A program made the translations under genes and the position numbers. 64,000 bases of DNA, taken from Prescottella equi (GTDB taxonomy: Bacteria > Actinomycetota > Actinomycetes > Mycobacteriales > Mycobacteriaceae). Below, in pieces: positions 1 to 64,000 of this stretch. Position 1 is the first letter of the stretch, and every line of letters starts with the position of its first letter. The notes beneath the pieces were generated by a model that was not told the origin of the DNA, made no database searches, and saw only the letters and a list, made by a program, of their open reading frames with translations. The stretch lies in NCBI RefSeq assembly GCF_002094305.1, contig NZ_LWTX01000001.1, forward strand, positions 744,001 to 808,000, written 5' to 3'.

Positions 1-29
1 CGGTCCAGCCGCGCTCGCACCGGCGGTAG
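1..29 (+). CDS. possible C-terminal end of PhoH (partial)
   Basis: A frame open from the left edge encodes VQPRSHRR and stops at 27-29. A basic tail of this kind fits the end of a PhoH-family ATPase, and phoH is the usual upstream neighbour of ybeY in this order. Only eight residues are visible, so the call rests on context. Another frame stays open to a stop at 85-87, directly against the ybeY start, and cannot be excluded. Confidence 0.3.
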
Positions 30-87
30 GGTTGTCTCCGCGAACAACGGCTCCCGCATGCCCGCGGCCGACGAAGGAACGACGTAG

Positions 88-630
88 ATGAGTATCGAGA
101 TCTCCAACGAATCGGGGATGGAAGTCTCCGACGAGGATTTGATCAGCGTCGCCCGGTTCGTGATCGCGCGCATGGACGTGCATCCCGCGGCGGAGCTGTC
201 GATGGTGCTCGTGGATTCGGGGACGATGGCCGACCTCCACATGCGGTGGATGGATCTGCCCGGTCCCACCGACGTCATGTCCTTCCCGATGGACGAACTC
301 GAGCCCGGTGGACGGCCGGACGCCCCGGAACCCGGCCCGTCGATGCTCGGCGACATCGTGCTGTGCCCGTCGTTCGCGCTCGAGCAGGCCGAGAAGGCCG
401 GGCACTCGCTCGATCACGAACTGGCGCTGCTCACCGTGCACGGCGTCCTGCACCTCCTCGGCTACGACCACGCCGAGCCGGAGGAGGAGAAGGAGATGTT
501 CGGCCTGCAGAACCAGTTGCTGGCCGACTGGTACGAGGACCTGCGACGTGCCGAGCGCGAGGCGCAACTCGCGGCGCGCGATCAGCAGCTGCTCGGCAAG
601 GCCGGCTTCTTCGACGGCACCGAGCAGTGA
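88..630 (+). CDS. ybeY: YbeY endoribonuclease / rRNA maturation factor
   Basis: Single-strand-specific metallo-endoribonuclease of the UPF0054 family, acting in 16S rRNA 3-prime maturation and 70S quality control in the cytoplasm. The 180-residue protein has the family signature [11 protein letters not shown] with metal-binding His118, His122 and His128. The segment around residues 50-70 ([20 protein letters not shown]) is typical of the actinobacterial form. The ATG start has AAGGA about 8 nt upstream. It probably follows phoH and precedes the CNNM/CBS gene in one unit, as in mycobacteria. The acidic, charged C-terminal tail of about 40 residues beyond the metal site is usual in this phylum. 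Confidence 0.96.
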
Positions 631-654
631 CGCTCGGCGGACGGTGATCGACAC

Positions 655-1977
655 GTGAACGACGCAGTCGTCCTGGTGCTCGTCGCTGTCGTGCTGGTGC
701 CGCTCGGCGGTCTCTTCGCGGCGCTCGACGCGGCGCTGAACACGCTGTCACCGGCGCGCGTCGAGGAGATGGCGAAGGACGAACGGCCGGGAGCGATGCG
801 GCTGGTCCGGATCGTCTCGGACCGTCCGCGGTACGTCAACCTCATGGTGCTGCTGCGGATCCTGTGCGAGATCGCGGCCGCGGTCCTGCTCGCGGGGGCG
901 CTGATCGACCTGCTCGGCCCCATGTGGGGTATGGCGGTGACCATCGTGGCGATGGTCCTCGTCGACTACGTGGCGATCGGTGTGGGGCCACGCACCCTGG
1001 GCCGGCAGCACGCCTACCCGTTGGCGTTGGCGGCGGCGGTTCCGCTCGGTGCGCTCGGCACGCTGCTCAGCCCGGTGAGCCGGCTGCTGATCCTGGTGGG
1101 TAACGCACTCACCCCGGGCCGGGGATTCCGGGCCGGCCCGTTCGCGTCGGAGATCGAGTTGCGCGAGCTGGTGGACCTGGCGCAGGAGCGCGGCGTCGTC
1201 GCCGACGAGGAACGCCGGATGATCCAGTCGGTGTTCGAACTCGGCGACACCTCGGCACGCGAGGTGATGGTGCCGCGCACCGAGATGGTGTGGATCGAGG
1301 CCGACAAGACGGCCGGGCAGGCGACGACGCTCGCGGTCCGCAGCGGCCACTCCCGGATCCCGGTGATCGGCGAGAACGTCGACGACGTCCTCGGCGTCGT
1401 GTATCTCAAGGACCTGGTGCAGCAGACGTACTATTCGTCCGACGGCGGCCGCAGTGTGAAGGTGGCGCAGGTGATGCGCCCGGCGGTGTTCGTGCCCGAT
1501 TCGAAACCGCTCGACAGCCTGCTCGCCGAGATGCAGCGCGACCGCAACCACATGGCCGTGCTGGTCGACGAATACGGCGGCATCGCCGGGCTGGTGACGA
1601 TCGAGGACGTGATCGAGGAGATCGTCGGTGAGATCGCCGACGAGTACGACACCGACGAGACTCCGCCGATCGAGGATCTCGGTGACGGCACGTACCGGGT
1701 TTCGGCCCGGCTGCCGGTCGAGGATCTCGGTGAACTGTTCGACGTGGAGATCCCCGGCGACGAGGTCGAAACCGTGGGCGGGTTGCTCGGCTACGAGCTG
1801 GGCCGGGTACCGCTGCCCGGCTCGCAGATCGAGACGGCCGGGTTGCGGATGCGCGGTGAGGGCGGCGCGGACGTGCGGGGTCGGGTGCGGATCAGCACCG
1901 TGCACGTCGAACGGATACCGGACGAACACCGCGACACCGGCCAGATGGACGAAGACGGAAACGTGAACCAGGAGTGA
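655..1977 (+). CDS. CNNM/CBS-domain membrane protein (hemolysin C / CorC-like)
   Basis: Membrane protein of the DUF21-CBS-CorC_HlyC family, thought to act in divalent cation (Mg/Co) efflux or homeostasis. The 440-residue protein has a hydrophobic N-terminal half with about four membrane segments (residues 1-150), then a CBS pair (about 195-320, with [13 protein letters not shown] and [20 protein letters not shown]) and a C-terminal CorC_HlyC domain (about 335-420). The GTG start lies 25 nt after ybeY. The stop is one base before era, so the two are probably co-translated. It corresponds in position and sequence to mycobacterial Rv2366c. The older name hemolysin is not supported by function. 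Confidence 0.93.
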
Positions 1978-1978
1978 T

Positions 1979-2896
1979 ATGACCGACAACGAATTCCGTT
2001 CCGGCTTCGTTTGTTTCGTGGGCCGACCCAATACGGGCAAGTCGACGCTGACGAACGCGCTGGTCGGCGAGAAGATCGCGATCACGTCGTCGCGCCCGCA
2101 GACGACACGCCACACCATCCGCGGCATCGTGCACCGCGACTTCGCCCAGTTGATTCTGGTCGACACCCCCGGCCTGCACCGGCCGCGCACGCTGCTCGGT
2201 CAGCGCCTCAACGACCTGGTGCGCGACACCTACTCCGAGGTCGACGTCATCTGCCTGTGCATCCCGGCGGACGAGAAGATCGGCCCCGGCGACCGGTGGA
2301 TCCTCGAGCAGGTCCGTCAGATGGCGCCCAAGACCAAGCTGGTCGGCATCGTCACCAAGATCGACAAGGTCAGCAAGGACGGTGTCGCCGCGCAGCTGAT
2401 GGCGCTCTCCAAGCTTCTCGGCCCCGAAGCCGAGGTGATCCCGGTGTCGGCGGTCTCCGGCGAGCAGGTCGAACTGCTGGTGAAGGTCCTCGCCGGTCTG
2501 ATGGAGCCCGGTCCGGCGTTCTACCCCGACGGCGAGCTCACCGACGAGCCCGAGGAAACGCTCATGGCCGAGCTCATCCGGGAAGCGGCGCTCGAGGGTC
2601 TCGGCGACGAATTGCCGCACTCGCTGGCCGTCGTCATCGAGGAGGTGCGCGAGCGTGAGGGGCGCACCGAGAAGCAGGGTGAACTTCTCGACGTCCACGC
2701 ACTGCTGTATGTCGAGCGGCCCAGCCAGAAGGGCATCGTGATCGGTAAGGGTGGGGCCCGGCTGCGGGAAGTCGGCACTGCGGCCCGCAAGCAGATCGAG
2801 AAGCTGCTCGGCGTCAAGATCTTCCTGGAACTGCACGTCAAGGTCGCGAAGGACTGGCAGCGCGACCCGAAGCAGTTGGGGCGCCTCGGCTTCTAG
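1979..2896 (+). CDS. era: GTPase Era
   Basis: Ras-like GTPase that binds 16S rRNA and helps mature the 30S subunit. The 305-residue protein has the P-loop GRPNTGKS at residues 15-22, the DTPG G3 motif, TKID as the G4 element, and a C-terminal KH RNA-binding domain with the GKGGARLREVG loop. Length and motif order are standard. The ATG start is one base after the CNNM/CBS stop. In mycobacteria era sits near the amidase amiA2 and recO, as here. Confidence 0.97.
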   Translation: MTDNEFRSGFVCFVGRPNTGKSTLTNALVGEKIAITSSRPQTTRHTIRGIVHRDFAQLILVDTPGLHRPRTLLGQRLNDLVRDTYSEVDVICLCIPADEKIGPGDRWILEQVRQMAPKTKLVGIVTKIDKVSKDGVAAQLMALSKLLGPEAEVIPVSAVSGEQVELLVKVLAGLMEPGPAFYPDGELTDEPEETLMAELIREAALEGLGDELPHSLAVVIEEVREREGRTEKQGELLDVHALLYVERPSQKGIVIGKGGARLREVGTAARKQIEKLLGVKIFLELHVKVAKDWQRDPKQLGRLGF

Positions 2897-2947
2897 CGTC
2901 CGTCGCTTTGGTTCTCGTCGTGCCGCTCTCCCGGTCGGGGGAGCGGA

Positions 2948-2977
2948 ACGACTGTTTTCGGCACGACTGTTTTCGGC
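2948..2977. repeat. tandem 15-bp direct repeat
   Basis: Two perfect head-to-tail copies of ACGACTGTTTTCGGC lie between era and the DUF6790 gene (2948-2962 and 2963-2977). The intergenic sequence shows no further copy. It looks like a local duplication and no function can be assigned. Confidence 0.7.
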
Positions 2978-3051
2978 CCGGCGGTGCCCCGGCGCGTGCG
3001 ACGATCGAACCGTCGACCTGCACAGGCCTCTCGGATCGAGAAGGTGATGTC

Positions 3052-3581
3052 ATGGGGTTCTTCCTGATTCAGTGGGGTGTGCTGGTCCTCGGCGCCGCGG
3101 TGCACATCGCGCTCGACCGGCATCCGGAGCGGCGCACCCCGAGACGGATGTGCGGGCTGGTCGCGCTGTGGGCGGTCGTCGGCGGCGGCGTGTGGACCGT
3201 GGTCGGCGGAATCGGCCACATCGGGCCGACGTCGGACGAGATCGCCGACGGCATCGGCTACACGCAGTCGATGTTCCAGTGGGAGGTCGGCTGGGCGGAC
3301 ATCGCGATCGGCGCTGCCGGCGTCGCGTGCGCGTGGAAGGCCAACCGGGGCGGCTGGATGAGTGGGGCGTGTTCGTCCTGCTCGTCTCGTTCTGGGGCGA
3401 CGGAATCGGCCACATCATGCAGTGGGTCGCGCACGACAACACCGAACCGATGAACGTGTGGGCGCTCCCCACGGACTTCCTGCTGCCCCTGATCGCCGTT
3501 GTCTTCCTCGTGCTGTCGCGACATGTGGGTCCACGTCATCCGCAACTGTGGCGGGGTACCGACCGTCTCGGGGCGAGGTGA
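3052..3581 (+). pseudogene. DUF6790-family membrane protein, frameshifted
   Basis: The first frame (ATG 3052) encodes membrane segments and GGIGHIGPTSDEIADGIGY, then FQWEVGWADIAIGAAGVAC up to the NRGGW motif near 3357. The family pattern continues in another frame as WGVFVLLVSFWGDGIGHIMQ and HDNTEPMNVWALPTDFLLP, ending at 3579-3581. Inserting one base near 3357-3365 restores a 176-residue protein of normal family length (530 nt present, 531 needed). The function of this small multi-pass family is unknown. It is either a recent pseudogene or a one-base sequence error; the intact coding character of both halves favours very recent loss or error. Confidence 0.75.
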
Positions 3582-3615
3582 GGCTCCTCGGCCCCCGTCG
3601 TCGAGTGATCCCGAG

Positions 3616-4185
3616 TCACGGCGCCGGGAGGAAGGCGCCCCGGATCAGTCGGAGCACCGCCACCGAGATCTCCTGTCCGCCGTCGCCGGTGGCGAGGCGG
3701 CGCAACTGCAGGCCCGCGATGACTGCCACCAGTGTGGCGGCGAGTGACTGCGGGTCCGGGATGCCGAGTGCGGTCAGGATCGTCACGGTCAGCTCGTCGT
3801 AGGCCGCGAAGCACGCGGTCGCGGCCGCTTGCAGTGCCGGGTCGCGGCCGGCCTGGATGTAGAGCTCGAACGGTGCGATCCGCTCGGCGGAGAACCCGAG
3901 ATCGTGCGCGACCTGTTCGGTGACGGCCGCGGCGTCCTCGAGGCTGATCCCGTTGTCGCGGTAGCTTTCCGCGATCTCACGCAGCCGCGCGGTCTCCTCG
4001 GCCACGAAACCTGTCAGAGCGGCGTGCAGCAACTCCGACTGCGTCGCGAAGTGATAGGTGATCGAGCCCAGCGCCACGCCCGCCTCGGCTGCGATGCGCC
4101 GGTTCGTCAGCGCCGGCACGCCTTCGGTGCCGACGATCTGCAGCGCGGCCGCGAGAATGCGGTCGCGCACCGCCGTCGCCCCCAT
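3616..4185 (-). CDS. TetR-family transcriptional regulator
   Basis: One-component repressor of 189 residues. The N-terminal helix-turn-helix (about residues 8-55) reads TNRRIAAEAGVALGSITYHF, a standard TetR recognition motif; the C-terminal two thirds is a helical ligand-binding domain of TetR_C type. It starts 3 nt after the amidase stop on the same strand, so the two genes form one unit. A perfect 16-bp palindrome upstream of the amidase (5640-5655) is the likely operator, suggesting autoregulation of the amidase-tetR unit. The ligand is unknown. Confidence 0.92.
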   Translation of the reverse strand: MGATAVRDRILAAALQIVGTEGVPALTNRRIAAEAGVALGSITYHFATQSELLHAALTGFVAEETARLREIAESYRDNGISLEDAAAVTEQVAHDLGFSAERIAPFELYIQAGRDPALQAAATACFAAYDELTVTILTALGIPDPQSLAATLVAVIAGLQLRRLATGDGGQEISVAVLRLIRGAFLPAP

Positions 4186-4188
4186 CCG

Positions 4189-5616
4189 TCACCACCACCG
4201 AGCGGGCCGGTGCTCGTGCCAGCGGCCGACGGTTTCGAGTTGCGCGGCAAGGGAAACCAACAGGGGTTCGGTGTTGTCGTGGCCCATCAGTTGCACCCCG
4301 ATCGGCAGCCCGTCGGTGGTGAAGCCTGCGGGGACGTTGACACTGGGCCAGCCGAGGATGTTCCACGGCCACGTGTACGGACATGCCGCGGTGATCACCT
4401 TGTCGGTAGCGACACCGCCGATGCCGTCCATCGCGTCGACGCGCGGCGGGGGCGTGGCGGTGGTGGGCGCCAGGACCACGTCGTAGTCGTCGAAGATCGC
4501 GCCGATCCGCCGCCGCATCCGCGGTTCGGCGGCCCGCGCGGCGCGCAACGGCCACCCGGAGAGCAGGCGCCCGGTGCGCCCGTTGGCGCGGGTGCGCGGA
4601 TCCACCAGGCTGCGATCGGGAAGGCGGTCGAGCCACACCTCGATGCCGGCCAGGGAGCGCGGAAGAAAGTTGAGGCCCAACAGGATGCCGTACTCCGGGT
4701 CGTCGACGACGACGTCGTGGCCGAGCCGGCGCAGAGTGTGCGCGGTGCGGCCCACCGCGGTCCGGATCTCCGGGTGCAACGCGGTGGGGGTGGCGGTGAA
4801 CGGGATGCGAAGCGACAGCGCGATCCGCAGCCGGCCGGGATCGCGGCCGACCGCGTCGCGCACCGTGACCGGCGGTGGCTTGTGCAGGTCGCCGTCGTGG
4901 TTGCCGGCGACGACGTCGAACAGCAGGGCGGCGTCGGCGACGGAGCGGGCGAGCGGGCCGTTGACGGTGATGCCGTGGAACGATTCGGGCTCGGGCCACG
5001 TCGAGATGCGGCCTCGCTGCGGTTTGATGCCGACGAGGTGGGTCCACGCCGCCGGGATGCGGACGGAACCGGCACCGTCGGATCCGATGGCCGCGGGCAC
5101 CATGCCGGCCGCGACCGCAGCCGCGCTGCCGCCGGACGACCCGCCCGGCGTGTGGTCGCGGCCCCACGGATTGCGGGTGTGACCGAACGCGCCGCCGGTG
5201 AACGGCCACTGGCCCAGTTCGGGGCTGTTGGTCTTGCCGACGATCACCGCACCGGCCGCACGTAGTCGTCGCACCACCTCGGAGTCGGCGGTCTTGGCCG
5301 GGAAGTCGCCCGGGCATCCGAACGCAGTGGGCTCACCCGTGACGTCCACGTCGTCCTTGACGGCGATCGGGACACCGAGCAGCGGGAGGCGTTCCCCGGC
5401 GGCCAGGCGGCGGTCGGCCTCGGCTGCTTCCGCGAGTGCCGCGGCGCGGCGCACGATCCGGAAGGCGTTGAGGGTGGCCTGACCGGCGTCGATCCGGTCG
5501 AGCGCGGCGGTCACCGCGGCGACGGATGTGCCGCGGCCAGTAGCCAGGGCCGTGACCTGGTCTTCGAGGCCAGGCGCGTGCTGCTCGACGCACTGTTCTC
5601 GCAGTTCCGTGCTCAC
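4189..5616 (-). CDS. amiA2: amidase (amidase-signature family, AmiA2-like)
   Basis: Amidase-signature serine hydrolase of 475 residues that hydrolyses carbon-nitrogen amide bonds. The Ser-cisSer-Lys triad motifs are visible: catalytic Lys in PIAVKDDVDV near residue 80, and the glycine/serine-rich GGSSGGSAAAVAAG loop near residues 150-165, followed by GSDGAGSVRIPAAW. The GTG start at 5616 gives the sequence VSTELREQC; further upstream the same frame runs antisense to recO and is not coding. It is divergent from recO and followed 3 nt later by tetR. In M. tuberculosis amiA2 (Rv2363) sits at the same place between era and recO. The substrate cannot be read from sequence. Confidence 0.92.
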   Translation of the reverse strand: MSTELREQCVEQHAPGLEDQVTALATGRGTSVAAVTAALDRIDAGQATLNAFRIVRRAAALAEAAEADRRLAAGERLPLLGVPIAVKDDVDVTGEPTAFGCPGDFPAKTADSEVVRRLRAAGAVIVGKTNSPELGQWPFTGGAFGHTRNPWGRDHTPGGSSGGSAAAVAAGMVPAAIGSDGAGSVRIPAAWTHLVGIKPQRGRISTWPEPESFHGITVNGPLARSVADAALLFDVVAGNHDGDLHKPPPVTVRDAVGRDPGRLRIALSLRIPFTATPTALHPEIRTAVGRTAHTLRRLGHDVVVDDPEYGILLGLNFLPRSLAGIEVWLDRLPDRSLVDPRTRANGRTGRLLSGWPLRAARAAEPRMRRRIGAIFDDYDVVLAPTTATPPPRVDAMDGIGGVATDKVITAACPYTWPWNILGWPSVNVPAGFTTDGLPIGVQLMGHDNTEPLLVSLAAQLETVGRWHEHRPARWW

Positions 5617-5639
5617 TGTCGCCCCTTCACGCCGCTTCC

Positions 5640-5655
5640 GTTCGTTCGAACGAAC
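5640..5655. promoter_or_regulatory. 16-bp perfect palindrome, likely TetR operator
   Basis: GTTCGTTCGAACGAAC is perfectly self-complementary. It lies 24 nt before the amidase GTG start and about 85 nt before recO in the divergent intergenic region. Its length and symmetry fit a TetR dimer site, and the only nearby regulator is the TetR gene in the amidase unit. Binding is inferred. Confidence 0.7.
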
Positions 5656-5727
5656 AGTAACGCGTTGCAGTTTTTTTGCGGGTGGTTTCGGCGGACGCGC
5701 CTGTGGGTGAGCGTCGGTACCGCGTGG

Positions 5728-5739
5728 GAGACTGGGCAC
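5728..5739 (+). promoter_or_regulatory. leaderless-type -10 element for recO
   Basis: GAGACT (5728-5733) is followed by 6 nt and then the GTG start of recO at 5740. No Shine-Dalgarno sequence is present. This spacing places the transcript start at the start codon. Confidence 0.45.
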
Positions 5740-6555
5740 GTGAGGTTGTACCGGGACTATGCGGTGGTGCTGCGCCAGCACAAGTTGGGCGAGGCCGACC
5801 GCATCGTCACCCTGCTGACCCGGCAGCACGGACTGGTCCGCGCGGTCGCCAAGGGCGTGCGCCGCACCAAGTCCAAGTTCGGGGCCCGGCTCGAGCCGTT
5901 CGCGCACATCGACGTGCAGTTGCATCCCGGGCGCAACCTGGACATCGTCACCCAGGTGAGCACCGTCGACGCGTTCGGCGCCGACATCGTCGACGACTAC
6001 GGCCGCTACACCACCGCGTGCGCGATCCTCGAGACCGCGGAGCGGCTGGCCGGTGAGGAGAAGGCGCCGGTCCCGCGGCTGCACAGCCTCACCGTCGGAG
6101 CGCTGCGGGCGGTGGGCGACCGGACACGGCCCGTCGAACTGATCCTCGACGCCTACCTGCTGCGGGCGATGGGCTACGCGGGCTGGGCGCCGGCGCTCAC
6201 CGACTGCGCGCGGTGTGCGGCGCCCGGTCCGCACCGTGCGTTCCATGTCGCCGCCGGTGGCGCCGTCTGTGTGCACTGTCGACCGCCCGGTGCGGCCACG
6301 CCGTCGCCCGGTGTGCTCGATCTCATGGACGCCCTGGCGCACGGGCAGTGGAAGGACACCGAGCTCGCGACGCCGGCGATGCGTAGCCAGGCCAGCGGAC
6401 TGATCGCCGCGCACCTGCAATGGCACCTCGAACGGCAGTTGCGCACCCTTCCGCTGATCGAACGTCACCGACCCCATGCGGCGGTCGGGGACGATGAGGC
6501 GGTCAGGCAGGATGGGGAGCGTGATTCGACGACGCGAACCTCGAGCTCAGCCTGA
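5740..6555 (+). CDS. recO: DNA repair protein RecO
   Basis: Recombination mediator of the RecFOR pathway that loads RecA on SSB-coated single-stranded DNA. The 271-residue protein begins [20 protein letters not shown], giving an N-terminal OB fold (about 1-80), then a helical domain with a zinc module: CARC near residue 155 and CVHC near 180. The GTG start is preferred over upstream starts because homologues begin with RLYRD and a -10-like hexamer sits 6 nt upstream. The 3-prime end overlaps uppS. It is divergent from the amidase unit. Confidence 0.96.
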
Positions 6556-7324
6556 TCGGGAGATCCGCCCGCCGTTCCCGCACCCCTCGGGCGCCCGCCC
6601 GCCCATCCTGCAGCCCGAGTTGATCCCCAACCACGTGGCGCTCGTCATGGACGGCAACGGCAGGTGGGCGCAGGATCGCGGGCTGCCGCGCACCGCGGGA
6701 CACGAGCGCGGCGAGGACGTCCTGATGGACACCGTCGCCGGGTGCATCGAGATCGGCGTGAAGTGGCTGTCCGCGTACGCGTTCTCGACCGAGAACTGGA
6801 AGCGTAGCCCCGAGGAGGTCAAGTTCCTCATGGGCTTCAACCGGGACGTCATCCGGCGCCGCCGCGACGAGATGCACGAGATGGGTGTGCGGGTGCGGTG
6901 GGCGGGGCGCCGACCTCGGCTGTGGCGCAGCGTCATCAAGGAACTCGAGATCGCGGAGGAACTCACCAAGGACAACACCGTGATGACGCTGACCATGTGC
7001 GTCAACTACGGTGGCCGCGCCGAGATCGCCGACGCGGCCCGGGAGATCGCCCGTCGCGCCGCGGCGGGGGGGATCGATCCCGAGAAGATCTCGGAGGCCA
7101 CGTTCGCGAAGTACCTCGACGAGCCGGATATGCCCGACGTCGACCTGTTCCTGCGACCGTCCGGCGAGCAGCGGACGTCGAACTTCCTGATCTGGCAGGC
7201 GGCGTACGCGGAACTGGTGTTCCAGGAGAAGCTGTTTCCGGACTTCGACCGCCGCGACCTCTGGGCTGCGTGCGTCGAGTATGCGTCCCGCGATCGTCGC
7301 TTCGGGGGAGTGAAGTACCAGTGA
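6521..7324 (+). CDS. uppS: isoprenyl (decaprenyl) diphosphate synthase, UppS family
   Basis: cis-Prenyltransferase that makes the long-chain polyprenyl diphosphate carrier for peptidoglycan and arabinogalactan synthesis, like mycobacterial Rv2361c. Key motifs: [20 protein letters not shown] (catalytic Asp), [17 protein letters not shown], and [17 protein letters not shown]. From GTG 6521 the protein has 267 residues with a basic, proline-rich tail of about 35 residues before the fold. Other in-frame starts at 6476, 6494 and 6512 are possible; none has a well-spaced ribosome site. CAGGAT lies 7 nt before 6521. It overlaps the end of recO and its stop overlaps the next gene. Confidence 0.94.
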
Positions 7325-7725
7325 GCGCCCCCGACGCGGCCGAGGCGTTGCAGGAGCGGGCGCGGGCGGCGCTCGCGGGTTTCGTCGCCGTCGAATCCGA
7401 CGACGACGGTTCCCTGCGGTTCGAGTACGGCGGCGCGTTGTGCTCGCTGCGCGCCGTCACTCTCGCCGACGGCTTGGACGTACTGTCGCTGACCGGGGTG
7501 CTGGCGTGGGACCGGACGTACACCGCGGCGCTGCTCGAGCGGGTCGCCGAGCGTAACGCGCAGGCGCAGTTCGGATCGATCAGCATGATCACGCGCGGGA
7601 ATCTGGCGGACGTCGTGCTGCGCTACACCTTCCCGGCCACGGGCCTGACCGAGGCACCACTCGCGACGATGTTGCTGCTCGTGCTGTCGGGCATCGAGGA
7701 CGCGCGTGGGGGACTGCTGGCGTAA
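7321..7725 (+). CDS. small YbjN-like conserved protein (Rv2360c position)
   Basis: A 134-residue protein starting at GTG 7321, which overlaps the uppS stop as GTGA. It has no membrane segments. Features such as [27 protein letters not shown] and [14 protein letters not shown] fit the type III secretion chaperone-like/YbjN alpha-beta fold, found widely in actinobacteria without known role. The position after uppS matches Rv2360c of M. tuberculosis. Co-translation with uppS is likely. No catalytic residue can be pointed to. Confidence 0.8.
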
Positions 7726-7973
7726 GGGTTCCGCGGCCGAGTGCCGATCTTGGCCAGGGTCCGTCGTTACGGAGACGGCGTCATCTCCGGACGGTAGGCG
7801 CACCGGCATGCCGGCGGGGTCTGGTGCCACCTCGACGGTGCAGGCATTCGAATCGGCGATCGCCGCGCAGTTGTTCGTCACCGAAGCAGCTCGCGGCGAG
7901 CTCTGCCAGTCGGAGCGTGTCGTAGCCGCCGCCCACCGAAAGTCCCCCTGACTCGCGTCGCACGGCCGGCCGG
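7726..7973. other. 248-bp convergent intergenic region
   Basis: Lies between the YbjN-like gene (plus) and the end of the signal peptidase fusion (minus). Open frames exist on both strands but none has a ribosome site or a recognisable protein. No strong hairpin was found. It marks the left edge of the SipW island. Confidence 0.4.
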
Positions 7974-9902
7974 TCACGTGAACGCCTCCTCGATCTCTGC
8001 GGGGACCGGACTCTGCGGCTGCGTCGGTTTCCAACTCGTGGTGCCGTCCAGGTAGACCGGGCCGGCGGCCGACGAGAGCCACAGCTGGTCGGTTCCACTC
8101 AACCAGTGCATCCGCGTGTCCGGCTCTGCCGGGACGCGTGTGACCTCGACGCCGGAACCGTCGACGACCTGGACCCACCACCGGTCGTCGTGCACGAGCC
8201 GAGCTTGCCGTCCGCTGTCCGACGTGGTTGTGGCACCGACCTGTTCGGTGATGGAAGGCATCGGGGGCACGGTGGTTTCGGCTGTCGGTTCGGTGGGCGG
8301 CGGGGTCGACTCCGGCTCCGATGGGGGAGTCGCGGGAACAGGGGGCGTCGTGGTCGAAGACGCCGGAGACTGTGACGTACCGATTGTCGGTTCGGCGTCC
8401 GAGGTCCGTGTCGGGCGTATCTGTGAAGTGCTCGGGGGCGTCGTATCGGGGGCCGAGGTCCCGGTCGTCGCGTCGGGTGCCGATCTGGTGAGAGCCGCGG
8501 CGGCGCAGGCGGTCGCAGTCCTGCTCACGGTGAGCCGCTGGGTCACGAACCCCGCGGATTCCGCGGAGCCGCTCAGGGTCCGGATCTCCGCGACCGCAGC
8601 GGTGCCGGAGAGTGTCCCGGAATCCAGGTCCGAACCGGAGACGGTGGTGTTGACCAGTTGACCGGGCTGTGCGGGAACCGAGGTCACCGTCCGCCTGAGC
8701 ACGATGTTGCGGTTGTTCTCGTTACGTACCGAGACGGTGTACGTGTACGGCGGTCCCAGGTGCGGCCACGACAGGACCGCGCGTGCCGGCTGCGCCCCGG
8801 CCGGTTGGGACACACACGTCACCGACGCCGGGGGCGGAACGTACGCCGGCGAGCCGGACTGCTCGCCGCGGTTGCTGCAGAACAGGTCCTCGTTGCCCAG
8901 TCGGAGGTGCTGTGAGACGCCGATTCCGCGCCAGTCGGTGGAGACGGCGCCCGAGGAGACGGGCGGGCCGGGCAGCATCGTATGGATCTCGGCGTTGTAC
9001 TGCCAGATCGCGGCGCGTGAGGGCATGCCGGCGCCGTCGATGGTGAACGACACCGGATCACCGGTCTTGCCGCTCGCGGGGGTGACGTCCCATGTGCGCC
9101 AGATCATCCCGTCCAGGTCCCGCAGAATGATCCGGTACCGGTACGGGGCGCCCAGATGCGACCACGACAGGGTGACGGGGTCCGGCCCGGAGACGCTCTT
9201 GTCGCTGCAGGTGACATAGGTGTTGGTACCGCTCGTCGCCGCAATACGAGGCACGAAGGCCGCCTTCGTTCCGAATCCGCCGGTGACCGCCGTTGCGGTG
9301 TCGGCATAGGCCGCGGCGGTGGTCGGCACCCGCACCACTCCGGTGAGCGTCAGCGTCGCCGCCGCGAGCACGGCTCCCGCCGTGAGCGCCGGGCTGCTGC
9401 CCCGTTCATCCCGAGCCCCCCGGCGGTGATCGAGCCAGTCGGGTTTGACGGCCACTGCGACCAGCAGGCCCACCAGGATCCCACCGGCGAACACGGCCGG
9501 CGGGCTCGACAACCACACCACCGCATATCCGAGTTTCTCGACGTGGAGGAAGACCCTTCCCGCGGTCTCCACGTGATACCGCTGCACGTCCTCGTCTGCG
9601 TTCGCATCTCCCTTCAGCCGCAACGTGGCTGTGTCGCCCGCAACCGCGTCCACCGCCACCACGCGGTGCGTGATCCGCTGCCCGGCCTGGTCTTCGACGC
9701 ACGCTATGTCGCCCGGGTGGAGATCGGAGGCCGCCACGGTGCGCGAGAAGGCGAGTGCACCGGTGCCGATCTCGGGTTCCATGGAGCCGGAGCGGAAGAT
9801 CAGTGGCTTGATCCCGAACGCCAGCGCCGCCACCGCGGCGACGATGCAGAGGCTGCCGACTACCGCGCCCACCCACAGCGCTATGCGGATCACCCGTCTC
9901 AT
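7974..9902 (-). CDS. SipW-type signal peptidase I fused to a large ectodomain
   Basis: A 642-residue protein. Residues 1-150 form an ER/SipW-type signal peptidase: a membrane segment (about 7-30), catalytic Ser40 in SGSMEP, His79 in RITHRVV where classical bacterial enzymes have Lys, and the LKGDAN motif near 96-101, then a second membrane segment (about 128-150). Residues about 165-200 form a third hydrophobic stretch followed by AAYADTATAVTGGF, resembling the SipW-dependent signals of the neighbours. The rest is extracellular: two similar modules (SWSHLGAPYRYRI and SWPHLGPPYTYTV), a Ser/Thr/Pro-rich linker (about 510-575) and a C-terminal module ending EEAFT. The ATG has GGGAGG upstream and overlaps the preceding stop as ATGA. 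It probably processes the neighbouring exported proteins. Confidence 0.88.
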   Translation of the reverse strand: MRRVIRIALWVGAVVGSLCIVAAVAALAFGIKPLIFRSGSMEPEIGTGALAFSRTVAASDLHPGDIACVEDQAGQRITHRVVAVDAVAGDTATLRLKGDANADEDVQRYHVETAGRVFLHVEKLGYAVVWLSSPPAVFAGGILVGLLVAVAVKPDWLDHRRGARDERGSSPALTAGAVLAAATLTLTGVVRVPTTAAAYADTATAVTGGFGTKAAFVPRIAATSGTNTYVTCSDKSVSGPDPVTLSWSHLGAPYRYRIILRDLDGMIWRTWDVTPASGKTGDPVSFTIDGAGMPSRAAIWQYNAEIHTMLPGPPVSSGAVSTDWRGIGVSQHLRLGNEDLFCSNRGEQSGSPAYVPPPASVTCVSQPAGAQPARAVLSWPHLGPPYTYTVSVRNENNRNIVLRRTVTSVPAQPGQLVNTTVSGSDLDSGTLSGTAAVAEIRTLSGSAESAGFVTQRLTVSRTATACAAAALTRSAPDATTGTSAPDTTPPSTSQIRPTRTSDAEPTIGTSQSPASSTTTPPVPATPPSEPESTPPPTEPTAETTVPPMPSITEQVGATTTSDSGRQARLVHDDRWWVQVVDGSGVEVTRVPAEPDTRMHWLSGTDQLWLSSAAGPVYLDGTTSWKPTQPQSPVPAEIEEAFT

Positions 9903-10510
9903 GATTGCCTCCCGGCGGCGGCCGTGAACACCAGGCGCACTGTGTTGAGCATTTGGTTCTGCACACTCACCGGTGCGGACGGCGCCAGCCGGACGGTCAC
10001 GCACAGCGCTTCCGTGCCGGTGCGCGCGGCGACGGGGCGTGGCGTGGACACCATCGGCGCGGAACCGCCGGCCGTGAGCGCGGACTCCGCGATCTTGGTG
10101 CCGCTGCAGGAACCGGCGCGTAAACCGTTGGTGGCGCCGTTGGTCGCCGCACCGCCGGAGTACGCGGCCACCACAACGTGCGCGGCGACCTCCGAGCTCC
10201 CTGTGGGGGTGGTCGCCGCCATCGTGTAGGTGAGCGGCAGAGTGCCCCTGTTCTGCACGGTCACGGCGCCCGCGACGCTCTCACCCGGCAGCAGGTTGAG
10301 CGCGGCGAGTGTGTTCAACGCCAGGGTCTTCGTGTTGTCGAGTTGAAGGTTGATCGTGCCGGTGGCGAACGTGCCGGACGTGGCTGTCGCCTTGTCGCTC
10401 CACGCGGCCAGGGTGCCCACCGCACCGATCCCGAGAAGCCCGCCGAGAGAGAGCAGTGCGCGCACCCGGATGCCGATCCGGTGCCTGCGCGGAGCGGGGA
10501 AGAGGCGCAC
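9899..10510 (-). CDS. exported protein with SipW-dependent-type signal peptide (third of island)
   Basis: A 203-residue secreted protein. A basic start (RLFPAPRRHR) precedes a hydrophobic segment (LLSLGGLLGIGAVGTLAAW) and the SD-x-ATATSGTFATGTINLQL region, matching the AxW-(S/Q/R)(D/G)...SGT(L/I)xL pattern shared by the three exported proteins here. The mature part resembles TasA/CalY-like beta domains: LLPGESVAGAVTVQNRGTLPLTYT. The GTG start is 3 nt after the sip2 stop. Its stop overlaps the fused peptidase start. A role as a surface or fibre component is inferred from the family. Confidence 0.82.
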   Translation of the reverse strand: MRLFPAPRRHRIGIRVRALLSLGGLLGIGAVGTLAAWSDKATATSGTFATGTINLQLDNTKTLALNTLAALNLLPGESVAGAVTVQNRGTLPLTYTMAATTPTGSSEVAAHVVVAAYSGGAATNGATNGLRAGSCSGTKIAESALTAGGSAPMVSTPRPVAARTGTEALCVTVRLAPSAPVSVQNQMLNTVRLVFTAAAGRQS

Positions 10511-10513
10511 CGG

Positions 10514-11062
10514 TCACCCCTTCCGGCGGACTTGGATGTCTCGGACGAGATTGAACAGGGCGTAGGCGACGAGCACGACGATGGCGCCCGCAACGGTGAC
10601 GGCGCGCTTCTGCCCGGAGAGCCAGTTGTTGACGTAGCCGAGATACGGGATGCTGTACCAGACCTGTCCGCGGATCTGTTCGGTCCGTACCGGTTTCGGG
10701 TCCGGGCTGTCGTTGGCGTCGCCCTGGGTGCGGAACGAGACCTCGCCTTTCGGATTGTGGCGCACCGATATGATGCGGTGCGTCACGACATCGGGTCGAC
10801 CCGATTCCAGTTGATAGGTGATCGGAGTTCCGACGGCCAGTCCGTCGATCTCGGAGGGCCGCACGATCACAAGTGTGCCGGGCGGATACGTCGGGCGCAT
10901 CGATCCGGTGAGGACCGTGAACCGCTCCGCTCCCGCCACGGCCGGGATCAGGACGGTGGCCGCCAGCAGCGCGAACATTGCCAGCGCGACTACCCACCCG
11001 AGGACGCTCCGCAGCCACCGGGTGCGACTTTCGTCGGTGTCGACCGACGCCGACGCCCTCAT
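10514..11062 (-). CDS. SipW-type signal peptidase I
   Basis: A 182-residue ER-type (S26B) signal peptidase. After a charged N-terminus there is a membrane segment (about 18-44), catalytic Ser54 in LTGSMRPTYPPG, His95 in VVTHRII in place of the bacterial Lys, and the TQGDANDSPD motif; a C-terminal membrane segment (about 153-173) ends with a basic tail. The ATG at 11062 overlaps the preceding gene as ATGA, which decides the start; the frame upstream is antisense-like and Arg-rich. It is the second peptidase of the island, so the two may divide substrates or act together. Confidence 0.9.
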   Translation of the reverse strand: MRASASVDTDESRTRWLRSVLGWVVALAMFALLAATVLIPAVAGAERFTVLTGSMRPTYPPGTLVIVRPSEIDGLAVGTPITYQLESGRPDVVTHRIISVRHNPKGEVSFRTQGDANDSPDPKPVRTEQIRGQVWYSIPYLGYVNNWLSGQKRAVTVAGAIVVLVAYALFNLVRDIQVRRKG

Positions 11063-11619
11063 ACCGAGCTCGCTGCGAAATCGAAGGACACCGCGGTGGA
11101 CACGTTGGGTGAGGCGTCCGCACCCACCGTGGCGCGCAGGCACCAGACCATCGTCTCCTGCGGTCGCAGTACCGGCGCCCACTGCGGCGCGGGTGGCGCC
11201 TGGGCGGAGGGGAGCGGCCCCTCGTAGAGCGAGGCGCCGACGGGCGGTGACGATGCGGGACAACCGCTCTCGCTCGCCACCGTCCACACCCCGAGTGTGA
11301 GCGGTAGCGACGCCGAGCTCTGCCGTGCCGACTGCAATCGATACTGCAGATCGACGTCACCGGCATTACGAACGGTCAAGGCGCGCTGCACCACCGATCC
11401 CGGCCCAAGGTCGGTGCCCCCGAAACTGGTGAACTGGTAGTTCTGAACCTGCGTCGGTAGAGCCGCACCACCGACCCGTAACGCGAGCGTGCCGGACCGG
11501 ATGATGCCGCCGTCGATCCGCGTCTCACCGCGCCAGAGCGCACCCGTCTGCTCGGCTGCCCCGAACGCCACGATCGCCACCGCCGCACCGGCGGCGGCGA
11601 GCCACCTGAAGCTGCGCAC
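11059..11619 (-). CDS. exported protein with SipW-dependent-type signal peptide (second of island)
   Basis: A 186-residue secreted protein beginning at GTG (VRSFRW) with GGTGAAGA upstream. The signal region is WLAAAGAAVAIVAFGAAEQTGALWRGETR, here described as a hydrophobic core ending in ALWRGETR, followed by GGIIRSGTLALRVGG, the same pattern as the other two exported proteins. The mature domain has DLGPGSVVQRALTVRNAG, resembling the TasA-like repeats. Two cysteines (ESGC and VWC) may form a disulfide. It overlaps sip2 by 4 bp and follows the first exported protein after 30 nt. Confidence 0.78.
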   Translation of the reverse strand: MRSFRWLAAAGAAVAIVAFGAAEQTGALWRGETRIDGGIIRSGTLALRVGGAALPTQVQNYQFTSFGGTDLGPGSVVQRALTVRNAGDVDLQYRLQSARQSSASLPLTLGVWTVASESGCPASSPPVGASLYEGPLPSAQAPPAPQWAPVLRPQETMVWCLRATVGADASPNVSTAVSFDFAASSV

Positions 11620-11649
11620 TCTTCACCCCCACTGCGATTCGACTGGTCA

Positions 11650-12213
11650 CTACGCGGGGTTCAAGTTCTGTGTGAGCGTGATCAGCACGTTGTTCAGGGT
11701 GACGCTGGTGCCCTGGGCAATCGTGCCCGAGGTTTCCGGGTCGAAGGTGAGTCGGGCTGCGATGGTGAGGGTTTCCCCGTCGTTCTGGTCGGTCACCTGT
11801 GCATCGGGTAGCACGGCTCCGCTGCTCGTGGTGGCGGTCAGAGATGTGTCGATCAGCTGCGCCTGCAGCGCCGGATCGCTGAGTTCGGAGAACATTTCGG
11901 AGGTGTCGGCGGCCAGCGTCGCCGACAGATTCGTGCCGCTGGCCGTGACCGTGCTGGTGCACGAGTACTCGAGTGTGTCGCCCGGAACGATCCGGAAATC
12001 CGGTAGGTCGACAGCGACGGACCGGCCACCGGTGACGTCGCGCCAGCCCGAGCCCGACGTAGGGGTGCACTCACTGAGTGCCAGCGTGCCCGAGGTGATC
12101 GTGCCGCCGCCCGATTCTGTCTGGTCCTGCCAGAAGGCGAACGTTCCGGCACCACCCAGCAGCAGTATGGCAGCGGCTCCGGCGGCCAACGCGGCCTTTG
12201 CTTTCCGATTCAT
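11650..12213 (-). CDS. exported protein with alternate (SipW-type) signal peptide, RER_14450-like
   Basis: A 187-residue protein and the first gene of the island. Basic MNRKAK, a hydrophobic core (LAAGAAAILLLGGAGTFAF), then WQDQTESGGGTITSGTLALS gives the clearest SipW-dependent signal of the three. It resembles the alternate-signal exported family first defined in Rhodococcus (RER_14450 type, from memory). The mature part has DFRIVPGDTLEYSCTSTV, a TasA-like beta segment, and two Cys (SECTP, YSCTS) that may pair. The RBS GAGGGGAGG sits about 7 nt before the ATG. As the promoter-proximal gene it may be the major product, as TasA is in Bacillus operons. Confidence 0.86.
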   Translation of the reverse strand: MNRKAKAALAAGAAAILLLGGAGTFAFWQDQTESGGGTITSGTLALSECTPTSGSGWRDVTGGRSVAVDLPDFRIVPGDTLEYSCTSTVTASGTNLSATLAADTSEMFSELSDPALQAQLIDTSLTATTSSGAVLPDAQVTDQNDGETLTIAARLTFDPETSGTIAQGTSVTLNNVLITLTQNLNPA

Positions 12214-12277
12214 GGTGTCCTCCCCTCCGCGCTCCGCCCCGACGATTGGCGATCGAGCGCTGTTGTGGACTACGTAC

Positions 12278-12294
12278 CCAAACCAGTTGTTTGG
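12278..12294. promoter_or_regulatory. inverted repeat upstream of the SipW island
   Basis: CCAAAC and GTTTGG separated by CAGTT form a perfect 6-5-6 inverted repeat 65 nt upstream of the first island gene. The surrounding sequence is less GC-rich than the genes. It could be an operator for the island. No regulator is linked to it here, and the short arms make chance possible. Confidence 0.35.
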
Positions 12295-12437
12295 TATGCA
12301 CGCTTTCGTCGAATCGGATTCGACAGCGCTCAGCGCAGTGCGAGTACCTCGAGGTGGCCACGAGGTGAGGGGCTACACCGATCGACGTGTCGGAGGGCCG
12401 CGCCGTGAAGGTTCGGTCGGTCGGCGGAGTGCCGCGG

Positions 12438-12884
12438 TCAGCGAGCTTGCGCGCAGTCCCGACAGGTACCGAAGATCTCGACCGTGTGGCTGACGTCGGT
12501 GAACCCGTTGGTGTCGGCGATGGTCTGCGACCACTGTTCGACGGCGGGCCCGTCGACCTCCACGGTGAATCCGCAGGCGCGGCACACGAGATGGTGGTGG
12601 TGCCCGGAGGAGCAGCGTCGGTACACGGACTCGCCGGTGTCGGTGCGGAGCACGTCGACGGTGCCGGCCTCCGCGAGGGTCTGCAGCGTTCGGTACACGG
12701 TGGTGAGCCCGATGCCCTGGCCGCGTCGGCGCAGTTCGTCGTGCAGTTCCTGGGCCGAACGGAACTCGGTGATGTCGTCGAGTAGCGCGGAGATGGCGCT
12801 GCGCTGCTTGGTCGAGCGCACGCCGACCACGGCCCGGCCTGCCCGCTCGCGCTGATCGGTCGGGTCGGTCACGTTCTCGGTCAT
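12438..12884 (-). CDS. zur: zinc uptake regulator Zur (Fur family)
   Basis: Zinc-responsive Fur-family repressor of 148 residues (FurB of mycobacteria). The N-terminal winged helix reads RSAQELHDELRRRGQGIGLT with TTVYRTLQTLAEAG as recognition helix. The dimerisation half has the metal motif SSGHHHHLVCRACG and two C-x2-C pairs (CRAC, CRDC) that bind structural zinc. Its ATG overlaps the smtB stop as ATGA, so the two zinc sensors are co-transcribed, as Rv2358-Rv2359 are. The product represses zinc uptake and paralogous ribosomal protein genes in relatives. Confidence 0.94.
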   Translation of the reverse strand: MTENVTDPTDQRERAGRAVVGVRSTKQRSAISALLDDITEFRSAQELHDELRRRGQGIGLTTVYRTLQTLAEAGTVDVLRTDTGESVYRRCSSGHHHHLVCRACGFTVEVDGPAVEQWSQTIADTNGFTDVSHTVEIFGTCRDCAQAR

Positions 12885-13246
12885 GCTTCCTCCGCGTGGG
12901 CGACGGCGTCGACGACGATGTGGGCGAGATGGTCGTCGACGAGTCGGTACATCACTTCACGTCCGTTGCGCTCGCCGTGCACGACGCCGGCGGCTTTGAG
13001 TACGCGTAAGTGCTGACTGATCAGTGGCTGGGTGACCCCGAGTGCGGCGACGAGTTCGTGGACGCAGCGCTGCGACTCCCGTAACTGCAGCACGATCGCG
13101 ATACGGACCGGCGCGGCGAGGGCCCGCAGGATCTCACCGGCGGCGGTGAGCGTCTCCTTGGGCGGCAGCGGTGCCGGGGCCGTCTCGGAGCAGGCGCCGT
13201 GATCGGCGGTTCCGGGGTGCAGGTGGCCCGCGTCGGCGACACTCAC
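12881..13246 (-). CDS. smtB: SmtB-type zinc-responsive ArsR-family repressor
   Basis: A 121-residue ArsR/SmtB repressor. The winged helix contains [23 protein letters not shown]. The C-terminal helix carries the exact alpha5 zinc site D-x-H-x10-H-x2-E (DDHL...VAHAEE), which marks Zn-sensing members. GTG 13246 has GGAGGAGG about 5 nt upstream, which decides the start. Divergent from glyS, with a 24-bp imperfect palindrome between them. In zinc-replete cells SmtB should leave the DNA and allow zur expression, as known for Rv2358. Confidence 0.94.
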
Positions 13247-13323
13247 GTGCGCCTCCTCCCATGCGATCGGACGGGCACCGATCGGGCCCGGACATGCCAC
13301 CTTATTGCAAATCAATTCCATTT

Positions 13324-13347
13324 TGATATGCATGAATATGCATGTCA
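13324..13347. promoter_or_regulatory. 24-bp imperfect palindrome, likely SmtB operator
   Basis: TGATATGCAT (13324-13333) and ATGCATGTCA (13338-13347) are inverted repeats around GAAT with one mismatched pair. This AT-rich, long symmetry fits an ArsR/SmtB operator and lies about 78 nt upstream of smtB. Autoregulation by SmtB is inferred from the known Rv2358 system. Confidence 0.65.
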
Positions 13348-13444
13348 ACCGGGCACGTGGGACGCCTCCATCGCTACCGATAGGCTGGACGGGCGAAATC
13401 CGCACGTGAACCACGCATCTATTACCCAGATGGAGAGCAGCCAA

Positions 13445-14836
13445 GTGGCACCCAAGTCCAAGATCGATACCGTCGCCAACCTCGCCAAGCGCCGTGGCCT
13501 CGTCTACCCATGCGGTGAGATCTACGGCGGTACCAAGTCGGCCTGGGACTACGGTCCGCTCGGCGTGGAACTGAAGGAGAACATCAAGAAGCAGTGGTGG
13601 CGGAACATGGTCACCAGCCGCGAGGACGTCGTCGGCCTCGACTCGTCGGTGATCCTGCCCCGCCAGGTGTGGGAGGCGTCGGGCCACGTCGAGGTGTTCA
13701 CCGACCCCCTCGTCGAGTGCCTCAACTGCCACAAGCGCCACCGCCAGGACCACCTGCAGGAGGCGTACGCGGAGAAGCACAAGCTCGACGATCCCGACGC
13801 CGTGGCGATGACCGAGATCGTGTGCCCGGACTGCGGCACCAAGGGGCAGTGGACCGAGCCCAAGGCGTTCTCGGGTCTGCTCAAGACCTACCTCGGCCCG
13901 GTCGACAGCGAGACCGGCCTGCACTACCTGCGCCCCGAGACCGCGCAGGGCATCTTCGTGAACTTCGCGAACGTGCTGACCACGTCGCGCAAGAAGCCGC
14001 CGTTCGGCATCGGCCAGATCGGCAAGAGCTTCCGCAACGAGATCACGCCGGGCAACTTCATCTTCCGCACCCGCGAGTTCGAGCAGATGGAGATGGAGTT
14101 CTTCGTCAAGCCCGGCGAGGACGAAGAGTGGCACCAGTACTGGATCGACTACCGCATGGACTGGTACACCGGCCTCGGCATCAACAAGGACAACCTGCGC
14201 CTGTACGAGCACGCGCAGGAGAAGCTGTCGCACTACTCGAAGCGCACCGTCGACATCGAGTACCGCTTCCAATTCCAGGGCAGCGAGTGGGGGGAGCTCG
14301 AGGGCGTCGCCAACCGCACCGACTACGACCTCGCGACGCACGCCAAGGCGTCGGGCACCGACCTGAGCTACTTCGACCAGACGTCCGGTGAGCGCTACAC
14401 GCCGTACGTCATCGAGCCCGCGGCCGGCCTGACCCGTTCGCTGATGGCCTTCCTGGTCGACGCTTACACCGAGGACGAAGCGCCCAACGCCAAGGGCGGC
14501 GTCGACAAGCGCACCGTGCTCAAGCTGGACCGTCGTCTAGCACCGGTCAAGGCCGCGGTGCTGCCGCTCAGCCGCAACGCCGACCTCTCGCCCAAGGCGA
14601 AGGACCTGGCGACCACGCTGCGCCAGCACTGGAACATCGAGTTCGACGACGCCGGTGCCATCGGCCGCCGCTACCGCCGCCAGGACGAGATCGGCACCCC
14701 GTTCTGCATCACGGTCGATTTCGACACTCTCGAAGACCAGGCCGTGACGATCCGTGAGCGCGACACCATGGCGCAGGAGCGCGTCTCCCTCGACCAGGTG
14801 GAGGGCTACCTCGCCCAGCGCCTGATCGGCTCCTAG
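13445..14836 (+). CDS. glyS: glycyl-tRNA synthetase (alpha2 type)
   Basis: Class II glycyl-tRNA synthetase of the dimeric type, 463 residues. Motifs: [20 protein letters not shown] near the N-terminus, a zinc module with CLNCHKRH and CPDCGTKG (about 95-145), [34 protein letters not shown] (motif 2) and [13 protein letters not shown] (motif 3), then an anticodon-binding domain from about 370. GTG 13445 ([10 protein letters not shown]) is preferred because GGAGAG lies 9 nt upstream; an in-frame ATG at 13430 would add five residues. Divergent from smtB-zur as in M. tuberculosis. Confidence 0.97.
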
Positions 14837-14845
14837 TTTCCCCGA

Positions 14846-14892
14846 CCGAATGTCACATGCGTTCAGTTCGACTGAACGCATGTGACATTCGG
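14846..14892. terminator. perfect 22-bp inverted repeat between convergent genes
   Basis: The arms 14846-14867 and 14871-14892 are perfectly complementary around a 3-nt loop (TCG). Left arm begins CCGAATGTCACATG. It starts 10 nt after the glyS stop and faces the TPM-domain gene from the other strand, so it can end both transcripts. It lacks a T-tract and is less GC-rich than usual terminators here; it may also be a dispersed repeat. Confidence 0.7.
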
Positions 14893-14918
14893 CGTTTCCG
14901 GGGCCGGAGGTTTCGGGT

Positions 14919-16970
14919 CTAGAAGCGGCCGCCGCCGCCCCGGCCGATGCGGTCCGAGCTGCTCGGGCCGCCGAAGGAGCCGGGGCCCGGCCCACCCCAG
15001 CCGCCGCCCCCTCGTCCGCCCCAGTTGCCGCCCCGGCCGCCGAATCCGCCGCGCAGCATGCTGTCGATGAGGATCCCGCCCAGGATCGCGCCGGCGGCGT
15101 TGCCGCCGCTGCCGGTGACGCCGCCGCTCGGCGGACGCTGGTTGTCCTGGTAGCGGTTGACGTCGGCCTGCGCGGCCCACAGTGCCCGCGACGCCAGCTG
15201 GGTGGCGGACTGTGCATGCTGCAACGCCTTCGACGGGTCCGACTCGGCGAGTTGCTGCGCCGCCTCGAGGTGCCGCTGCGCTTCCGACAGGCGGGTGCGG
15301 GCCTCCGCGCCGACGGCGCCGCGCCGGGTGGAGATGAAGTCGGCGGCCGCCGACACCTGGGACTTCGCCGCCGTCAGGTCCTGATCGAGACGCGCGCGTG
15401 CCCGCTCGGCCTGCCGGTTCGCCTCCTGTGCCTGGGCCAGGACGGCGTCCAGGCGGGCATCGGCCTCCACCACCTTGGTGAAACTGCCGAGCGGGTCGGT
15501 GTCCTTGGCGGACTGCGCATTCTGCAACGCCGCCTCCGCGGCGGCCTTCGCCTCCGCGAGCTCCGGTCCGCCCTTTTCCGCGAGCGGTCCGGCGGCGTCG
15601 ATGCCCTCCTGCACGTCGGCCATCGCTGCGGGCAGGGTCGCGATGGCGTGCCGGATGTCGGTGTCGGCGCGATCGACCGCGTCGAGCAGTTGGCGAGCCT
15701 GGTCGAGCGCGCCCTCGGCGGCGCGGATCGCGACGACTGCCGGGCCCTGCTTGCCCGCCGGAAGCGTCGCGGCCTTACGGCCGGCCTCGATGTTCTGCTC
15801 CGCGAAGGTGATCCGTTCGCGTGCCATGGCCGGGTTGTCGTGCACGGTCGCCAGCACCGACGCCGGGAACTGACCGCCGAGTGCGGCGAGCGTGGCCTCG
15901 GCCTCGGGGATGCGGACGGTGAGGGCCACCACGGACTGGGTGAGGGCGTCGAGTCGGGCGGGGGCGTCGAGCAGCAGGTCGCGCATCGCATCGAATTCGG
16001 TGACACGGGCATTGAGCTCGCGGTCGGCGCGCTCGCAGGTCGTGATGAGTTCGACCAGCATCTGCCGCTGCTGCTCGGGCGTCTCGGGGATGTCGTCGTC
16101 GAGGCGTTGACGGATCGCGAACGCCGACGCGAGCGTCGCCTTGGCCCGGTCGTACGCGGCGGTGAACGGCGCGGTCGCGTCCGCCCCGAACTCGCCGACG
16201 GCCAGGTTCAGTTCCTCCTCGCTGGTGCGAATGGCGTTGTCCATCTCCACCAGTTCGTCCTTCGCGAGCGCGTCGAGCGCCGGGATCGGCAGCGCCGACA
16301 GCGCGGCGGCGTCGGTCGGATCGACCTGCCGTGCCTGCGCGATCGACGACTCCAGTCGGTCACCTCGCTTCTTGCGCGAGTACAGGTACACGCCGGCACC
16401 GGCCACGACGACCACGCCGATACCGACGCCGAGGACCTTCAACGACGTGTTGGTCGCGGTCATCGCGTCCCCCAGCCCGCCCGCCGCGGCGATCGCGGCA
16501 CCGGCCCAATCGTCCTCGCGCAGAGCGGGTTGCACCAAGTCCTGACGAATCGATTCGAGCTCGGAGTCGGTGACCTCCGAGAGTGCCTGGGGGACGTCGA
16601 AGTCGTAGTCGCCGGCGTTCGTCGCGACCGCGAGGAGCGCGTCCCGGTTCCCGAGAGCGCTCAGCTTCGCCGTCTGCTGGCCCCATGCCTCACGCGACAG
16701 ACCGTCGAAGTCCGCGGTATAGACCACCCAGAGACTGACCTTGTGTTCGTCGTACAGCGTGTCGAGGGCGTTCTGGACGTCTGCCCGCTGCCCGGCGTCG
16801 AGGACCCCGGCGGTATCGGTGATGTGGTCCGGCAGCCGCAGCGGCGCCTCGGCCGTCGCGGTCGCGGGTGCGAACACGAGAGCGAGTAGGACGAACAGCG
16901 CCCCGACGGCGGCGGCGGGCCGTCGGGCGACACGGAGGCGGGGGAGGGGACGCGACAGAGCCTGGGCCAT
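14919..16970 (-). CDS. TPM-domain membrane protein with coiled coil and Gly-rich tail
   Basis: A 683-residue envelope protein like mycobacterial Rv2345. Order: signal peptide (cleavage after ATATA, about residue 40); TPM phosphatase-like domain (about 45-170, with DTAGVLDAGQRADVQNAL); a membrane segment (about 180-200) ending in YSRKKRGD; a long helical region rich in Ala, Glu and Arg (about 205-590) likely to form coiled coil; and a Gly/Arg/Pro-rich tail with repeated GGRGG/GGWGG ending GGGGRF. In TPM proteins the domain faces outside and the Gly-rich tail is usual. The function in this phylum is unknown. Convergent with glyS and divergent from the YdcF gene. Confidence 0.88.
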   Translation of the reverse strand: MAQALSRPLPRLRVARRPAAAVGALFVLLALVFAPATATAEAPLRLPDHITDTAGVLDAGQRADVQNALDTLYDEHKVSLWVVYTADFDGLSREAWGQQTAKLSALGNRDALLAVATNAGDYDFDVPQALSEVTDSELESIRQDLVQPALREDDWAGAAIAAAGGLGDAMTATNTSLKVLGVGIGVVVVAGAGVYLYSRKKRGDRLESSIAQARQVDPTDAAALSALPIPALDALAKDELVEMDNAIRTSEEELNLAVGEFGADATAPFTAAYDRAKATLASAFAIRQRLDDDIPETPEQQRQMLVELITTCERADRELNARVTEFDAMRDLLLDAPARLDALTQSVVALTVRIPEAEATLAALGGQFPASVLATVHDNPAMARERITFAEQNIEAGRKAATLPAGKQGPAVVAIRAAEGALDQARQLLDAVDRADTDIRHAIATLPAAMADVQEGIDAAGPLAEKGGPELAEAKAAAEAALQNAQSAKDTDPLGSFTKVVEADARLDAVLAQAQEANRQAERARARLDQDLTAAKSQVSAAADFISTRRGAVGAEARTRLSEAQRHLEAAQQLAESDPSKALQHAQSATQLASRALWAAQADVNRYQDNQRPPSGGVTGSGGNAAGAILGGILIDSMLRGGFGGRGGNWGGRGGGGWGGPGPGSFGGPSSSDRIGRGGGGRF

Positions 16971-17025
16971 GTGACGAATCTATCCGCTTGGCGCGTCGTC
17001 ATCGGCGGCCCCGGTGGGCGACTGG

Positions 17026-17037
17026 CAGAATCGGGGA
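17026..17037 (+). promoter_or_regulatory. leaderless-type -10 element for the YdcF-family gene
   Basis: CAGAAT (17026-17031) followed by 6 nt and GTG at 17038. This supports 17038 rather than 17014 as start. Confidence 0.4.
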
Positions 17038-17733
17038 GTGAGTACCGCGCCCAGCTACGACCCGCCGGAGTTGTCGTCACGTCCCGTGCCGCGCCGGTCC
17101 TTCGGTGCCGCGCTCGCCCGATGGACCACCAGAATCGTGCTCGGCGCACTGCTGATCGGTGTGGTGCTGGTCGGCGGGACCGCGCTCCGGGTGTGGCAGG
17201 TGGCCCGGGTCACCGACACCACACCCGCCGACGCGATCGTCGTGCTCGGCGCCGCGCAGTACGACGGCACCCCGTCGTCGGTGTTCGAGGCCCGGCTCGA
17301 CCAGGCCCACAAGCTCTACGAGCAGGGCGTCGCCGCGACGATCGTGACGGTCGGCGGCAAGCAGGAGGGTGACGAGTACACCGAGGCCGCGTCCGGCCGC
17401 AACTACCTCATGGACCAGGGCGTGCCGGGTGGCGCGATCGTCGCGGTCGAAGAGGGGTCCGACACCCTGCTGAGCGTGGAGGCGGTCAGCCGGGAGATGG
17501 GCGCGCGCGGCCTGCACTCCGCGGTCCTCGTGAGCGACCCGTGGCACTCGCTGCGCACCCGGACGATGGCCCGCGACGCGGGGCTGGACGCCTGGACGGC
17601 GCCCACGCGGCAAGGTCCCGCTGTCATGACTCGCGAGTCGCAACTGCACGGAATCGTCAGGGAGACAGGCGCTCTGCTGTGGTACCAGCTGACGCACTTC
17701 TCGGCGGACTTCGGCTACACGGCGGGTCAATGA
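17038..17733 (+). CDS. YdcF/SanA-like DUF218 membrane protein
   Basis: A 231-residue protein with one N-terminal membrane segment (about 30-55, [20 protein letters not shown]) and an outside DUF218 alpha-beta domain starting [17 protein letters not shown]. Conserved parts include [31 protein letters not shown] and [13 protein letters not shown], near the SanA/YdcF consensus. Members affect envelope permeability and may bind a nucleotide or sugar ligand; the reaction is unknown. GTG 17038 is chosen because of a -10-like hexamer 6 nt upstream; GTG 17014 would add eight residues. The stop overlaps dgt as ATGA. Confidence 0.85.
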
Positions 17734-19019
17734 CGGACTCCTTCAACCGTGCGACGTATGCCGCGCACGACCTGCAACGCCGTGTCACCGAGGCGCCAAA
17801 GACGGCCGACCTCACGTCGGGTGTCGACGGGGCGCAGCACCGCAGCCCCTTCTCCCGTGACCGTGCCCGGGTGCAGCACTCCGCTGCGCTGCGCCGGCTC
17901 GCGGACAAGACGCAGGTGGTGGGGCCGCGGGACGGCGACACCCCGCGCACCCGGCTCACCCACTCGATCGAGGTGGCGCAGATCGGCCGCGGCATCGCCG
18001 ACGGACTCGGTCTCGATCCCGACCTGGTCGATCTGGCGGGGCTGGCGCACGACATCGGCCACCCGCCGTACGGCCACAACGGGGAGAAGGCGCTCGACGA
18101 GGTGGCGGCGGTGTGCGGCGGCTTCGAGGGCAACGCCCAGAATCTGCGCATCCTCACCAGCCTCGAGCCCAAGGTGCTCGACGCCGAGGGGCGGAGCGTG
18201 GGGCTCAATCTGACGCGGGCGTCGCTCGACGCGGCGATCAAGTACCCGTGGACCCGTCCGCGGCCGGGCGCCAAGTTCGGTGCGTACGACGACGACGCCG
18301 CGATCCTGGCGTGGATCCGCGAGGGCGCACCGGAGCGCCGCAAGTGCCTCGAGGCGCAGGTGATGGACTGGGCCGACGACGTCGCCTACTCGGTCCACGA
18401 CGTCGAGGACGGCGTCATCGCCGGACGCATCGACCTGCGGGCGCTGGCCGACGGCGCGGAGGTCCGGGCGCTCGCCGAACTGGGGGCGGCGCGCTTCCCG
18501 GTGCCCGCCGTCGACGAACTGGTGGAAGCCGCGTCCCGGTTGTCGCGGCTGCCGGTGGTCGCGGCGGTCGGCAGCTACGACGGGACCCTGACGAGCGCGG
18601 TCGCTCTGAAGAATCTCACCAGCGAACTGGTGGGCCGCTTCGCGTCCGCGGCGGTCGCGGGGACCCGGGTGGTGACCGGGCCCGGACCGCTCGCGCGGTA
18701 CCAGGCCGATCTGGAGGTGCCTCCGATCGTCGCGGCCGAGGTGGTGCTGCTGAAGACGGTCGCGCTGTACTACGTGATGTCCGACGCCGGACATCTCAAG
18801 CATCAGGGCCGGCAGCGGGAGCGGATCCACCGCGTCGCCGAATGGCTCCTGCGCACCGCACCCGCCGGCCTCGATCCGCTGTTCCTTCCCGCCTGGGAAC
18901 GGGCCGCAGACGACGCCGCCCGGGTGCGGGTGGTGGTCGACCAGATCGCGTCGTGCACCGAGAGCCGCCTCGAGCGGATCGACAAGCAGAGCCTCGGGGC
19001 CCAGGCCAGCTGGGGGTAG
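17730..19019 (+). CDS. dgt: deoxyguanosinetriphosphate triphosphohydrolase-like protein
   Basis: HD-domain dNTP triphosphohydrolase of 429 residues, cleaving dGTP (or other dNTPs) to nucleoside and triphosphate and so tuning DNA precursor pools. Motifs: [20 protein letters not shown] at the N-terminus, [14 protein letters not shown] (first His), [18 protein letters not shown] (HD pair) and [17 protein letters not shown]. Length matches mycobacterial Dgt. It overlaps the YdcF gene by 4 bp and precedes dnaG after a hairpin, in the conserved order of Rv2344c-Rv2343c. Confidence 0.95.
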
Positions 19020-19031
19020 GCAGCGGAGCTG

Positions 19032-19077
19032 CCCGTGCGCCTTTTCGGTGGTGCGGGCTACCGGAAAGGCGCACGGG
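19032..19077. terminator. hairpin between dgt and dnaG
   Basis: Arms CCCGTGCGCCTTTTCGG (19032-19048) and CCGGAAAGGCGCACGGG (19061-19077) pair at 16 of 17 positions around a 12-nt loop, 12 nt after the dgt stop. No T-tract. It separates dgt from the dnaG promoter at 19089. Confidence 0.65.
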
Positions 19078-19088
19078 CGCGAAGCGCC

Positions 19089-19100
19089 TAGACTGTCGTG
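19089..19100 (+). promoter_or_regulatory. leaderless-type -10 element for dnaG
   Basis: TAGACT (19089-19094) followed by 6 nt and GTG at 19101. Confidence 0.5.
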
Positions 19101-21029
19101 GTGGCCGGCCGAATCCCTGACAGAGACATCGCGGCCGTTCGCGAGCGCACCCGGATCGAGGACATCGTCGGCGAGTACGTCTCGCTCAAGCGCGCGGGCG
19201 GCGATTCCATGAAGGGGCTGTGCCCCTTCCACGACGAGAAGTCGCCGTCGTTCCACGTCCGCCCCAATCACGGCCACTTCCACTGCTTCGGCTGCGGCGA
19301 GGGCGGCGACGTCTACTCGTTCCTGCAGAAGATCGAGCACGTCAGCTTCGTGGAGGCCGTCGAGCAGCTCGCCGACCGCATCGGCTACCAGATCTCGTAC
19401 GAGGGCGGCGGCCCGTCGGTCCAGCGCGACCGCGGCACCCGAGCGCGGTTGGTCGCGGCCAACGCGGCCGCGCAGGAGTTCTACGCGGCCCGGTTGAAGG
19501 AACCCGACGCGCAGGCCGCCCGCGACTACCTCACCGAACGCAACTTCGACGCCGCCGCGGCCGCCCAATTCGGCTGCGGCTACGCCCCGGACGGGTGGGA
19601 CACGCTCACCAAGCATCTGATGGCGAAGGGATTCGAGGCCAAGGAACTCGAGGCGGCAGGCCTGTCGAAAGAGGGGCGTCGGGGCCCGATCGACCGGTTC
19701 CACCGCCGGCTGCTGTGGCCGATCCGCAACCTCGCGGGCGATGTCATCGGCTTCGGAGCGCGCAAGCTGTTCGACGACGACACCATGCCCGGAAAGTACG
19801 TCAACACCCCCGAGACGATCCTCTACAAGAAGTCGAACGTGCTGTTCGGTCTGGACCTGGCCAAGCGGGATATCGCCAAGGGCCATCAAGCGGTGGTGGT
19901 GGAGGGCTACACCGACGTCATGGCGATGCACCTGGCCGGGGTGAAGACCGCCGTCGCCTCGTGCGGCACCGCCTTCGGTGACGAACATCTCGCGATGCTG
20001 CGCCGACTGTTGATGGACGACAGCTACTTTCGCGGTGAGGTGATCTACACCTTCGACGGCGACGCGGCGGGTCAGGCGGCCGCTATGAAGGCGTTCGAGG
20101 GCGATCAGAAGATGGCGGGGCAGACGTTCGTCGCGATCGCGCCGGACGGGATGGATCCCTGCGAACTGCGGCAGAAGTCCGGGGACGCCGCGGTCCGCGA
20201 CCTCGTGGCGCGCCGCACTCCGATGTTCGAGTTCGTCGTCAAATCCCTTCTAGCCGAACATGATCTGGACACCGCGGAGGGGCGCGTGGAAGCTCTGCGC
20301 CGCACCGTCCCAGTGGTGGCCCGGATCAAGGAACCGACGCTGCGGGACGGGTACGCGGTGCAGTTGTCCGGTTGGGTGGGCTGGGACGACATCCCCGCCG
20401 TTCGACGTCGGGTGCGCGACGAGGCGCGCAAGTTCGCCCGCGGCGGCGGTGCCCCCGCCGCGAAACGTCGTCCCGTCGATCCCGCGCAGGTCGAGGCGTT
20501 CCCCGCGCCGGCGCCGGGGATCGCGCGTCCGCGGCCCAACGACCCGGCGCTGTGGCCGCAGCGCGACGCCCTCAAGGCGGCGCTCCAGTATCCCGCCATC
20601 GCGGGCACCGTCTTCGACTCGTTGCCGCCGGAATCGTTCACCCATCCCGCCTACGCGGCGGTCCGTGAGGCGGTCGCCGCGGCCGGCGGCACGAGCGCGG
20701 GCCTCGGCGGCGCCGAGTGGGTGGACGCGGTCGGCCGCGCCGCCGGTGAGGGCACCGTGCACTCGATCGTGATGGAACTCGCAGTCGATCCACTGCCCAC
20801 CGACGAGGACGTCGCCCCGCGGTACATCCGGGGCGTGCTCGCGCGTCTGCAGGAGGTGTGGGTGGGCGAGCAGGTGGCCGAGTTGAAGTCGAAGTTGCAG
20901 CGTATCTCACCGACCACCGACTCCGACGAGTTCCATTCCCTCCTGGGGGATCTGGTCGCGCTCGAGCAGTACCGGCGCAGCCTGCTCGATCAGGCGATCG
21001 GCGACACCAGCGGCGAGGGCATCGCCTGA
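19101..21029 (+). CDS. dnaG: DNA primase
   Basis: Makes RNA primers at the replication fork with DnaB. The 642-residue protein has the N-terminal CHC2 zinc-finger (CPFHDEKSPSF, HCFGCGEGGDVYSF), the catalytic core with DRFHRRLLWPIRN and FGARKLFDDD, the TOPRIM site VVVEGYTDVMAMHLAG with TFDGDAAGQAA, and a C-terminal helicase-interaction region (about 470-640). Start: GTG 19101 gives VAGRIPDRDIAAVRER as in mycobacteria; the adjacent GTG 19098 is possible. A consensus -10 lies 6 nt upstream and no ribosome site is present. Confidence 0.97.
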   Translation: MAGRIPDRDIAAVRERTRIEDIVGEYVSLKRAGGDSMKGLCPFHDEKSPSFHVRPNHGHFHCFGCGEGGDVYSFLQKIEHVSFVEAVEQLADRIGYQISYEGGGPSVQRDRGTRARLVAANAAAQEFYAARLKEPDAQAARDYLTERNFDAAAAAQFGCGYAPDGWDTLTKHLMAKGFEAKELEAAGLSKEGRRGPIDRFHRRLLWPIRNLAGDVIGFGARKLFDDDTMPGKYVNTPETILYKKSNVLFGLDLAKRDIAKGHQAVVVEGYTDVMAMHLAGVKTAVASCGTAFGDEHLAMLRRLLMDDSYFRGEVIYTFDGDAAGQAAAMKAFEGDQKMAGQTFVAIAPDGMDPCELRQKSGDAAVRDLVARRTPMFEFVVKSLLAEHDLDTAEGRVEALRRTVPVVARIKEPTLRDGYAVQLSGWVGWDDIPAVRRRVRDEARKFARGGGAPAAKRRPVDPAQVEAFPAPAPGIARPRPNDPALWPQRDALKAALQYPAIAGTVFDSLPPESFTHPAYAAVREAVAAAGGTSAGLGGAEWVDAVGRAAGEGTVHSIVMELAVDPLPTDEDVAPRYIRGVLARLQEVWVGEQVAELKSKLQRISPTTDSDEFHSLLGDLVALEQYRRSLLDQAIGDTSGEGIA

Positions 21030-21048
21030 CCCCCGCCGCATCCGCGGC

Positions 21049-21297
21049 TCAATTGCGGCGCAGTTGGTCCTGGGGAACGAGGATCGTCGTCTGCTCGTCG
21101 ATCGGCTTCATCGGTTCGAGCTTGGGCTGTGTGCTGAGGGAGTCCGAGAGTTTCTGCCGGCCCACCTCGATCGCCTTCTTGGTGGCAGGGCTGGTCGCCA
21201 CGGCCTTGGCTGCCTTACTGATCTGTTCGTACCGGGCCCGGCCGGCCCGGGTACCCAGGACGTAGCCCGCAGCGACGCCTACCAACAACCGCAACAT
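21049..21297 (-). CDS. small membrane-anchored protein (YtxH-like, Rv2342 position)
   Basis: An 82-residue protein. The start LRLLVGVAAGYVLGTRAGRARYEQI has a short membrane segment with the glycine-rich GxxxG-like pattern of YtxH-type proteins, followed by a basic helix (KAAKAVATSPATKKAIEVG) and a tail ending QDQLRRN. GGGAGG lies about 11 nt before the ATG. Convergent with dnaG, 19 nt apart. Function unknown; conserved next to dnaG in mycobacteria. Confidence 0.8.
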   Translation of the reverse strand: MLRLLVGVAAGYVLGTRAGRARYEQISKAAKAVATSPATKKAIEVGRQKLSDSLSTQPKLEPMKPIDEQTTILVPQDQLRRN

Positions 21298-21433
21298 TTC
21301 CGGATTCCTCCCGTCGAAGTGCCTGTGTACATCCTGCCTGATCGGTCTCTGTTCAGGCGATTTGGTACTCGGGTGGGGGTATGGGCTACAGTTTCTCAGG
21401 CGCCGCCGGAAAGGGCAGCGCCGAGCAGGACAA

Positions 21434-21506
21434 TCCCCTGTAGCTCAATTGGCAGAGCATTCGACTGTTAATCGAACGGTTGCTGGTTCGAGTCCAGCCG
21501 GGGGAG
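21434..21506 (+). tRNA. tRNA-Asn (GTT)
   Basis: Full cloverleaf: acceptor TCCCCTG with CGGGGGA, D-arm TAGCTCAATTGGCAGAGCA, anticodon stem TTCGA/TCGAA with loop CTGTTAA (anticodon GTT at 21467-21469), and T-loop GGTTCGAGTCC. The CCA end is not encoded. A TACAGT -10-like box lies at 21387-21392. Confidence 0.97.
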
Positions 21507-21512
21507 CCCGAA

Positions 21513-21555
21513 CGAAGGCCTCTCACCCTAGCGGGTGAGGGGCCTTCGGTCGTTT
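21513..21555 (+). terminator. terminator after tRNA-Asn
   Basis: A 16-bp stem (21513-21528 and 21533-21548, left arm CGAAGGCCTCTCACCC, loop TAGC) with one mismatch, followed by GTCGTTTT. It can end the tRNA transcript and lies upstream of the end of the opposing exonuclease gene. Confidence 0.85.
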
Positions 21556-21574
21556 TCGGCCGTGATGCGGGCGG

Positions 21575-22261
21575 TCACGCCGCGCCGCGGATGGGCCACC
21601 GCCCGTCGACGTCGGACGCGTCGCGGCCCTCGCTCCGCAGGTACTCGACGAGGTCACGCTGACGCTCGGCGTGCCACGCGGCCTGGCTGGTCATGACGTC
21701 GTCGAGGGCCGCGAGGTGGGGGAACCGCCGGGGCAGGATCCGGGCCAGCTCCGCCGCGGCCAGGGCGTCCGACTCGGCCTCGTGCGCAGCCGCCAGCACC
21801 ACCCCGTAGTGCTCGCACAGTGCGCCAAGTGTGCGCTTGCCGCGCCTGTCACGATCCATCTCCCGATCGATGACGTAGGGGTCGACGACGAGACCGTAGC
21901 CCGACAGCGGCGGCCACCCGAGCCGGCGCCCCTCGGCGTCCAGGACGGTGAGGTCGTAGGCCGCGTTGAAGGCGACGACGACATGGCCGGCCGCCCACGC
22001 GTCCGTGAGCGCGCTGCGGATCTCCCGGTAGCCCGACGCATAGTCCTGGCCGCGTTCGCGTGCCTGCGCGGTGGAGATGCCGTGAACGGCGGCCGCGTCG
22101 ACCGGGATCTCGACGCCCGGATCGACGATCCAGTTCCGGGTCCGGTGCCCCTCGCCGCCGACCGTGACCACCGACCCGGTGACGATTCGTGCCGAGAGTG
22201 GGTCTCGGCCTGTGGTTTCCAGATCGAAAGCGCAGATCGGTCGGGTGGTCCAGTGGGTCAT
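21575..22261 (-). CDS. DnaQ-like 3-5 exonuclease (DEDDh)
   Basis: A 228-residue exonuclease of the DnaQ/epsilon type. Exo I is FDLETTGRDP (Asp13, Glu15), Exo II lies around VVVAFNAAYDLTVLD, and Exo III is HEAESDALAAAELA, giving the DEDDh set. A short tail with QRDLVEYLRSEGRD follows. It stands alone between two tRNAs and is probably a stand-alone proofreading or nucleic acid trimming enzyme rather than the main epsilon subunit. The ATG start gives MTHWTTRPICAFDLETTG. Confidence 0.93.
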   Translation of the reverse strand: MTHWTTRPICAFDLETTGRDPLSARIVTGSVVTVGGEGHRTRNWIVDPGVEIPVDAAAVHGISTAQARERGQDYASGYREIRSALTDAWAAGHVVVAFNAAYDLTVLDAEGRRLGWPPLSGYGLVVDPYVIDREMDRDRRGKRTLGALCEHYGVVLAAAHEAESDALAAAELARILPRRFPHLAALDDVMTSQAAWHAERQRDLVEYLRSEGRDASDVDGRWPIRGAA

Positions 22262-22426
22262 TGCGGTCCTTCGGCATTCGTCCGAGCTTGTTGCTCGGTT
22301 GTTCGCCGGTCAGTCTGCTCGCAGGTACCGACAGCGCGCCTCGGGCCGCGACACACGGCACCCGCGCCGCCGCGCCGCCGGGCTCGGGCGGTAACATTCG
22401 GCGGTCGGCGACACACGCCGCGGTAC

Positions 22427-22500
22427 GGGGCGGTAGCTCAGTCGGTTAGAGCCGTGGACTCATAATCCATTGGTCGCGGGTTCGAGCCCCGCCCGCCCCA
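22427..22500 (+). tRNA. tRNA with CAT anticodon (Met or Ile2)
   Basis: Acceptor GGGGCGG with CCGCCCC, D-arm TAGCTCAGTCGGTTAGAGC, anticodon stem GTGGA/TCCAT with loop CTCATAA (CAT at 22461-22463), T-stem GCGGG/CCCGC. CCA is not encoded. A CAT anticodon can be elongator Met or, after lysidine modification, Ile2; the G1-C72 pair excludes the usual initiator mismatch. A specific choice would need comparison with the other CAT tRNAs of the genome. Confidence 0.95.
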
Positions 22501-23082
22501 CACAGGCCGGCGCCGAATTCGTGGCGAAGGTCGGGTACTTGTCGCCGGGTGCGCGACCGAGGAGTCTGGCCCGCGCACCTCGGGCGCCGTTCCCGCCGAG
22601 GAGCCACGCGTAGCACCACACGCCACTGTCGAGGGCGATGATCGCGATCGTTCTCGGCGCGTGGTCCCAGGTGCGCAGTCCACGGATCACCGGACGAGCC
22701 GTGACGACGGATCCTGTCGGGACCGGGTTCGTCAGGACGCCGGCGAGGGCGCGTGCGGTTCGGAGCAGCCCGGAGTCGGCGGTCGCGAAGCGGTATCCGA
22801 AGCACGTCATGGTCTGCCGGCCGCAGATCGAAGTCGAAGCGTCACGAGGCACTCTCCCGCAGATCCTGCTGATCGATACCGGCTCAGTGTGCACGCGGGT
22901 CACCGGGGTGGCCCAGGGCACGAATACCTGTTCGGATACCTGTTTCCACTGTTCGGAAACCAACAGGTTCGGTACGCGGTCAGTGGAGGCCTCGGGGCGA
23001 CAGCGCGGTCCGAATGTCCGGAACATGTTCGCCGAGAACGAAATAGAACGTCCTCCCGCGCCTGTCGACGTAGTGTTCCGGC
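22501..23082. other. 582-bp stretch without a supported gene
   Basis: Several open frames exist on both strands but lack ribosome sites and known domains. The minus-strand frame running into the tRNA ends with the GRAGLEPATNGL artefact typical of translated tRNA genes. The part 22920-22980 is less GC-rich, with ATACCTGTT repeated twice and an inverted repeat GTTTCC/GGAAAC (22942-22947, 22955-22960). It may be decayed sequence beside the tRNA; no integrase or att repeat was seen. Confidence 0.4.
23071..23082 (+). promoter_or_regulatory. leaderless-type -10 element for the MBL hydrolase
   Basis: TAGTGT (23071-23076), 6 nt, then ATG 23083. Confidence 0.45.
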
Positions 23083-23808
23083 ATGTCCAGTCCTGATCTT
23101 CAGCAGTTGGCCCCCGCGTTGTTCCGGCTGCGGATCCCCACGGGTCCGGCGCACCTGTTGAACTGTTTCCTCTGGCTCGGCGAGGACGGCGTCACGCTCG
23201 TCGACACAGGATGGCCGGACAGTGCGGACTTGATCGCGGCGGCGCTGGCGGCGCTCGGACGCGACCGCGCCGATGTCCGGAGAATCGTGCTCACACATTT
23301 TCACGAGGACCACGCCGGGTCCGCGGCGGAGATCGCCACCTGGGCGCCCGTCGAGGTGATCGCCGGCGAGCTCGATGCGCCCTTCGTGACGGGCACGCAG
23401 CGAGGTCCACTCCCCGTCCTCACCGAAGCGGAGAAGACGATCCACGCGGAGTCCGACGAGCCGTCCCACGGTCCGCCGTGTCGCGTCGACCGGATGGTGC
23501 GCGACGGCGACGTCCTCGACTTCGCCGGTGGGGCGCGTGTCGTGGCTGCTTCCGGCCACACTCCGGGGAGTATCGCCGTGTTCCTGCCCGACGTCTCGGC
23601 CCTCCTGACGGGCGATGCTGTGGCCGAGTTCGACGGCGACGTCATTCTGGGTGTGTTCGACACGGACCGGGCGGCGGCGGCCCGCTCCCTGACCGTGCTC
23701 GCCGCTACCGGCGCCCGGATCGCGGGCTTCGGCCACGGCGAAGCCGTGCTGGTGAACGCGTCCGAGCGGATCGCGGCCGCGACGGACCCGTTCGCGCCCG
23801 GCACGTGA
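23083..23808 (+). CDS. MBL-fold metallo-hydrolase
   Basis: A 241-residue metallo-beta-lactamase-fold hydrolase. The zinc motif is THFHEDHAG (HxHxDH) near residue 72, with the preceding VTLVDTGWPDS strand, a second His in AASGHTPGSIAVFLP and an Asp in LLTGDAVAEFDGD. The fold includes lactonases, glyoxalase II and thioesterases, so the substrate is open. The ATG follows a TAGTGT box by 6 nt and no Shine-Dalgarno is seen. It ends 72 nt before the WS/DGAT gene. Confidence 0.9.
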   Translation: MSSPDLQQLAPALFRLRIPTGPAHLLNCFLWLGEDGVTLVDTGWPDSADLIAAALAALGRDRADVRRIVLTHFHEDHAGSAAEIATWAPVEVIAGELDAPFVTGTQRGPLPVLTEAEKTIHAESDEPSHGPPCRVDRMVRDGDVLDFAGGARVVAASGHTPGSIAVFLPDVSALLTGDAVAEFDGDVILGVFDTDRAAAARSLTVLAATGARIAGFGHGEAVLVNASERIAAATDPFAPGT

Positions 23809-23868
23809 ACGAGCACGCGCCTGCATCGCCGACCTCGCCCGTGCCCGGTCGGATGACCGACCGAGCGG

Positions 23869-23880
23869 TACGGTTCGGGC
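23869..23880 (+). promoter_or_regulatory. leaderless-type -10 element for the WS/DGAT gene
   Basis: TACGGT (23869-23874), 6 nt, then ATG 23881. Confidence 0.4.
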
Positions 23881-25218
23881 ATGGCATTCATCGCACCTGC
23901 TCGACTGTCGGCGGCGGACACCATCTTCTACTTGTGGAACCGACCGACGATGGTCGGTGTACTGGTGTTCGAGGACACCGGTGGCATCGGCCAGGCCGAG
24001 GTCGAACGATGGATCGCGCAGCGGTTGGACCGCTCGCCCATCCTCACCCACCGACTGGCCCCGGTGCCGTGGTCGCTCGATCACCCACGCTGGGTGCCGG
24101 GCAACGTCGACGTCGCGCGACACGTCTCGGTCGAGCAACACACCGACTCCGGGTGGGAAACGTTGGGGGAGAAGCTGGTGCAGATGACCGCGGACGGCCT
24201 CCCTCCGAACATGCCGCCGTGGCGGGCCTCGGTCTTCACCGGTGTCACGGGCGTGGACGGGTTCCCGGATCGAGCGGTCGTCTTCGCTCTCCGGCTTCAC
24301 CATTCCGTGACGGACGGTCTCGGGTTCGTTCATCTCCTCCGTTCCCTTTTCGGCGAAAGTGCCACCACGCAATGGCGATTCGGTAGAAGCGTGCCGTGGT
24401 GGCTCGCGGCGCCGGTCCGCCTTCCCGCGCTGCTGGCCCGCACGGGTCGAGTGGGTGTCCGGCAATGGGCTGCGGCGCGGCGCGCCGACGACGTCCCGAT
24501 GCCGGCCCCGCTGCACCCGCGCACCCGATTCAACGGCCGCGCAGACGGTGGCCGCGCGCATCGATTTCTCAATCTCACGGTCGGTGAGGCCAAGTCCACC
24601 GCGAAAGCTCTGGGGGAGTACACGATCAACGAACTGTTGGTCGCGGTCGTGGCGGGCGCCCAGCGCGCCTACCTCATCGAGGCGGGCGAGCTGCCGGCCG
24701 CGTCCCTGGCCGCCCACGTGCCGCTGTCGCTTCGCGCGGGTGGGCCGCCCGTCGGTAACCAGATCGTCTCCATGATCGTCGATCTCCACACCGATCTCGA
24801 GGATCGCTGCGAGCGTCTCGCCGCCATCTCCGACTCCGCCGGCCGCGAACGCGGCCGCGCCGAGCGATCCGGATCCGACCGGATGCAGATCCTCGATTCA
24901 CTTCCGGCTCCGCTCCTCCGGCGGCTGACCGCCCCGTCCGCGCGTCCCGACGCGGATACGGAGGTGATCGGTCATCCGAACACGATCGTCAGCAATGTGC
25001 CCCGCGGTGCCGCGGACCTCGAGTTCCTCGGAATCCCGGTGCACACGACGGTGAGCGTGGGGGACGTGATCGACGGCCGCGGGGTGGGCCACGTCGCCAC
25101 GTCGATCGGCGACGCGCTCACACTCTCGGTGTCCTGCGACACCGGGATGCTGCCGGACATCGACCACTACATGGATCTGCTGGCGAAGGAGTACGCCGCG
25201 TTCCGGGCCCTCACGTGA
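23881..25218 (+). CDS. wax ester synthase / diacylglycerol acyltransferase (WS/DGAT)
   Basis: Bifunctional acyltransferase of 445 residues that esterifies acyl-CoA to diacylglycerol or fatty alcohol for storage lipid. Condensation-fold protein with the catalytic HHSVTDG motif (HHxxxDG) near residue 140, LSAADTIFYLWNRP at the N-terminus, and the C-terminal domain containing VPLSLRAGG and GNQIVSMIVDLHTD, NTIVSNVPRGAADLEFLG (the ND/N-V-P motif) and VSVGDVIDGRGVGHVATS. Rhodococci carry many paralogues (atf genes); which one this is cannot be told here. It has its own -10 box. Confidence 0.93.
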   Translation: MAFIAPARLSAADTIFYLWNRPTMVGVLVFEDTGGIGQAEVERWIAQRLDRSPILTHRLAPVPWSLDHPRWVPGNVDVARHVSVEQHTDSGWETLGEKLVQMTADGLPPNMPPWRASVFTGVTGVDGFPDRAVVFALRLHHSVTDGLGFVHLLRSLFGESATTQWRFGRSVPWWLAAPVRLPALLARTGRVGVRQWAAARRADDVPMPAPLHPRTRFNGRADGGRAHRFLNLTVGEAKSTAKALGEYTINELLVAVVAGAQRAYLIEAGELPAASLAAHVPLSLRAGGPPVGNQIVSMIVDLHTDLEDRCERLAAISDSAGRERGRAERSGSDRMQILDSLPAPLLRRLTAPSARPDADTEVIGHPNTIVSNVPRGAADLEFLGIPVHTTVSVGDVIDGRGVGHVATSIGDALTLSVSCDTGMLPDIDHYMDLLAKEYAAFRALT

Positions 25219-25413
25219 TCCGTCGATCCGGGTCGCGTGCGCTCGTAACTGGTCGACCGACCGACTCACCGACACGCGTTACACCGACGAGCGCGCTGTA
25301 AATCTCCCGCTCAGCGGGTGGTTTCACTACTCGACACCTAGAACATGTTTCAATTTGGAAGATTTGTGGCTATCGTCACAGCCATTGGTAGTCGGTATCG
25401 AAGGGCGGAAGCA

Positions 25414-26541
25414 ATGAAGACCAAGGGCGCGCTGCTGTGGGGTGTCAACGAGAAGTGGTCGATCGAGGAGATCGAACTCGGTGACCCGGTTGCCGGTGAA
25501 GTGCAGATCCGCATGGAAGCTGCCGGCATGTGCCACTCCGATCACCACATCGTGACCGGTGCGACGCCGATGCCGTCCTACCCCGCGATGGGTGGCCACG
25601 AGGGCTCCGGCGTCATCACCAAGGTCGGCGAGGGCGTCACGGGCGTCGAGGTCGGCGACCACGTCGTACTGTCGTTCATCCCGGCCTGTGGACGCTGTCC
25701 GTCGTGCTCGGAGGGTCACTCGAACCTGTGCGATCTGGGCATGGGGCTGCTCAGCGGCCAGGCCATCTCCGACGGCACCTACCGCATCCAGGCACGCGGG
25801 CAGAACGTGATCCCGATGTGCCTGCTCGGCACGTTCGCTCCGTACATGACGGTGCACGAGTCCTCCGTCGTCAAGATCGACAAGGACATCCCGTTCGAGC
25901 TCGCGGCCCTCGTCGGCTGCGGTGTCCCGACCGGTTGGGGTTCGGCGACGCACATCGCCGAGGTCAAGCCGGGTGAGTCGGTGGCCATCATCGGAGTCGG
26001 CGGCGTCGGCATGAGCGCACTGCAGGGCGCCGTCGCGTCGGGCGCACGCTACGTGTTCGCGATCGACCCGTCGCCCTTCAAGCGGGAGCAGGCCCTCAAG
26101 TTCGGTGCCACGCACGCCTTCCCGTCGATGGAAGAGGCGATCGCACCGATCATGGAGATCACGTGGGGCCGCATGTGCCACAAGACGATCATCACGGTCG
26201 GCGAGATGAAGGGTGAGTACATCGATCCCGCCATGACGCTCACCGCGAAGAACGGCCGTTGCGTCGTCACCGCGATGGGTCACATGGCCGACATGGACGT
26301 CAAGCTCAACACGTTCCTGATGTCGATGCTGCAGAAGGATCTCAAGGGCAACATCTTCGGCGGTTGCAACGCCCGCGTCGACATCCCGAACCTGCTGAAT
26401 CTGTACCGGGCCGGGCTGTTGAACCTCGAGGACATGGTGACCAACACCTACTCGCTCGAGCAGCTCAACGAGGGCTACCAGGACATGCTCGACAACAAGA
26501 ACATCCGCGGTGTCATCCGCTACACCGAAGCAGACTGGTGA
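25414..26541 (+). CDS. NDMA-dependent (nicotinoprotein) alcohol dehydrogenase
   Basis: Zinc-type medium-chain alcohol dehydrogenase of 375 residues. Catalytic zinc ligands lie in AAGMCHSDHH and GGHEGSG; the structural zinc is bound by CGRCPSCSEGHSNLC. The Rossmann motif is IIGVGGVGMSALQGAVASGA. The overall sequence matches the NDMA-dependent group of actinobacteria, which keeps NAD tightly bound and hands electrons to an artificial dye in vitro and probably to mycofactocin in vivo. The ATG at 25414 has GGGCGGAA upstream; starts further up would add a non-homologous leader. It stands alone with a 195-bp upstream region. Confidence 0.92.
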   Translation: MKTKGALLWGVNEKWSIEEIELGDPVAGEVQIRMEAAGMCHSDHHIVTGATPMPSYPAMGGHEGSGVITKVGEGVTGVEVGDHVVLSFIPACGRCPSCSEGHSNLCDLGMGLLSGQAISDGTYRIQARGQNVIPMCLLGTFAPYMTVHESSVVKIDKDIPFELAALVGCGVPTGWGSATHIAEVKPGESVAIIGVGGVGMSALQGAVASGARYVFAIDPSPFKREQALKFGATHAFPSMEEAIAPIMEITWGRMCHKTIITVGEMKGEYIDPAMTLTAKNGRCVVTAMGHMADMDVKLNTFLMSMLQKDLKGNIFGGCNARVDIPNLLNLYRAGLLNLEDMVTNTYSLEQLNEGYQDMLDNKNIRGVIRYTEADW

Positions 26542-26563
26542 ATTCCTGACCAGACCGCCCTCG

Positions 26564-26575
26564 TAGTCTGATCGG
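26564..26575 (+). promoter_or_regulatory. leaderless-type -10 element for the serine hydrolase gene
   Basis: TAGTCT (26564-26569), 6 nt, then GTG 26576. Confidence 0.5.
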
Positions 26576-27397
26576 GTGCAGACTCTCGATCGGATCGGGC
26601 AATGGCCGGTGGACAACGCCTCGGCTGCCGTCGTCGACGGCAGCCGAGGCGTTGCGCATTTCGGTGACGGGCAGCGGATCTACCCGCTCGCGTCGGTGAC
26701 GAAGCTGTTGTGCGCGTACGCCACCCTGGTCGCGGTGGAGGAAGGCGCGGTGGAGCTGGATCAGCCGGCCGGCCCACCGGGCGCCACCGTGCGGCACCTG
26801 CTCGCGCATGCGTCGGGTCTCGCCTTCGGGGACAACCAGGTGCAGGCGGAGCCGGGCGCCAAGCGCATCTACTCGAGTGCGGGCTTCGAGGTACTGGCGG
26901 ACTTCGTCGAGGCCGAGACGGGCATTGCGTTCCCGGACTACGTGGCCGAGGCCGTGTTCCAACCGCTCGGGATGGCCACGGCCGCTCTCGTCGGGCCGGC
27001 CGGCCACGGCGCGCAGGCCGGCATCGACGACCTGAGCCGATTCGCGGCCGAACTACTCAGGCCGACGCTCGTCTCCCCACAGATGCTGGCCGAGGCCACC
27101 GCCGTGCAGTTCCCGGGGCTGGCGGGACTGCTCCCCGGCTACGGCCCGCAGCGCCCCAACGACTGGGGCCTGGGTTTCGAGATCAAGAACGGCAAGTCGC
27201 CGCACTGGACGGGCACCGGCAACTCGCCCGCCACCTACGGTCACTTCGGGCAGTCCGGGACCTTCCTGTGGGTCGACCCAGCGCTGGACGCCGCATGTGT
27301 GGTGCTCACGGACCGGGCGTTCGGGGATTGGGCCAAGCCGCTGTGGACCGATCTGAGCGACGCGGTCGCCACCGAACTTCGCGGTAGCGGCAGATAA
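26576..27397 (+). CDS. serine hydrolase, class C beta-lactamase/EstB family
   Basis: A 273-residue cytoplasmic-looking member of the penicillin-binding/beta-lactamase-related esterase family. The nucleophile motif is PLASVTKLLCAYA (SxxK), the second motif YSSAGFEVLADFVE (Y-x-S/N position), and a third-motif equivalent GHFGQSGTFLWVD. No signal peptide is evident. Such proteins are often esterases, so drug resistance should not be assumed. GTG 26576 is preceded by TAGTCT and a 6-nt spacer, a leaderless arrangement. Confidence 0.88.
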   Translation: MQTLDRIGQWPVDNASAAVVDGSRGVAHFGDGQRIYPLASVTKLLCAYATLVAVEEGAVELDQPAGPPGATVRHLLAHASGLAFGDNQVQAEPGAKRIYSSAGFEVLADFVEAETGIAFPDYVAEAVFQPLGMATAALVGPAGHGAQAGIDDLSRFAAELLRPTLVSPQMLAEATAVQFPGLAGLLPGYGPQRPNDWGLGFEIKNGKSPHWTGTGNSPATYGHFGQSGTFLWVDPALDAACVVLTDRAFGDWAKPLWTDLSDAVATELRGSGR

Positions 27398-27536
27398 ATT
27401 TACAGCTACCACTGGCGTAACAGTGGCATCACAAGGCACACTGGTCGTCGGTGTGTCCCGTTGCGGCGCATCCGGCTCCACGTATCGGCCGAGGTCGTTG
27501 GGGAAGACGTCCCTCGTCGAAGCTGGAGGTGTTGCA

Positions 27537-28046
27537 GTGCGCTCGTTGAACCAGTTCGCGGATGCGACGGCCGGAGTTGTCTACGTCCACGCGTCGCCCG
27601 CCGCGCTGTGCCCGCATGTCGAGTGGGCGCTCACCTCGATCCTCGATGCGCGGCCCAACCTGAAGTGGACCGCGCAGCCGGCCGCCGCCGGCACACTGCG
27701 GGCAACCTGCGACTGGATCGGCCCGGTCGGCACGGCATCCCGGGTCGCCGCGGCGCTGCGGGCATGGCCGCTGCTCTACTTCGAGGTGACGGAGAACCCC
27801 AGCGAGGGCGTCGACGGCGAGCGGTTCAGTCACGTCCCCGGCCTCGGCCTGTGGCACGGCGCGACGAGCGCGTGCGGTGACGTGGTGGTGGGGGAGATGC
27901 GCCTGCGGTCGCTGCTCGCGGGCGGGAGCGGTCTGGCCGAGGCGATCGAGCACGCCCTCGGGACCGAGTGGGACGAGGTGCTCGAGTCGTACCGCAGCGG
28001 CGGTGAGGGCGCCGAGGTGACGTGGCTCCGCCGCGACGTCGGCTGA
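27537..28046 (+). CDS. DUF3145 protein
   Basis: A 169-residue actinobacterial protein of unknown role. It contains FADATAGVVYVHASPAALC, HVEWALTSILDARPNLKW, TCDWIGPVGTASRVAAALR and FEVTENPSEGVDGERFSH, which match the DUF3145 consensus. GTG 27537 has GGAGG about 8 nt upstream, so the longer frame from 27423 is not used. No membrane segment. It is convergent with accD6, separated by a strong hairpin. Confidence 0.88.
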   Translation: MRSLNQFADATAGVVYVHASPAALCPHVEWALTSILDARPNLKWTAQPAAAGTLRATCDWIGPVGTASRVAAALRAWPLLYFEVTENPSEGVDGERFSHVPGLGLWHGATSACGDVVVGEMRLRSLLAGGSGLAEAIEHALGTEWDEVLESYRSGGEGAEVTWLRRDVG

Positions 28047-28137
28047 CGTTCCGAAATCTGGGGCGCCTCACCTGAAGTGTCACATCGACGGCCGAAATGC
28101 GTTGTCGGGCATCCGTTTCTGCAAGTCCAGTGGTGTG

Positions 28138-28169
28138 CCGAGGCCTCCCGCAGGTGCGGGAGGCCTCGG
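28138..28169. terminator. bidirectional terminator, DUF3145 gene / accD6
   Basis: Perfect 15-bp stem: CCGAGGCCTCCCGCA (28138-28152) and TGCGGGAGGCCTCGG (28155-28169) with a 2-nt loop, between convergent genes. Confidence 0.88.
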
Positions 28170-28199
28170 CTTCGCGGTGTTCGACTGTGCCGGTGAGGC

Positions 28200-29633
28200 C
28201 TACAGCGGGATGTTCTTGTGCTGTCCGCGATTCGCGGGCGCCGCTGCGAGTGCGCGGCTGATCATGCTGCGCGTCTTGGCGGGATCGATCGTCTCGTCGA
28301 CGACGCCGATCGAGATCGCCCGACCGACGCCACCGGCGATGGCCTCGTGCTCCTCGGCGAGCCGGTCGTGCAGGGCTTCCCGCTCCTCCTCGGGCGCTGC
28401 GGCGAGAGCGCGCTTGTGCAGAATTCCGACGGCGGCCTTGGCGCCCATGACGGCAACCTCGGAGTCGGGCCACGCGTAGACCGCGGTCGCACCGAGCGCC
28501 CGCGAGTTCATAGCGATGTAGGCGCCGCCGTAGATCTTCCGGGTGACCAGCGTGACACGGGGGACCGTGGCCTCGGCGAAGGCGTGCAGCAGCTTCGCGC
28601 CGCGGCGCACCACGCCCTCCCACTCCTGGCCGACGCCGGGCAGGTAGCCGGGGACGTCGACGATCACGACCAGCGGGATGCCGAACGCGTCACACAGGCG
28701 CACGAAGCGCGCCGACTTCTCGGCGCTCTCCGAGTTGAGGCAACCACCCAGACGCAGCGGGTTGTTCGCGATCACGCCGACCGTGCGGCCGCCGAGACGA
28801 CCGACGCCCGTGACGATGCTGCGAGCCCAGTTGCCCTGCAGCTCCTCGAAGCTCGACTCGCCCTCGACGTTGTCGAGGAACTCGTGCACGATCGGGCGAA
28901 CGTCGTAGGCGCGCTTGGCCGACTCCGGCATGAGCGCGCGGAGGTCGGTGTCGCCGCGCTCGGCTGCGGCGAGATCGAACTCGCCCTGCTCGCAGAACAT
29001 CGACACCAGGCGGCGAGCGCGGTGGTAGGCGTCGTCCTCGTCGCGGGCGGCGATGTGGGCCACACCGGACTTCTTGCTGTGCGTGTCGGGGCCGCCGAGG
29101 GTCGCCATGTCGACCTGCTCGCCGGTGACGCTCTTCACGACGTCCGGTCCGGTGACGAACACGCGGCCCTCGGGGGCCATGATCACGACGTCGGTGAGCG
29201 CGGGGCCGTACGCGGCGCCACCGGCAGCGAAGCCGAGGACGACGGAGATCTGCGGGACGAGACCGGAGGCGCGGACCATCGCCTCGAAGACGAGTCCGAC
29301 GGCGTGCAGCGCCTCGACACCCTCGGCGAGGCGTGCACCGCCGGAATGCCACAGGCCGATGACGGGGGCCTTCTCGGCGATCGCCGTGTCGATCGCGGCG
29401 ACGATGTGCTTGCAGCCGTCGACGCCCATCGCGCCGCCCATGACGGTCGCGTCGGAGCAGTAGGCGATGGTGCGAACGCCGTCGATCTCGCCCGATGCGG
29501 CGAGCACTCCGGATTTGTCGCGGTCGTGCAGCGGTGCGACGGTGCCGGCATCGAAGAGCTTGGCGAGACGCGCGAGCGGATCGCGCGGATCGGTCGATGC
29601 TTCAGACTGCGTCGCGGGAGCCAAGACGGTCAT
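28200..29633 (-). CDS. accD6: acyl-CoA carboxylase beta subunit AccD6
   Basis: Carboxyltransferase subunit (477 residues) making malonyl-CoA for FAS-II. It shows the two crotonase-like halves: GVDGCKHIVAAIDTAIAEKAPVIGLWHSGGARLAEG region with the first oxyanion GGA, and VDVPGYLPGVGQEWEGVVRRGAKLL with IYGGAYIAMNSRALGA in the second. The ATG at 29633 has AGGAGGA 6 nt upstream. It is the last gene of the FAS-II unit (fabD, acpM, kasA, accD6), as in mycobacteria, with a hairpin between kasA and it. Confidence 0.96.
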   Translation of the reverse strand: MTVLAPATQSEASTDPRDPLARLAKLFDAGTVAPLHDRDKSGVLAASGEIDGVRTIAYCSDATVMGGAMGVDGCKHIVAAIDTAIAEKAPVIGLWHSGGARLAEGVEALHAVGLVFEAMVRASGLVPQISVVLGFAAGGAAYGPALTDVVIMAPEGRVFVTGPDVVKSVTGEQVDMATLGGPDTHSKKSGVAHIAARDEDDAYHRARRLVSMFCEQGEFDLAAAERGDTDLRALMPESAKRAYDVRPIVHEFLDNVEGESSFEELQGNWARSIVTGVGRLGGRTVGVIANNPLRLGGCLNSESAEKSARFVRLCDAFGIPLVVIVDVPGYLPGVGQEWEGVVRRGAKLLHAFAEATVPRVTLVTRKIYGGAYIAMNSRALGATAVYAWPDSEVAVMGAKAAVGILHKRALAAAPEEEREALHDRLAEEHEAIAGGVGRAISIGVVDETIDPAKTRSMISRALAAAPANRGQHKNIPL

Positions 29634-29675
29634 GATGTCCTCCTGAGCATGCCCACCTGGGGCGAAAGGTCGGGG

Positions 29676-29703
29676 GGTGGGGACCCGGGTGCGGGTCCCC
29701 ACC
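29676..29703 (-). terminator. hairpin between kasA and accD6
   Basis: GGTGGGGACCCG (29676-29687) and CGGGTCCCCACC (29692-29703) form a perfect 12-bp stem with a 4-nt loop in the 96-nt gap. No T-tract follows in the direction of transcription, so it may stabilise or partly end the operon message and set lower accD6 output. Confidence 0.55.
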
Positions 29704-29729
29704 TGGCGATCCAGCAAGGTTCGGCTGGG

Positions 29730-30976
29730 TTATGCCCGGCCGAAGGCGAGCGCGACGTTGTGCCCACCGAAACCGAACGAGTTGTTGATCGCGAAATCGA
29801 TGTCGCCGTAGCGGGGTTCACCCTTCACGACGTCGAGATCGATCTCCGGATCCTGGTTGTCCACATTCAGTGTGGGAGGAATGACGCCCTCCCGCACGCT
29901 GAGGACCGTGAGCACAGCCTCGAGTGCGCCGACGGCGCCGATCGAGTGGCCCAGGGCCGACTTGGGCGCGTACACCGCGGGATGCGTGCCGACCGCTGCC
30001 TTGATGGCGGTGCTCTCGGCGATGTCGCCGATCGGGGTGGCGGTCGCATGCGCGTTGACGTGCTTGATGTCGGACTTGGTGAGACCTGCGGTCTCGATGG
30101 CGCGGGTCATGGCGCGTGCCGCGCCCGTGCCTTCCGGATCGGGTGCCACGATGTGGAAACCGTCCGAGGTGATGCCGGCGCCCAGCAGACGCGCGTGGAT
30201 GGTCGCCCCACGCGCCTTCGCGTGCTCCTCCGTCTCGAGGATCATCAAGGCTCCGGCTTCACCGAAGACGAATCCGTCCCGGTCCTTGTCGAAGGGGCGC
30301 GAGGCCGCCTTCGGGTCGTCGTTGCGGGTGCTGAGCGCGCGCATCATGGCGAAGCTCGCGATCGGAACCGAGCCGATGGCCCCCTCCACGCCACCCGTCA
30401 CGACGATGTCCGCGTCGCCCATCGCGATCATGCGGAACGCATGCGCGATGGCCTCCGACCCGGACGAACACGCCGATACCGGCGTGATGACCCCGGCGCG
30501 CGCGCCGAGTTCGAGTCCGACGGTGGCCGACGGACCGTTCGGCATCACCATCTGGACCGCGAACGGCGACACCTTGCGGTACCCGCCCTCGCGCAGCCTG
30601 TCGACGGCGTCGATGAGTGCTTCGCCGCCGCCCAGTCCGGTGCCGATGACAACCCCGAGACGATCCTTGTCGACCTCGGGCTGCCGGCGTTCTGCCAGAC
30701 CTGGCGACCGAGTACGAGCGCGAGACGCTCCACGAAGCTCATGCGTCGGATCTCGACCCGGCTCAGCGCATCGTCGAACGGGACCTTGAGTTGGCCACCG
30801 AAACGCACCGGCAGATCGAATTCCTCGACGAAGGAGCCGTGGAGAACGTCGATGCCGCTCTCACCGGCCAGCAGGCCCTTCCACGTGCCATCCACATCTC
30901 CGGCAACCGACGTCGTAGCCGAAAGGCTGGTGACGACGATGTTCGGTAATAACCCTCGGGCAGAAGCGGAAGTCAC
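29730..30976 (-). CDS. kasA: beta-ketoacyl-ACP synthase KasA, broken by a one-base deletion
   Basis: Condensing enzyme of FAS-II that elongates acyl-ACP for mycolic acids. The N-terminal frame (GTG 30976, [12 protein letters not shown]) runs to VWQNAGSP; the rest continues in another frame from [18 protein letters not shown]. One C is missing in the AGCCCGAGG stretch (plus-strand GGG at 30678-30680); adding one base gives 415 residues, the normal KasA length. Catalytic Cys ([10 protein letters not shown]) and both His ([16 protein letters not shown]) are intact. Only one Kas gene is present in the unit. Because kasA is essential in relatives, a sequence error is more likely than real loss. 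Confidence 0.9.
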
Positions 30977-30983
30977 GGTTGGC

Positions 30984-31295
30984 TCACTCGTCGTCGTTCT
31001 TGGTGGCCTCGAGCTTGGCCTTGACGGTCTCGGCGGCCTCGCCACCCTCGGCCTCCACCTTCTGGATGTACGCGACGACATCGCCGACGGTGCGCAGGCT
31101 GGCCAGATCCTCGTCGGGGATCTTCACGCCGTACTTGTCCTCGGTCTGCACCGCGATCTCGACCATGGACAGCGAGTCGATGTCGAGGTCGTCGACGAAC
31201 GACTTCTCGATGGTGACCTCGGACGGCTCGATGCCGGTGACCTCTTCGATGATCTCGGCGAGGTTGGCGATGATGTCTTCCTGGTTGGCGGCCAC
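30984..31295 (-). CDS. acpM: meromycolate-type acyl carrier protein AcpM
   Basis: A 103-residue acyl carrier protein that carries growing chains on 4-phosphopantetheine attached to Ser in DDLDIDSLSMVEIAVQ (DSL motif). The extended acidic tail beyond residue 80 (KVEAEGGEAAETVKAK) is typical of AcpM rather than short AcpP. GTG start with GGGAG 9 nt upstream. Lies between fabD and kasA, 7 nt before kasA. Confidence 0.96.
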   Translation of the reverse strand: MAANQEDIIANLAEIIEEVTGIEPSEVTIEKSFVDDLDIDSLSMVEIAVQTEDKYGVKIPDEDLASLRTVGDVVAYIQKVEAEGGEAAETVKAKLEATKNDDE

Positions 31296-31358
31296 TAGGT
31301 GGCTCCCTTCTTTTTCGATGTTCGTGTCTCGGCTTTCGGTCCGACGGACGCCGGACCG

Positions 31359-31381
31359 GTGCGCGCGTGGTGTGCGCGCAC
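31359..31381 (-). other. hairpin between fabD and acpM
   Basis: GTGCGCGC and GCGCGCAC form a perfect 8-bp stem with a 7-nt loop just after the fabD stop. It may stabilise the highly translated acpM part of the message or attenuate transcription. Confidence 0.4.
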
Positions 31382-31385
31382 GGAG

Positions 31386-32303
31386 CTAACCGATTTCGGT
31401 GAGTTCGGTCAGGGCGGGAATGTCCCCGGGAGATTTCAGCGCCACGGTCGGGGTGCCACGCATCTCACGCTTGGCGATCCCGATCAGGGTGCCTGCCGGA
31501 GGAAGTTCCGCGATGGCCGAGATCTGAGCGGTCCGCAACGTCGCGGTGCACAGATCCCAGCGCACAGGTCGGGTCACCTGCGCGGCCAGCTTAGTCAGGG
31601 CGTCCGCGCCGGAAGTGACCGGCGCGCCGTCCGAGTTGGACAGCAGCGTCCGCGTCGGATCCCCGGGGGTGATCCGTGCGGCCGCGGCGGCGACGGCGTC
31701 CTGCGCGGGCGCCATGAACCGGGTGTGGAACGCCCCGGCCACCGGGAGGGCCCGTACGCGGGCCTTCTCCGGAGGATTGGCGGCGAGCTGCTCGAGAGAC
31801 TCGAGCCGCCCGGCCGCGACTATCTGACCGGCCGCGTTGCGGTTGGCCGGCGTGAGGTCGAGCTCCTCGAGCCGGGACAGCACCGCGTCCTCGTCGCCCC
31901 CCAGGACCGCCGACATTCCGGTCGGTTCCAGGGCACACGCCTTCGCCATCTCGGCGCCGCGAATCGCGGCGAGGGTTACGGCGTCGTCGGACGAGAGGAC
32001 TCCCGCGACCGCGGCCGCGGCGAGTTCGCCGACCGAGTGCCCGGCGGCGATCGTGTCGGCAGGAAGTGAGCCGCGTCGCTCGAGCTCCTCGTAAGCGAGG
32101 AGTGCGGCGGCGACGACCAGTGGCTGGGTGACCGCCGTGTCGGTGATCTCCTCGGCGGTGGCGGTGGTGCCGAGCCGGACGAGATCGAGACCGGAAGCCT
32201 TCGACCACAGTGTCACGCGATCGTGCGCGCCCGGCAGGTCCAGCCAGGGGCTGAGCATGCCGGGTGTCTGAGAGCCCTGACCCGGGGCTAGCAACGAAAT
32301 CAC
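31386..32303 (-). CDS. fabD: malonyl-CoA:ACP transacylase FabD
   Basis: Moves malonyl from CoA to AcpM to feed FAS-II. The 305-residue protein has the N-terminal LLAPGQGSQTPGM motif, nucleophile Ser in AAGHSVGELAAAAVAG (GHSxG) and His in VAGAFHTRFMAPA. GTG start at 32303. First gene of the fabD-acpM-kasA-accD6 unit, preceded by a palindrome that is the likely MabR site. Confidence 0.96.
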   Translation of the reverse strand: MISLLAPGQGSQTPGMLSPWLDLPGAHDRVTLWSKASGLDLVRLGTTATAEEITDTAVTQPLVVAAALLAYEELERRGSLPADTIAAGHSVGELAAAAVAGVLSSDDAVTLAAIRGAEMAKACALEPTGMSAVLGGDEDAVLSRLEELDLTPANRNAAGQIVAAGRLESLEQLAANPPEKARVRALPVAGAFHTRFMAPAQDAVAAAAARITPGDPTRTLLSNSDGAPVTSGADALTKLAAQVTRPVRWDLCTATLRTAQISAIAELPPAGTLIGIAKREMRGTPTVALKSPGDIPALTELTEIG

Positions 32304-32369
32304 GCATTCAAGGGAACACCCTCCCGCGGTGCGGCGAGATGTTGTCGGGGATGAAACCCGGACACGTGT

Positions 32370-32390
32370 TTTGTAGGTTCCCTACAAAAA
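32370..32390. promoter_or_regulatory. inverted repeat in the fabD promoter, likely MabR operator
   Basis: TTTTGTAG and CTACAAAA flank GTTCC in a perfect 8-5-8 repeat, 67 nt upstream of fabD. CACGTG hexamers lie on both sides (32364-32369 and 32394-32399). MabR is known to bind the fabD (fasII) promoter in mycobacteria, and the gene is adjacent, so this is the best candidate site. Confidence 0.65.
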
Positions 32391-32430
32391 TGCACGTGGG
32401 CGCTCCCTATCGAATTCGGGCACCCCAGCG

Positions 32431-33780
32431 TTACGTTCCTACCCTCCGGATTGTGAAGTTTGTGACGGATGTGTCGGAAGTCGACGTTTGAACGGGCGTT
32501 TGGGCAAGTCGGCCCACCGTCGCTGCGACGCGGAGCACATACGCGTCTCGCGGGTTCGTCGGATCGCGCCCTGTGATTTCTGAAATTCGCTTCAAGCGGT
32601 ATCGGACCGTATTTGGATGAACAAACAGCTGACGGGCACAGGCCTCGACGGCGCCGCCGGAGTCCAGGTAGGCGTCGAGGGTGTCGGCGAGGGCGGTCCC
32701 CGAGCCGGTCAGTGGCTGGATCAAACGCTCGGTCAGGGCGGCGACCGCCGCGGTGTCCCCGAGCAGGGCACGTTCGGGCAACAACTCCGCCGCGAACACC
32801 GGGCGCGGCGCACCACGCCAGCCGACGACGGCCTCCATCCCGGCCAACGCCTCGACCGCACTGAAGTGGGCGGCGCCCAGGCTCGGGGTGGTCGGTCCGA
32901 TCACGACGGGCCCGTCGGAGAACTTGTCCATCAGGTCGGCCATGAACTCGCGCGCCGCCTTGCTCCCGTGCAACTCGCCGCTGACGACGAGGACCAGTCG
33001 GTCGCCCTGGATCACCGCGAGCGCTCCCCGGCCGTGCCGTTGCGCCGTACTGTGCACGGTCCCGATCACCGACACGCCCTCCTCGGGCGGGGGAGTGCCG
33101 ACGATAACGGTCGCCGGGGCGGTGGCGTCCCAGTTGAGGGTGGCGGCCCGGGACTGCAGATCGGAGCCGGTGTCGCCGCGCACCACGGCGTCCACGACCA
33201 GGGCCTCGAGTCGGGTGTCCCATGCGCCGCGGGACTCGGCGGCGCTGGCGTACACGGAGGCGGCTGCGAAGCCCAGCTCACGGCCGTACCGCAGGATCGC
33301 CTCGGTGAGGGCCACCAGCTGCCGGTCGTTGCGGGCGAGAGCGGGCAATCGCTGCTCGAAGAACTCCATGGCCACGCGGACCATGTCGACCGTCTGGCGC
33401 AGGGTCAGCCGGCGGGCGAGGTCCTGCGGAATCACCTGGTAGGCATCGATGGTGAAGCGGATGTCGCTGTCCGAGTCGGTGAGCCATTCGAGAAAGTTCA
33501 CGACCGACTTCTGGACGATCATCTGCACGCTTGCGCGCTGCTCGGCGTCGAGGTCGGCGAAGAACGGCAGCTGGTCCTGAAGTGAGGCGATCGCCTCGGT
33601 GGACAGTCGTCCCGAGAACTGCTTGACCCGGCGCAGGAGTGCATCCGGCAACGAATCCCGGGTGGGCCGGCCGCCCGTCGCGGGTGGCGGGGGCTGGTAG
33701 CGGACACGTCGCGCCGGTACCTCGCGCAGGGCGGGCAGCTTCGGCGAGCTGTTCGACGTCTCGGGCTGATCCTCGGCCAT
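32431..33780 (-). CDS. mabR: PucR-type regulator MabR
   Basis: A 449-residue regulator like Rv2242, which controls the fasII operon in mycobacteria. The C-terminal helix-turn-helix of the PucR/CdaR type reads YLDSGGAVEACARQLFVHPNTVRYRLKR, here cited as the VHPNTVRYRLKRISEITG region (about 390-420). The central part has a GGDEF-like/ligand region, and the N-terminal 35 residues are basic and proline-rich. It lies between aceE and fabD in the same direction, with a 127-nt gap before fabD holding the palindrome. The ligand in mycobacteria is thought to be long-chain acyl-CoA. Confidence 0.93.
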   Translation of the reverse strand: MAEDQPETSNSSPKLPALREVPARRVRYQPPPPATGGRPTRDSLPDALLRRVKQFSGRLSTEAIASLQDQLPFFADLDAEQRASVQMIVQKSVVNFLEWLTDSDSDIRFTIDAYQVIPQDLARRLTLRQTVDMVRVAMEFFEQRLPALARNDRQLVALTEAILRYGRELGFAAASVYASAAESRGAWDTRLEALVVDAVVRGDTGSDLQSRAATLNWDATAPATVIVGTPPPEEGVSVIGTVHSTAQRHGRGALAVIQGDRLVLVVSGELHGSKAAREFMADLMDKFSDGPVVIGPTTPSLGAAHFSAVEALAGMEAVVGWRGAPRPVFAAELLPERALLGDTAAVAALTERLIQPLTGSGTALADTLDAYLDSGGAVEACARQLFVHPNTVRYRLKRISEITGRDPTNPRDAYVLRVAATVGRLAQTPVQTSTSDTSVTNFTIRRVGT

Positions 33781-33878
33781 GAAAGGAACTTACGCCCGCC
33801 GCCTGCACGAGGTCTCGGGGACACTCGAGCAGGCGACGGGCGTGTTCAGCGGCCGCGAGGCCGTGTCATCCGGTGGGC

Positions 33879-36737
33879 TCAGGCGACGCCGGGATCCGCC
33901 ATCGACACCGGCGCGGCCAGCACGTCGTCGATCCGGTACCGGGCTGCGGCCTCGACGGCCTTCGACCGGTCGACCTCGCCGGACTTCGCCAGCGCGGAGA
34001 GCACCGCGACGACGATCGACTCGGCGTCGACGTTGAAGAAGCGGCGCGCGGCCGGGCGGGTGTCGGAGAAGCCGAACCCGTCGGTGCCGAGCGTCGTGTA
34101 GGAACCGGGCACCCACTGACGGATCTGGTCCGGCACCGCGCGCATCCAGTCGGAGGCGGCGACGAACGGGCCCTGCGCCTGCGAGAGCGCCTTGGTCACG
34201 TACGGCGTCGGGGCGTCGGCGCCGGGGTTGTGCAGCGCTTCGCGCTCGCACTCGACACCGTCGCGGCGCAGCTCGCCCCACGACGTCACCGACCACACGT
34301 CCGCGGCCACGCCCCACTCGTCCGCGAGCAGCCGCTGTGCGCGCAGACCGTCGGGCATGGTGACGCCGGAGACGAGGATCTGGGCGCGCGGTCCCGAACC
34401 TTCGGCCGGCTTGTACAGGTAGATGCCCTTGAGCAGGCCCTCGACGTCCAGGTTCTCCGGCTCGGCGGGCTGCTGGTACGGCTCGTTGTAGACGGTCAGG
34501 TAGTAGAAGATGTTCTCGCCACCGAAGCCGTCGACGCCCGGCGTTCCGCCGTACATGCGGCGCAGGCCGTCCTTGACGATGTGCGCGATCTCGTACGAGA
34601 ACGACGGGTCGTAGGACACTGCCGCGGGGTTGGTCGACGCCAGCAGGAGCGAGTGGCCGTCGGCGTGCTGCAGACCCTCACCGGTGAGGGTGGTCCGGCC
34701 GGCGGTGGCGCCGAGGACGAAGCCGCGGGCCATCTGGTCGGCGGCCGCCCACAGGCCGTCGCCGGTCCGCTGGAACCCGAACATCGAGTAGAAGATGTAG
34801 ACCGGGATCATCGGCTCACCGTGCGTGGCGTACGACGTGCCCACCGCGGTGAACGACGACGTCGAGCCGGCCTCGTTGATGCCCTCGTGGAGGATCTGGC
34901 CGACGGTGCTCTCCTTGTAGGCGAGCATCAGTTCGGCGTCCACGGACGTGTACAGCTGCCCGTTGCGGTTGTAGATCTTCAGCGACGGGAACCACGAGTC
35001 CATACCGAACGTGCGGGCCTCGTCGGGGATGATCGGCACGATGCGCTTGCCGATTTCCTTGTCGCGCAACAGTTCCTTGAGGATGCGCACGACGGCCATC
35101 GTCGTGGCGACCTCCTGCTTGCCCGAGCCCTTGCGCACGACGTCGTAGGTCTTGTCCGTCGGCTGCGGGAGCGGTGCGGCGTCGGTGCGGCGCGACGGCA
35201 GGAAGCCGCCGAGGGCCTTGCGGCGCTGCAGCATGTACTGGATCTCCGGCGAATCCGGCCCCGGGTGGTAGTACGGGGGCAGGTACGGATCCTTCTCGAG
35301 CTCCGCGTCGGAGATCGGGATGCGCTGGATGTCGCGGAACCGCTTGAGGTCGTCGAGCGTGAGCTTCTTCATCTGGTGCGTGGCATTGCGACCCTCGAAG
35401 TGCTTGCCGAGGGTGTAGCCCTTGATGGTGTGCGCCAGGATCACCGTCGGCTGGCCCTTGTGTGCCATCGCCGCCGCGTACGCCGCGTGGATCTTGCGGT
35501 AGTCGTGGCCGCCGCGCTTGAGGTTCCAGATCTCCTGGTCGCTCATGTCGGCGACGAGCGCCTTGGTGCGCGGGTCGCGGCCGAAGAAGTGCTCACGGAC
35601 GAACGCGCCGTCGTTCGCCTTGTACGTCTGGAAGTCGCCGTCCGGCGTCTCGTTCATGAGGTTGACGAGCGCGCCGTCCTTGTCGGCGTGCAGCAGCGCG
35701 TCCCACTCGCGGCCCCACACGACCTTGATGACGTTCCAGCCGGCGCCGCGGAAGAACGACTCCAGCTCCTGGATGATCTTGCCGTTGCCGCGGACCGGAC
35801 CGTCGAGGCGCTGCAGGTTGCAGTTGATGACGAAGGTCAGGTTGTCGAGGCCCTCGGTGGCCGCGACGTGCGCGAGGCCGCGCGACTCCGGCTCGTCCAT
35901 CTCGCCGTCGCCGAGGAACGCCCACACGTGCTGATCCGAGGTGTCCTTGACGCCCCGGTCGTTCAGGTAGTGGTTGAAGCGTGCCTGGTAGATGGCGTTC
36001 ATGGGGCCCAGGCCCATCGACACCGTCGGGAACTCCCAGAAGTCCGGGAGCAGGCGCGGATGCGGGTACGACGGCAGGCCGCCGCCGGACTGGGCGTGGC
36101 TCGCCTCCTGGCGGAAGCCGTCCATCTGCTCGGCCGGGATGCGGCCCTCGAGGAACGCGCGGGCGTAGATGCCCGGCGAGGCGTGGCCCTGCACGAAGAT
36201 GTGGTCGCCACCGCCCGGATGGTCCTTGCCACGGAAGAAGTGGTTGAAGCCGACCTCGTAGAGGGCGGCGGACGACGCGTACGTCGAGATGTGGCCGCCG
36301 ACGCCGACACCGGGCCGCTGCGCGCGGTGCACCATGATCGCGGCGTTCCAGCGGATCCAGGCGCGGTACCGGCGCTCGACGTCCTCGTCACCGGGGAACC
36401 ACGGCTCGTTCTCGGTCGGGATCGTGTTCACGTAGTCCGTGGACGTGAGGGCGGGGATCGCCACGTGCTTCTCGCCGGCGCGCTCGAGCAGGCGCAGCAT
36501 CAGGTAGCGGGCACGGGCGGAACCCGAACGGTCCAGCAGACCGTCGAAAGATTCGAGCCACTCGGTGGTCTCGTCCGGATCGATGTCCGGCAGGTAGGAC
36601 GCCACGCCCTCGCGGATGACGCGGACCCGGCCGTCGGCTCCGGGCTGCGCGTTCGCGGCAGGTGGCTGGACCGCTCCGGAAACGCCCGGTGTGTCGGCGT
36701 TCGGTTGAGACGCGGGCCCCTGGATCAGGTCTGACAA
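33879..36737 (-). CDS. aceE: pyruvate dehydrogenase E1 component, homodimeric
   Basis: Thiamine diphosphate-dependent E1 of the pyruvate dehydrogenase complex, 952 residues. The ThDP motif runs from [14 protein letters not shown] to [12 protein letters not shown] (GDG...NCN). Other family blocks: [45 protein letters not shown]. The start is taken as TTG 36737 because GAGGAG lies 6 nt upstream; ATG codons further up lack a ribosome site. The N-terminal 40 residues are Pro/Ala-rich and variable. A palindrome lies 54 nt upstream. Divergent from the DUF3052 gene. Confidence 0.95.
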
Positions 36738-37124
36738 GGTGTGCTCCTCATTGTGGTGGGACGCGCGGTATCGCGTCCGCTCCATCCGGGCGGTCCTTGT
36801 TAGGACCGTCCGACTTTCCATATGAATATGGCGCAGCCCTCATCTTTCCCCATCCGGACTCCGGAGGCACCCCCGCTCCTGTTGTCCGGTACCCGGCGCG
36901 TCGCGGTCCGACGGTTCGGTCGGAGAACGTCCAGTTCGCGGCGATTCTCAGGAATTCGCGCGGACTTTCTCGAGGTTTTCGGGTTCGTCGGCTTGCGCGA
37001 AAGCTTCCGACCATGTTCGCTTTCACCTATTGATCGACGGACGCTCGATCGCCACCAAGGTCAGCAGCACCTCGCGGAGGGTTTCGCGGATGCTGCGGCC
37101 GACCGAACAGAGGAGGACACCACC
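36738..37124. other. 387-bp divergent promoter region, aceE / DUF3052 gene
   Basis: Holds the aceE upstream palindrome (36791-36808), an AT-rich inverted repeat CCATAT-GA-ATATGG (36818-36831) that may overlap a promoter, and the ribosome site of the DUF3052 gene near 37110. Open frames crossing it lack starts with ribosome sites. Confidence 0.5.
36791..36808. promoter_or_regulatory. perfect inverted repeat upstream of aceE
   Basis: CGGTCCT and AGGACCG flank TGTT (7-4-7), starting 54 nt before the aceE TTG. It could be an operator or an RNA hairpin in the 5-prime leader. Confidence 0.5.
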
Positions 37125-37547
37125 GTGGTCGCCGCGGCGGACGCTCAGAACTACGCTCAGAAGCTTGGCATTACCCCCGAAATGGTGGTTCAGGAACTGG
37201 GCTGGGACGAGGACACCGACGACGACATTCGTTCGGCGGTGGAGGAGACCATCGGTGGCGAGATGGTCGACGAGGAATCCGACGAGGTCATGGACGTCGT
37301 GCTGCTGTGGTGGCGCGACGGCGACGGTGACCTGGTCGACGCGCTGATGGATGCGATCGGACCGCTGTCCGACGACGGATTCGTGTGGGTGCTCACCCCG
37401 AAGACCGGGCAGCCCGGGCACGTCGAGCCCAGTGAGATCGCCGAATCCGCACCCACCGCAGGTCTGACCCAGACCTCGGCAGCGAACCTCGGCATGTGGA
37501 GCGGTAGCCGACTGGTGCAGCCCAAGGCCCGCGCCCCCAAGCGCTGA
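37125..37547 (+). CDS. DUF3052 protein (Rv2239c position)
   Basis: A 140-residue protein with [24 protein letters not shown], an acidic middle, [23 protein letters not shown] and a C-terminal [20 protein letters not shown]. These fit the actinobacterial DUF3052 family. AGGAGGA lies about 8 nt before GTG 37125. No membrane segment; function unknown. Conserved between aceE and ahpE. Confidence 0.88.
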
Positions 37548-37632
37548 CCGCTCGAAGCCTCATCCACGCACTTCCGCACGGCGTACTTTGGTCGTGACGG
37601 ACGTGCTGCCGTACCCGACGTTAGGAACAGGC

Positions 37633-38097
37633 ATGCCTCTCGAGGTGGGCGCAGTCGCGCCCGATTTCACACTCAAGGACCAGAACAACCAGGAAGTCAC
37701 GCTGTCGGACTTCCGCGGGAAGAAGAACGTTCTGCTCGTGTTCTACCCGTTGGCGTTCACCGGTGTCTGCCAGGGCGAGCTGTGCCGCGTGCGGGACGAG
37801 CTCCCGAAGTTCCAGAACGACGACGCCGAGATCCTCGCGGTTTCCGTCGGCCCGTCGCCGACCCACAAGATTTGGGCCGCCGAGCAGGGATACACCTTCC
37901 CGCTGCTGTCGGATTTCTGGCCGCACGGAGCCGTCGCCGAGGCCTACGGCGTCTTCAACGACAAACTCGGCTTCGCCAACCGCGGCACGTTCGCCATCGA
38001 CAAGGAAGGCGTCATCCGGTTCGCCGAGATGAACGGCCCCGGTGAACCCCGTGACCAGGCAGCTTGGGAGAAAGCGCTCACCGCGCTAAAGTCCTGA
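37633..38097 (+). CDS. ahpE: AhpE-type peroxiredoxin
   Basis: Thiol peroxidase of 154 residues. The peroxidatic cysteine is Cys46 in [14 protein letters not shown]; conserved Thr43 and an Arg downstream complete the site. [20 protein letters not shown] and [13 protein letters not shown] match AhpE of M. tuberculosis. A second cysteine, Cys51, sits five residues on, where the M. tuberculosis one-Cys enzyme has Asp as recalled; this gives the CX4C spacing of PrxQ/BCP enzymes. ATG 37633 has AGGAACAGG upstream. Followed by a hairpin and tRNA-Val. Confidence 0.93.
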
Positions 38098-38101
38098 AGG
38101 C

Positions 38102-38129
38102 AAATCCGGCGACCTCGGTCGCCGGATTT
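38102..38129 (+). terminator. hairpin after ahpE
   Basis: AAATCCGGCGAC and GTCGCCGGATTT form a perfect 12-bp stem with loop CTCG, 4 nt after the ahpE stop and ending with TTT just before tRNA-Val. Confidence 0.82.
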
Positions 38130-38130
38130 C

Positions 38131-38202
38131 GGGCGTGTAGCTCAGTGGTAGAGCTCTGGTTTTACACACCAGCGGTCGGGGGTTCGAAACCCTCCGCGCC
38201 CA
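38131..38202 (+). tRNA. tRNA-Val (TAC)
   Basis: Acceptor GGGCGTG with CGCGCCC, D-arm TAGCTCAGTGGTAGAGC, anticodon stem CTGGT/ACCAG with loop TTTACAC (TAC at 38163-38165), T-loop GGTTCGAAACC. No encoded CCA. It lies directly after the ahpE hairpin. Confidence 0.97.
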
Positions 38203-38206
38203 CATC

Positions 38207-38243
38207 GAAACCCCGCACTCGCGAATTGCGATGCGGGGTTTTC
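38207..38243 (+). terminator. terminator after tRNA-Val
   Basis: AAACCCCGCA and TGCGGGGTTT pair in a 10-bp stem around a 14-nt loop, followed by TTC. Suited to ending the tRNA transcript. Confidence 0.75.
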
Positions 38244-38312
38244 GCGTGCGTTCGCCCCGAATCCGGAGCGTGCCGAGTCGATACTGGAAGGACGACGACG
38301 GAACGGACGAAG

Positions 38313-38858
38313 ATGGCGACGGACCCCACCGTCGATCCGACAGCGATCGACATCGCGCTGGACCCGATGCGGCAGCATCTGATCGGGATCACCGCGCACA
38401 AGCACCTGCCGTTCGATGTCCCGGTGATCAGTGAGATTTCGCGGAATCTGTGGCAGGGCGGGTGTCGGGAGGGGCTGGTCCTGCCCGACTTCGTCAAACA
38501 CCTCGTGTCGCTGTATCCGTGGGAGCAGTACGACATCCGGCACACCGTCGACTCCGAGATGTACGTGCGCATGTACGACAGCGCCGAGCAGGGGTTCGAA
38601 CAGGTGGACGCACTCGCGGCGTGGGTGAACGTGTGCCGGGAGACCGGCCCGGTACTGATCCACTGCCAGGTGGGGCTCAACCGGTCGAGTCTGGTCGCGG
38701 CGCGGGCGATGGTGCTGTCCGAAGAGGCGGATCCGGCCGGCGCGATCGCGGTGCTGCGGGAGCGGCGTTCGCCCGCCTGCCTGTGCAACGAGGCGTTCGA
38801 GGCCTGGCTGCTGGGCGAACCCGTCGAACCCGCGTCAGACTCCCGCAACCCCGAGTAG
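38313..38858 (+). CDS. dual-specificity/tyrosine phosphatase-like protein
   Basis: A 181-residue cysteine phosphatase. The P-loop is IHCQVGLNRSSLVAARA (HCx5R) near residue 112, with Cys as nucleophile. The segment ISEISRNLWQGGCREGLVLP resembles the start of DSP folds, and acid-catalyst candidates lie in YVRMYDSAEQ. No signal peptide. The ATG at 38313 has only a weak ribosome site. Its 3-prime end overlaps the end of the VIT-type gene by 24 bp on the other strand. Confidence 0.86.
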   Translation: MATDPTVDPTAIDIALDPMRQHLIGITAHKHLPFDVPVISEISRNLWQGGCREGLVLPDFVKHLVSLYPWEQYDIRHTVDSEMYVRMYDSAEQGFEQVDALAAWVNVCRETGPVLIHCQVGLNRSSLVAARAMVLSEEADPAGAIAVLRERRSPACLCNEAFEAWLLGEPVEPASDSRNPE

Positions 38859-39581
38859 CTGACCGATCCCGTAGGTGACGGCCATCGCGAGTGCACCACC
38901 GGTCACCACCCGCAGCACGGCGCGGGACCGGCGTGCGCCGCCCAGTCGGGCGCTGAGACTGCCGGTGATCGCGAGTGCGACCAGGACGGCCACGAACGTG
39001 ACGGGAATTCGCGCGGTGGCCGGGGGCAGCAGGATCGCGAGCATTGGCAGGATCGCTCCCACGGTGAACGAGATCGCCGAGGCGCCGGCCGCCTGCCAGG
39101 GGTTGGTGAGCTCGTCCGGGTCGATGCCGAGTTCCGCCTCGGCGTGCGCGGCGAACGCGTCGTGCTCGGTCAGTTCCTCGGCCACTTTTCGAGCCGTCTC
39201 GGACGACAGGCCCTTCGCCTCGTACAGCGACGCCAGTTCCTCGAGTTCGGCCTCGGGGATGGTCGACAGCTCGTGCTTCTCCTTGGCCAGCAGCGCCCGT
39301 TCGGTGTCGCGCTGGGTGCTCACGGAGACGTACTCGCCCAACGCCATCGACACGGCGCCGGCCGCGAGACCGGCCAGGCCCGCGGTGAGGATGGGTCCAC
39401 GGTCGGTGGTGGCCGCAGCGACGCCGACAACCAGGCCGGCGACCGAGACGATGCCGTCGTTGGCGCCGAGTACGCCTGCGCGCAACCAGTTCAGCCGCGA
39501 CGAGAGCGATCCCAGGTGCGGTTCCGCGTCGTGGACTCCGGCGGGGCCGGCTTGCTCGGGCGACTCCTTGTGTGAGGTCAC
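38835..39581 (-). CDS. VIT1/CCC1-type iron/manganese transporter family protein
   Basis: A 248-residue membrane protein of the vacuolar iron transporter family. Five hydrophobic segments are visible: RAGVLGANDGIVSVAGLVVGV (first two with the conserved GxxDG), GLAGLAAGAVSMALGEYVSVSTQ (MxxGEYxS motif), SAISFTVGAILPMLAIL, VAVLVALAITGSLSARLGG and ALAMAVTYGIGQLLG. An acidic cytosolic helix between segments 3 and 4 (ELEELASLYEAKGLS...) is the usual metal-binding part. Likely exports or stores Fe(II)/Mn(II). GTG start at 39581. Confidence 0.92.
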   Translation of the reverse strand: MTSHKESPEQAGPAGVHDAEPHLGSLSSRLNWLRAGVLGANDGIVSVAGLVVGVAAATTDRGPILTAGLAGLAAGAVSMALGEYVSVSTQRDTERALLAKEKHELSTIPEAELEELASLYEAKGLSSETARKVAEELTEHDAFAAHAEAELGIDPDELTNPWQAAGASAISFTVGAILPMLAILLPPATARIPVTFVAVLVALAITGSLSARLGGARRSRAVLRVVTGGALAMAVTYGIGQLLGVAGV

Positions 39582-39715
39582 GTCTCGAAGACTATTGCGG
39601 CCGCGTCCCCTCGACCAGCAATGGAAGGCTGTCCGAAGTCGTGGGTTGGATGCGGCCAGCGAGGCGCAGGTAGGGTCGTGCCCCGGAACACATCGAGTAT
39701 GGGGGAAATGTCCTG

Positions 39716-40312
39716 ATGGGTGTGATGATTCTTCTCGTCGTCCTGCTGATCCTGGTTGTGATCGTCGGGATCGTCGTGGTCGTCCAGCGCACGAAGCCCA
39801 AGTCGGCGCCGCGCCGCGTCGATCCGCTGGCCGACTATCCGGAGGTCTACGACCCGCACAAGATCGGTGTCGGCGACATCGTCACGTACGCGGGCATCGA
39901 CCACGTCGTGCGCGGCACCATCGTCCTCGACGAGGAGGGCTACCAGTGGCGTGAACACCTGCTGGACGGCTCCACCGGCCGCCGCTGGCTCACCGTCGAG
40001 GACGACGAGGGTGAGCTCGAGATGACGCTGTGGATGCGCCGCGAGGGCACCGGTCTGGAACCCGGCGGCGACGTCGTCCTCGACGACCGTGTCTACCGGA
40101 AGATCGAGTCCGGCTCCGCACGCTTCACCGCCGAGGGCACCACCGGCACCGCTCCGACCGGATCGATGGACTACGCCGACTACGAGACCGCCGACAAGAC
40201 CGGCCTGCTCGCGTTCGAGCGTTGGGCCCGGACCTCGTCGTGGGAGGTGTCGACCGGACGCGCCGTCACTCGCAGCGAACTGACCGTGATCCACGCCGGT
40301 CCCGCGCAGTGA
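39716..40312 (+). CDS. DUF4178 membrane-anchored protein
   Basis: First gene of a five-gene operon. The 198-residue protein has one N-terminal membrane segment (LLVVLLILVVIVGIVVVV) and a cytosolic DUF4178 beta domain, with IGVGDIVTYAGIDHVVRGTIVL, WREHLLDG and RWLTVEDDEGELEMTLW. The family is often linked to DUF350 and spermidine-synthase-like genes and to membrane stress modules. GGGGGAAA precedes the ATG. The next gene overlaps by 4 bp. Similar to Rv2597. Confidence 0.88.
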   Translation: MGVMILLVVLLILVVIVGIVVVVQRTKPKSAPRRVDPLADYPEVYDPHKIGVGDIVTYAGIDHVVRGTIVLDEEGYQWREHLLDGSTGRRWLTVEDDEGELEMTLWMRREGTGLEPGGDVVLDDRVYRKIESGSARFTAEGTTGTAPTGSMDYADYETADKTGLLAFERWARTSSWEVSTGRAVTRSELTVIHAGPAQ

Positions 40313-40812
40313 GCGTCCACTTACTCGAGGTCGAACCGGCGGACGTCGCCGCGGATGCCCTCGGCCTCGTGCTGGACGCTCCCGTACCCGCGACGCTCGC
40401 GGAACTGCACCTGCACGACGGGCTCGCCGGATCGCTGACGCTGGGCGTGCTGGGCGCGTCGCACGTGGTGGTCGCCGAGACCGACGGCCGGATGCTCACC
40501 GAGCAGGTCTCGTGCGAGGCCGTCCGCTCCGGTGGCATGCGGTTGCCGGAAGTGGAAGAGCGGCACGGCTATCGATTCGTCTCCCGAACCGAGTTGGTGC
40601 CGGAGGACGAGTTCCGCCTTCGCGCCGCGGCGCTGCGTGAGCAGTCGTCGGGGGAGGGCTGGGTGTGCGGGGCGTTCCCCGGCGATCGCGACGCGCTCAC
40701 CGCGCTGACCGCGACCGCGGATGCGGGCCAGTGGCATTGGCGCACCTGGCATCTGTATCCGGGGGACGGCGGCGGCACCGTGGTCTCGACCGAGAGCCGG
40801 TGGCGGCCGTGA
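40309..40812 (+). CDS. DUF2617 protein
   Basis: Second gene of the operon, 167 residues from GTG 40309 (GTGA overlap). Soluble, with LHLHDGLAGSLTLGVLGASHVV, CEAVRSGGMRLPEVEERHGYRF and a C-terminal WHWRTWHLYPGDGGGTVVST that matches DUF2617 (Rv2598-like). No catalytic motif is obvious. Overlaps the next gene by 4 bp. Confidence 0.85.
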   Translation: MSVHLLEVEPADVAADALGLVLDAPVPATLAELHLHDGLAGSLTLGVLGASHVVVAETDGRMLTEQVSCEAVRSGGMRLPEVEERHGYRFVSRTELVPEDEFRLRAAALREQSSGEGWVCGAFPGDRDALTALTATADAGQWHWRTWHLYPGDGGGTVVSTESRWRP

Positions 40813-41213
40813 GGCGGGTCGTGGCCGGTGCGCTGCTCGGCGCGGTCGTCGCGCTCACAGCCGGATGCGGCGGCAGCAATGTGCGGGACCACCTCGCCGA
40901 CCGATTCGAGCACCGCGGCTCGCAGGGCGACATCACCAACTACTGGTCACCGGACCCGGTGGGCACCACCGTGACCCGGATCGTCGACGAGGACGAACCG
41001 GCGGCACGCAAGGCCGACGGCGGCAACGAGTACCTGCGCTACAACGACGACATCGTCACCGTCGGCCCGGCGGCGGGCGGTGGCAGCAACATCTCCGTCG
41101 AAGACCTCGACGGCCGATACCGCGGCGGCCACTTCGTCTATCTCGGGCCCGGGTTCACGCCCGGATCGCCGGCCGCCGGCAACACCTCCGGGGGATCCGG
41201 GGACGCGAAATGA
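40809..41213 (+). CDS. DUF4247 lipoprotein
   Basis: Third gene of the operon, 134 residues. A lipoprotein signal ends in LTAGC (Cys about residue 20). The exported part has NVRDHLADRFEHRG, WSPDPVGTTVTRIVDEDEPAAR, YLRYNDDIVTV and GHFVYLGPGFTPGSP, consistent with DUF4247 (Rv2599-like). GTG 40809 and the ATGA at its end couple it to both neighbours. Confidence 0.86.
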   Translation: MRRVVAGALLGAVVALTAGCGGSNVRDHLADRFEHRGSQGDITNYWSPDPVGTTVTRIVDEDEPAARKADGGNEYLRYNDDIVTVGPAAGGGSNISVEDLDGRYRGGHFVYLGPGFTPGSPAAGNTSGGSGDAK

Positions 41214-41716
41214 CCACCATCACTCAGCAATCCGGGAGCGCGAACATGACCGTCACGAACCTGGCCGCCGCCACCGAGATCGGAACCGTGGAGTTCCTGC
41301 CGATGGTCGGGGGCGTGCTCGCCACCCTCGCGTTCTTCGCGGTGGGCGTCGCCGTGCTGGCGGCAGGCTTCGCGATGCTCGACGCCCTCACCCCGGGCAA
41401 TCTGCGTCATCAGGTGTACGTGGAGAAGAACCCCAACGCGGCGCTGCTGCTCGGCGCCAACCACCTGGCGCTCGCCATCATCGTCGTCACCGCGATCCTC
41501 ACCAGTTCCGACGGCTTCGCGCAGGGTCTGGCCGATTCGCTGGTCTACGGCGTGGTGGGTGTGGTGTTGCAGGCCGCCGCGCTGGCGATCATGAACGTGT
41601 TGCTGCCCGGTCGGCTCGTCGCGCTGGTGGGCGAGCCCCGCATGTGCGGCGCGGCGTGGGCCGTCGCGGTGACCCTGTTCTCGGTGGGCCTGGTCAACGC
41701 CGCCGCCCTGTCGTGA
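41210..41716 (+). CDS. DUF350 membrane protein
   Basis: Fourth gene of the operon, 168 residues with four membrane segments: GGVLATLAFFAVGVAVLAAGF, NHLALAIIVVTAILTS, DSLVYGVVGVVLQAAALAIM and AAWAVAVTLFSVGLVNAAAL. The conserved loop HQVYVEKNPNAALLLGANH is typical of DUF350 (YjfL). Proteins of this type occur beside spermidine-synthase-like and DUF4178 genes. Overlaps both neighbours by 4 bp. Similar to Rv2600. Confidence 0.9.
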   Translation: MTTITQQSGSANMTVTNLAAATEIGTVEFLPMVGGVLATLAFFAVGVAVLAAGFAMLDALTPGNLRHQVYVEKNPNAALLLGANHLALAIIVVTAILTSSDGFAQGLADSLVYGVVGVVLQAAALAIMNVLLPGRLVALVGEPRMCGAAWAVAVTLFSVGLVNAAALS

Positions 41717-43278
41717 CCGTGACCGCGCCGCCGGAGACCGTCGCGGCGGCCCCCGCGCTGGGGCGACGGTCGCGGGTGCTGCTGCTCGCCGCCGTCGCCG
41801 CGTGCGCGGCGTGCGGGCTGGTCTACGAGCTGGCGCTGCTGACGCTGTCGGCGAGCCTGACCGGCGGCGGAATCACCGAGACCTCGCTCATCGTGGCCGG
41901 ATTCGTCGCGGCGCTCGGTCTCGGCGCACTGGCCGCCAAGCCGCTGCTGACGCGGGCGGCGCCGGCGTTCGTCGCGGTCGAGGTGGTACTGGGGCTGGTG
42001 GGCGGCGTGAGCGCCGCCGCGCTCTACGTCGCGTTCACGTTCCTGGGCTCGTCGACGTGGGTGCTGGTGCTGGCGACCGCGGCCATCGGCATGCTCGTCG
42101 GCGCCGAGGTGCCGCTGCTCATGACGCTACTCCAGACCGGCCGCGACACCGACGCCGCGGACACGGGCAAGGTGCTGGCCAATCTCAACGCCGCCGACTA
42201 CGCCGGCGCTCTCATCGGTGGACTGGCGTGGCCGTTCCTGTTGCTGCCGGCGGCAGGGCTGATCCGCGGGACCGCGCTCACCGGCATGGTGAATCTCGTG
42301 GCCGCGGCTGTCGCCGCGCTGTTCCTGCTCCGCGGGCACCTGAAGCCCGTGGCGCGGGCCGCGTCGATGCTGGCGCTGCTCGTCGCCGCCGCACTGCTCG
42401 GCACGTTGCTGGTGCGCGCGTCGGACATCGAGACGACCTCCCGGCAGCGGCTCTACCCCGACCCGGTCGTGTACGCGCAGCGTTCGCAGTACCAGGAGAT
42501 CGTGGTGACCGAGCGTTCCGGCGACATCCGCCTGTACCTGGACGGTGACCTGCAATTCTCGAGCCGCGACGAGCACCGCTACACCGAGTCGCTCGTCTAC
42601 CCGGCGCTCGCCCGGGATCCACAGCGTGTGCTGATCCTCGGCGGTGGCGACGGCCTCGCGGCGCGAGAGGTGTTGCGGCAGGAAGGGGTCAGCGAGATCG
42701 TGCAGGTGGAGCTCGATCCCGCCGTCCTGGACCTGGCGAACACAAAGCTGCGTGACCTCAACGGTGGTGCGCTCGAGGACGATCGGGTGGACGTCGTGAC
42801 CGCCGACGCGTTCCGGTGGCTGCGCGAACGCGGCGGGGACGGCTTCGACGCGGTGATCGTCGACCTGCCCGACCCCGACACCCCGACGCTGGGCCGGCTC
42901 TACTCCACCGAGTTCTACGGGCTGGTCGGGGCCGCGCTGAACCCCGGCGGGCTGATGGTGGTGCAGTCGGGCAGCCCGTACTCGACGCCCGACGCCTACT
43001 GGCGCACCGTGTCCACCGTCGCATCGGTGGGGCTCGGGGTGACGCCGTACCACGCGTACGTGCCCAGCTTCGGGGACTGGGGATACGTTCTCGCGCAGGC
43101 CGGGCCGGCCCCGACCCTGGCGCTCTCGCCGTCCGCGCCGCCGCGCAGGTTCCTCGACGACGCGACCCTCGCTGCGGCGGCGGTCTTCCCGCTCGACCGG
43201 CCCCGGCGCGACCTCGAGCCGTCGACCCTCGACCGGCCACGGATCGTCGACGACATGCGGCGCGGGTTCGAGCGGTAG
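41713..43278 (+). CDS. membrane-bound spermidine-synthase-like protein
   Basis: Last gene of the operon, 521 residues. The N-terminal half (about 20-235) has seven or so membrane segments. The C-terminal half is a Rossmann aminopropyltransferase-like domain: LILGGGDGLAAREVLRQEGV, VQVELDPAVLDLA, VIVDLPDPDTPTLGRLYS and VQSGSPYSTPDAYW. It matches Rv2601. Whether it makes a polyamine or modifies another substrate at the membrane is not known. The GTG overlaps the DUF350 stop. Confidence 0.9.
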   Translation: MTVTAPPETVAAAPALGRRSRVLLLAAVAACAACGLVYELALLTLSASLTGGGITETSLIVAGFVAALGLGALAAKPLLTRAAPAFVAVEVVLGLVGGVSAAALYVAFTFLGSSTWVLVLATAAIGMLVGAEVPLLMTLLQTGRDTDAADTGKVLANLNAADYAGALIGGLAWPFLLLPAAGLIRGTALTGMVNLVAAAVAALFLLRGHLKPVARAASMLALLVAAALLGTLLVRASDIETTSRQRLYPDPVVYAQRSQYQEIVVTERSGDIRLYLDGDLQFSSRDEHRYTESLVYPALARDPQRVLILGGGDGLAAREVLRQEGVSEIVQVELDPAVLDLANTKLRDLNGGALEDDRVDVVTADAFRWLRERGGDGFDAVIVDLPDPDTPTLGRLYSTEFYGLVGAALNPGGLMVVQSGSPYSTPDAYWRTVSTVASVGLGVTPYHAYVPSFGDWGYVLAQAGPAPTLALSPSAPPRRFLDDATLAAAAVFPLDRPRRDLEPSTLDRPRIVDDMRRGFER

Positions 43279-43313
43279 TCCACGAGCTACGTCCCTCGCC
43301 GTGGCGTGTCGGC

Positions 43314-43325
43314 AATGATGGTGCG
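43314..43325 (+). promoter_or_regulatory. leaderless-type -10 element for the gene at 43326
   Basis: AATGAT (43314-43319), 6 nt, then ATG 43326. Confidence 0.4.
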
Positions 43326-43823
43326 ATGCCCCGTTTCGATCCCTGGAATGACAGTTTGGTGTGGCGTCTACCCATGATCGATGGCGGATCCGGATTCATC
43401 GACGGACCCGGTTTCGACCCTCCGGCCCCGTGGACGCGGGCGCTCGTCGCGGTTGGCCGTGACCTGCGTTGCCTGCGGTACGGACGGTATGCCGACACCG
43501 ATCGGCTGGAGTGGGACTTGGTGATCGACAGCAACTACCACGTCTGGATCGGCTGGCAGGGTGTCCGAGGGATCGGGGGCTTCGGGATCGGTGGCGCGTT
43601 GTCGATGGACGCTACCTTCGGTGAATCGGCAGCCTGGGTCGCCGAAGTGGTTCAGGACAATCTCGCGGGATACGACTTCGTCCAGTGGCCGAGCCGAGGC
43701 CGGCACCTACTCGTTCCTCGGCTGCGTGCGGGGGAGCCGGTCTGGGTGGACCCCCACGGTGACGTCACGGTCGGCCCGGTCGGTGAGCTGTGTGAACATG
43801 CCGACCTGTGGCGGACCCCCTAG
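43326..43823 (+). CDS. hypothetical protein
   Basis: A 165-residue soluble protein that I do not recognise. It is rich in Trp and Gly, with DSLVWRLPMIDGGSGFIDGPG, LRYGRYADTDRLEWDLVIDSN, YHVWIGWQGVRGIGGFGIGG and LVPRLRAGEPVWVDPHGDV. There are no membrane segments or clear catalytic motif. Codon use is less GC-rich at third positions than its neighbours, which suggests a later arrival. ATG 43326 lies 6 nt after AATGAT. It stands between the spermidine-synthase-like operon and cobD. Confidence 0.65.
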   Translation: MPRFDPWNDSLVWRLPMIDGGSGFIDGPGFDPPAPWTRALVAVGRDLRCLRYGRYADTDRLEWDLVIDSNYHVWIGWQGVRGIGGFGIGGALSMDATFGESAAWVAEVVQDNLAGYDFVQWPSRGRHLLVPRLRAGEPVWVDPHGDVTVGPVGELCEHADLWRTP

Positions 43824-43894
43824 GGACTCGACCGCACGACGGCCTCGTCGCACCGGCTACGTCGCCGGACGCCCGGATTGATAGAAATACCGTC

Positions 43895-44881
43895 GTGTCT
43901 TCTTCGCCCCGCCGAGCTTCCCGGCCCACAGCCCGCGCGACGGGACTCGTCCTCGGATACCTCGCCGACCGCGCTCTCGGTGATCCCCGACGCCTGCACC
44001 CCGTGGCCGGTTTCGGGCTCGCGGCAATGGCTTTGGAGAAGCGCACCTACGCGGACAGCCGACTCTCCGGTGCCACGCACACCGCGATCCTGGTGGGCGC
44101 GACCGCTGCGCTGGGCGTGCTCGCCGAGCGCAGCGGCAGGCGCGCGGGTTGGGTGGGGCAGACGGCAGTGACGGCCGCGGCGACGTGGACGGTCCTCGGC
44201 GGCACATCACTCGCCGACACGGGGCGCACGATGGCCCGGCACCTCGACGCCGACGATCTGGAATCCGCACGGGCGCTCCTGCCGTCGCTGTGCGGGCGGG
44301 ATCCGAGTGTCCTCGACGCCGACGGGTTGGCGCGCGCCAGCCTCGAATCCGTCGCGGAGAACACCTCCGACGCCACCGTCGGCGCGCTCTTCTGGGGCGC
44401 GGTCGCGGGGGTGCCCGGTCTGCTCGCGTACCGGGCGTCCAACACGCTCGACGCGATGATCGGCTACCGCAACGACAGGTACGGCCGCTTCGGCTGGGCC
44501 GCGGCGCGCTGGGACGACGTGGTGAACCTCGCTCCGGCGCGGCTGGCGGGAGCCCTCACGGTCGCCGCGGCCCCCGTCGTCGGTGGCTCGCCGCGCGCCG
44601 CGGTGCAGGCGTGGCGCCGGGATGCGGCCGCGCATCCGAGCCCCAACGCGGGAGTGGCGGAGGCGTCGGCGGCCGGTGCGCTCGGCGTGCAACTGGGCGG
44701 CCGAACCGAGTACGCGCACGGCGTGGAGATGCGGCCCACGCTCGGCTCGGGTCCGGCACCGGTGATCGCGGACCTCGAGCGGGCCGCGCGTCTGTCGTCG
44801 GCGGTCCAGGCGGGGGCCGCACTCGTTGCTGCACTGACGGTCCTCGTCTCCGGAAGAATGTCGGAGAGGAGGCAACGATGA
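43895..44881 (+). CDS. cobD: adenosylcobinamide-phosphate synthase CobD/CbiB
   Basis: Membrane enzyme of cobalamin synthesis that attaches the aminopropanol-type side chain to adenosylcobyric acid. The 328-residue protein has LVLGYLADRALGDPRRLHPVAGFG at the start, ASLESVAENTSDATVGALFWG and SNTLDAMIGYRNDRYGRFGW, all CbiB signatures, plus AHPSPNAGVAEASAAGALGVQLGG near the end. Start GTG 43895 lies 7 nt after TAGAAA; the frame upstream (to 43808) has no homology. No cobalamin riboswitch fits in the leader. Overlaps the next gene by 4 bp. Same place as Rv2236c. Confidence 0.92.
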   Translation: MSSSPRRASRPTARATGLVLGYLADRALGDPRRLHPVAGFGLAAMALEKRTYADSRLSGATHTAILVGATAALGVLAERSGRRAGWVGQTAVTAAATWTVLGGTSLADTGRTMARHLDADDLESARALLPSLCGRDPSVLDADGLARASLESVAENTSDATVGALFWGAVAGVPGLLAYRASNTLDAMIGYRNDRYGRFGWAAARWDDVVNLAPARLAGALTVAAAPVVGGSPRAAVQAWRRDAAAHPSPNAGVAEASAAGALGVQLGGRTEYAHGVEMRPTLGSGPAPVIADLERAARLSSAVQAGAALVAALTVLVSGRMSERRQR

Positions 44882-45153
44882 TCATCGTGGCGGGACATCT
44901 GACGGTGGCGGCGCACGACCGCGCGAACTACCTGGACTCGTGCAGGGACGTCGTCTCGCGGGCCCGCTCGGCGTCCGGCTGCATCGAGTACGCGCTCGGC
45001 GCCGACCTCCTGGAACCGGACCGCATCAACGTGCTGGAGATGTGGACGACGCGGTCCGCGCTCGACGACTTCCGCGGCGACGGCCCGGTCGACGATCTGA
45101 CGGCGCGCATCCTCGCGATCGACGTCCGCGAATTCGAGTGCGAGCGGTCGTGA
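44878..45153 (+). CDS. antibiotic biosynthesis monooxygenase (ABM)-domain protein
   Basis: A 91-residue dimeric alpha-beta barrel protein with MIIVAGHLTVAAHDRANYLD, SASGCIEYALGADLLEPDRINVLE and a Trp in EMWTTRSALDDFR, the usual ABM pattern (YgiN-like quinol monooxygenase type). GGAGAGGAGG precedes the ATG, which overlaps the cobD stop. The substrate is unknown. Confidence 0.88.
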   Translation: MIIVAGHLTVAAHDRANYLDSCRDVVSRARSASGCIEYALGADLLEPDRINVLEMWTTRSALDDFRGDGPVDDLTARILAIDVREFECERS

Positions 45154-45168
45154 CCGGCCGACGCTCCG

Positions 45169-46146
45169 TCAGCGGTGCTTGCCGTAGCGATCGGCGAGCT
45201 TCGCTTCCGACGCCGTGACCGGGGCTTCTTCGGTCTTCTTCTTGCGGCGCAGTCCGCGTCGGGCCGGCAGCTGGAAGTCGTCGGCTGTGTGAACCGCCGG
45301 CGCGCGCGTCGGTTCCGCGGCCGCCTCGACGGGGGCGGGCACCGGGGGAGCGTCGGGCGCCGGGAGAGTGTCGGGCGCCGTAGTCGGCGCGGTGCGCTGC
45401 TTGGCCTTCCGCCGCTCGCGCAGCTCGGCACGAACGAAGTACGCCAGACCGAGCGGGGCCATGATGCCGAATGCCAGCCACTGCAGGCCGTACGAGAGAT
45501 ACGGCCCGGCGTCGATCTGCGGCAGCGGAATCGTGCCGAGTCCGCCCGGCTGGGCGTCGTCGAGTTGCAGGTAGCCGGTCACCAGATCGGTGCCGATGAA
45601 CTGTCCGATCTGGCCGGAGTCGATGTAGTACACCTGGCGGGTGCCGGCCTCGTTGATCGGCTCCTTACCGGGGACGGTGCCCTCCGACATCCGGATCCGG
45701 CCCTCGACCGTCACTTCGCCGGTGGGCGGAGCCGGGATGGGCGGAGCCTGCGTGCCCTGTTCGGGGCGGACGTAGCCGCGGTTGACGAGCAGGGTGTCGC
45801 CGTCGGACATCCTGAGCGGGGTCAGCACCTCGAAGGCCGGCTTGTCCTCCACCGAGCGCAGCCGCACCAGCAGGTCGCTGTCCGGTACGTAGGTGCCGGT
45901 GACGAGGACCCTGCGCCACTCGTCGTTCTCGGTGGGTCCGCCCCCGTCGAGCAGCGTGTCGATCGACACGGACTCGGCGTTCAGGGACTGCTCGAGCAGC
46001 CCGTTGCGCTGCTCGGTCCGGGTGTTCTTCCCGAGCTGCCACGGGGCCAGCACGGTGAAGCACATGAAGGCGAAACCGGCGACGACGGCAGCCAATGCCA
46101 GCCAGCCGGGTCGCAGCAGAAACGTCAGCCTACGCACGGCTACCAC
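45169..46146 (-). CDS. SURF1-family cytochrome c oxidase assembly protein
   Basis: A 325-residue membrane protein. SURF1 layout: first membrane segment (LALAAVVAGFAFMCFTVLAPWQLG), a large outside domain with EWRRVLVTGTYVPDSDLLVR, LLVNRGYVRPEQG and YYIDSGQI, and a second membrane segment (YGLQWLAFGIMAPLGLAYF). A Pro/Ala-rich cytosolic tail of about 90 residues ending in basic GLRRKKK is added. It supports insertion of heme into the aa3 oxidase. GTG 46146 is used; GTG 46137 (VRRLTF) is equally possible. Like Rv2235. Confidence 0.9.
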   Translation of the reverse strand: MVAVRRLTFLLRPGWLALAAVVAGFAFMCFTVLAPWQLGKNTRTEQRNGLLEQSLNAESVSIDTLLDGGGPTENDEWRRVLVTGTYVPDSDLLVRLRSVEDKPAFEVLTPLRMSDGDTLLVNRGYVRPEQGTQAPPIPAPPTGEVTVEGRIRMSEGTVPGKEPINEAGTRQVYYIDSGQIGQFIGTDLVTGYLQLDDAQPGGLGTIPLPQIDAGPYLSYGLQWLAFGIMAPLGLAYFVRAELRERRKAKQRTAPTTAPDTLPAPDAPPVPAPVEAAAEPTRAPAVHTADDFQLPARRGLRRKKKTEEAPVTASEAKLADRYGKHR

Positions 46147-46166
46147 GGTACTGGCTCGCGCGCAGG

Positions 46167-46622
46167 TCAGTTCTCCCGCACCCAGTCCAGCAGGCCGGAC
46201 ACGGCGGCTTCGATCTGGTCCCGGACGAGTTCGAAATCGGTGACATCGCCGTAGTACGGGTCGGGCACCGAATCGCCGTCGGCGCGGGGGTCGAAGCTGC
46301 GCAGCAGACGGCGCCGCTCGGCGGGCACCCCCAGTCGCGCGAGGATCCGGTCGTGGCCGGTGTCGAGGGGAACCACCAGGTCGGCGGACAGATGGTCGTC
46401 GCCGACCTGCGCGGCGCGGTGCCCGGTCGGGTACCCGGCGGCCTCGAGGACCTTGTCCGTGCGCGGGTCCGCCCCGTCACCGACGTGGTAGCCGTGGGTG
46501 CCCGCACTGGTGACCCGGACCCGGTCACCGAGGCCCTCGCGGCGCACGTGTTCGGCGAAGATGCGTTCCGCCATCGGGGAGCGGCAGATGTTTCCGGTAC
46601 ACACGAAAGTGACGTGAATCAT
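46167..46622 (-). CDS. ptpA: low-molecular-weight protein tyrosine phosphatase
   Basis: A 151-residue LMW-PTP. The P-loop VCTGNICRSPMAERI (CX5R-S) is at residues 7-21 with nucleophile Cys8, and the general acid Asp is in VPDPYYGDVTDFELV. This is the PtpA type, secreted by pathogenic mycobacteria though it lacks a signal peptide. Its partner PtkA-like HAD gene lies directly upstream on the same strand (7 nt gap), an arrangement kept from Rv2234-Rv2232. Confidence 0.94.
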   Translation of the reverse strand: MIHVTFVCTGNICRSPMAERIFAEHVRREGLGDRVRVTSAGTHGYHVGDGADPRTDKVLEAAGYPTGHRAAQVGDDHLSADLVVPLDTGHDRILARLGVPAERRRLLRSFDPRADGDSVPDPYYGDVTDFELVRDQIEAAVSGLLDWVREN

Positions 46623-46629
46623 GCTCGTG

Positions 46630-47307
46630 TCACGCCGTCCCCGTCAGGATCCGGGTGAGGTCGGCGACCGTCGGAGCCGTCCAGCCTGCCTGTCCCGCCT
46701 CGGCGGTGGCGCCGTAGCCCCACTCGACGAACACGGTCGGAATACCCCAGTGCCCGGCGCCGTGTACGTCGTGCTCGCGGTCACCGATCATGACGACGTC
46801 GGCGGTGCCGCCCGTCGTCGCCGACAGCCCCAGCCCGCCGAGGACGTGTCCGATGACGTCGGCCTTGGCGCGCCGCGACCCGTCGCTGCTGGCGCCGCCG
46901 ATCACCTCGAAGTAGTCGGCCAACCCGAAGTGCTCGAGAATCCGGATCGCGAACTTCTCCGTCTTGGACGTCGCGACCGCCATCCTCGCCCCGGTGGCAC
47001 CGGCCGCCGCGAGCATCGCCTCGACGCCGTCGTACACCTGGTTCTCGGACCAGCCGACGGCGTCGTACCGCTCGAAGTACGCGGCCAGGGCCGCCGCGGT
47101 GGCCGCGTCGTCGAGCCCCATGCCGCGCATCGAATCCATCAGCGGTGGTCCGATGACCGTCCCGAGCATTTCCGCGGTCGGGGCGGGCGCACCGACCGCG
47201 GCCAGCGCGTGCCGGAAGCCGTTGTGGATGCCGAGTGCGGAGTCGGTGAGGGTGCCGTCGAGGTCGAACAGCAGGACTGGCGCGAGGGGTGCAGCGGTCG
47301 TCGTCAC
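46630..47307 (-). CDS. HAD-superfamily hydrolase, PtkA/Gph-like
   Basis: A 225-residue HAD protein with nucleophile motif LLFDLDGTLTDSALGIHNG, cap domain, VATSKTEKFAIRILEHFG (motif II/III) and VVMIGDREHDVHGAGHWG (motif IV). It resembles phosphoglycolate phosphatases and M. tuberculosis PtkA (Rv2232), which was described as a tyrosine kinase of PtpA; the long N-terminal extension of PtkA is absent here. GTG 47307 (VTTTAAP) is chosen as the frame further up is antisense to cobC. Co-transcribed with ptpA. Confidence 0.88.
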   Translation of the reverse strand: MTTTAAPLAPVLLFDLDGTLTDSALGIHNGFRHALAAVGAPAPTAEMLGTVIGPPLMDSMRGMGLDDAATAAALAAYFERYDAVGWSENQVYDGVEAMLAAAGATGARMAVATSKTEKFAIRILEHFGLADYFEVIGGASSDGSRRAKADVIGHVLGGLGLSATTGGTADVVMIGDREHDVHGAGHWGIPTVFVEWGYGATAEAGQAGWTAPTVADLTRILTGTA

Positions 47308-47356
47308 CCATCCATTGTGATCGGACGTCCGCGGCGGTGCGCACCGGCTCGCGCCG

Positions 47357-47370
47357 TAGGCTCGACGGCT
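47357..47370 (+). promoter_or_regulatory. leaderless-type -10 element for cobC
   Basis: TAGGCT (47357-47362), 8 nt, then ATG 47371. Confidence 0.4.
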
Positions 47371-48417
47371 ATGGAATTCGGTTCGGGAACGGCGCTCGAC
47401 GCGCTCGCGCGCTTGCGGCACCACGGCGACGCCGAGGCGGCTCCCGGACTGCTCGACTTCGCGGTGAACGTGCAGGGAGACGGCCCGCCCGAGTGGCTGC
47501 GGCGCCGACTCGCCGACACACTGACCGGGCTGGGCCGGTATCCCGCCGAGGCGTCCGACCGGCGGGCGCGGGAGCACGTCGCGGCCCGGCACGGGCGTGC
47601 GCCCGACGAGGTGCTGGCACTCGCGGGCGGCGCCGAGGGGTTCGCGATGCTGCCGCGACTGGGGCCGCGTGAGGCCGCGCTCATCCACCCGTCGTTCACC
47701 GAACCCGAACTCGCCCTGCGCGAGGCGGGGGTCCCGGTCACGCACGTCAGATTGGACGCGCCGTACCGGCTCGATCCGTCGGCGGTGCCGGAATCGGCCG
47801 ACCTCGTCGTCATCGGCAACCCCACCAACCCGACGTCGGTGCTGCACCCGGCGACCGACGTCCTCGCGCTGCGGCGGCCGGGCCGGATCCTGGTGGTCGA
47901 CGAGGCGTTCATGGACGCCGTCCCGGGCGAGGCGGCGTCGGTCGCCGGGTATTCCCTGCCCGACGTCCTGGTGCTGCGCAGCCTGACCAAGACGTGGGCG
48001 CTCGCCGGACTGCGGTGCGGGTACGCCCTCGGCCATCCCGACGTCCTGGACCGGCTGACAGTGGGGCGCCCGCACTGGCCCGTCGGGAGCCTGCAGCTCG
48101 AAGCGATCGCCGCGTGCAGCGAGCCCGCCGCCGTGGCCGAGGCGGGGGAGATGGCGCTGCGGATCGGGGCCGACCGCGACACCGCGGTGGCGCTGCTGCG
48201 GGACGCGGGGATCGCGGTGCACACCCCGGCTGCCGCGCCGTTCCTGCTGCTGCACCTGCCCGACGGCGAACGCATGCGCACCCACCTGCGGGGGAGGGGC
48301 GTCGCGGTACGCCGCTGTGACACCTTCCCGGGCCTGGGCCCCGATTTCCTGCGCATTGCGGTCCGGCCGCGAGCGATGACCGAACAGTTGATCACGACCA
48401 TGAGGGAGATTCTGTGA
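47371..48417 (+). CDS. cobC: PLP-dependent aminotransferase, Rv2231c/CobC type
   Basis: Fold-type I aminotransferase of 348 residues, likely threonine-phosphate decarboxylase-like for the cobalamin aminopropanol arm. Motifs: [45 protein letters not shown] (Asp of PLP ring) and the Schiff-base Lys in [20 protein letters not shown], with LRIAVRP near the end. It is divergent from the HAD gene and overlaps the NIF3-like gene by 4 bp. The nearby cobD supports a cobalamin role. Confidence 0.88.
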
Positions 48418-49562
48418 CCGCAACCTCGACGACCGTCCCGACTCTGGCGGACGTGATCGGCGCACTCGAGACGGCGTACCCCCCGGCGCTCGCCGAGTCC
48501 TGGGACTCGGTGGGCTTGGTGGCCGGCGACCCCGCCGACGAGGTGCGCAAGGTGGTCGTCGCGGTCGACGCGACCGCCGCCGTGGTGGACGAGGCGCTCG
48601 CGGGTGGTGCCCAGCTGTTGCTGGTGCACCACCCGCTGCTGCTGCGCGGCGTCGACACCGTCGGCGCACACACGCCGAAGGGCGCGCTGCTGCACCGCCT
48701 GATCCGCGGTGGCTGCGCGCTCTACAGCGCCCACACCAACGCCGACCGCGCCGACCCGGGAGTCTCCGACGCGCTCGCGGGCGCGTTGGGCCTCGTCGCG
48801 ACGCGCCCGCTGGTCCCGATTCCGGACACCACCACCGACAAGTGGGTGGTGATGGTCCCCACCACCGACACCGTTCGGGTCCGCGAGGCGTTGTTCGCGG
48901 CGGGGGCCGGCGAGCTCGGCGACTACCGCGAATGCAGTTGGACGGTGACCGGCGACGGTCAGTTCCGCCCGCTGCCCGGGGCGGCCCCGACGCTCGGAGT
49001 CGTCGGGGAGGTCGAGACGGTGCGCGAAGACCGTGTCGAGGTGATTGCACCGCGCCGGTCGCGGGCCCGGATCCTGGCCGCGTTGCGGGCCGCGCATCCG
49101 TACGAGGAACCGGCGTTCGACGTGTTCGAGACGGCGGACTTCCCCGGCAGCCGCGGGCTAGGGCGTATCGGCGAACTACCCGAACCGCAGACCCTGCGGG
49201 AGTTCACCGCCCGTGTCGCCGCGGCGCTACCCCGGACGGAGTGGGGCGTGCGGGCGGCCGGCGACCCCGACCGCGTCGTTCGGACCGTCGCGGTGTGCGG
49301 TGGCTCGGGCGATTCGCTGCTGGACACGGTGTCCGGGCTCGGTGCCGACGTCTACGTGACCGCGGATCTGCGACATCATCCGGCCGACGAGCACCTGCGC
49401 CGAGGCGGGCCGGCCCTCGTCGACGTGGCGCACTGGGCCAGCGAACAGCCGTGGTGTGCGCAGGCCAAGGGCGTGCTCGACGGCCGCTTCGGAAGCGTCG
49501 ATGGGTGGGACGTGCGGGTCACCGAGCTGCGCACCGACCCGTGGACGGTCGCCTGCCACTGA
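48414..49562 (+). CDS. NIF3-like dinuclear metal protein
   Basis: A 382-residue NIF3/YbgI-family protein. Metal-binding motifs are [12 protein letters not shown] (HH), [19 protein letters not shown] (HTxxD) and, near the C-terminus, [12 protein letters not shown] and VDVAHWASE. The middle has the inserted PII-like domain (about 125-235, [34 protein letters not shown]). The name GTP cyclohydrolase type 2 is sometimes given but the reaction is unsettled. Starts at GTG 48414 overlapping cobC. Confidence 0.93.
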
Positions 49563-49685
49563 CGCAGGCGGCGGCGGGGTGCCCGATGTGGTCGGTCCAC
49601 CGCGCCGTCGGGGGTACGGTTGACACCTGATCTCGGCCCGTTCGAGAACTCGTGACCAACAAGAACACAGCAGGAGCTTCCACGC

Positions 49686-50423
49686 GTGAACGTCGATCCC
49701 TCAGTGCAGTCCAAGCTTCTCCAGCTCGCCGGTGTGGACACCGAGCTGGCACGGCTCGCGCACCGTCGCTCCGCCCTGCCCGAGCAGCAGGAAGTGGAGC
49801 GGCTCGAGGCCGAGCGGCTCTCCCGCAAGGACGCCGCCGTGGCCGTGGAGATCGTGCTCGACGACCTGGATCGCGACATCAAGAAGCTCGAGGGTGAGGT
49901 CGACGCCGTCCGCCAGCGCGAGACCCGGGACCGGAAGCTACTCGAGGGCGGCACGCTGGCGCCGAAGCAGCTGTCCGAACTGCAGCACGAACTCGGCAGC
50001 CTGGAGCGCCGGCAGAGCGTCCTCGAGGACGAGCTGCTCGAGGTGATGGAGCGCCGTGAGGCGTCGCAGGCCGACCACGACCACGCGGGCGCACGCCTGA
50101 CCCAGGTCGAGGACGAACTCATCGACGCCGAACGCCGCCGCGACGACGCCGTCGCCGACCTCGACAAGGCACAGGAGCGCTGCGACGCCGATCGTTCCGG
50201 CCTCGTCGGGCTCTTCCCCGACGAGCTGCTGGCGATCTACGAGAAGCAGCGCGCCGAGCGCGGTGTCGGTGCGGCGTTGCTGCAGGCCCGCCGCTGCGGA
50301 GCGTGCCGCATCGAGATCGACCGGGGTGAGCTGGCCCGGATCGCCGCCACCCCCGCCGACGTCGTCGTCCGATGCCCCGAGTGCAGCGCAATCATGGTGC
50401 GCACCAAGGAGTCCGGTCTGTGA
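49686..50423 (+). CDS. coiled-coil protein with C4 zinc ribbon (Rv2229c type)
   Basis: A 245-residue protein. Residues about 10-175 form a long charged coiled coil (ERLEAERLSRKDAAVAVEIV, LSELQHELGSLERRQSVLED). The C-terminal zinc ribbon has CGACRIEIDRGEL and CPECSAIMVR. Family members are thought to bind nucleic acid or act near RNase H. GTG start with GGAGC upstream. Overlaps the RNase H gene by 4 bp, so the two are co-translated. Confidence 0.9.
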   Translation: MNVDPSVQSKLLQLAGVDTELARLAHRRSALPEQQEVERLEAERLSRKDAAVAVEIVLDDLDRDIKKLEGEVDAVRQRETRDRKLLEGGTLAPKQLSELQHELGSLERRQSVLEDELLEVMERREASQADHDHAGARLTQVEDELIDAERRRDDAVADLDKAQERCDADRSGLVGLFPDELLAIYEKQRAERGVGAALLQARRCGACRIEIDRGELARIAATPADVVVRCPECSAIMVRTKESGL

Positions 50424-51553
50424 CCTCGGATCGTGTCGTCGTCGAGGCCGACGGCGGATCCCGCGGTAATCCCGGCCCGGCAGGCTACGGCGCGGTGGTG
50501 TTCGACGCCGACCGTGGCCGGGTGCTCGCCGAGCGTCGGGAGTTCCTCGGGGTGGCCACGAACAACGTCGCCGAGTACCGCGGACTGATCGCCGGACTGG
50601 CCGCGGCCCGGGACCTCGGTGCCCACGAGGTGGACGTCCGAATGGACTCCAAGCTCGTCGTCGAGCAGATGTCGGGACGCTGGAAGGTCAAGCACCCGGA
50701 CATGATCCCGCTCGCACAGCGCGCGCGGGAGCTGGCCGACGGGTTCGCCAGGGTGGACTTCACGTGGATCCCGCGAGCCGAGAACTCGCACGCCGATCGC
50801 CTCGCCAACGAGGCGATGGACGGGGAGGACGCCATCACGTCCGGGTTCGCGGATACCGACCCGGCGACCGGCTCCGAGACTTCCCCCGCGACCGACACCG
50901 AGTCCGCCGCCGCGACGTCCCCCGGCTGGACCGGCGCGGTCGGTGCGCCGACCCGCATGCTGCTGCTGCGCCACGGCCAGACCGAACTGTCCGTCGAACG
51001 CCGGTACTCGGGCCACGGCAACCCGCCGCTCACCGCGTTCGGGCGTACCCAGGCGCGGTCGGCGGCACAGCGGATCGCCGACAAGGGCGCGGTCGCCGCC
51101 GTCGTGAGCTCACCACTCGGCCGGGCCCGGGAGACCGCCGCCGCGGCGGCTGAGGCGCTGGGACTGCCGGTCACCGTCCACGACGGCCTGATCGAGACCG
51201 ATTTCGGCAAGTGGGAGGGGCTGACGTTCACCGAGGCCCAGCAGCGCGACCCCGACGTTCACACCCGCTGGCTGTCGGACACGTCGGTGCGCCCGCCGGA
51301 AGGCGAGAGCTTCGACGAGGTGCGGGCCCGGATCGAGACGGTCCGGGACGACCTGACGGCGTCCTATCCCGGCGCCAACATCCTGGTCGTGACGCATGTG
51401 ACGCCGATCAAGACACTGCTCCAACTGGCACTCGACGTCGGACCGTCGCTGCTGTATCGCCTGCATCTGGATCTGGCGTCGCTGAGCATCGCCGAGTTCT
51501 ACCCGGACGGCGGTTCGTCGGTCCGGTTGGTCAACGATACGTCGCACTTGTAG
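50420..51553 (+). CDS. bifunctional RNase HI / acid phosphatase (histidine phosphatase)
   Basis: A 377-residue fusion like Rv2228c. Residues 1-140 are RNase HI: VVEADGGSRGNPGPAGYGAV (first Asp), NNVAEYRGLIAGL (Glu), VRMDSKLVVEQM (Asp) and ENSHADRLANEAM (last Asp). A Ser/Thr/Ala linker (about 145-175) leads to a histidine phosphatase domain: MLLLRHGQTELSVERRYSGHG (catalytic His), VSSPLGRARETA, LIETDFGKWEG and VVTHVTPIK. In M. tuberculosis the C-terminal domain acts as alpha-ribazole phosphatase (CobC type), fitting the nearby cob genes. The end overlaps the DUF4383 gene by 23 bp. Confidence 0.95.
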   Translation: MTSDRVVVEADGGSRGNPGPAGYGAVVFDADRGRVLAERREFLGVATNNVAEYRGLIAGLAAARDLGAHEVDVRMDSKLVVEQMSGRWKVKHPDMIPLAQRARELADGFARVDFTWIPRAENSHADRLANEAMDGEDAITSGFADTDPATGSETSPATDTESAAATSPGWTGAVGAPTRMLLLRHGQTELSVERRYSGHGNPPLTAFGRTQARSAAQRIADKGAVAAVVSSPLGRARETAAAAAEALGLPVTVHDGLIETDFGKWEGLTFTEAQQRDPDVHTRWLSDTSVRPPEGESFDEVRARIETVRDDLTASYPGANILVVTHVTPIKTLLQLALDVGPSLLYRLHLDLASLSIAEFYPDGGSSVRLVNDTSHL

Positions 51554-51986
51554 GGCCGTCGTCGTGCCTCGGCAATGCGACGCCGAGGAACACCAGTACC
51601 ACGCCGGCCACGAGGTGGAGCCAGCTCGACGCGTAGTTGATCGACATGAAGTTCGATGCCGTGTCGGGCCGGATCACCAGCCCGTACACGGCGAGCATCA
51701 CGGCGGCCAGGCCGCTGGCGATGAGGAACATCTCCGCGGCGGCCAGCTTGCGCGACATCGCCAGTCCGATCGCCCCGCTGACGATGTGGGCGAGGTTGTG
51801 CAGGACGGACACCTCCATCAGCCCGAACATGCGCGCGCCCGTTCCGGGGCCGGCCAATGCGATGTCGTCGACACCCGACGTGACACCGGGCACGAAACCG
51901 AGCAGCCCGGTGGCCAGCAGCGCGGCCGCGACGACGGTCGTGGCGAGTTGGGTCGTCGTCCGGGCGAGGCCCTCGGGCTCGTCCAT
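51531..51986 (-). CDS. DUF4383 membrane protein
   Basis: A 151-residue protein with four membrane segments: TTVVAAALLATGLLGFVPGV, NLAHIVSGAIGLAMS, FLIASGLAAVMLAVYGLVI and WLHLVAGVVLVFLGVAL. The DUF4383 hallmark VSVLHNLAHIVSGAIGL is present. ATG 51986 has GGAGG upstream, which decides the start. Function unknown; related genes are often stress-induced. Tail-to-tail overlap with the RNase H gene. Confidence 0.88.
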   Translation of the reverse strand: MDEPEGLARTTTQLATTVVAAALLATGLLGFVPGVTSGVDDIALAGPGTGARMFGLMEVSVLHNLAHIVSGAIGLAMSRKLAAAEMFLIASGLAAVMLAVYGLVIRPDTASNFMSINYASSWLHLVAGVVLVFLGVALPRHDDGPTSATYR

Positions 51987-52092
51987 CGATTCCACCTCCG
52001 GTGGCAGCACGGTTGCTCGACTCCCGGTTACCCATTCTCCCAGCACTCCCACGCGGTGGGCATCCGATTGGATTACGGATGGACGGCAGGCG

Positions 52093-52106
52093 TAGCCTCG
52101 ACCGTT
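52093..52106 (+). promoter_or_regulatory. -10-like element of the leader peptide
   Basis: TAGCCT (52093-52098) with an 8-nt spacer to GTG 52107; TTGGAT about 19 nt upstream could be a -35. Fits a leaderless leader-peptide transcript. Confidence 0.45.
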
Positions 52107-52178
52107 GTGAACGCCCTGCTGACCTGTCGCCGCTACGTCGACAACTGTCTGCAGGCGAGCGCGGTCTGTCACTGCTGA
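52107..52178 (+). CDS. cysteine-rich leader peptide (candidate attenuator)
   Basis: A 23-residue frame, GTG to TGA, too short for routine calling. Its end reads RRYVDNCLQASAVCHC, with four Cys in the peptide (positions 7, 14, 21, 23). The R-R-x-V-D-x-C-x-x-x-S-A-x-C pattern matches actinobacterial leader peptides ahead of sulfur and cysteine genes, and polycysteine leaderless leaders of mycobacteria are known to act as cysteine-responsive attenuators. It lies 122 nt before the symporter gene. GGCTC/GAGCC (from about 52208) could form part of the attenuator hairpin. Function here is inferred. Confidence 0.7.
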   Translation: MNALLTCRRYVDNCLQASAVCHC

Positions 52179-52300
52179 CACCCGGTCGACCACTCGAGTC
52201 CCGGGACGGCTCTCCATCTCCGAGCCTTCCGTGCGTCCATCCCGGTCGCGCGCGTGTCGTCGTGCGCCGCCGTCTCCACATCTTCACCCGAAAGGCCAAA

Positions 52301-53686
52301 ATGTCGGCCCCTACCCTCGACGCGCCCTCCCGGCGCGCCCTGCCCAAGTGGGCAACCTCGTTCGGCCCGCAGATCGTCGCCGGTCTGATCCTCGGCGTCG
52401 TCCTCGGACTGATCGCCCGCGCCATGCCCGACGCGGCCGACGGCAACGAGAACTGGCTCGTCGGCACCGTCAAGACGATCGGCTCGAGCTACGTGGCGTT
52501 GCTGACCGTCGCGGTCATCCCGCTGATCTTCACCGCGATCGTCAGTTCCATCGCGAACCTGCGCAACGTCGCGAACGCGGCCCGTCTCGCAGTGCAGACG
52601 CTGCTGTGGTTCGCGATCACTGCGTTCATCGCGGTACTGATCGGCATCGTCGTCGGCTTGATCACCCAGCCCGGGTCGAACACCACCGTCGACGCCGACA
52701 CGGCGTCCGCTCCCAAGAGCGGTGGGTCGTGGTGGGCGTTCCTCACCGGCCTGGTACCGCAGAATTTCCTCGGGCTCGGCGCCAAGACCACCGTCACCGG
52801 CGACGCGGCCTCCGGATTCTCCGCGACCACGTCGCTGAGCTTCAACGTGCTGCAGCTGCTCGTCGTCGCGATCGCTATCGGCATCGCCGCCCTCAAGGTG
52901 GGTGAGAAGGCCGAGCCGTTCCTGAACTTCAACGCCGCGCTGCTCGCCATCGTGCAGAAGGTGCTGTGGTGGATCATCCGCCTCGCCCCGATCGGGACCG
53001 CGGCGTTGATCGCCAAGGCCGTCGCGACCTACGGCTGGGATGCCATCGGCCAGCTCGGCGTGTTCACCATCGCCATCTACATCGGCCTGGCCATCGTCTT
53101 CTTCGTCGTGTACCCGATCATCATTCGCGTGCACGGCCTGTCGGTGAAGAACTTCTACTCCGGTGTGTGGCCGGCGACCCAGTTGGGCTTCGTCTCGCGG
53201 TCCTCGATCGGCACGCTGCCGCTCACCGAGCGCGTCACCGAACGCAACCTCGGTGTGCCGCGCGAGTACGCGTCGTTCGCGGTGCCGCTCGGTGCCACCA
53301 CGAAGATGGACGGCTGCGCGGCGGTGTACCCGGCGATCGCGGCGATCTTCGTGGCCCAGTTCTACGGCATCGATCTGAGCATCACCGACTACCTGCTCAT
53401 CGTCGTGGTGTCGGTGATCGGCTCCGCCGCCACAGCGGGCACCACCGGCGCCACCGTGATGTTGACGCTGACGCTGTCGACCCTCGGCCTGCCGCTCGCC
53501 GGTGTGGGTCTGCTGCTCGCGGTCGAACCGATCGTCGACATGGGCCGCACCGCGCTCAACGTCACCGGCCAGGCGCTGGTTCCGACGATCGTCGCGAAGC
53601 GGGAGGGCATCCTCGACGAGGAGCTGTACAACGCACCGCGCCAGGGCGATCCGTTCGCGGACGAATCGCTCGAACCGGCCCGCTGA
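52301..53686 (+). CDS. DAACS-family sodium:dicarboxylate/cystine symporter
   Basis: A 461-residue membrane transporter of the GltP/TcyP type. It has eight or so hydrophobic segments, the re-entrant SRSSIGTLPLTERVTER serine-rich loop, the TTKMDGCAAVYPAIAAIF motif (NMDGT-like) and GTTGATVMLTLTLSTLGLP, VEPIVDMGRTALNVTG at the end. Length equals TcyP cystine transporters. The cysteine-rich leader upstream suggests cystine as substrate, though glutamate or dicarboxylate remain possible. AAAGG lies 7 nt before the ATG. Confidence 0.92.
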   Translation: MSAPTLDAPSRRALPKWATSFGPQIVAGLILGVVLGLIARAMPDAADGNENWLVGTVKTIGSSYVALLTVAVIPLIFTAIVSSIANLRNVANAARLAVQTLLWFAITAFIAVLIGIVVGLITQPGSNTTVDADTASAPKSGGSWWAFLTGLVPQNFLGLGAKTTVTGDAASGFSATTSLSFNVLQLLVVAIAIGIAALKVGEKAEPFLNFNAALLAIVQKVLWWIIRLAPIGTAALIAKAVATYGWDAIGQLGVFTIAIYIGLAIVFFVVYPIIIRVHGLSVKNFYSGVWPATQLGFVSRSSIGTLPLTERVTERNLGVPREYASFAVPLGATTKMDGCAAVYPAIAAIFVAQFYGIDLSITDYLLIVVVSVIGSAATAGTTGATVMLTLTLSTLGLPLAGVGLLLAVEPIVDMGRTALNVTGQALVPTIVAKREGILDEELYNAPRQGDPFADESLEPAR

Positions 53687-53692
53687 CCGCGG

Positions 53693-54928
53693 TCACAGGA
53701 CCAACCACAACGCCGTCGTCGCCGCGACGATCGTCAGTGGTGTGGTGGCCAGCCCGAGCTTGGTGAACGTGCCGAGCTCGGGCCGGCACCCGCCGGCCGC
53801 AGCGACGCGGCGCCACAGCATCGTGGCGAGCGAACCGACGTAGGTGAGATTGGGCCCGAGATTGACCCCGATCAGCAGCGCCAGCACCAGTCCGGTCGGC
53901 GCGCCCGGTCCCAGCGCTGCGAGCAGCAGCAGCGTCGCCGGGAGATTGTTGAGCAGGTTCGCGGCGACGGCCGCGATCGCGGCGGTCGCCAGCATGCCGA
54001 CGAGACCGGCGTCGTCGGGCAGACGTTCGCCGATCCACTCGCCGATCGGTCCGGCGGCCACACCCGCCACCACCACACCGAGCGCCAGGACGAACGCGCA
54101 GAACCACACGTCGGCGGCGTAGACGATGCGCTTCGGCGTCGTGCGTCCGTCCCTGAGCGCCGGCACCGCGAGCACCGCGGCCCCCGCCGCCGCGATCCAC
54201 CCCGGCGCGACACCCACCAGCCCGCCCAGCGCGAATCCGGCCAGCGTCGCGGCGAGCACCGCCAACGCCAGAACCGGAGCGGGCTCCGCCGCCGTCGTCG
54301 CTGTGGGGAGGGGGCCGTCCGGGCCGGTCAGTTCGCGGCGGAAGAACACCAGGAAGATCGCGAACTCGATCACCACCGTGACCAGCCACGGCAGCGCCAT
54401 CACCGCTGTGAAGTGGACGAAGGTCAACCCCGTCGCGGAGAACGCGATCAGATTCGTCAGATTCGACACGGGCAGCAGCGTCGACGCCGAATTCGACAGG
54501 TGGGCCGTCGCATACGCGCCGGGACGCACCGAGACGCGCAGTGCCCGCGCCGCCCGGATGACGACCGGTGTGAGCAGTACGACGGTCGCGTCGAGGCTGA
54601 GGACGGCAGTGGTTGCGGCGGCGACCGCGAAGACGAGCGCGAGCAGGCGTCGGGGATGACCCCCGCCCGTCCGCGTCAGGACACCCGCGACCCAGGTGAA
54701 CACCCCGTGCGCGTCGGCGAGGTGGGCGAGCACGAGGATCGCCGCGAGGAATCCGACCGTCGGTGCCAGGGCGGTGATCTCGTCCCATGCCTGGCTCGGC
54801 GTCACCACGCCGACAGCGAGTGCGACGAGGGCGGCCGGGCCGGCGACGACTATCTCCGGCAGCCCGCGCGGGCGTGTGACTGCGAAGATCAGCACAGCGG
54901 CTACCAGCAGCACCGCCACAATCATCAC
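53693..54928 (-). CDS. ArsB/NhaD-like permease (SLC13/ion transporter superfamily)
   Basis: A 411-residue membrane protein with about eleven hydrophobic segments. Family motifs: SQAWDEITALAPTVGFLAAILVL, LSLDATVVLLTPVVI (DATxxxLTP), HLSNSASTLLPVSNLTNLI and NLLNNLPATLLLLAALG (NNLP), GVNLGPNLTYVGSLATMLW. These fit ArsB-type arsenite efflux pumps or related anion/sodium exchangers. No ars regulator or reductase lies nearby, so arsenic export is not assured. Start may be either of two adjacent ATGs (54928 or 54925). Confidence 0.85.
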   Translation of the reverse strand: MMIVAVLLVAAVLIFAVTRPRGLPEIVVAGPAALVALAVGVVTPSQAWDEITALAPTVGFLAAILVLAHLADAHGVFTWVAGVLTRTGGGHPRRLLALVFAVAAATTAVLSLDATVVLLTPVVIRAARALRVSVRPGAYATAHLSNSASTLLPVSNLTNLIAFSATGLTFVHFTAVMALPWLVTVVIEFAIFLVFFRRELTGPDGPLPTATTAAEPAPVLALAVLAATLAGFALGGLVGVAPGWIAAAGAAVLAVPALRDGRTTPKRIVYAADVWFCAFVLALGVVVAGVAAGPIGEWIGERLPDDAGLVGMLATAAIAAVAANLLNNLPATLLLLAALGPGAPTGLVLALLIGVNLGPNLTYVGSLATMLWRRVAAAGGCRPELGTFTKLGLATTPLTIVAATTALWLVL

Positions 54929-54951
54929 CGACGAATGATGTCACGCAGCGG

Positions 54952-55479
54952 CTACTTCAGCAGTTTCACCAGGGTGCGCAGGTTGCGAGTGGTGGTCACC
55001 GCCTTGAGTTTCGGCTTGCCCGTGTTCTTCCCGAATGTGCTGTCGAGCGTGCGCCCACGCTCGACCTCCCAGTACAGGACATTGTCGCCGCCCGCGATGC
55101 GCTCGATGTCCGGGTCGAGCCGGTCTTGCACCTCGAGCAGTCCGCCAAGCACCGACGGCTCGGCGGTGAACATCACGTACGGGTGCCAGCCGGCGCGTTC
55201 GGGATCGAACGGGTAGGCGTCGACGATCCGGGCCAGCGTCGCCGTCTCGAGCACGAACACCCACGCCTCGTACCCGAACACCTTCCGGAGTGCGGTCTCG
55301 ATGGTGGCCTTCAGGCCGGCGACGTCCACCTGGTCGGAGGAGAACAGGACGTTGCCCGACGCGAGGACGGTCTTCACCTCGTCGAACCCGAGGTCCACGA
55401 AGACCTGCCGCAGGTCGGCCATCTTGATGTTGATCCCGCCGACGTTGATTCCCCGCAGAAGTGCCACGTAACGAGTCAT
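54952..55479 (-). CDS. DUF1697 protein
   Basis: A 175-residue soluble protein beginning TRYVALLRGINVGGINIKMA, with LGFDEVKTVLASGNVLFSS, YPFDPERAGWHPYVMFTAEP and TLDSTFGKNTGKPKLKAVTTTRN. All match DUF1697, a family found across bacteria without known reaction. ATG 55479 gives the usual N-terminus. Divergent from rnpB. Confidence 0.92.
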   Translation of the reverse strand: MTRYVALLRGINVGGINIKMADLRQVFVDLGFDEVKTVLASGNVLFSSDQVDVAGLKATIETALRKVFGYEAWVFVLETATLARIVDAYPFDPERAGWHPYVMFTAEPSVLGGLLEVQDRLDPDIERIAGGDNVLYWEVERGRTLDSTFGKNTGKPKLKAVTTTRNLRTLVKLLK

Positions 55480-55538
55480 GGCGCGACGATAGTGCCGAGC
55501 ACCGACACCGCGGGTTCGGACACGGCGACCGCACCCAG

Positions 55539-55551
55539 TAGTCTTGTCGTG
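55539..55551 (+). promoter_or_regulatory. rnpB -10 element
   Basis: TAGTCT (55539-55544) lies 7 nt before the inferred first base of the RNase P RNA. Confidence 0.6.
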
Positions 55552-55983
55552 CGGACGAGTTGGCCGGGCGGCCGCGGCTACGGGAACCGACATCCTCGAG
55601 GTGTCAGGCCCGGGGCCGAGGAAAGTCCGGACTCCACAGAGCAGGGCGGTTGCTAACGGCAACCCGAGGTGACTCGCGGGACAGTGCCACAGAAAACAGA
55701 CCGCCGACGCTCAGGCGTCGGTGAGGGTGAAAAGGTGCGGTAAGAGCGCACCAGCGCCCCGGGTGACCGGGGCGGCTAGGTAAACCCCGCCCGGAGCAAG
55801 GTCGAAGGCCGCACCGGTGTCCTCCGGGACCACGGGTGCGGCTGCGCAGGTGTTCGAGGGCTGCTCGCCCGAGCCTGCGGGTGGACTGCTCGAGGTACCC
55901 GGCGACGGTGTGCCCAGATGGATGGTCGCCACCCGGCGCGCGAGCGCAGGGGACAGGATCCGGCTTACACGCCAACTCGTCCG
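55552..55983 (+). ncRNA. rnpB: RNase P RNA, bacterial type A
   Basis: The end helix pairs CGGACGAGTTGGC (5-prime) with GCCAACTCGTCCG (3-prime). Conserved core segments are present: GAGGAAAGTCCGGACTCC, ACAGTGCCACAGAAAACAG, GTGAGGGTGAAAAGGTGCGG, GTAAGAGCGCACC and near the end GACAGGATCCGGCTTAC. Length is about 432 nt. The -10 box TAGTCT lies just upstream and a strong terminator follows. Confidence 0.97.
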
Positions 55984-55999
55984 CCCACACGCCGATACG

Positions 56000-56033
56000 A
56001 CGAAGGCCCCCGGTGCACACCGGGGGCCTTCGT
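56000..56033 (+). terminator. rnpB terminator
   Basis: ACGAAGGCCCCCGGT (56000-56014) and ACCGGGGGCCTTCGT (56019-56033) form a perfect 15-bp stem with loop GCAC. It also faces the small gene on the minus strand. Confidence 0.88.
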
Positions 56034-56042
56034 CTGCATGTC

Positions 56043-56150
56043 CTACTGGAAGTAGCCGCCGATCGGGTTGATCATGAGCAGCTTGGCCCAGTACTCGGCG
56101 CCGGTCTGGCCGAGGTAGGGAAGAAGCGTGTCGAAGATGATGTAGGACAT
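56043..56150 (-). CDS. small hypothetical protein (35 residues)
   Basis: ATG 56150 with GGAG 7 nt upstream encodes a 35-residue peptide with SYIIFDTLLPYLGQTG and a hydrophobic, aromatic C-terminal part ending GGYFQ. The composition (few Arg, many Ile/Leu/Tyr) is unlike random frames in this GC-rich DNA, which favours real coding. It may be a small membrane-associated protein. No family is recognised. Confidence 0.45.
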   Translation of the reverse strand: MSYIIFDTLLPYLGQTGAEYWAKLLMINPIGGYFQ

Positions 56151-56356
56151 GCGGGGCTCCGATCTGTGACGCCAGCGCGTCGAGAATCCAGTGACGCGAG
56201 GCGTCGGCGAGAATGCGCGGTACGCGCAGAGATTAGCAGTCGGCAGCGTTTTGTCACAGACCCACGTCCACGACTTCACCGTGATGTCACGCGGCCGTCA
56301 CGCGCCGATCCCGGATGGCGTGGTGGCCGTGCGTTCGGCGGGGCACACTGTGGGGT

Positions 56357-56542
56357 ATGAGCGACGACGACAAGCAGTGGTACTTCAGCCTCAGCGACGG
56401 ATCGGTCAGCCAGGGTAAGGCGGCCAACGTGTTCGACCGGATGGGACCGTATCCGGACCGGGAGAGCGCCGAGCGGGCGCTGCAGACCGCGGCCGAACGG
56501 AACAAGGCCGCGGACGACGCGGACGACGAGTGGAACGCCTGA
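56357..56542 (+). CDS. small SPOR-like protein
   Basis: A 61-residue acidic protein: DDDKQWYFSLSDGSVSQGKA, then NVFDRMGPYPDRESAERALQ and a charged tail ending DDEWNA. The pattern resembles the SPOR-like small proteins of mycobacteria (methionine aminopeptidase-neighbour type), but without a membrane segment. CACACT lies 7 nt before the ATG and no Shine-Dalgarno is visible. Function unknown. Confidence 0.8.
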   Translation: MSDDDKQWYFSLSDGSVSQGKAANVFDRMGPYPDRESAERALQTAAERNKAADDADDEWNA

Positions 56543-56617
56543 CCTGACCCGCCTCGGACCGTCGGCGCGGCTCGCGCCGGCGGCCGGGGACGCCCGGGGT
56601 GTTGCGCGGGAGCTGCC

Positions 56618-57514
56618 TCAGGACTTCCGCTCGAGCCGTCGGTAGGCGCGCCGAATCGCCTTGACGTGCTGCGGCAGCGCGTCGACGGCACGATCGGCCC
56701 GCTGCTCCTCGGTGGCGTACAGCAGCCCGTACGTGAAGGTGTCCTCGTCGTCCTCGCGGGCCTGCGCGACCGTGTCGATGATCCACGCGCGGGCGAGCAC
56801 ACCGTCCTGGTGATCGCCCAGGACCGTCTGCAGAGCCTTTGCGGCACTGCCGACATCGGCCGCCGACGGCTCGGCCACCGCGACGGCCTCGGCGGCGTAC
56901 CGGAGTTTCTTGGCCCGCTTGCGAACCCGGTGCAGTGCCGGCCCCGCCTCGGCGCCGTCGTCGAGGAGCCGGCGGACCTTCTTCGCAGCCTTGCGGAGCT
57001 GGCGGTGGGCCTTGTCGAGGCCGGAGCGCAGGGTCACCTCCGCGGGGACGGGGTGCCGGCCGGAAGTGATCTCGTCGAGCAGCGCGCACAGCGCCGCGAA
57101 CCGCGGCTCGTCGAGGCTTTCCACCGCGCTCGCGTGGGCGGCCCGGTACAGGTCCTGTTGCGTCCCGACCAGCCGCTGGTGCACGGACCCGACGACGAGG
57201 TCACCGGGTTGTGCGTCGATGAGGGCGGAGAAGCGCTCGGCGAGCACCTCCGCGTCCCGGGCCTTGCCGAGAACCGATCCGAGCCAGCGCAGTTCGGCGC
57301 GCGCCGTGCGGGTTGCCTCCGACGGGAACGCGTGCTTGTACGAGCCGAGCAGACTGCGCAGGCGGCGGGTGGACACGCGCATCTGGTGGACGGAATCGTC
57401 GGCGTCCGCGCGCACGTCGACGGCGAGCGACACCAGTCGCTCGTAGTGTCCCCGCGCCGCGGGAACGATCACGTCGGGCACCGAATCTCCACGCCCGTGC
57501 TTCTGTGCGGCCAC
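56618..57514 (-). CDS. CHAD-domain protein
   Basis: A 298-residue helical protein with conserved histidines of the CHAD domain: DDSVHQMRVSTRRLRSLLGSY at the N-terminal half and GPALHRVRKRAKKLRYAAEAV at the C-terminal half. It has many surface Lys/Arg, consistent with binding polyphosphate, as known for CHAD proteins. GTG start. Not fused to a CYTH domain here. Same place as Rv2226. Confidence 0.92.
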   Translation of the reverse strand: MAAQKHGRGDSVPDVIVPAARGHYERLVSLAVDVRADADDSVHQMRVSTRRLRSLLGSYKHAFPSEATRTARAELRWLGSVLGKARDAEVLAERFSALIDAQPGDLVVGSVHQRLVGTQQDLYRAAHASAVESLDEPRFAALCALLDEITSGRHPVPAEVTLRSGLDKAHRQLRKAAKKVRRLLDDGAEAGPALHRVRKRAKKLRYAAEAVAVAEPSAADVGSAAKALQTVLGDHQDGVLARAWIIDTVAQAREDDEDTFTYGLLYATEEQRADRAVDALPQHVKAIRRAYRRLERKS

Positions 57515-57559
57515 GCTTCAGGTCTACCAGTGCCGGTGGCTACGCGTCGACCGAAACCG

Positions 57560-58516
57560 TCAGGCGCGGAAGCGGTCCGTGGCCTCGACCAAGTGGTGGG
57601 TGATGCCGGGCTCGGCGGCCGCGTGGCCGGCGTCGTCGACGATGTGCAGTTCGGAGCCGGGCCACGCCCGGTGCAGCTCCCACGCGCTGGTGGCGGGGCA
57701 GACGACGTCGTAGCGGCCCTGCACGATCACACCCGGGACGGATTCCAGAACAGCGGCATCGCGCAGCAGTTGGCCGTCGTCGATGAAGCCCGCGTTGCGG
57801 AAGTAATGGTTCTCGATCCGCGCGAATGCCAAGGCAAATCGCGGCTCGGACGTCTCGTCGATTCGTTCGGGGCGGGGGAGCAGCGTGCTGGTGGCGCCCT
57901 CCCAACCGGACCACGCGATCGCCGCTCGCACGGCGACATCGGGATCGTCGGAGTGCAGTAGCTCGTGGTACGCCTCGACGAGGTCGCCGGAGCGCTGCTC
58001 GGGCGGAATCGGCGCGAGGAACTGCTCCCATCGCTCGGGAAAGAGGTTCCCGGCGCCGCCGTTGTAGTACCAGTCGATTTCGGTGCGGCGCAGCAGGAAG
58101 ATTCCGCGCAGCACCAGTTCGGTGACGCGTTCGGGGTATCGCTGCGCGTAGGTCAGGGCCAACGTCGATCCCCAGGAGCCGCCGAAGACCTGCCAGCGGT
58201 CGACGCCGAGATGTTCTCGTAGCGCTTCGATGTCGGCGACGAGGTGATCGGTGGTGTTCACCGAGAGGTCCGCGCCGTCGGCGACGTGGGGCGTGGACCG
58301 CCCGCAGCCGCGCTGGTCGAACAGCACGATCCGGTAGGCCGCGGGATCGAAGAAGCTGCGGTGCGCGGGATCGGTGCCGCCGCCCGGACCGCCGTGCAGG
58401 AAGACGACCGGCTTGCCGTCGGGATTTCCGCTGACCTCCCAGTAGACGCTCTGCCCGTCACCGACGGACAGGAATCCCGTGCGGTGCGGCGCGATCGGGG
58501 GGTACGGCGTCCGCAC
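57560..58516 (-). CDS. pip: proline iminopeptidase
   Basis: Alpha/beta hydrolase (S33) of 318 residues that removes N-terminal proline. VVFLHGGPGGGTDPAHRSFF (oxyanion), LFDQRGCGRSTPH, VFGGSWGSTLALTYAQRYPE (nucleophile Ser), the cap with RTEIDWYYNGGAGNLFPERW, Asp in VQGRYDVVCP and His in VDDAGHAAAEPG give a full catalytic set. Cytoplasmic, no signal peptide. Ends 45 nt before the CHAD gene's start. Confidence 0.95.
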   Translation of the reverse strand: MRTPYPPIAPHRTGFLSVGDGQSVYWEVSGNPDGKPVVFLHGGPGGGTDPAHRSFFDPAAYRIVLFDQRGCGRSTPHVADGADLSVNTTDHLVADIEALREHLGVDRWQVFGGSWGSTLALTYAQRYPERVTELVLRGIFLLRRTEIDWYYNGGAGNLFPERWEQFLAPIPPEQRSGDLVEAYHELLHSDDPDVAVRAAIAWSGWEGATSTLLPRPERIDETSEPRFALAFARIENHYFRNAGFIDDGQLLRDAAVLESVPGVIVQGRYDVVCPATSAWELHRAWPGSELHIVDDAGHAAAEPGITHHLVEATDRFRA

Positions 58517-58519
58517 GGC

Positions 58520-58981
58520 TCAGAAGCCGATCAGCGCGGACGCGAGATCGGGGATCTCGAGCGCGTACAGCGCACCGTCGCGCACCTGCGGACATTGCGC
58601 GCTGGTGATCGCGTCGACCTGCCCGCGGTCACCGGCGAGCTTCAGCAGGTCGACGCCGTTCGTGGTGGCCCACGAGATCACGACGGTGTTGAGCCCGCCC
58701 TTGCCGATCGTCGGCGTGTAGGTGCGCCAGTTCTGCAGTTGCTCGTCGATGTCCGAGCACAGCTGCGCAGCCTGGGCGTCGGTGACACCGGTGACGGAAC
58801 CGCTGTTCCCGCCCGCTGTGGCCGAGGGCTGCGGGGCCGACGGGGCCGACGTCAGCGCGGACGTCTGTGCGCTGTTACCGGGCGTCGGGGAATCGCCGGT
58901 GCTGCTGCACCCGCCGACGAGGGCGGCGAGTGCGGCGGTCGCGGCGGCGGTCGCCGCGAGGCGTCCTCGGCGTGCGGTCAT
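58520..58981 (-). CDS. putative lipoprotein
   Basis: A 153-residue exported protein. The signal peptide ends in a lipobox LVGGC (Cys about residue 25), followed by a Ser/Thr/Pro linker and a small domain with AQLCSDIDEQLQNWRTYTPTIG and LAGDRGQVDAITSAQCPQVR. Two Cys may pair. Found beside pip; its stop is 3 nt before the pip start. Family unknown. Confidence 0.85.
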   Translation of the reverse strand: MTARRGRLAATAAATAALAALVGGCSSTGDSPTPGNSAQTSALTSAPSAPQPSATAGGNSGSVTGVTDAQAAQLCSDIDEQLQNWRTYTPTIGKGGLNTVVISWATTNGVDLLKLAGDRGQVDAITSAQCPQVRDGALYALEIPDLASALIGF

Positions 58982-59040
58982 GGATGCACCTCGGTTCTGA
59001 TCGGGGGTGGCTGCTGCGCAGTCCGGAATGTCGAGTGTGC

Positions 59041-59085
59041 CAAAAAACGGGAAGGCCGTCCGATCTCGTCGGCCGGCCTTCCCGT
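59041..59085 (-). terminator. intrinsic terminator of panB
   Basis: ACGGGAAGGCCG (59047-59058) and CGGCCTTCCCGT (59074-59085) form a 12-bp stem around a 15-nt loop; on the minus strand the stem is followed by TTTTTT (59042-59047 as A-run on plus), the clearest classical terminator in the window. Confidence 0.9.
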
Positions 59086-59105
59086 CGTCTGCCGTGTGGG
59101 CAGCG

Positions 59106-59945
59106 TCAGAAGCTGTGCTCCGCGGCGGGGAAGGCCCCGGACTCCACCTCGGAGGCGTAGGCGGCTGCCGCGTCGCGCAGAGCGGTTCCGACCTCGCCGA
59201 AGCGCTTGACGAACTTCGCGGTCTTACCGCTGGTGTACCCGGCCATGTCCTGCCACACCAGCACCTGGGCGTCGCACTCGTTACCGGCGCCGATGCCGAC
59301 GGTCGGGATGGTGAGCTTGCGGGTCACCTGTCCGGCGAGTTCCGCCGGGACCATCTCCATGACGACGGAGAACGCACCGGCCTCCTGGACCGCGATCGCG
59401 TCGGCGACCAGCTGCTCGGCGCCGTCGCCGCGGCCCTGCACCCGGAATCCGCCGAGGCTGTTGACGGACTGCGGAGTGAAGCCGATGTGGGCCTGCACGG
59501 GAATGCCGGCCGCGGTGAGCGCCGCGATCTGCGGGGCCACACGCTCGCCGCCTTCGAGCTTGACGGCGTGCGCCTGTCCCTCCTTCATGAAGCGGAACGC
59601 GGTCTCGAGCGCCTGTTGCGGGGAGGCCTCGTAGCTGCCGAAGGGCAGGTCGGCGATCACGAGGGCGTGCGGTGCGCCGCGCACCACGCCGCGCACCAGG
59701 GGAAGCATCTCGTCGATCGTGACCGGCACAGTGGTGTCGTATCCGTAGACGACGTTCGCGGCCGAGTCGCCGACGAGGAGGACCGGGATGCCGGCTTCCT
59801 CGAACAGTCGGGCGCTCGAGTAGTCGTATGCGGTGAGTTCGGCCCAGCGGGTGCCCTCGGCCTTCATCGCCTGCAGGTGATGGATGCGGGTCTTGCGCTT
59901 GGGGGCCGCGGGTGCGGCGGAGCCGTAGACAGCGTTTTCGGACAT
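59106..59945 (-). CDS. panB: 3-methyl-2-oxobutanoate hydroxymethyltransferase
   Basis: First enzyme of pantothenate synthesis, making ketopantoate from alpha-ketoisovalerate and methylene-THF. The 279-residue TIM barrel has [24 protein letters not shown] (metal Asp), [26 protein letters not shown] and [15 protein letters not shown], with the catalytic Glu in [13 protein letters not shown] 59945 with AAAGGGA upstream. Divergent from the Hip1-like gene; order as in Rv2225. Confidence 0.96.
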
Positions 59946-60122
59946 CGTTGTCCCTTTCTGGCCTCGAGGCCCGCCGTGCGGGTCCCCGGGTGGGATGCTG
60001 ACGCGTCTCAGTCTGCCACCGCGTCGCGAAGCCTCGTAGGGCTGTTTCGGTGCCGTTCGTCACACCCGGCCGCGCCCCTCTCCCGCGTTCAGCGGCTCGA
60101 CCGGGGGTTCAGGGTCGCGTGG

Positions 60123-60134
60123 CACGATCTAGGT
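60123..60134 (+). promoter_or_regulatory. leaderless-type -10 element for the Hip1-like gene
   Basis: CACGAT (60123-60128), 6 nt, then ATG 60135. Confidence 0.35.
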
Positions 60135-61706
60135 ATGCAGTCCAGACCCCGCTTGTTCGTGGCCGCTGCGATCGGGACGGTGGCCGTCCTGGCGGCCGGC
60201 TGCAGCTCGGCGGACAGATCGGACACCGTCGTCGGGACGCCTGTGGCCGAGGCCGTCGCCGGCGCGGGCGAGGTGCCGCCCGGACTCGAGGCGTTCTACA
60301 CGCAGCAGATCACGTGGGGGTCGTGCGACGGCTTCGCCACCGACGGGGACGAGTTGAGCGCGTCGCTCGAGTGCGCGAAGGTCACGGTCCCGCTCGACTA
60401 CGCCGCGCCCGCCGGGGACACCGCACAGATCGCGATCTCGCGTGCGCCGGCGACCGGGGCCCGGCTGGGTTCCATCCTCGTCAATCCCGGTGGCCCGGGT
60501 GCGTCCGGACTGAGTTCGGCGTCGATCACCGAGGGCACCGAACTGGCCGAGCGGTTCGACATGATCGGCTTCGATCCGAGGGGGATCGGCGCGTCCACAC
60601 CCCAGGTGCGCTGCCTGACCCCGCAGGAGAGCGACGCCGAGCGGCGCGACGCGGACGTCGACATGAGCCCCGCGGGGATCGCGTACGTCGAGGAGAAGAA
60701 CCGGACGTATGCCGCCCGCTGCGCGGAACGCTCGGGGCTGCCCCTGCTCGCGCACGTCGGTACCCGCGAGGTGGTGCGGGACATGGACGTCATCCGCTCG
60801 GTGCTGGGCGACGCGAAGCTGAACTACCTCGGATTCTCGTACGGCACTCGGATCGGCACGCAGTACGCGGAGACGTTCCCCCGGAACGTGCGGGCGATGG
60901 TGCTCGACGGCGCTCTCGACCCCGAGCAGGATCCGGTCGAGGAGGTCGTGCTCCAGGGAGCGGGCTTCCAGCAGGCGTTCGACGCGTTCGCCGCGGAGTG
61001 CGCGCAGACGTCGAACTGCCCACTCGGCACCGATCCGAGCGCCGCGAACGCGCGTTTCCGGGCCCTCGTCGAGCCGTTGGTCGCGCGACCGGCCGCCACC
61101 ACCGACCCGCGGGGCCTGAGCTACTCGGACGCGATCACCGGTGTGACGCAGGCGCTGTACTCGCCGAGCCTGTGGAGTTCGCTGCGCGGCGGGCTGTCGA
61201 GTCTCGCGGAAGGCAACGGCGACACGCTCCTGCTGCTGGCGGACCTGTACGAGGGGCGAGCCGACGACGGCAGCTACTCGAACATCAACGACGCGTTCAA
61301 CGCGATCCGGTGTGTCGACGATCCGCCGCTCACCGACCGGGCCGTGGCCGGGGAGGCCGACATGCGGTACCGGGAGGCCGCCCCGTTCCTCGACGACGGG
61401 CGCGGGACCGGCAACGCACCGCTCGACGCGTGCGCGTTCTGGCCCGTGCCGAACACCGGTGCGCCGCACGCGATCGACCCGGCGTCGGTCGCGGGGTTGC
61501 CGACGCTCGTGGTGGTGTCGACGACGCAGGACCCCGCCACCCCCTACCAGGCGGGCGTGGACCTGGCGAAACAGTTGGACGCCGCGCTGGTGACGTACCG
61601 GGGCGCGCAGCACACCGCGTCGTTCGACGGTGTCGCGTGCATCGACGATCCGCTCACGCGCTACTTCGTGGACCTCACCGTTCCCGATGGGGACCTGACG
61701 TGTTGA
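60135..61706 (+). CDS. exported serine protease, CaeA/Hip1-like (alpha/beta hydrolase)
   Basis: A 523-residue cell-envelope hydrolase of the tripeptidyl aminopeptidase type. A lipoprotein signal (LAAGCSS, Cys about 23) precedes the alpha/beta fold: SILVNPGGPGASG (oxyanion), DPRGIGASTPQVRC, nucleophile Ser in YLGFSYGTRIGTQYA, Asp in VVSTTQDPATPYQAG and His in YRGAQHTASFDG. Several Cys suggest disulfides. In M. tuberculosis Hip1 (Rv2224c) cleaves GroEL2 at the envelope. It lies between panB and glnA2 as there. Confidence 0.93.
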   Translation: MQSRPRLFVAAAIGTVAVLAAGCSSADRSDTVVGTPVAEAVAGAGEVPPGLEAFYTQQITWGSCDGFATDGDELSASLECAKVTVPLDYAAPAGDTAQIAISRAPATGARLGSILVNPGGPGASGLSSASITEGTELAERFDMIGFDPRGIGASTPQVRCLTPQESDAERRDADVDMSPAGIAYVEEKNRTYAARCAERSGLPLLAHVGTREVVRDMDVIRSVLGDAKLNYLGFSYGTRIGTQYAETFPRNVRAMVLDGALDPEQDPVEEVVLQGAGFQQAFDAFAAECAQTSNCPLGTDPSAANARFRALVEPLVARPAATTDPRGLSYSDAITGVTQALYSPSLWSSLRGGLSSLAEGNGDTLLLLADLYEGRADDGSYSNINDAFNAIRCVDDPPLTDRAVAGEADMRYREAAPFLDDGRGTGNAPLDACAFWPVPNTGAPHAIDPASVAGLPTLVVVSTTQDPATPYQAGVDLAKQLDAALVTYRGAQHTASFDGVACIDDPLTRYFVDLTVPDGDLTC

Positions 61707-61760
61707 GCTGCGCCGACGAGACCGATTTCACGATGTAACACAGATTTAACGCGATGTGCT

Positions 61761-61773
61761 TACGCTCGCGAGC
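61761..61773 (+). promoter_or_regulatory. leaderless-type -10 element for glnA2
   Basis: TACGCT (61761-61766), 7 nt, then ATG 61774. It supports this start over GTG 61756. Confidence 0.5.
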
Positions 61774-63114
61774 ATGGATCGCCAAAAGGAGTTCGTGCTA
61801 CGCACCCTCGAAGAGCGCGATATTCGGTTCGTGCGGCTGTGGTTCACCGACGTCCTCGGCTACCTGAAGTCGGTGGCGATCGCGCCCGCCGAACTCGAGG
61901 GCGCCTTCGAGGAGGGAATCGGCTTCGACGGCTCCGCGATCGAGGGCTTCTCGCGGGTCTCCGAGGCGGACACGGTCGCCAAGCCGGATGCCTCGACCTT
62001 CCAGATCCTGCCGTGGGCACACAAGGACGGCGCCCAGCATTCGGCGCGCATGTTCTGTGACATCGCGATGCCCGACGGCACCCCGTCCTGGGCCGATCCG
62101 CGGCACGTGCTGCGCCGCCAGCTGGCGAAGGCCAGTGACCTCGGCTTCTCGTGCTACGTGCACCCCGAGATCGAGTTCTTCCTGCTGGAGAACGGGCCGA
62201 TCGACGGCAGCCCACCGGTCCCCGCGGACAGCGGCGGCTACTTCGACCAGGCCGTGCACGATCGGGCACCGAACTTCCGTCGCCACGCGATCGACGCGCT
62301 CGAGTCGATGGGCATCTCGGTGGAGTTCAGCCACCACGAGGCCGCGCCGGGCCAGCAGGAGATCGACCTGCGTTACGCCGACGCGCTCTCGATGGCCGAC
62401 AACGTGATGACGTTCCGGTACGTCGTCAAGGAGGTCGCCATCGACGAGGGTGTGCGGGCGTCGTTCATGCCCAAGCCTTTCGGTGATCAGGCCGGTTCGG
62501 CGATGCACACGCACATGAGCCTGTTCGAGGGCGACACCAATGCCTTCCACAACCCGGACGACCCCAACCAGCTGTCGGCGACCGGTAAGGCGTTCATCGC
62601 CGGCATCCTCGAGCACGCCAACGAGATCAGTGCCGTCACCAACCAGTGGGTGAACTCCTACAAGCGGCTCGTCCACGGCGGCGAGGCGCCGACGGCCGCG
62701 ACATGGGGCCCGTCCAACCGGTCCGCGCTGATCCGCGTGCCGATGTACACGCCGAACAAGGCGTCGTCGCGGCGCGTCGAGGTCCGCAGCCCCGACTCGG
62801 CATGCAACCCGTACCTGACGTTCGCCGTCCTGCTCGCCGCCGGACTGCGCGGCATCGAGAAGGGCTACGAGCTGCCGCCCGAGGCGGAGGACGACGTGTG
62901 GGCGCTCACCGGCGCCGAGCGTCGCGCCATGGGCTACAAGCCGCTGCCCGGCAGCCTGGCCGAAGCCCTGGCCGAGATGGAGAAGTCGGAACTCGTCGCC
63001 GAGGCGCTCGGTGAGCACGTGTTCGATTTCTTCCTCCGCAACAAGCGACGCGAATGGGAGGAGTACCGCAGCCAGGTCACTCCCTTCGAGCTGAAGGCCT
63101 ACCTCGGCCTGTAG
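61774..63114 (+). CDS. glnA2: glutamine synthetase GlnA2
   Basis: Type I glutamine synthetase of 446 residues, the same length as M. tuberculosis GlnA2 (Rv2222c). Motifs: FTDVLGYLKSVAIAP and GFDGSAIEGFSRVSE (N-terminal domain), CYVHPEIEFFLLE (metal Glu), VEFSHHEAAPGQQEIDLRY, FMPKPFGDQAGSAMHTHMSL (catalytic signature) and KRLVHGGEAPTAATWGPSNR (ATP binding). GlnA2 is not the main ammonia-assimilating GS of relatives; it has accessory roles. The start at 61774 is supported by a -10 box 7 nt upstream. Followed by glnE. Confidence 0.96.
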   Translation: MDRQKEFVLRTLEERDIRFVRLWFTDVLGYLKSVAIAPAELEGAFEEGIGFDGSAIEGFSRVSEADTVAKPDASTFQILPWAHKDGAQHSARMFCDIAMPDGTPSWADPRHVLRRQLAKASDLGFSCYVHPEIEFFLLENGPIDGSPPVPADSGGYFDQAVHDRAPNFRRHAIDALESMGISVEFSHHEAAPGQQEIDLRYADALSMADNVMTFRYVVKEVAIDEGVRASFMPKPFGDQAGSAMHTHMSLFEGDTNAFHNPDDPNQLSATGKAFIAGILEHANEISAVTNQWVNSYKRLVHGGEAPTAATWGPSNRSALIRVPMYTPNKASSRRVEVRSPDSACNPYLTFAVLLAAGLRGIEKGYELPPEAEDDVWALTGAERRAMGYKPLPGSLAEALAEMEKSELVAEALGEHVFDFFLRNKRREWEEYRSQVTPFELKAYLGL

Positions 63115-63155
63115 GGCCGATCCGACCAGGAAGATCCCGAGAGGTGACGCGCGTG

Positions 63156-63203
63156 CCCCGTCCGGCCGGTCCATGTTCCGCTGGTGACGACGTCCGGACG
63201 GGG
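63156..63203 (+). promoter_or_regulatory. stem that can hide the glnE ribosome site
   Basis: CCCCGTCCGG (63156-63165) and CCGGACGGGG (63194-63203) are perfectly complementary. The right arm overlaps the G-rich ribosome site of glnE (63200-63206), so folding could lower glnE translation. Confidence 0.4.
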
Positions 63204-63211
63204 GTGCTCCG

Positions 63212-64000
63212 GTGAAGCCTCCGTATGCTCGCTCGGCGGTCCCCGGGGTCGGCCGACTGGGGCTCGTGGAGCCCACGGCTCCGGACGAGCTGAAGGCGAT
63301 CGGCTGGTCCGACCTCGACTCGGTCGAGTTGCTCTGGTCCTTGTCGCGGGCCGCGAATGCCGATTTGGCCCTCCGCACGCTGGTGCGCATCCAGGAGGGG
63401 CTCGGCGACGCGTGGGCCGAGCTCGACAGCGCGTTGCACACCGACAAGGGCCTGCGCGGCAGGCTGTTCGGGCTGATCGGTGCGTCCAGCGCGTTCGGTG
63501 ACCACCTCGTCGCGGACCCGTCGTCGTGGAAGCTGCTGGCGGGCGACATGACGCTGCCGTCGAAGGAAGAGATGACGCGGCGGCTGCTCGCGTGCGTCGG
63601 TGCCGTCCCGGAGACCGGCCCGAACGCGTCGTCGATGCTGTACCGCGCCGAGCTCACCGGGCCGGAAGCGATTGCCGCCCTCCGCAAGTGCTATCGGGAT
63701 CAGATGATGGTGCTGGCGGCTGCTGACCTCGCCGCCACCGTCGAGAACGAGCCCGTCGTCCCATATCAGACTGTGGGGCACCAGCTTTCCGACATGGCCG
63801 ACGCCGCGCTCACCGCGGCCCTGGCGGTCGCCGTCACCGCGGTGTCTCCCGACGAGCCGTGCCCGGCACGGATCGCGGTCATCGCGATGGGCAAGTGCGG
63901 TGCGCGGGAACTCAACTACGTGAGCGACGTCGACGTGGTATTCGTCGCGGAACCGTCCGATGCGGTCTCGAGCCGCATCGCGGGCGAGATGATGCGTATC
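63212..64000 (+). CDS. glnE: glutamate-ammonia-ligase adenylyltransferase GlnE (partial)
   Basis: N-terminal part of the bifunctional enzyme that adds and removes AMP on glutamine synthetase. It runs off the right edge without a stop, after 263 residues. VGRLGLVEPTAPDELKAIGW, VELLWSLSRAANADLALRTLV, GLIGASSAFGDHLVADPSSWKLL and RIAVIAMGKCGARELNYVSD (start of the first nucleotidyltransferase site, with Asp pair VSDVDVVF) match mycobacterial GlnE. GTG 63212 has GGGGGTG 6 nt upstream. Next to glnA2 as in Rv2222c-Rv2221c. Confidence 0.95.
   Translation, partial: MKPPYARSAVPGVGRLGLVEPTAPDELKAIGWSDLDSVELLWSLSRAANADLALRTLVRIQEGLGDAWAELDSALHTDKGLRGRLFGLIGASSAFGDHLVADPSSWKLLAGDMTLPSKEEMTRRLLACVGAVPETGPNASSMLYRAELTGPEAIAALRKCYRDQMMVLAAADLAATVENEPVVPYQTVGHQLSDMADAALTAALAVAVTAVSPDEPCPARIAVIAMGKCGARELNYVSDVDVVFVAEPSDAVSSRIAGEMMRI

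Follow-up and report, generated by a model that had tools for sequence, protein, structure and literature searches.

A putative TasA-like fibre operon of Prescottella equi in which one of two ER-type signal peptidases is fused to an exported ectodomain

Why should five neighbouring genes of Prescottella equi encode two ER-type signal peptidases along with exported proteins of the SipW type, and what might those proteins build at the cell surface? In the window—the whole 64,000-nucleotide stretch of DNA that we analysed—these genes lie on the minus strand (Table 1), and a coordinate check upheld the tight coupling previously claimed for them, with ATGA overlaps at 11059-11062 and 9899-9902 and gaps of 3 and 30 nt. 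The original prediction of a SipW/TasA-like fibre system stands in part, and TasA is the top, though weak, structural match of EX1; that prediction missed the fusion of the second peptidase, PEP2, to a fourth exported region.

Table 1. Features of the operon, of the PEP2 chain and of the surrounding insertion (window coordinates).
Feature	Coordinates	Strand	Basis
EX1, SipW-type exported protein, TIGR04089 (RER_14450 / exp_by_SipW_III) family, TasA-like predicted fold	11650..12213	-	NCBIfam, AF2, Foldseek
EX2, SipW-type exported protein, relative of EX3	11059..11619	-	signal TGALWRGETRIDGG, hhalign
PEP1, ER-type (S26B) signal peptidase, 182 aa	10514..11062	-	TIGR02228, Ser54/His95
EX3, SipW-type exported protein, camelysin/TasA superfamily	9899..10510	-	TIGR04088, PF12389
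PEP2::ECTO, ER-type signal peptidase fused to exported ectodomain, 642 aa	7974..9902	-	sequence, alignments, model
PEP2 catalytic domain, membrane helices 1 and 2, aa 1-160	9423..9902	-	
Third membrane helix, aa 174-190, internal SipW-like signal core	9333..9383	-	hydropathy 1.73; model helix 173-189, low pLDDT
Predicted cleavage region A197|A198-Y199-A200, then D201	9303..9314	-	sequence, alignments
Two fibronectin-like beta domains, about aa 230-350 and 354-466	8505..9215	-	
Ser/Thr/Pro-rich disordered linker, aa 475-553	8244..8480	-	pLDDT mostly under 50
C-terminal small beta domain, aa 566-642	7977..8207	-	pLDDT about 84-94 per ten-residue block; alignment
Inserted segment	7726..12441	.	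flanks 7724 and 12442-12451 contiguous but for short spacer in aligned congeners

The genome survey that had been proposed as a check found the same gene order in many genera, and a second island within the same genome possesses both that order and the same peptidase fusion. Compared with L037, its closest copy, the window island showed dN well below dS in all six stretches (dN/dS for the exported proteins: EX1, 0.052/0.655; EX2, 0.089/0.362; EX3, 0.153/0.520; for the peptidases: PEP1, 0.126/0.421; PEP2 domain, 0.072/0.500; ectodomain, 0.183/0.489). The recurrent order and these values together indicate that the operon is more than a product of chance, and conservation and dN/dS likewise rule out chance or an annotation artefact as the source of the long PEP2 frame. 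The window copy, for its part, is an insertion, absent from the same site in 13/13 congeners. A plasmid origin was considered and rejected: a tblastn search of the window PEP2 (P0001) against 72,556 plasmid records returned 4 records, all matching the peptidase part only and none covering 80%. In the putative promoter region upstream of EX1 lie two short inverted repeats (12308-12324 and 12346-12366), with none at the same place in L037.

That both peptidases carry Ser/His rather than Ser/Lys was borne out by sequence for PEP1 and by alignment for PEP2, whose Ser40, His79, Asp99 and Asp105 are invariant in 14/14 aligned sequences. The TIGR02228 cut-off of 51.85 bits was exceeded by PEP1 (86.4) and by the paralogues P0010 (101.8) and P0006 (66.3), the window PEP2 falling just short of it at 49.2. 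PEP2 matched SEC11A/C in sequence and in structure, its profile reaching human SEC11A at E 9e-7.

Among the exported proteins, the first proposed signal motif is present in all three (AFWQD, ALWRG, AAWSD); the second, GGx(I/F)xSGT(L/I)xL, holds for EX1 and EX2 but not for EX3, which reads ATATSGTFATGTINL and fits loosely only. EX1 is a clear member of TIGR04089 (alternate-type signal peptide domain, RER_14450 family; 207.5 bits against a cut-off of 60), which family model is silent on an operon, two peptidases or a fusion; EX2 and EX3 remained below that cut-off at 20.9 and 15.2 bits. The SipW-dependent-type signal TIGR04088 (cut-off 19) was recognized in EX3 at 32.8 and in EX1 at 28.9 bits, and camelysin/Peptidase_M73 PF12389 (gathering cut-off 22.5) in EX3 at 28.8, with EX1 lower at 15.7. 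EX2 was below every curated family cut-off in NCBIfam and Pfam, being listed neither in the TIGR04088 search at E 1 nor in that with PF12389, and is related to EX3 (hhalign of 14-row profiles: probability 99, E 6e-20, 153 columns). In the search with the TasA family model NF046066 (cut-off 450), only P0007, a paralogue of EX3, was listed, with 14 bits. PDB sequence searches gave nothing useful with the EX1 and EX2 profiles (two matches at E 0.41 and 0.89 for one, none for the other), and with the EX3 profile matched only AbpX chains of the archaeal bundling pili (AbpX/AbpA), at E 0.22 and 0.31, which values are not significant.

Structure prediction against TasA, another check proposed earlier, gave for EX1 an AF2 model of mean pLDDT 82.1 whose top Foldseek match is indeed the TasA fibre 8aur_A, though at a weak E of 1.9e-3; no PDB entry reached 0.001. 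The donor-strand pilins CfaB, FimA and FimI come next, and the mature N-terminus of EX1 (residues 29-34) is disordered in the model, as would be expected of a strand in need of a partner. Might these proteins nonetheless form no fibre at all, the EX proteins being monomeric surface adhesins or enzymes and the ectodomain simply one more adhesin? Camelysin was named as a metallo-endopeptidase, the ectodomain is Fn3-like, and VIA places AgI/II adhesin domains (best rows, Z 6.1) level with TasA (Z 5.6) for EX1, with no row at 8 or above; moreover, CalY is described as serving in adhesion at the cell surface early in stationary phase (PMC13082335). The pilins among the top Foldseek matches speak against that explanation, as does the coexistence of paralogous subunits with dedicated peptidases, which is the TasA/CalY/BsaA pattern insofar as the accessible portions of the sources portray it; we therefore regard the absence of a fibre as unlikely.

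The fusion itself is well supported: the PEP2 gene encodes a peptidase of about 160 aa and a fourth exported region in one 642-aa chain. The ectodomain varies in size and sequence between lineages, and none of the ectodomains searched contained a domain above cut-off in Pfam or NCBIfam; the C-terminal small beta domain is common to the paralogue P0006. The sequence searches made revealed no link to TapA; a SipW-type motif and Fn3-like domains, as would befit a TapA-like initiator, are present. The third helix ends in TAA|AYAD, which motif may be compared with the TWA|AFND cleavage site of TasA given in the available part of PMC10269814.

Equally well supported is the signal-like nature of this internal segment. 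Built from EX3 signals with all fused proteins left out, a profile scored at least 5 bits on the third-helix region of 57/65 fused proteins, as against 0/65 first helices, 1/65 second helices and 26/1300 shuffled tails; and the best-scoring signal profile on the 65 fused tails was that of EX3 in 46, of EX2 in 17 and of EX1 in 2. The core of helix 3 had a hydropathy of at least 1.6 in 61 of 63 fused loci, and net charge was positive in the 15 residues preceding that helix in 58/63 and in the 30 following it in 9/63. With TIGR04088, the segment of the window PEP2 was not reached at E 1, nor was P0006 at E 10; L119 (18.5) and L076 (17.2) were just below the cut-off. The strict aromatic motif, which regex also fires in 11/65 first helices, is absent in 16/63 fused loci, among them a Rhodococcoides-type group that reads TLAAGQD or ALAAPLTD; the aromatic residue is likewise missing in 8/12 ectodomains encoded separately (ANP, ANT, ANN, AST, ATQ), so that cleavage by an ER-type peptidase is less sure in those proteins.

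These losses, with the helix retained, would suit a tethered docking domain, helix 3 being then a permanent uncut anchor and the ectodomain a receptor or base plate to which EX subunits or material of the cell wall would be recruited, and the low pLDDT of the PEP2 model around aa 161-211 is uninformative on cleavage. Yet the segment resembles the cleavable signals of its neighbours in most of the fused proteins, and the separate version bears it as an N-terminal signal; we thus judge the docking domain a serious but rather unlikely alternative.

The fusion, defined as an extension of at least 60 aa, was found in 63 of 80 named loci (2 of the 63 cut by a contig end) from Mycobacteriales, Propionibacteriales and Micrococcales, five loci labelled Chroococcidiopsidales/Gloeocapsa through a name clash being Rhodococcus. 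Rhodococcus erythropolis NBRC 15567 is among the bearers of the fused island (L057). In 12 of the 17 loci not fused (L075, L077, L078, L081, L082, L084, L087, L088, L089, L092, L101 and L129) the ectodomain is a neighbouring gene with its own N-terminal signal; in the Prescottella loci L077 and L078 that gene overlaps the PEP2 stop, the signals reading TSASFQD and TSAAWQD. By parsimony on a quick tree the fusion state changed at least 6 times, with 3 changes forced by starred branches; owing to 31 open forks and long branches (L125 grouping with the outgroup), that tree does not separate gain from loss.

How are the two peptidases apportioned? Across 82 loci, EX3 lies directly upstream on the same strand of 81/90 PEP2 segments, and EX1 or EX2 in that position relative to 76/81 PEP1 segments, and this pairing persists in loci with a different module arrangement (L063, L067, L074, L076, L079, L086, L081 and L124). 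Should PEP1 process everything, the fusion included, the joining of PEP2 to the ectodomain would simply follow from gene order and imply no functional link between them, as the higher peptidase score of PEP1 and the repeated changes in fusion state, implying that fusion is not essential, might suggest. The invariant catalytic residues of PEP2 and the existence of five loci (L102, L109, L122, L126 and L127) with PEP2 and EX3 and none of the other operon genes, PEP2 being fused in every one, render that explanation quite improbable.

We accordingly favour, with a probability of roughly 0.55, an actinobacterial TasA-like fibre operon of two peptidase-substrate modules. One would pair EX1 and EX2 with peptidase 1; the other would pair EX3 and the ectodomain with peptidase 2, which would thus carry a TapA-like initiator on its own chain. 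In the proposed mechanism, helices 1 and 2 would flank the catalytic domain and helix 3 would point outward again, so that the ectodomain, as a fourth, TapA-like substrate, would hang from the membrane by its internal SipW-type signal. An ER-type peptidase, possibly peptidase 2 acting in cis or from a neighbouring molecule, would cut after helix 3 at A|A-[FYW]-x-D. The N-terminal strand so released would precede fibronectin-like domains that are complete without it, as is the case in TapA, and might then set off polymerisation of the EX subunits by strand donation; the same peptidases would release the N-terminal strands (xW[SQR][DG]...) of those subunits. The fusion would thereby hold peptidase and initiator at one site in a fixed ratio. 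Computation supports the genes, the fusion and how widely it is conserved, the signal-like segment and its charge topology, the versions with separate genes and the pairing of the modules, whereas cleavage, the enzyme responsible, polymerisation and the part played by the ectodomain are inferred. The bolder form of this proposal, a self-maturing secretion machine whose peptidase cuts its own SipW-type substrate from itself and so frees a donor-strand fibre initiator, we put forward as a tentative possibility, short of an even chance. On this view the fused design would have become fixed across a wide range of actinobacteria, the other state surviving in lineages whose two genes overlap.

A close parallel is B. 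subtilis tapA-sipW-tasA, for which the available parts of the literature describe a TasA whose donor strand, residues 28-38, is the N-terminus created by cleavage (PMC9674648), and a TapA that starts with AFHDI, folds as a complete Ig domain and is encoded by a gene overlapping sipW (PMC10151520). Both systems have an ER-type peptidase, and in both the TasA-like subunits carry an aromatic residue at the second position past the cut, predicted in the present case (PMC10151520, PMC9674648, PMC10269814, as far as their available parts go). The B. subtilis initiator has a complete Ig-type domain, a donor-strand-like N-terminus and a gene overlapping that of the peptidase; the ectodomain described here is its putative counterpart. 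Unlike that system, the present one has two peptidases, one fused to the initiator-like protein, and its EX proteins are only distantly related in sequence; against the Bacillus SipW equivalog NF046067 (cut-off 190), PEP1 and PEP2 scored only 78.9 and 42.4 bits. C. perfringens sipW-bsaABCRSD similarly combines SipW-dependent secretion with a polymerising surface protein and further putative secreted proteins (PMC7395162), but the part of that report at hand mentions one SipW, no fusion, and a two-component system that is lacking here, and EX3 attained only 14.7 bits with the BsaA model TIGR04090. In B. cereus sipW-tasA/calY, two TasA-like subunits and the chaperone-like CapP are all SipW-processed (PMC13082335), although by a single peptidase and with no fusion noted in the accessible text. 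Searches of the open-access literature yielded no description of a peptidase-substrate fusion or of this operon in Rhodococcus.

If our reading is right, a large group of actinobacteria would also possess donor-strand fibres of the TasA type, which were elucidated in Bacillus, and the joining of a SipW-type peptidase and a fibre initiator in one chain by evolution would constitute a genetic proof of principle that the two work together; a single point mutant of the catalytic site would then allow a direct test of how SipW cleavage is coupled to fibre initiation. Under the annotation "signal peptidase I", two to three quarters of each such protein go unnoticed, and the proteins are consequently overlooked when surface fibres are sought by proteomics.

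As a rule for all ER-type peptidases, the fusion was rejected by a survey of 196 genomes sampled evenly from the class, of which 59 had TIGR02228 matches at E 1e-8 (94 matches, 4 from the own genome). Among the 54 non-own matches examined, from 55 whose open frame reached at least 271 (the G227 neighbour pair counted once), 28 rows extended at least 60 aa beyond the second helix, the helix positions being unsure in some rows through misplacement of the catalytic serine. Of these rows, 9 (including one duplicate) were hit by the strict regex and 8 by the EX3 profile, and the aromatic motif was recognized by eye in 11 distinct genes (L182, L188, L192, L199, L204, L205, L206, L209, L218, L224 and L231). 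The fusion is consequently common, but confined to a minority of the ER-type peptidases in the sampled class.

The coordinates, overlaps and gaps originally predicted for the five genes of the window island (island B) were all confirmed on the window sequence, and SipW-like signals are indeed present on its three small exported proteins, EX1, EX2 and EX3. The other two genes encode signal peptidases of the ER type, PEP1 scoring 86.4 bits and PEP2 49.2 bits against TIGR02228 (cut-off 51.85); the PEP2 profile matched human SEC11A (E 9e-7), and the Ser, His and Asp of the ER-type class were invariant in all of its 14 sequences. By family, the system belongs to the ER-type peptidases and partly to TIGR04089/TIGR04088/PF12389, but lies outside both the SipW and the TasA equivalogs of Bacillus; it would work in a manner like that of tapA-sipW-tasA.

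In fused loci PEP2 continues into a third membrane helix and an exported ectodomain. In 65 fused proteins we scored the region around the third helix with signal-region profiles of EX1 (113 sequences), EX2 (43) and EX3 (80), none of them fused: at 5 bits or more the EX3 profile matched 57 of the 65, the EX2 profile 43 and the EX1 profile 19, the EX3 controls yielding 0/65 first helices, 1/65 second helices and 26/1300 shuffled tails. A strict A-x-aromatic expression found 49/65 third-helix regions (47/63 among the named fused loci), 11/65 first helices, 1/65 second helices and 81/1300 shuffled tails. Net charge was positive in the 15 residues ahead of the third helix in 58 of 63 proteins and in the 30 residues after it in 9 of 63, a pattern compatible with a cytoplasmic loop before the helix and an outside domain after it. 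At the level of sequence, both the fusion and the signal-like segment within it are firmly established, and self-processing of the fused PEP2 would be their natural reading; some lineages have lost the aromatic residue, which argues for varied or absent cleavage there.

PEP2 was present in 22 of 41 genomes (own plus relatives). Scanning a single genome from each species yielded 188 PEP2 relatives, and among the best 80, which are not an even sample because they were picked by similarity to PEP2, 63 had at least 60 residues past the peptidase (two ended by contig ends) and 17 had not. Assigned to orders by record title, 26 fused and 13 unfused loci belonged to Mycobacteriales, 20 fused loci to Propionibacteriales, and 12 fused and 3 unfused loci to Micrococcales; one fused locus was unplaced, and a name clash had given the wrong label to five Rhodococcus records (4 fused, 1 not). 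Among 196 genomes sampled evenly from the class, fusion characterized a minority of the ER-type peptidases. The Aeromicrobium genomes (L093, L114, L116) carried two complete tandem operon copies.

In 12 of the 17 loci not fused, a separate gene right behind PEP2 encoded the ectodomain together with a hydrophobic signal of its own; in most cases this gene overlapped the stop of PEP2 (in L081 it starts ~11 nt behind it); the aromatic residue was kept in four of these (L077, L078, L081, L129) and missing in eight. No ectodomain adjoined PEP2 in L091 and L125, L124 and L136 were interrupted, and L073 had an unfused PEP2, then EX3, then a second, fused PEP2. The L136 gene has one internal stop ahead of the second helix, the remaining fused frame being open. 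A quick tree built from 82 PEP2 domains and two outgroup rows requires at least six changes of fusion state, three of them forced by starred branches, a count that carries no direction.

Over 82 loci (the 80 plus the two own islands, all selected for containing PEP2), the gene directly upstream on the same strand was EX3 for 81 of 90 PEP2 segments, and either EX1 or EX2 for 76 of 81 PEP1 segments. The pairing was kept despite rearrangement, as in L063 (EX1 EX3 PEP2 EX1 EX2 PEP1) and in L081, with its modules on opposite strands; five loci had only EX3 and PEP2. We infer that PEP2 would serve EX3 and the ectodomain, and PEP1 EX1 and EX2.

Island A, on contig 2 of the same genome, has the order EX1-EX2-PEP1-EX3-PEP2, its PEP2 (586 aa) being likewise fused, with TSAAFTDSATAKSG after the third helix, and an additional EX1-like gene behind it. 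All four TIGR02228 matches of the genome (E 1e-8), and all four TIGR04088 matches above cut-off, fall inside the two islands. The start of the additional protein resembles a lipoprotein signal (LTAC) and not a SipW signal, making it a candidate lipid-anchored fibre base; island B is without it.

Features outside the five genes of island B
Feature	Locus	Position
LTAC-type EX1-like protein behind island A	L006	8787-9401
Relative of it	L039	5716-6342
Relative of it	L041	5608-6219
Relative of it	L042	10819-11394
Relative of it	L043	5977-6573
Presumed resuscitation-promoting factor-like gene (by eye), near island A here and in several congeners	L006	11619-12251
Extra exported protein between PEP1 and EX3	L097	6874-7359
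Extra exported protein between PEP1 and EX3	L107	3552-4214
Internal stop in PEP2, Glutamicibacter ardleyensis	L136	near 8357
Inverted repeat upstream of EX1	window	12308-12324

Island B looks like a cassette acquired from outside. Its flanking genes, which by eye we take to be zur and uppS, lie 406-554 nt apart in 13/13 congeners searched and 5119 nt apart here, and flank alignment to five congeners ends at 7724/7725 and 12442-12451. The sole other copy among the relatives searched (genome G007; 80% identity, first 220 aa) aligns with window 7980-12253 at 81.5% DNA identity in a different location, the zur-uppS site of G007 being empty; Nocardia higoensis (L060) is next nearest on the quick tree. 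The inverted repeat upstream of EX1, GTCGAATC-G-GATTCGAC, whose 8-bp arms match perfectly, is a possible operator; it was not found at the corresponding place in L037, the closest copy of the island.

The extra exported protein of Propionibacteriales, with an ordinary-looking signal (AAPPASAA), perhaps replaces EX2; the genes downstream there presumably correspond, by eye, to pdxT, yebC, ruvC, ruvA, ruvB and yajC.
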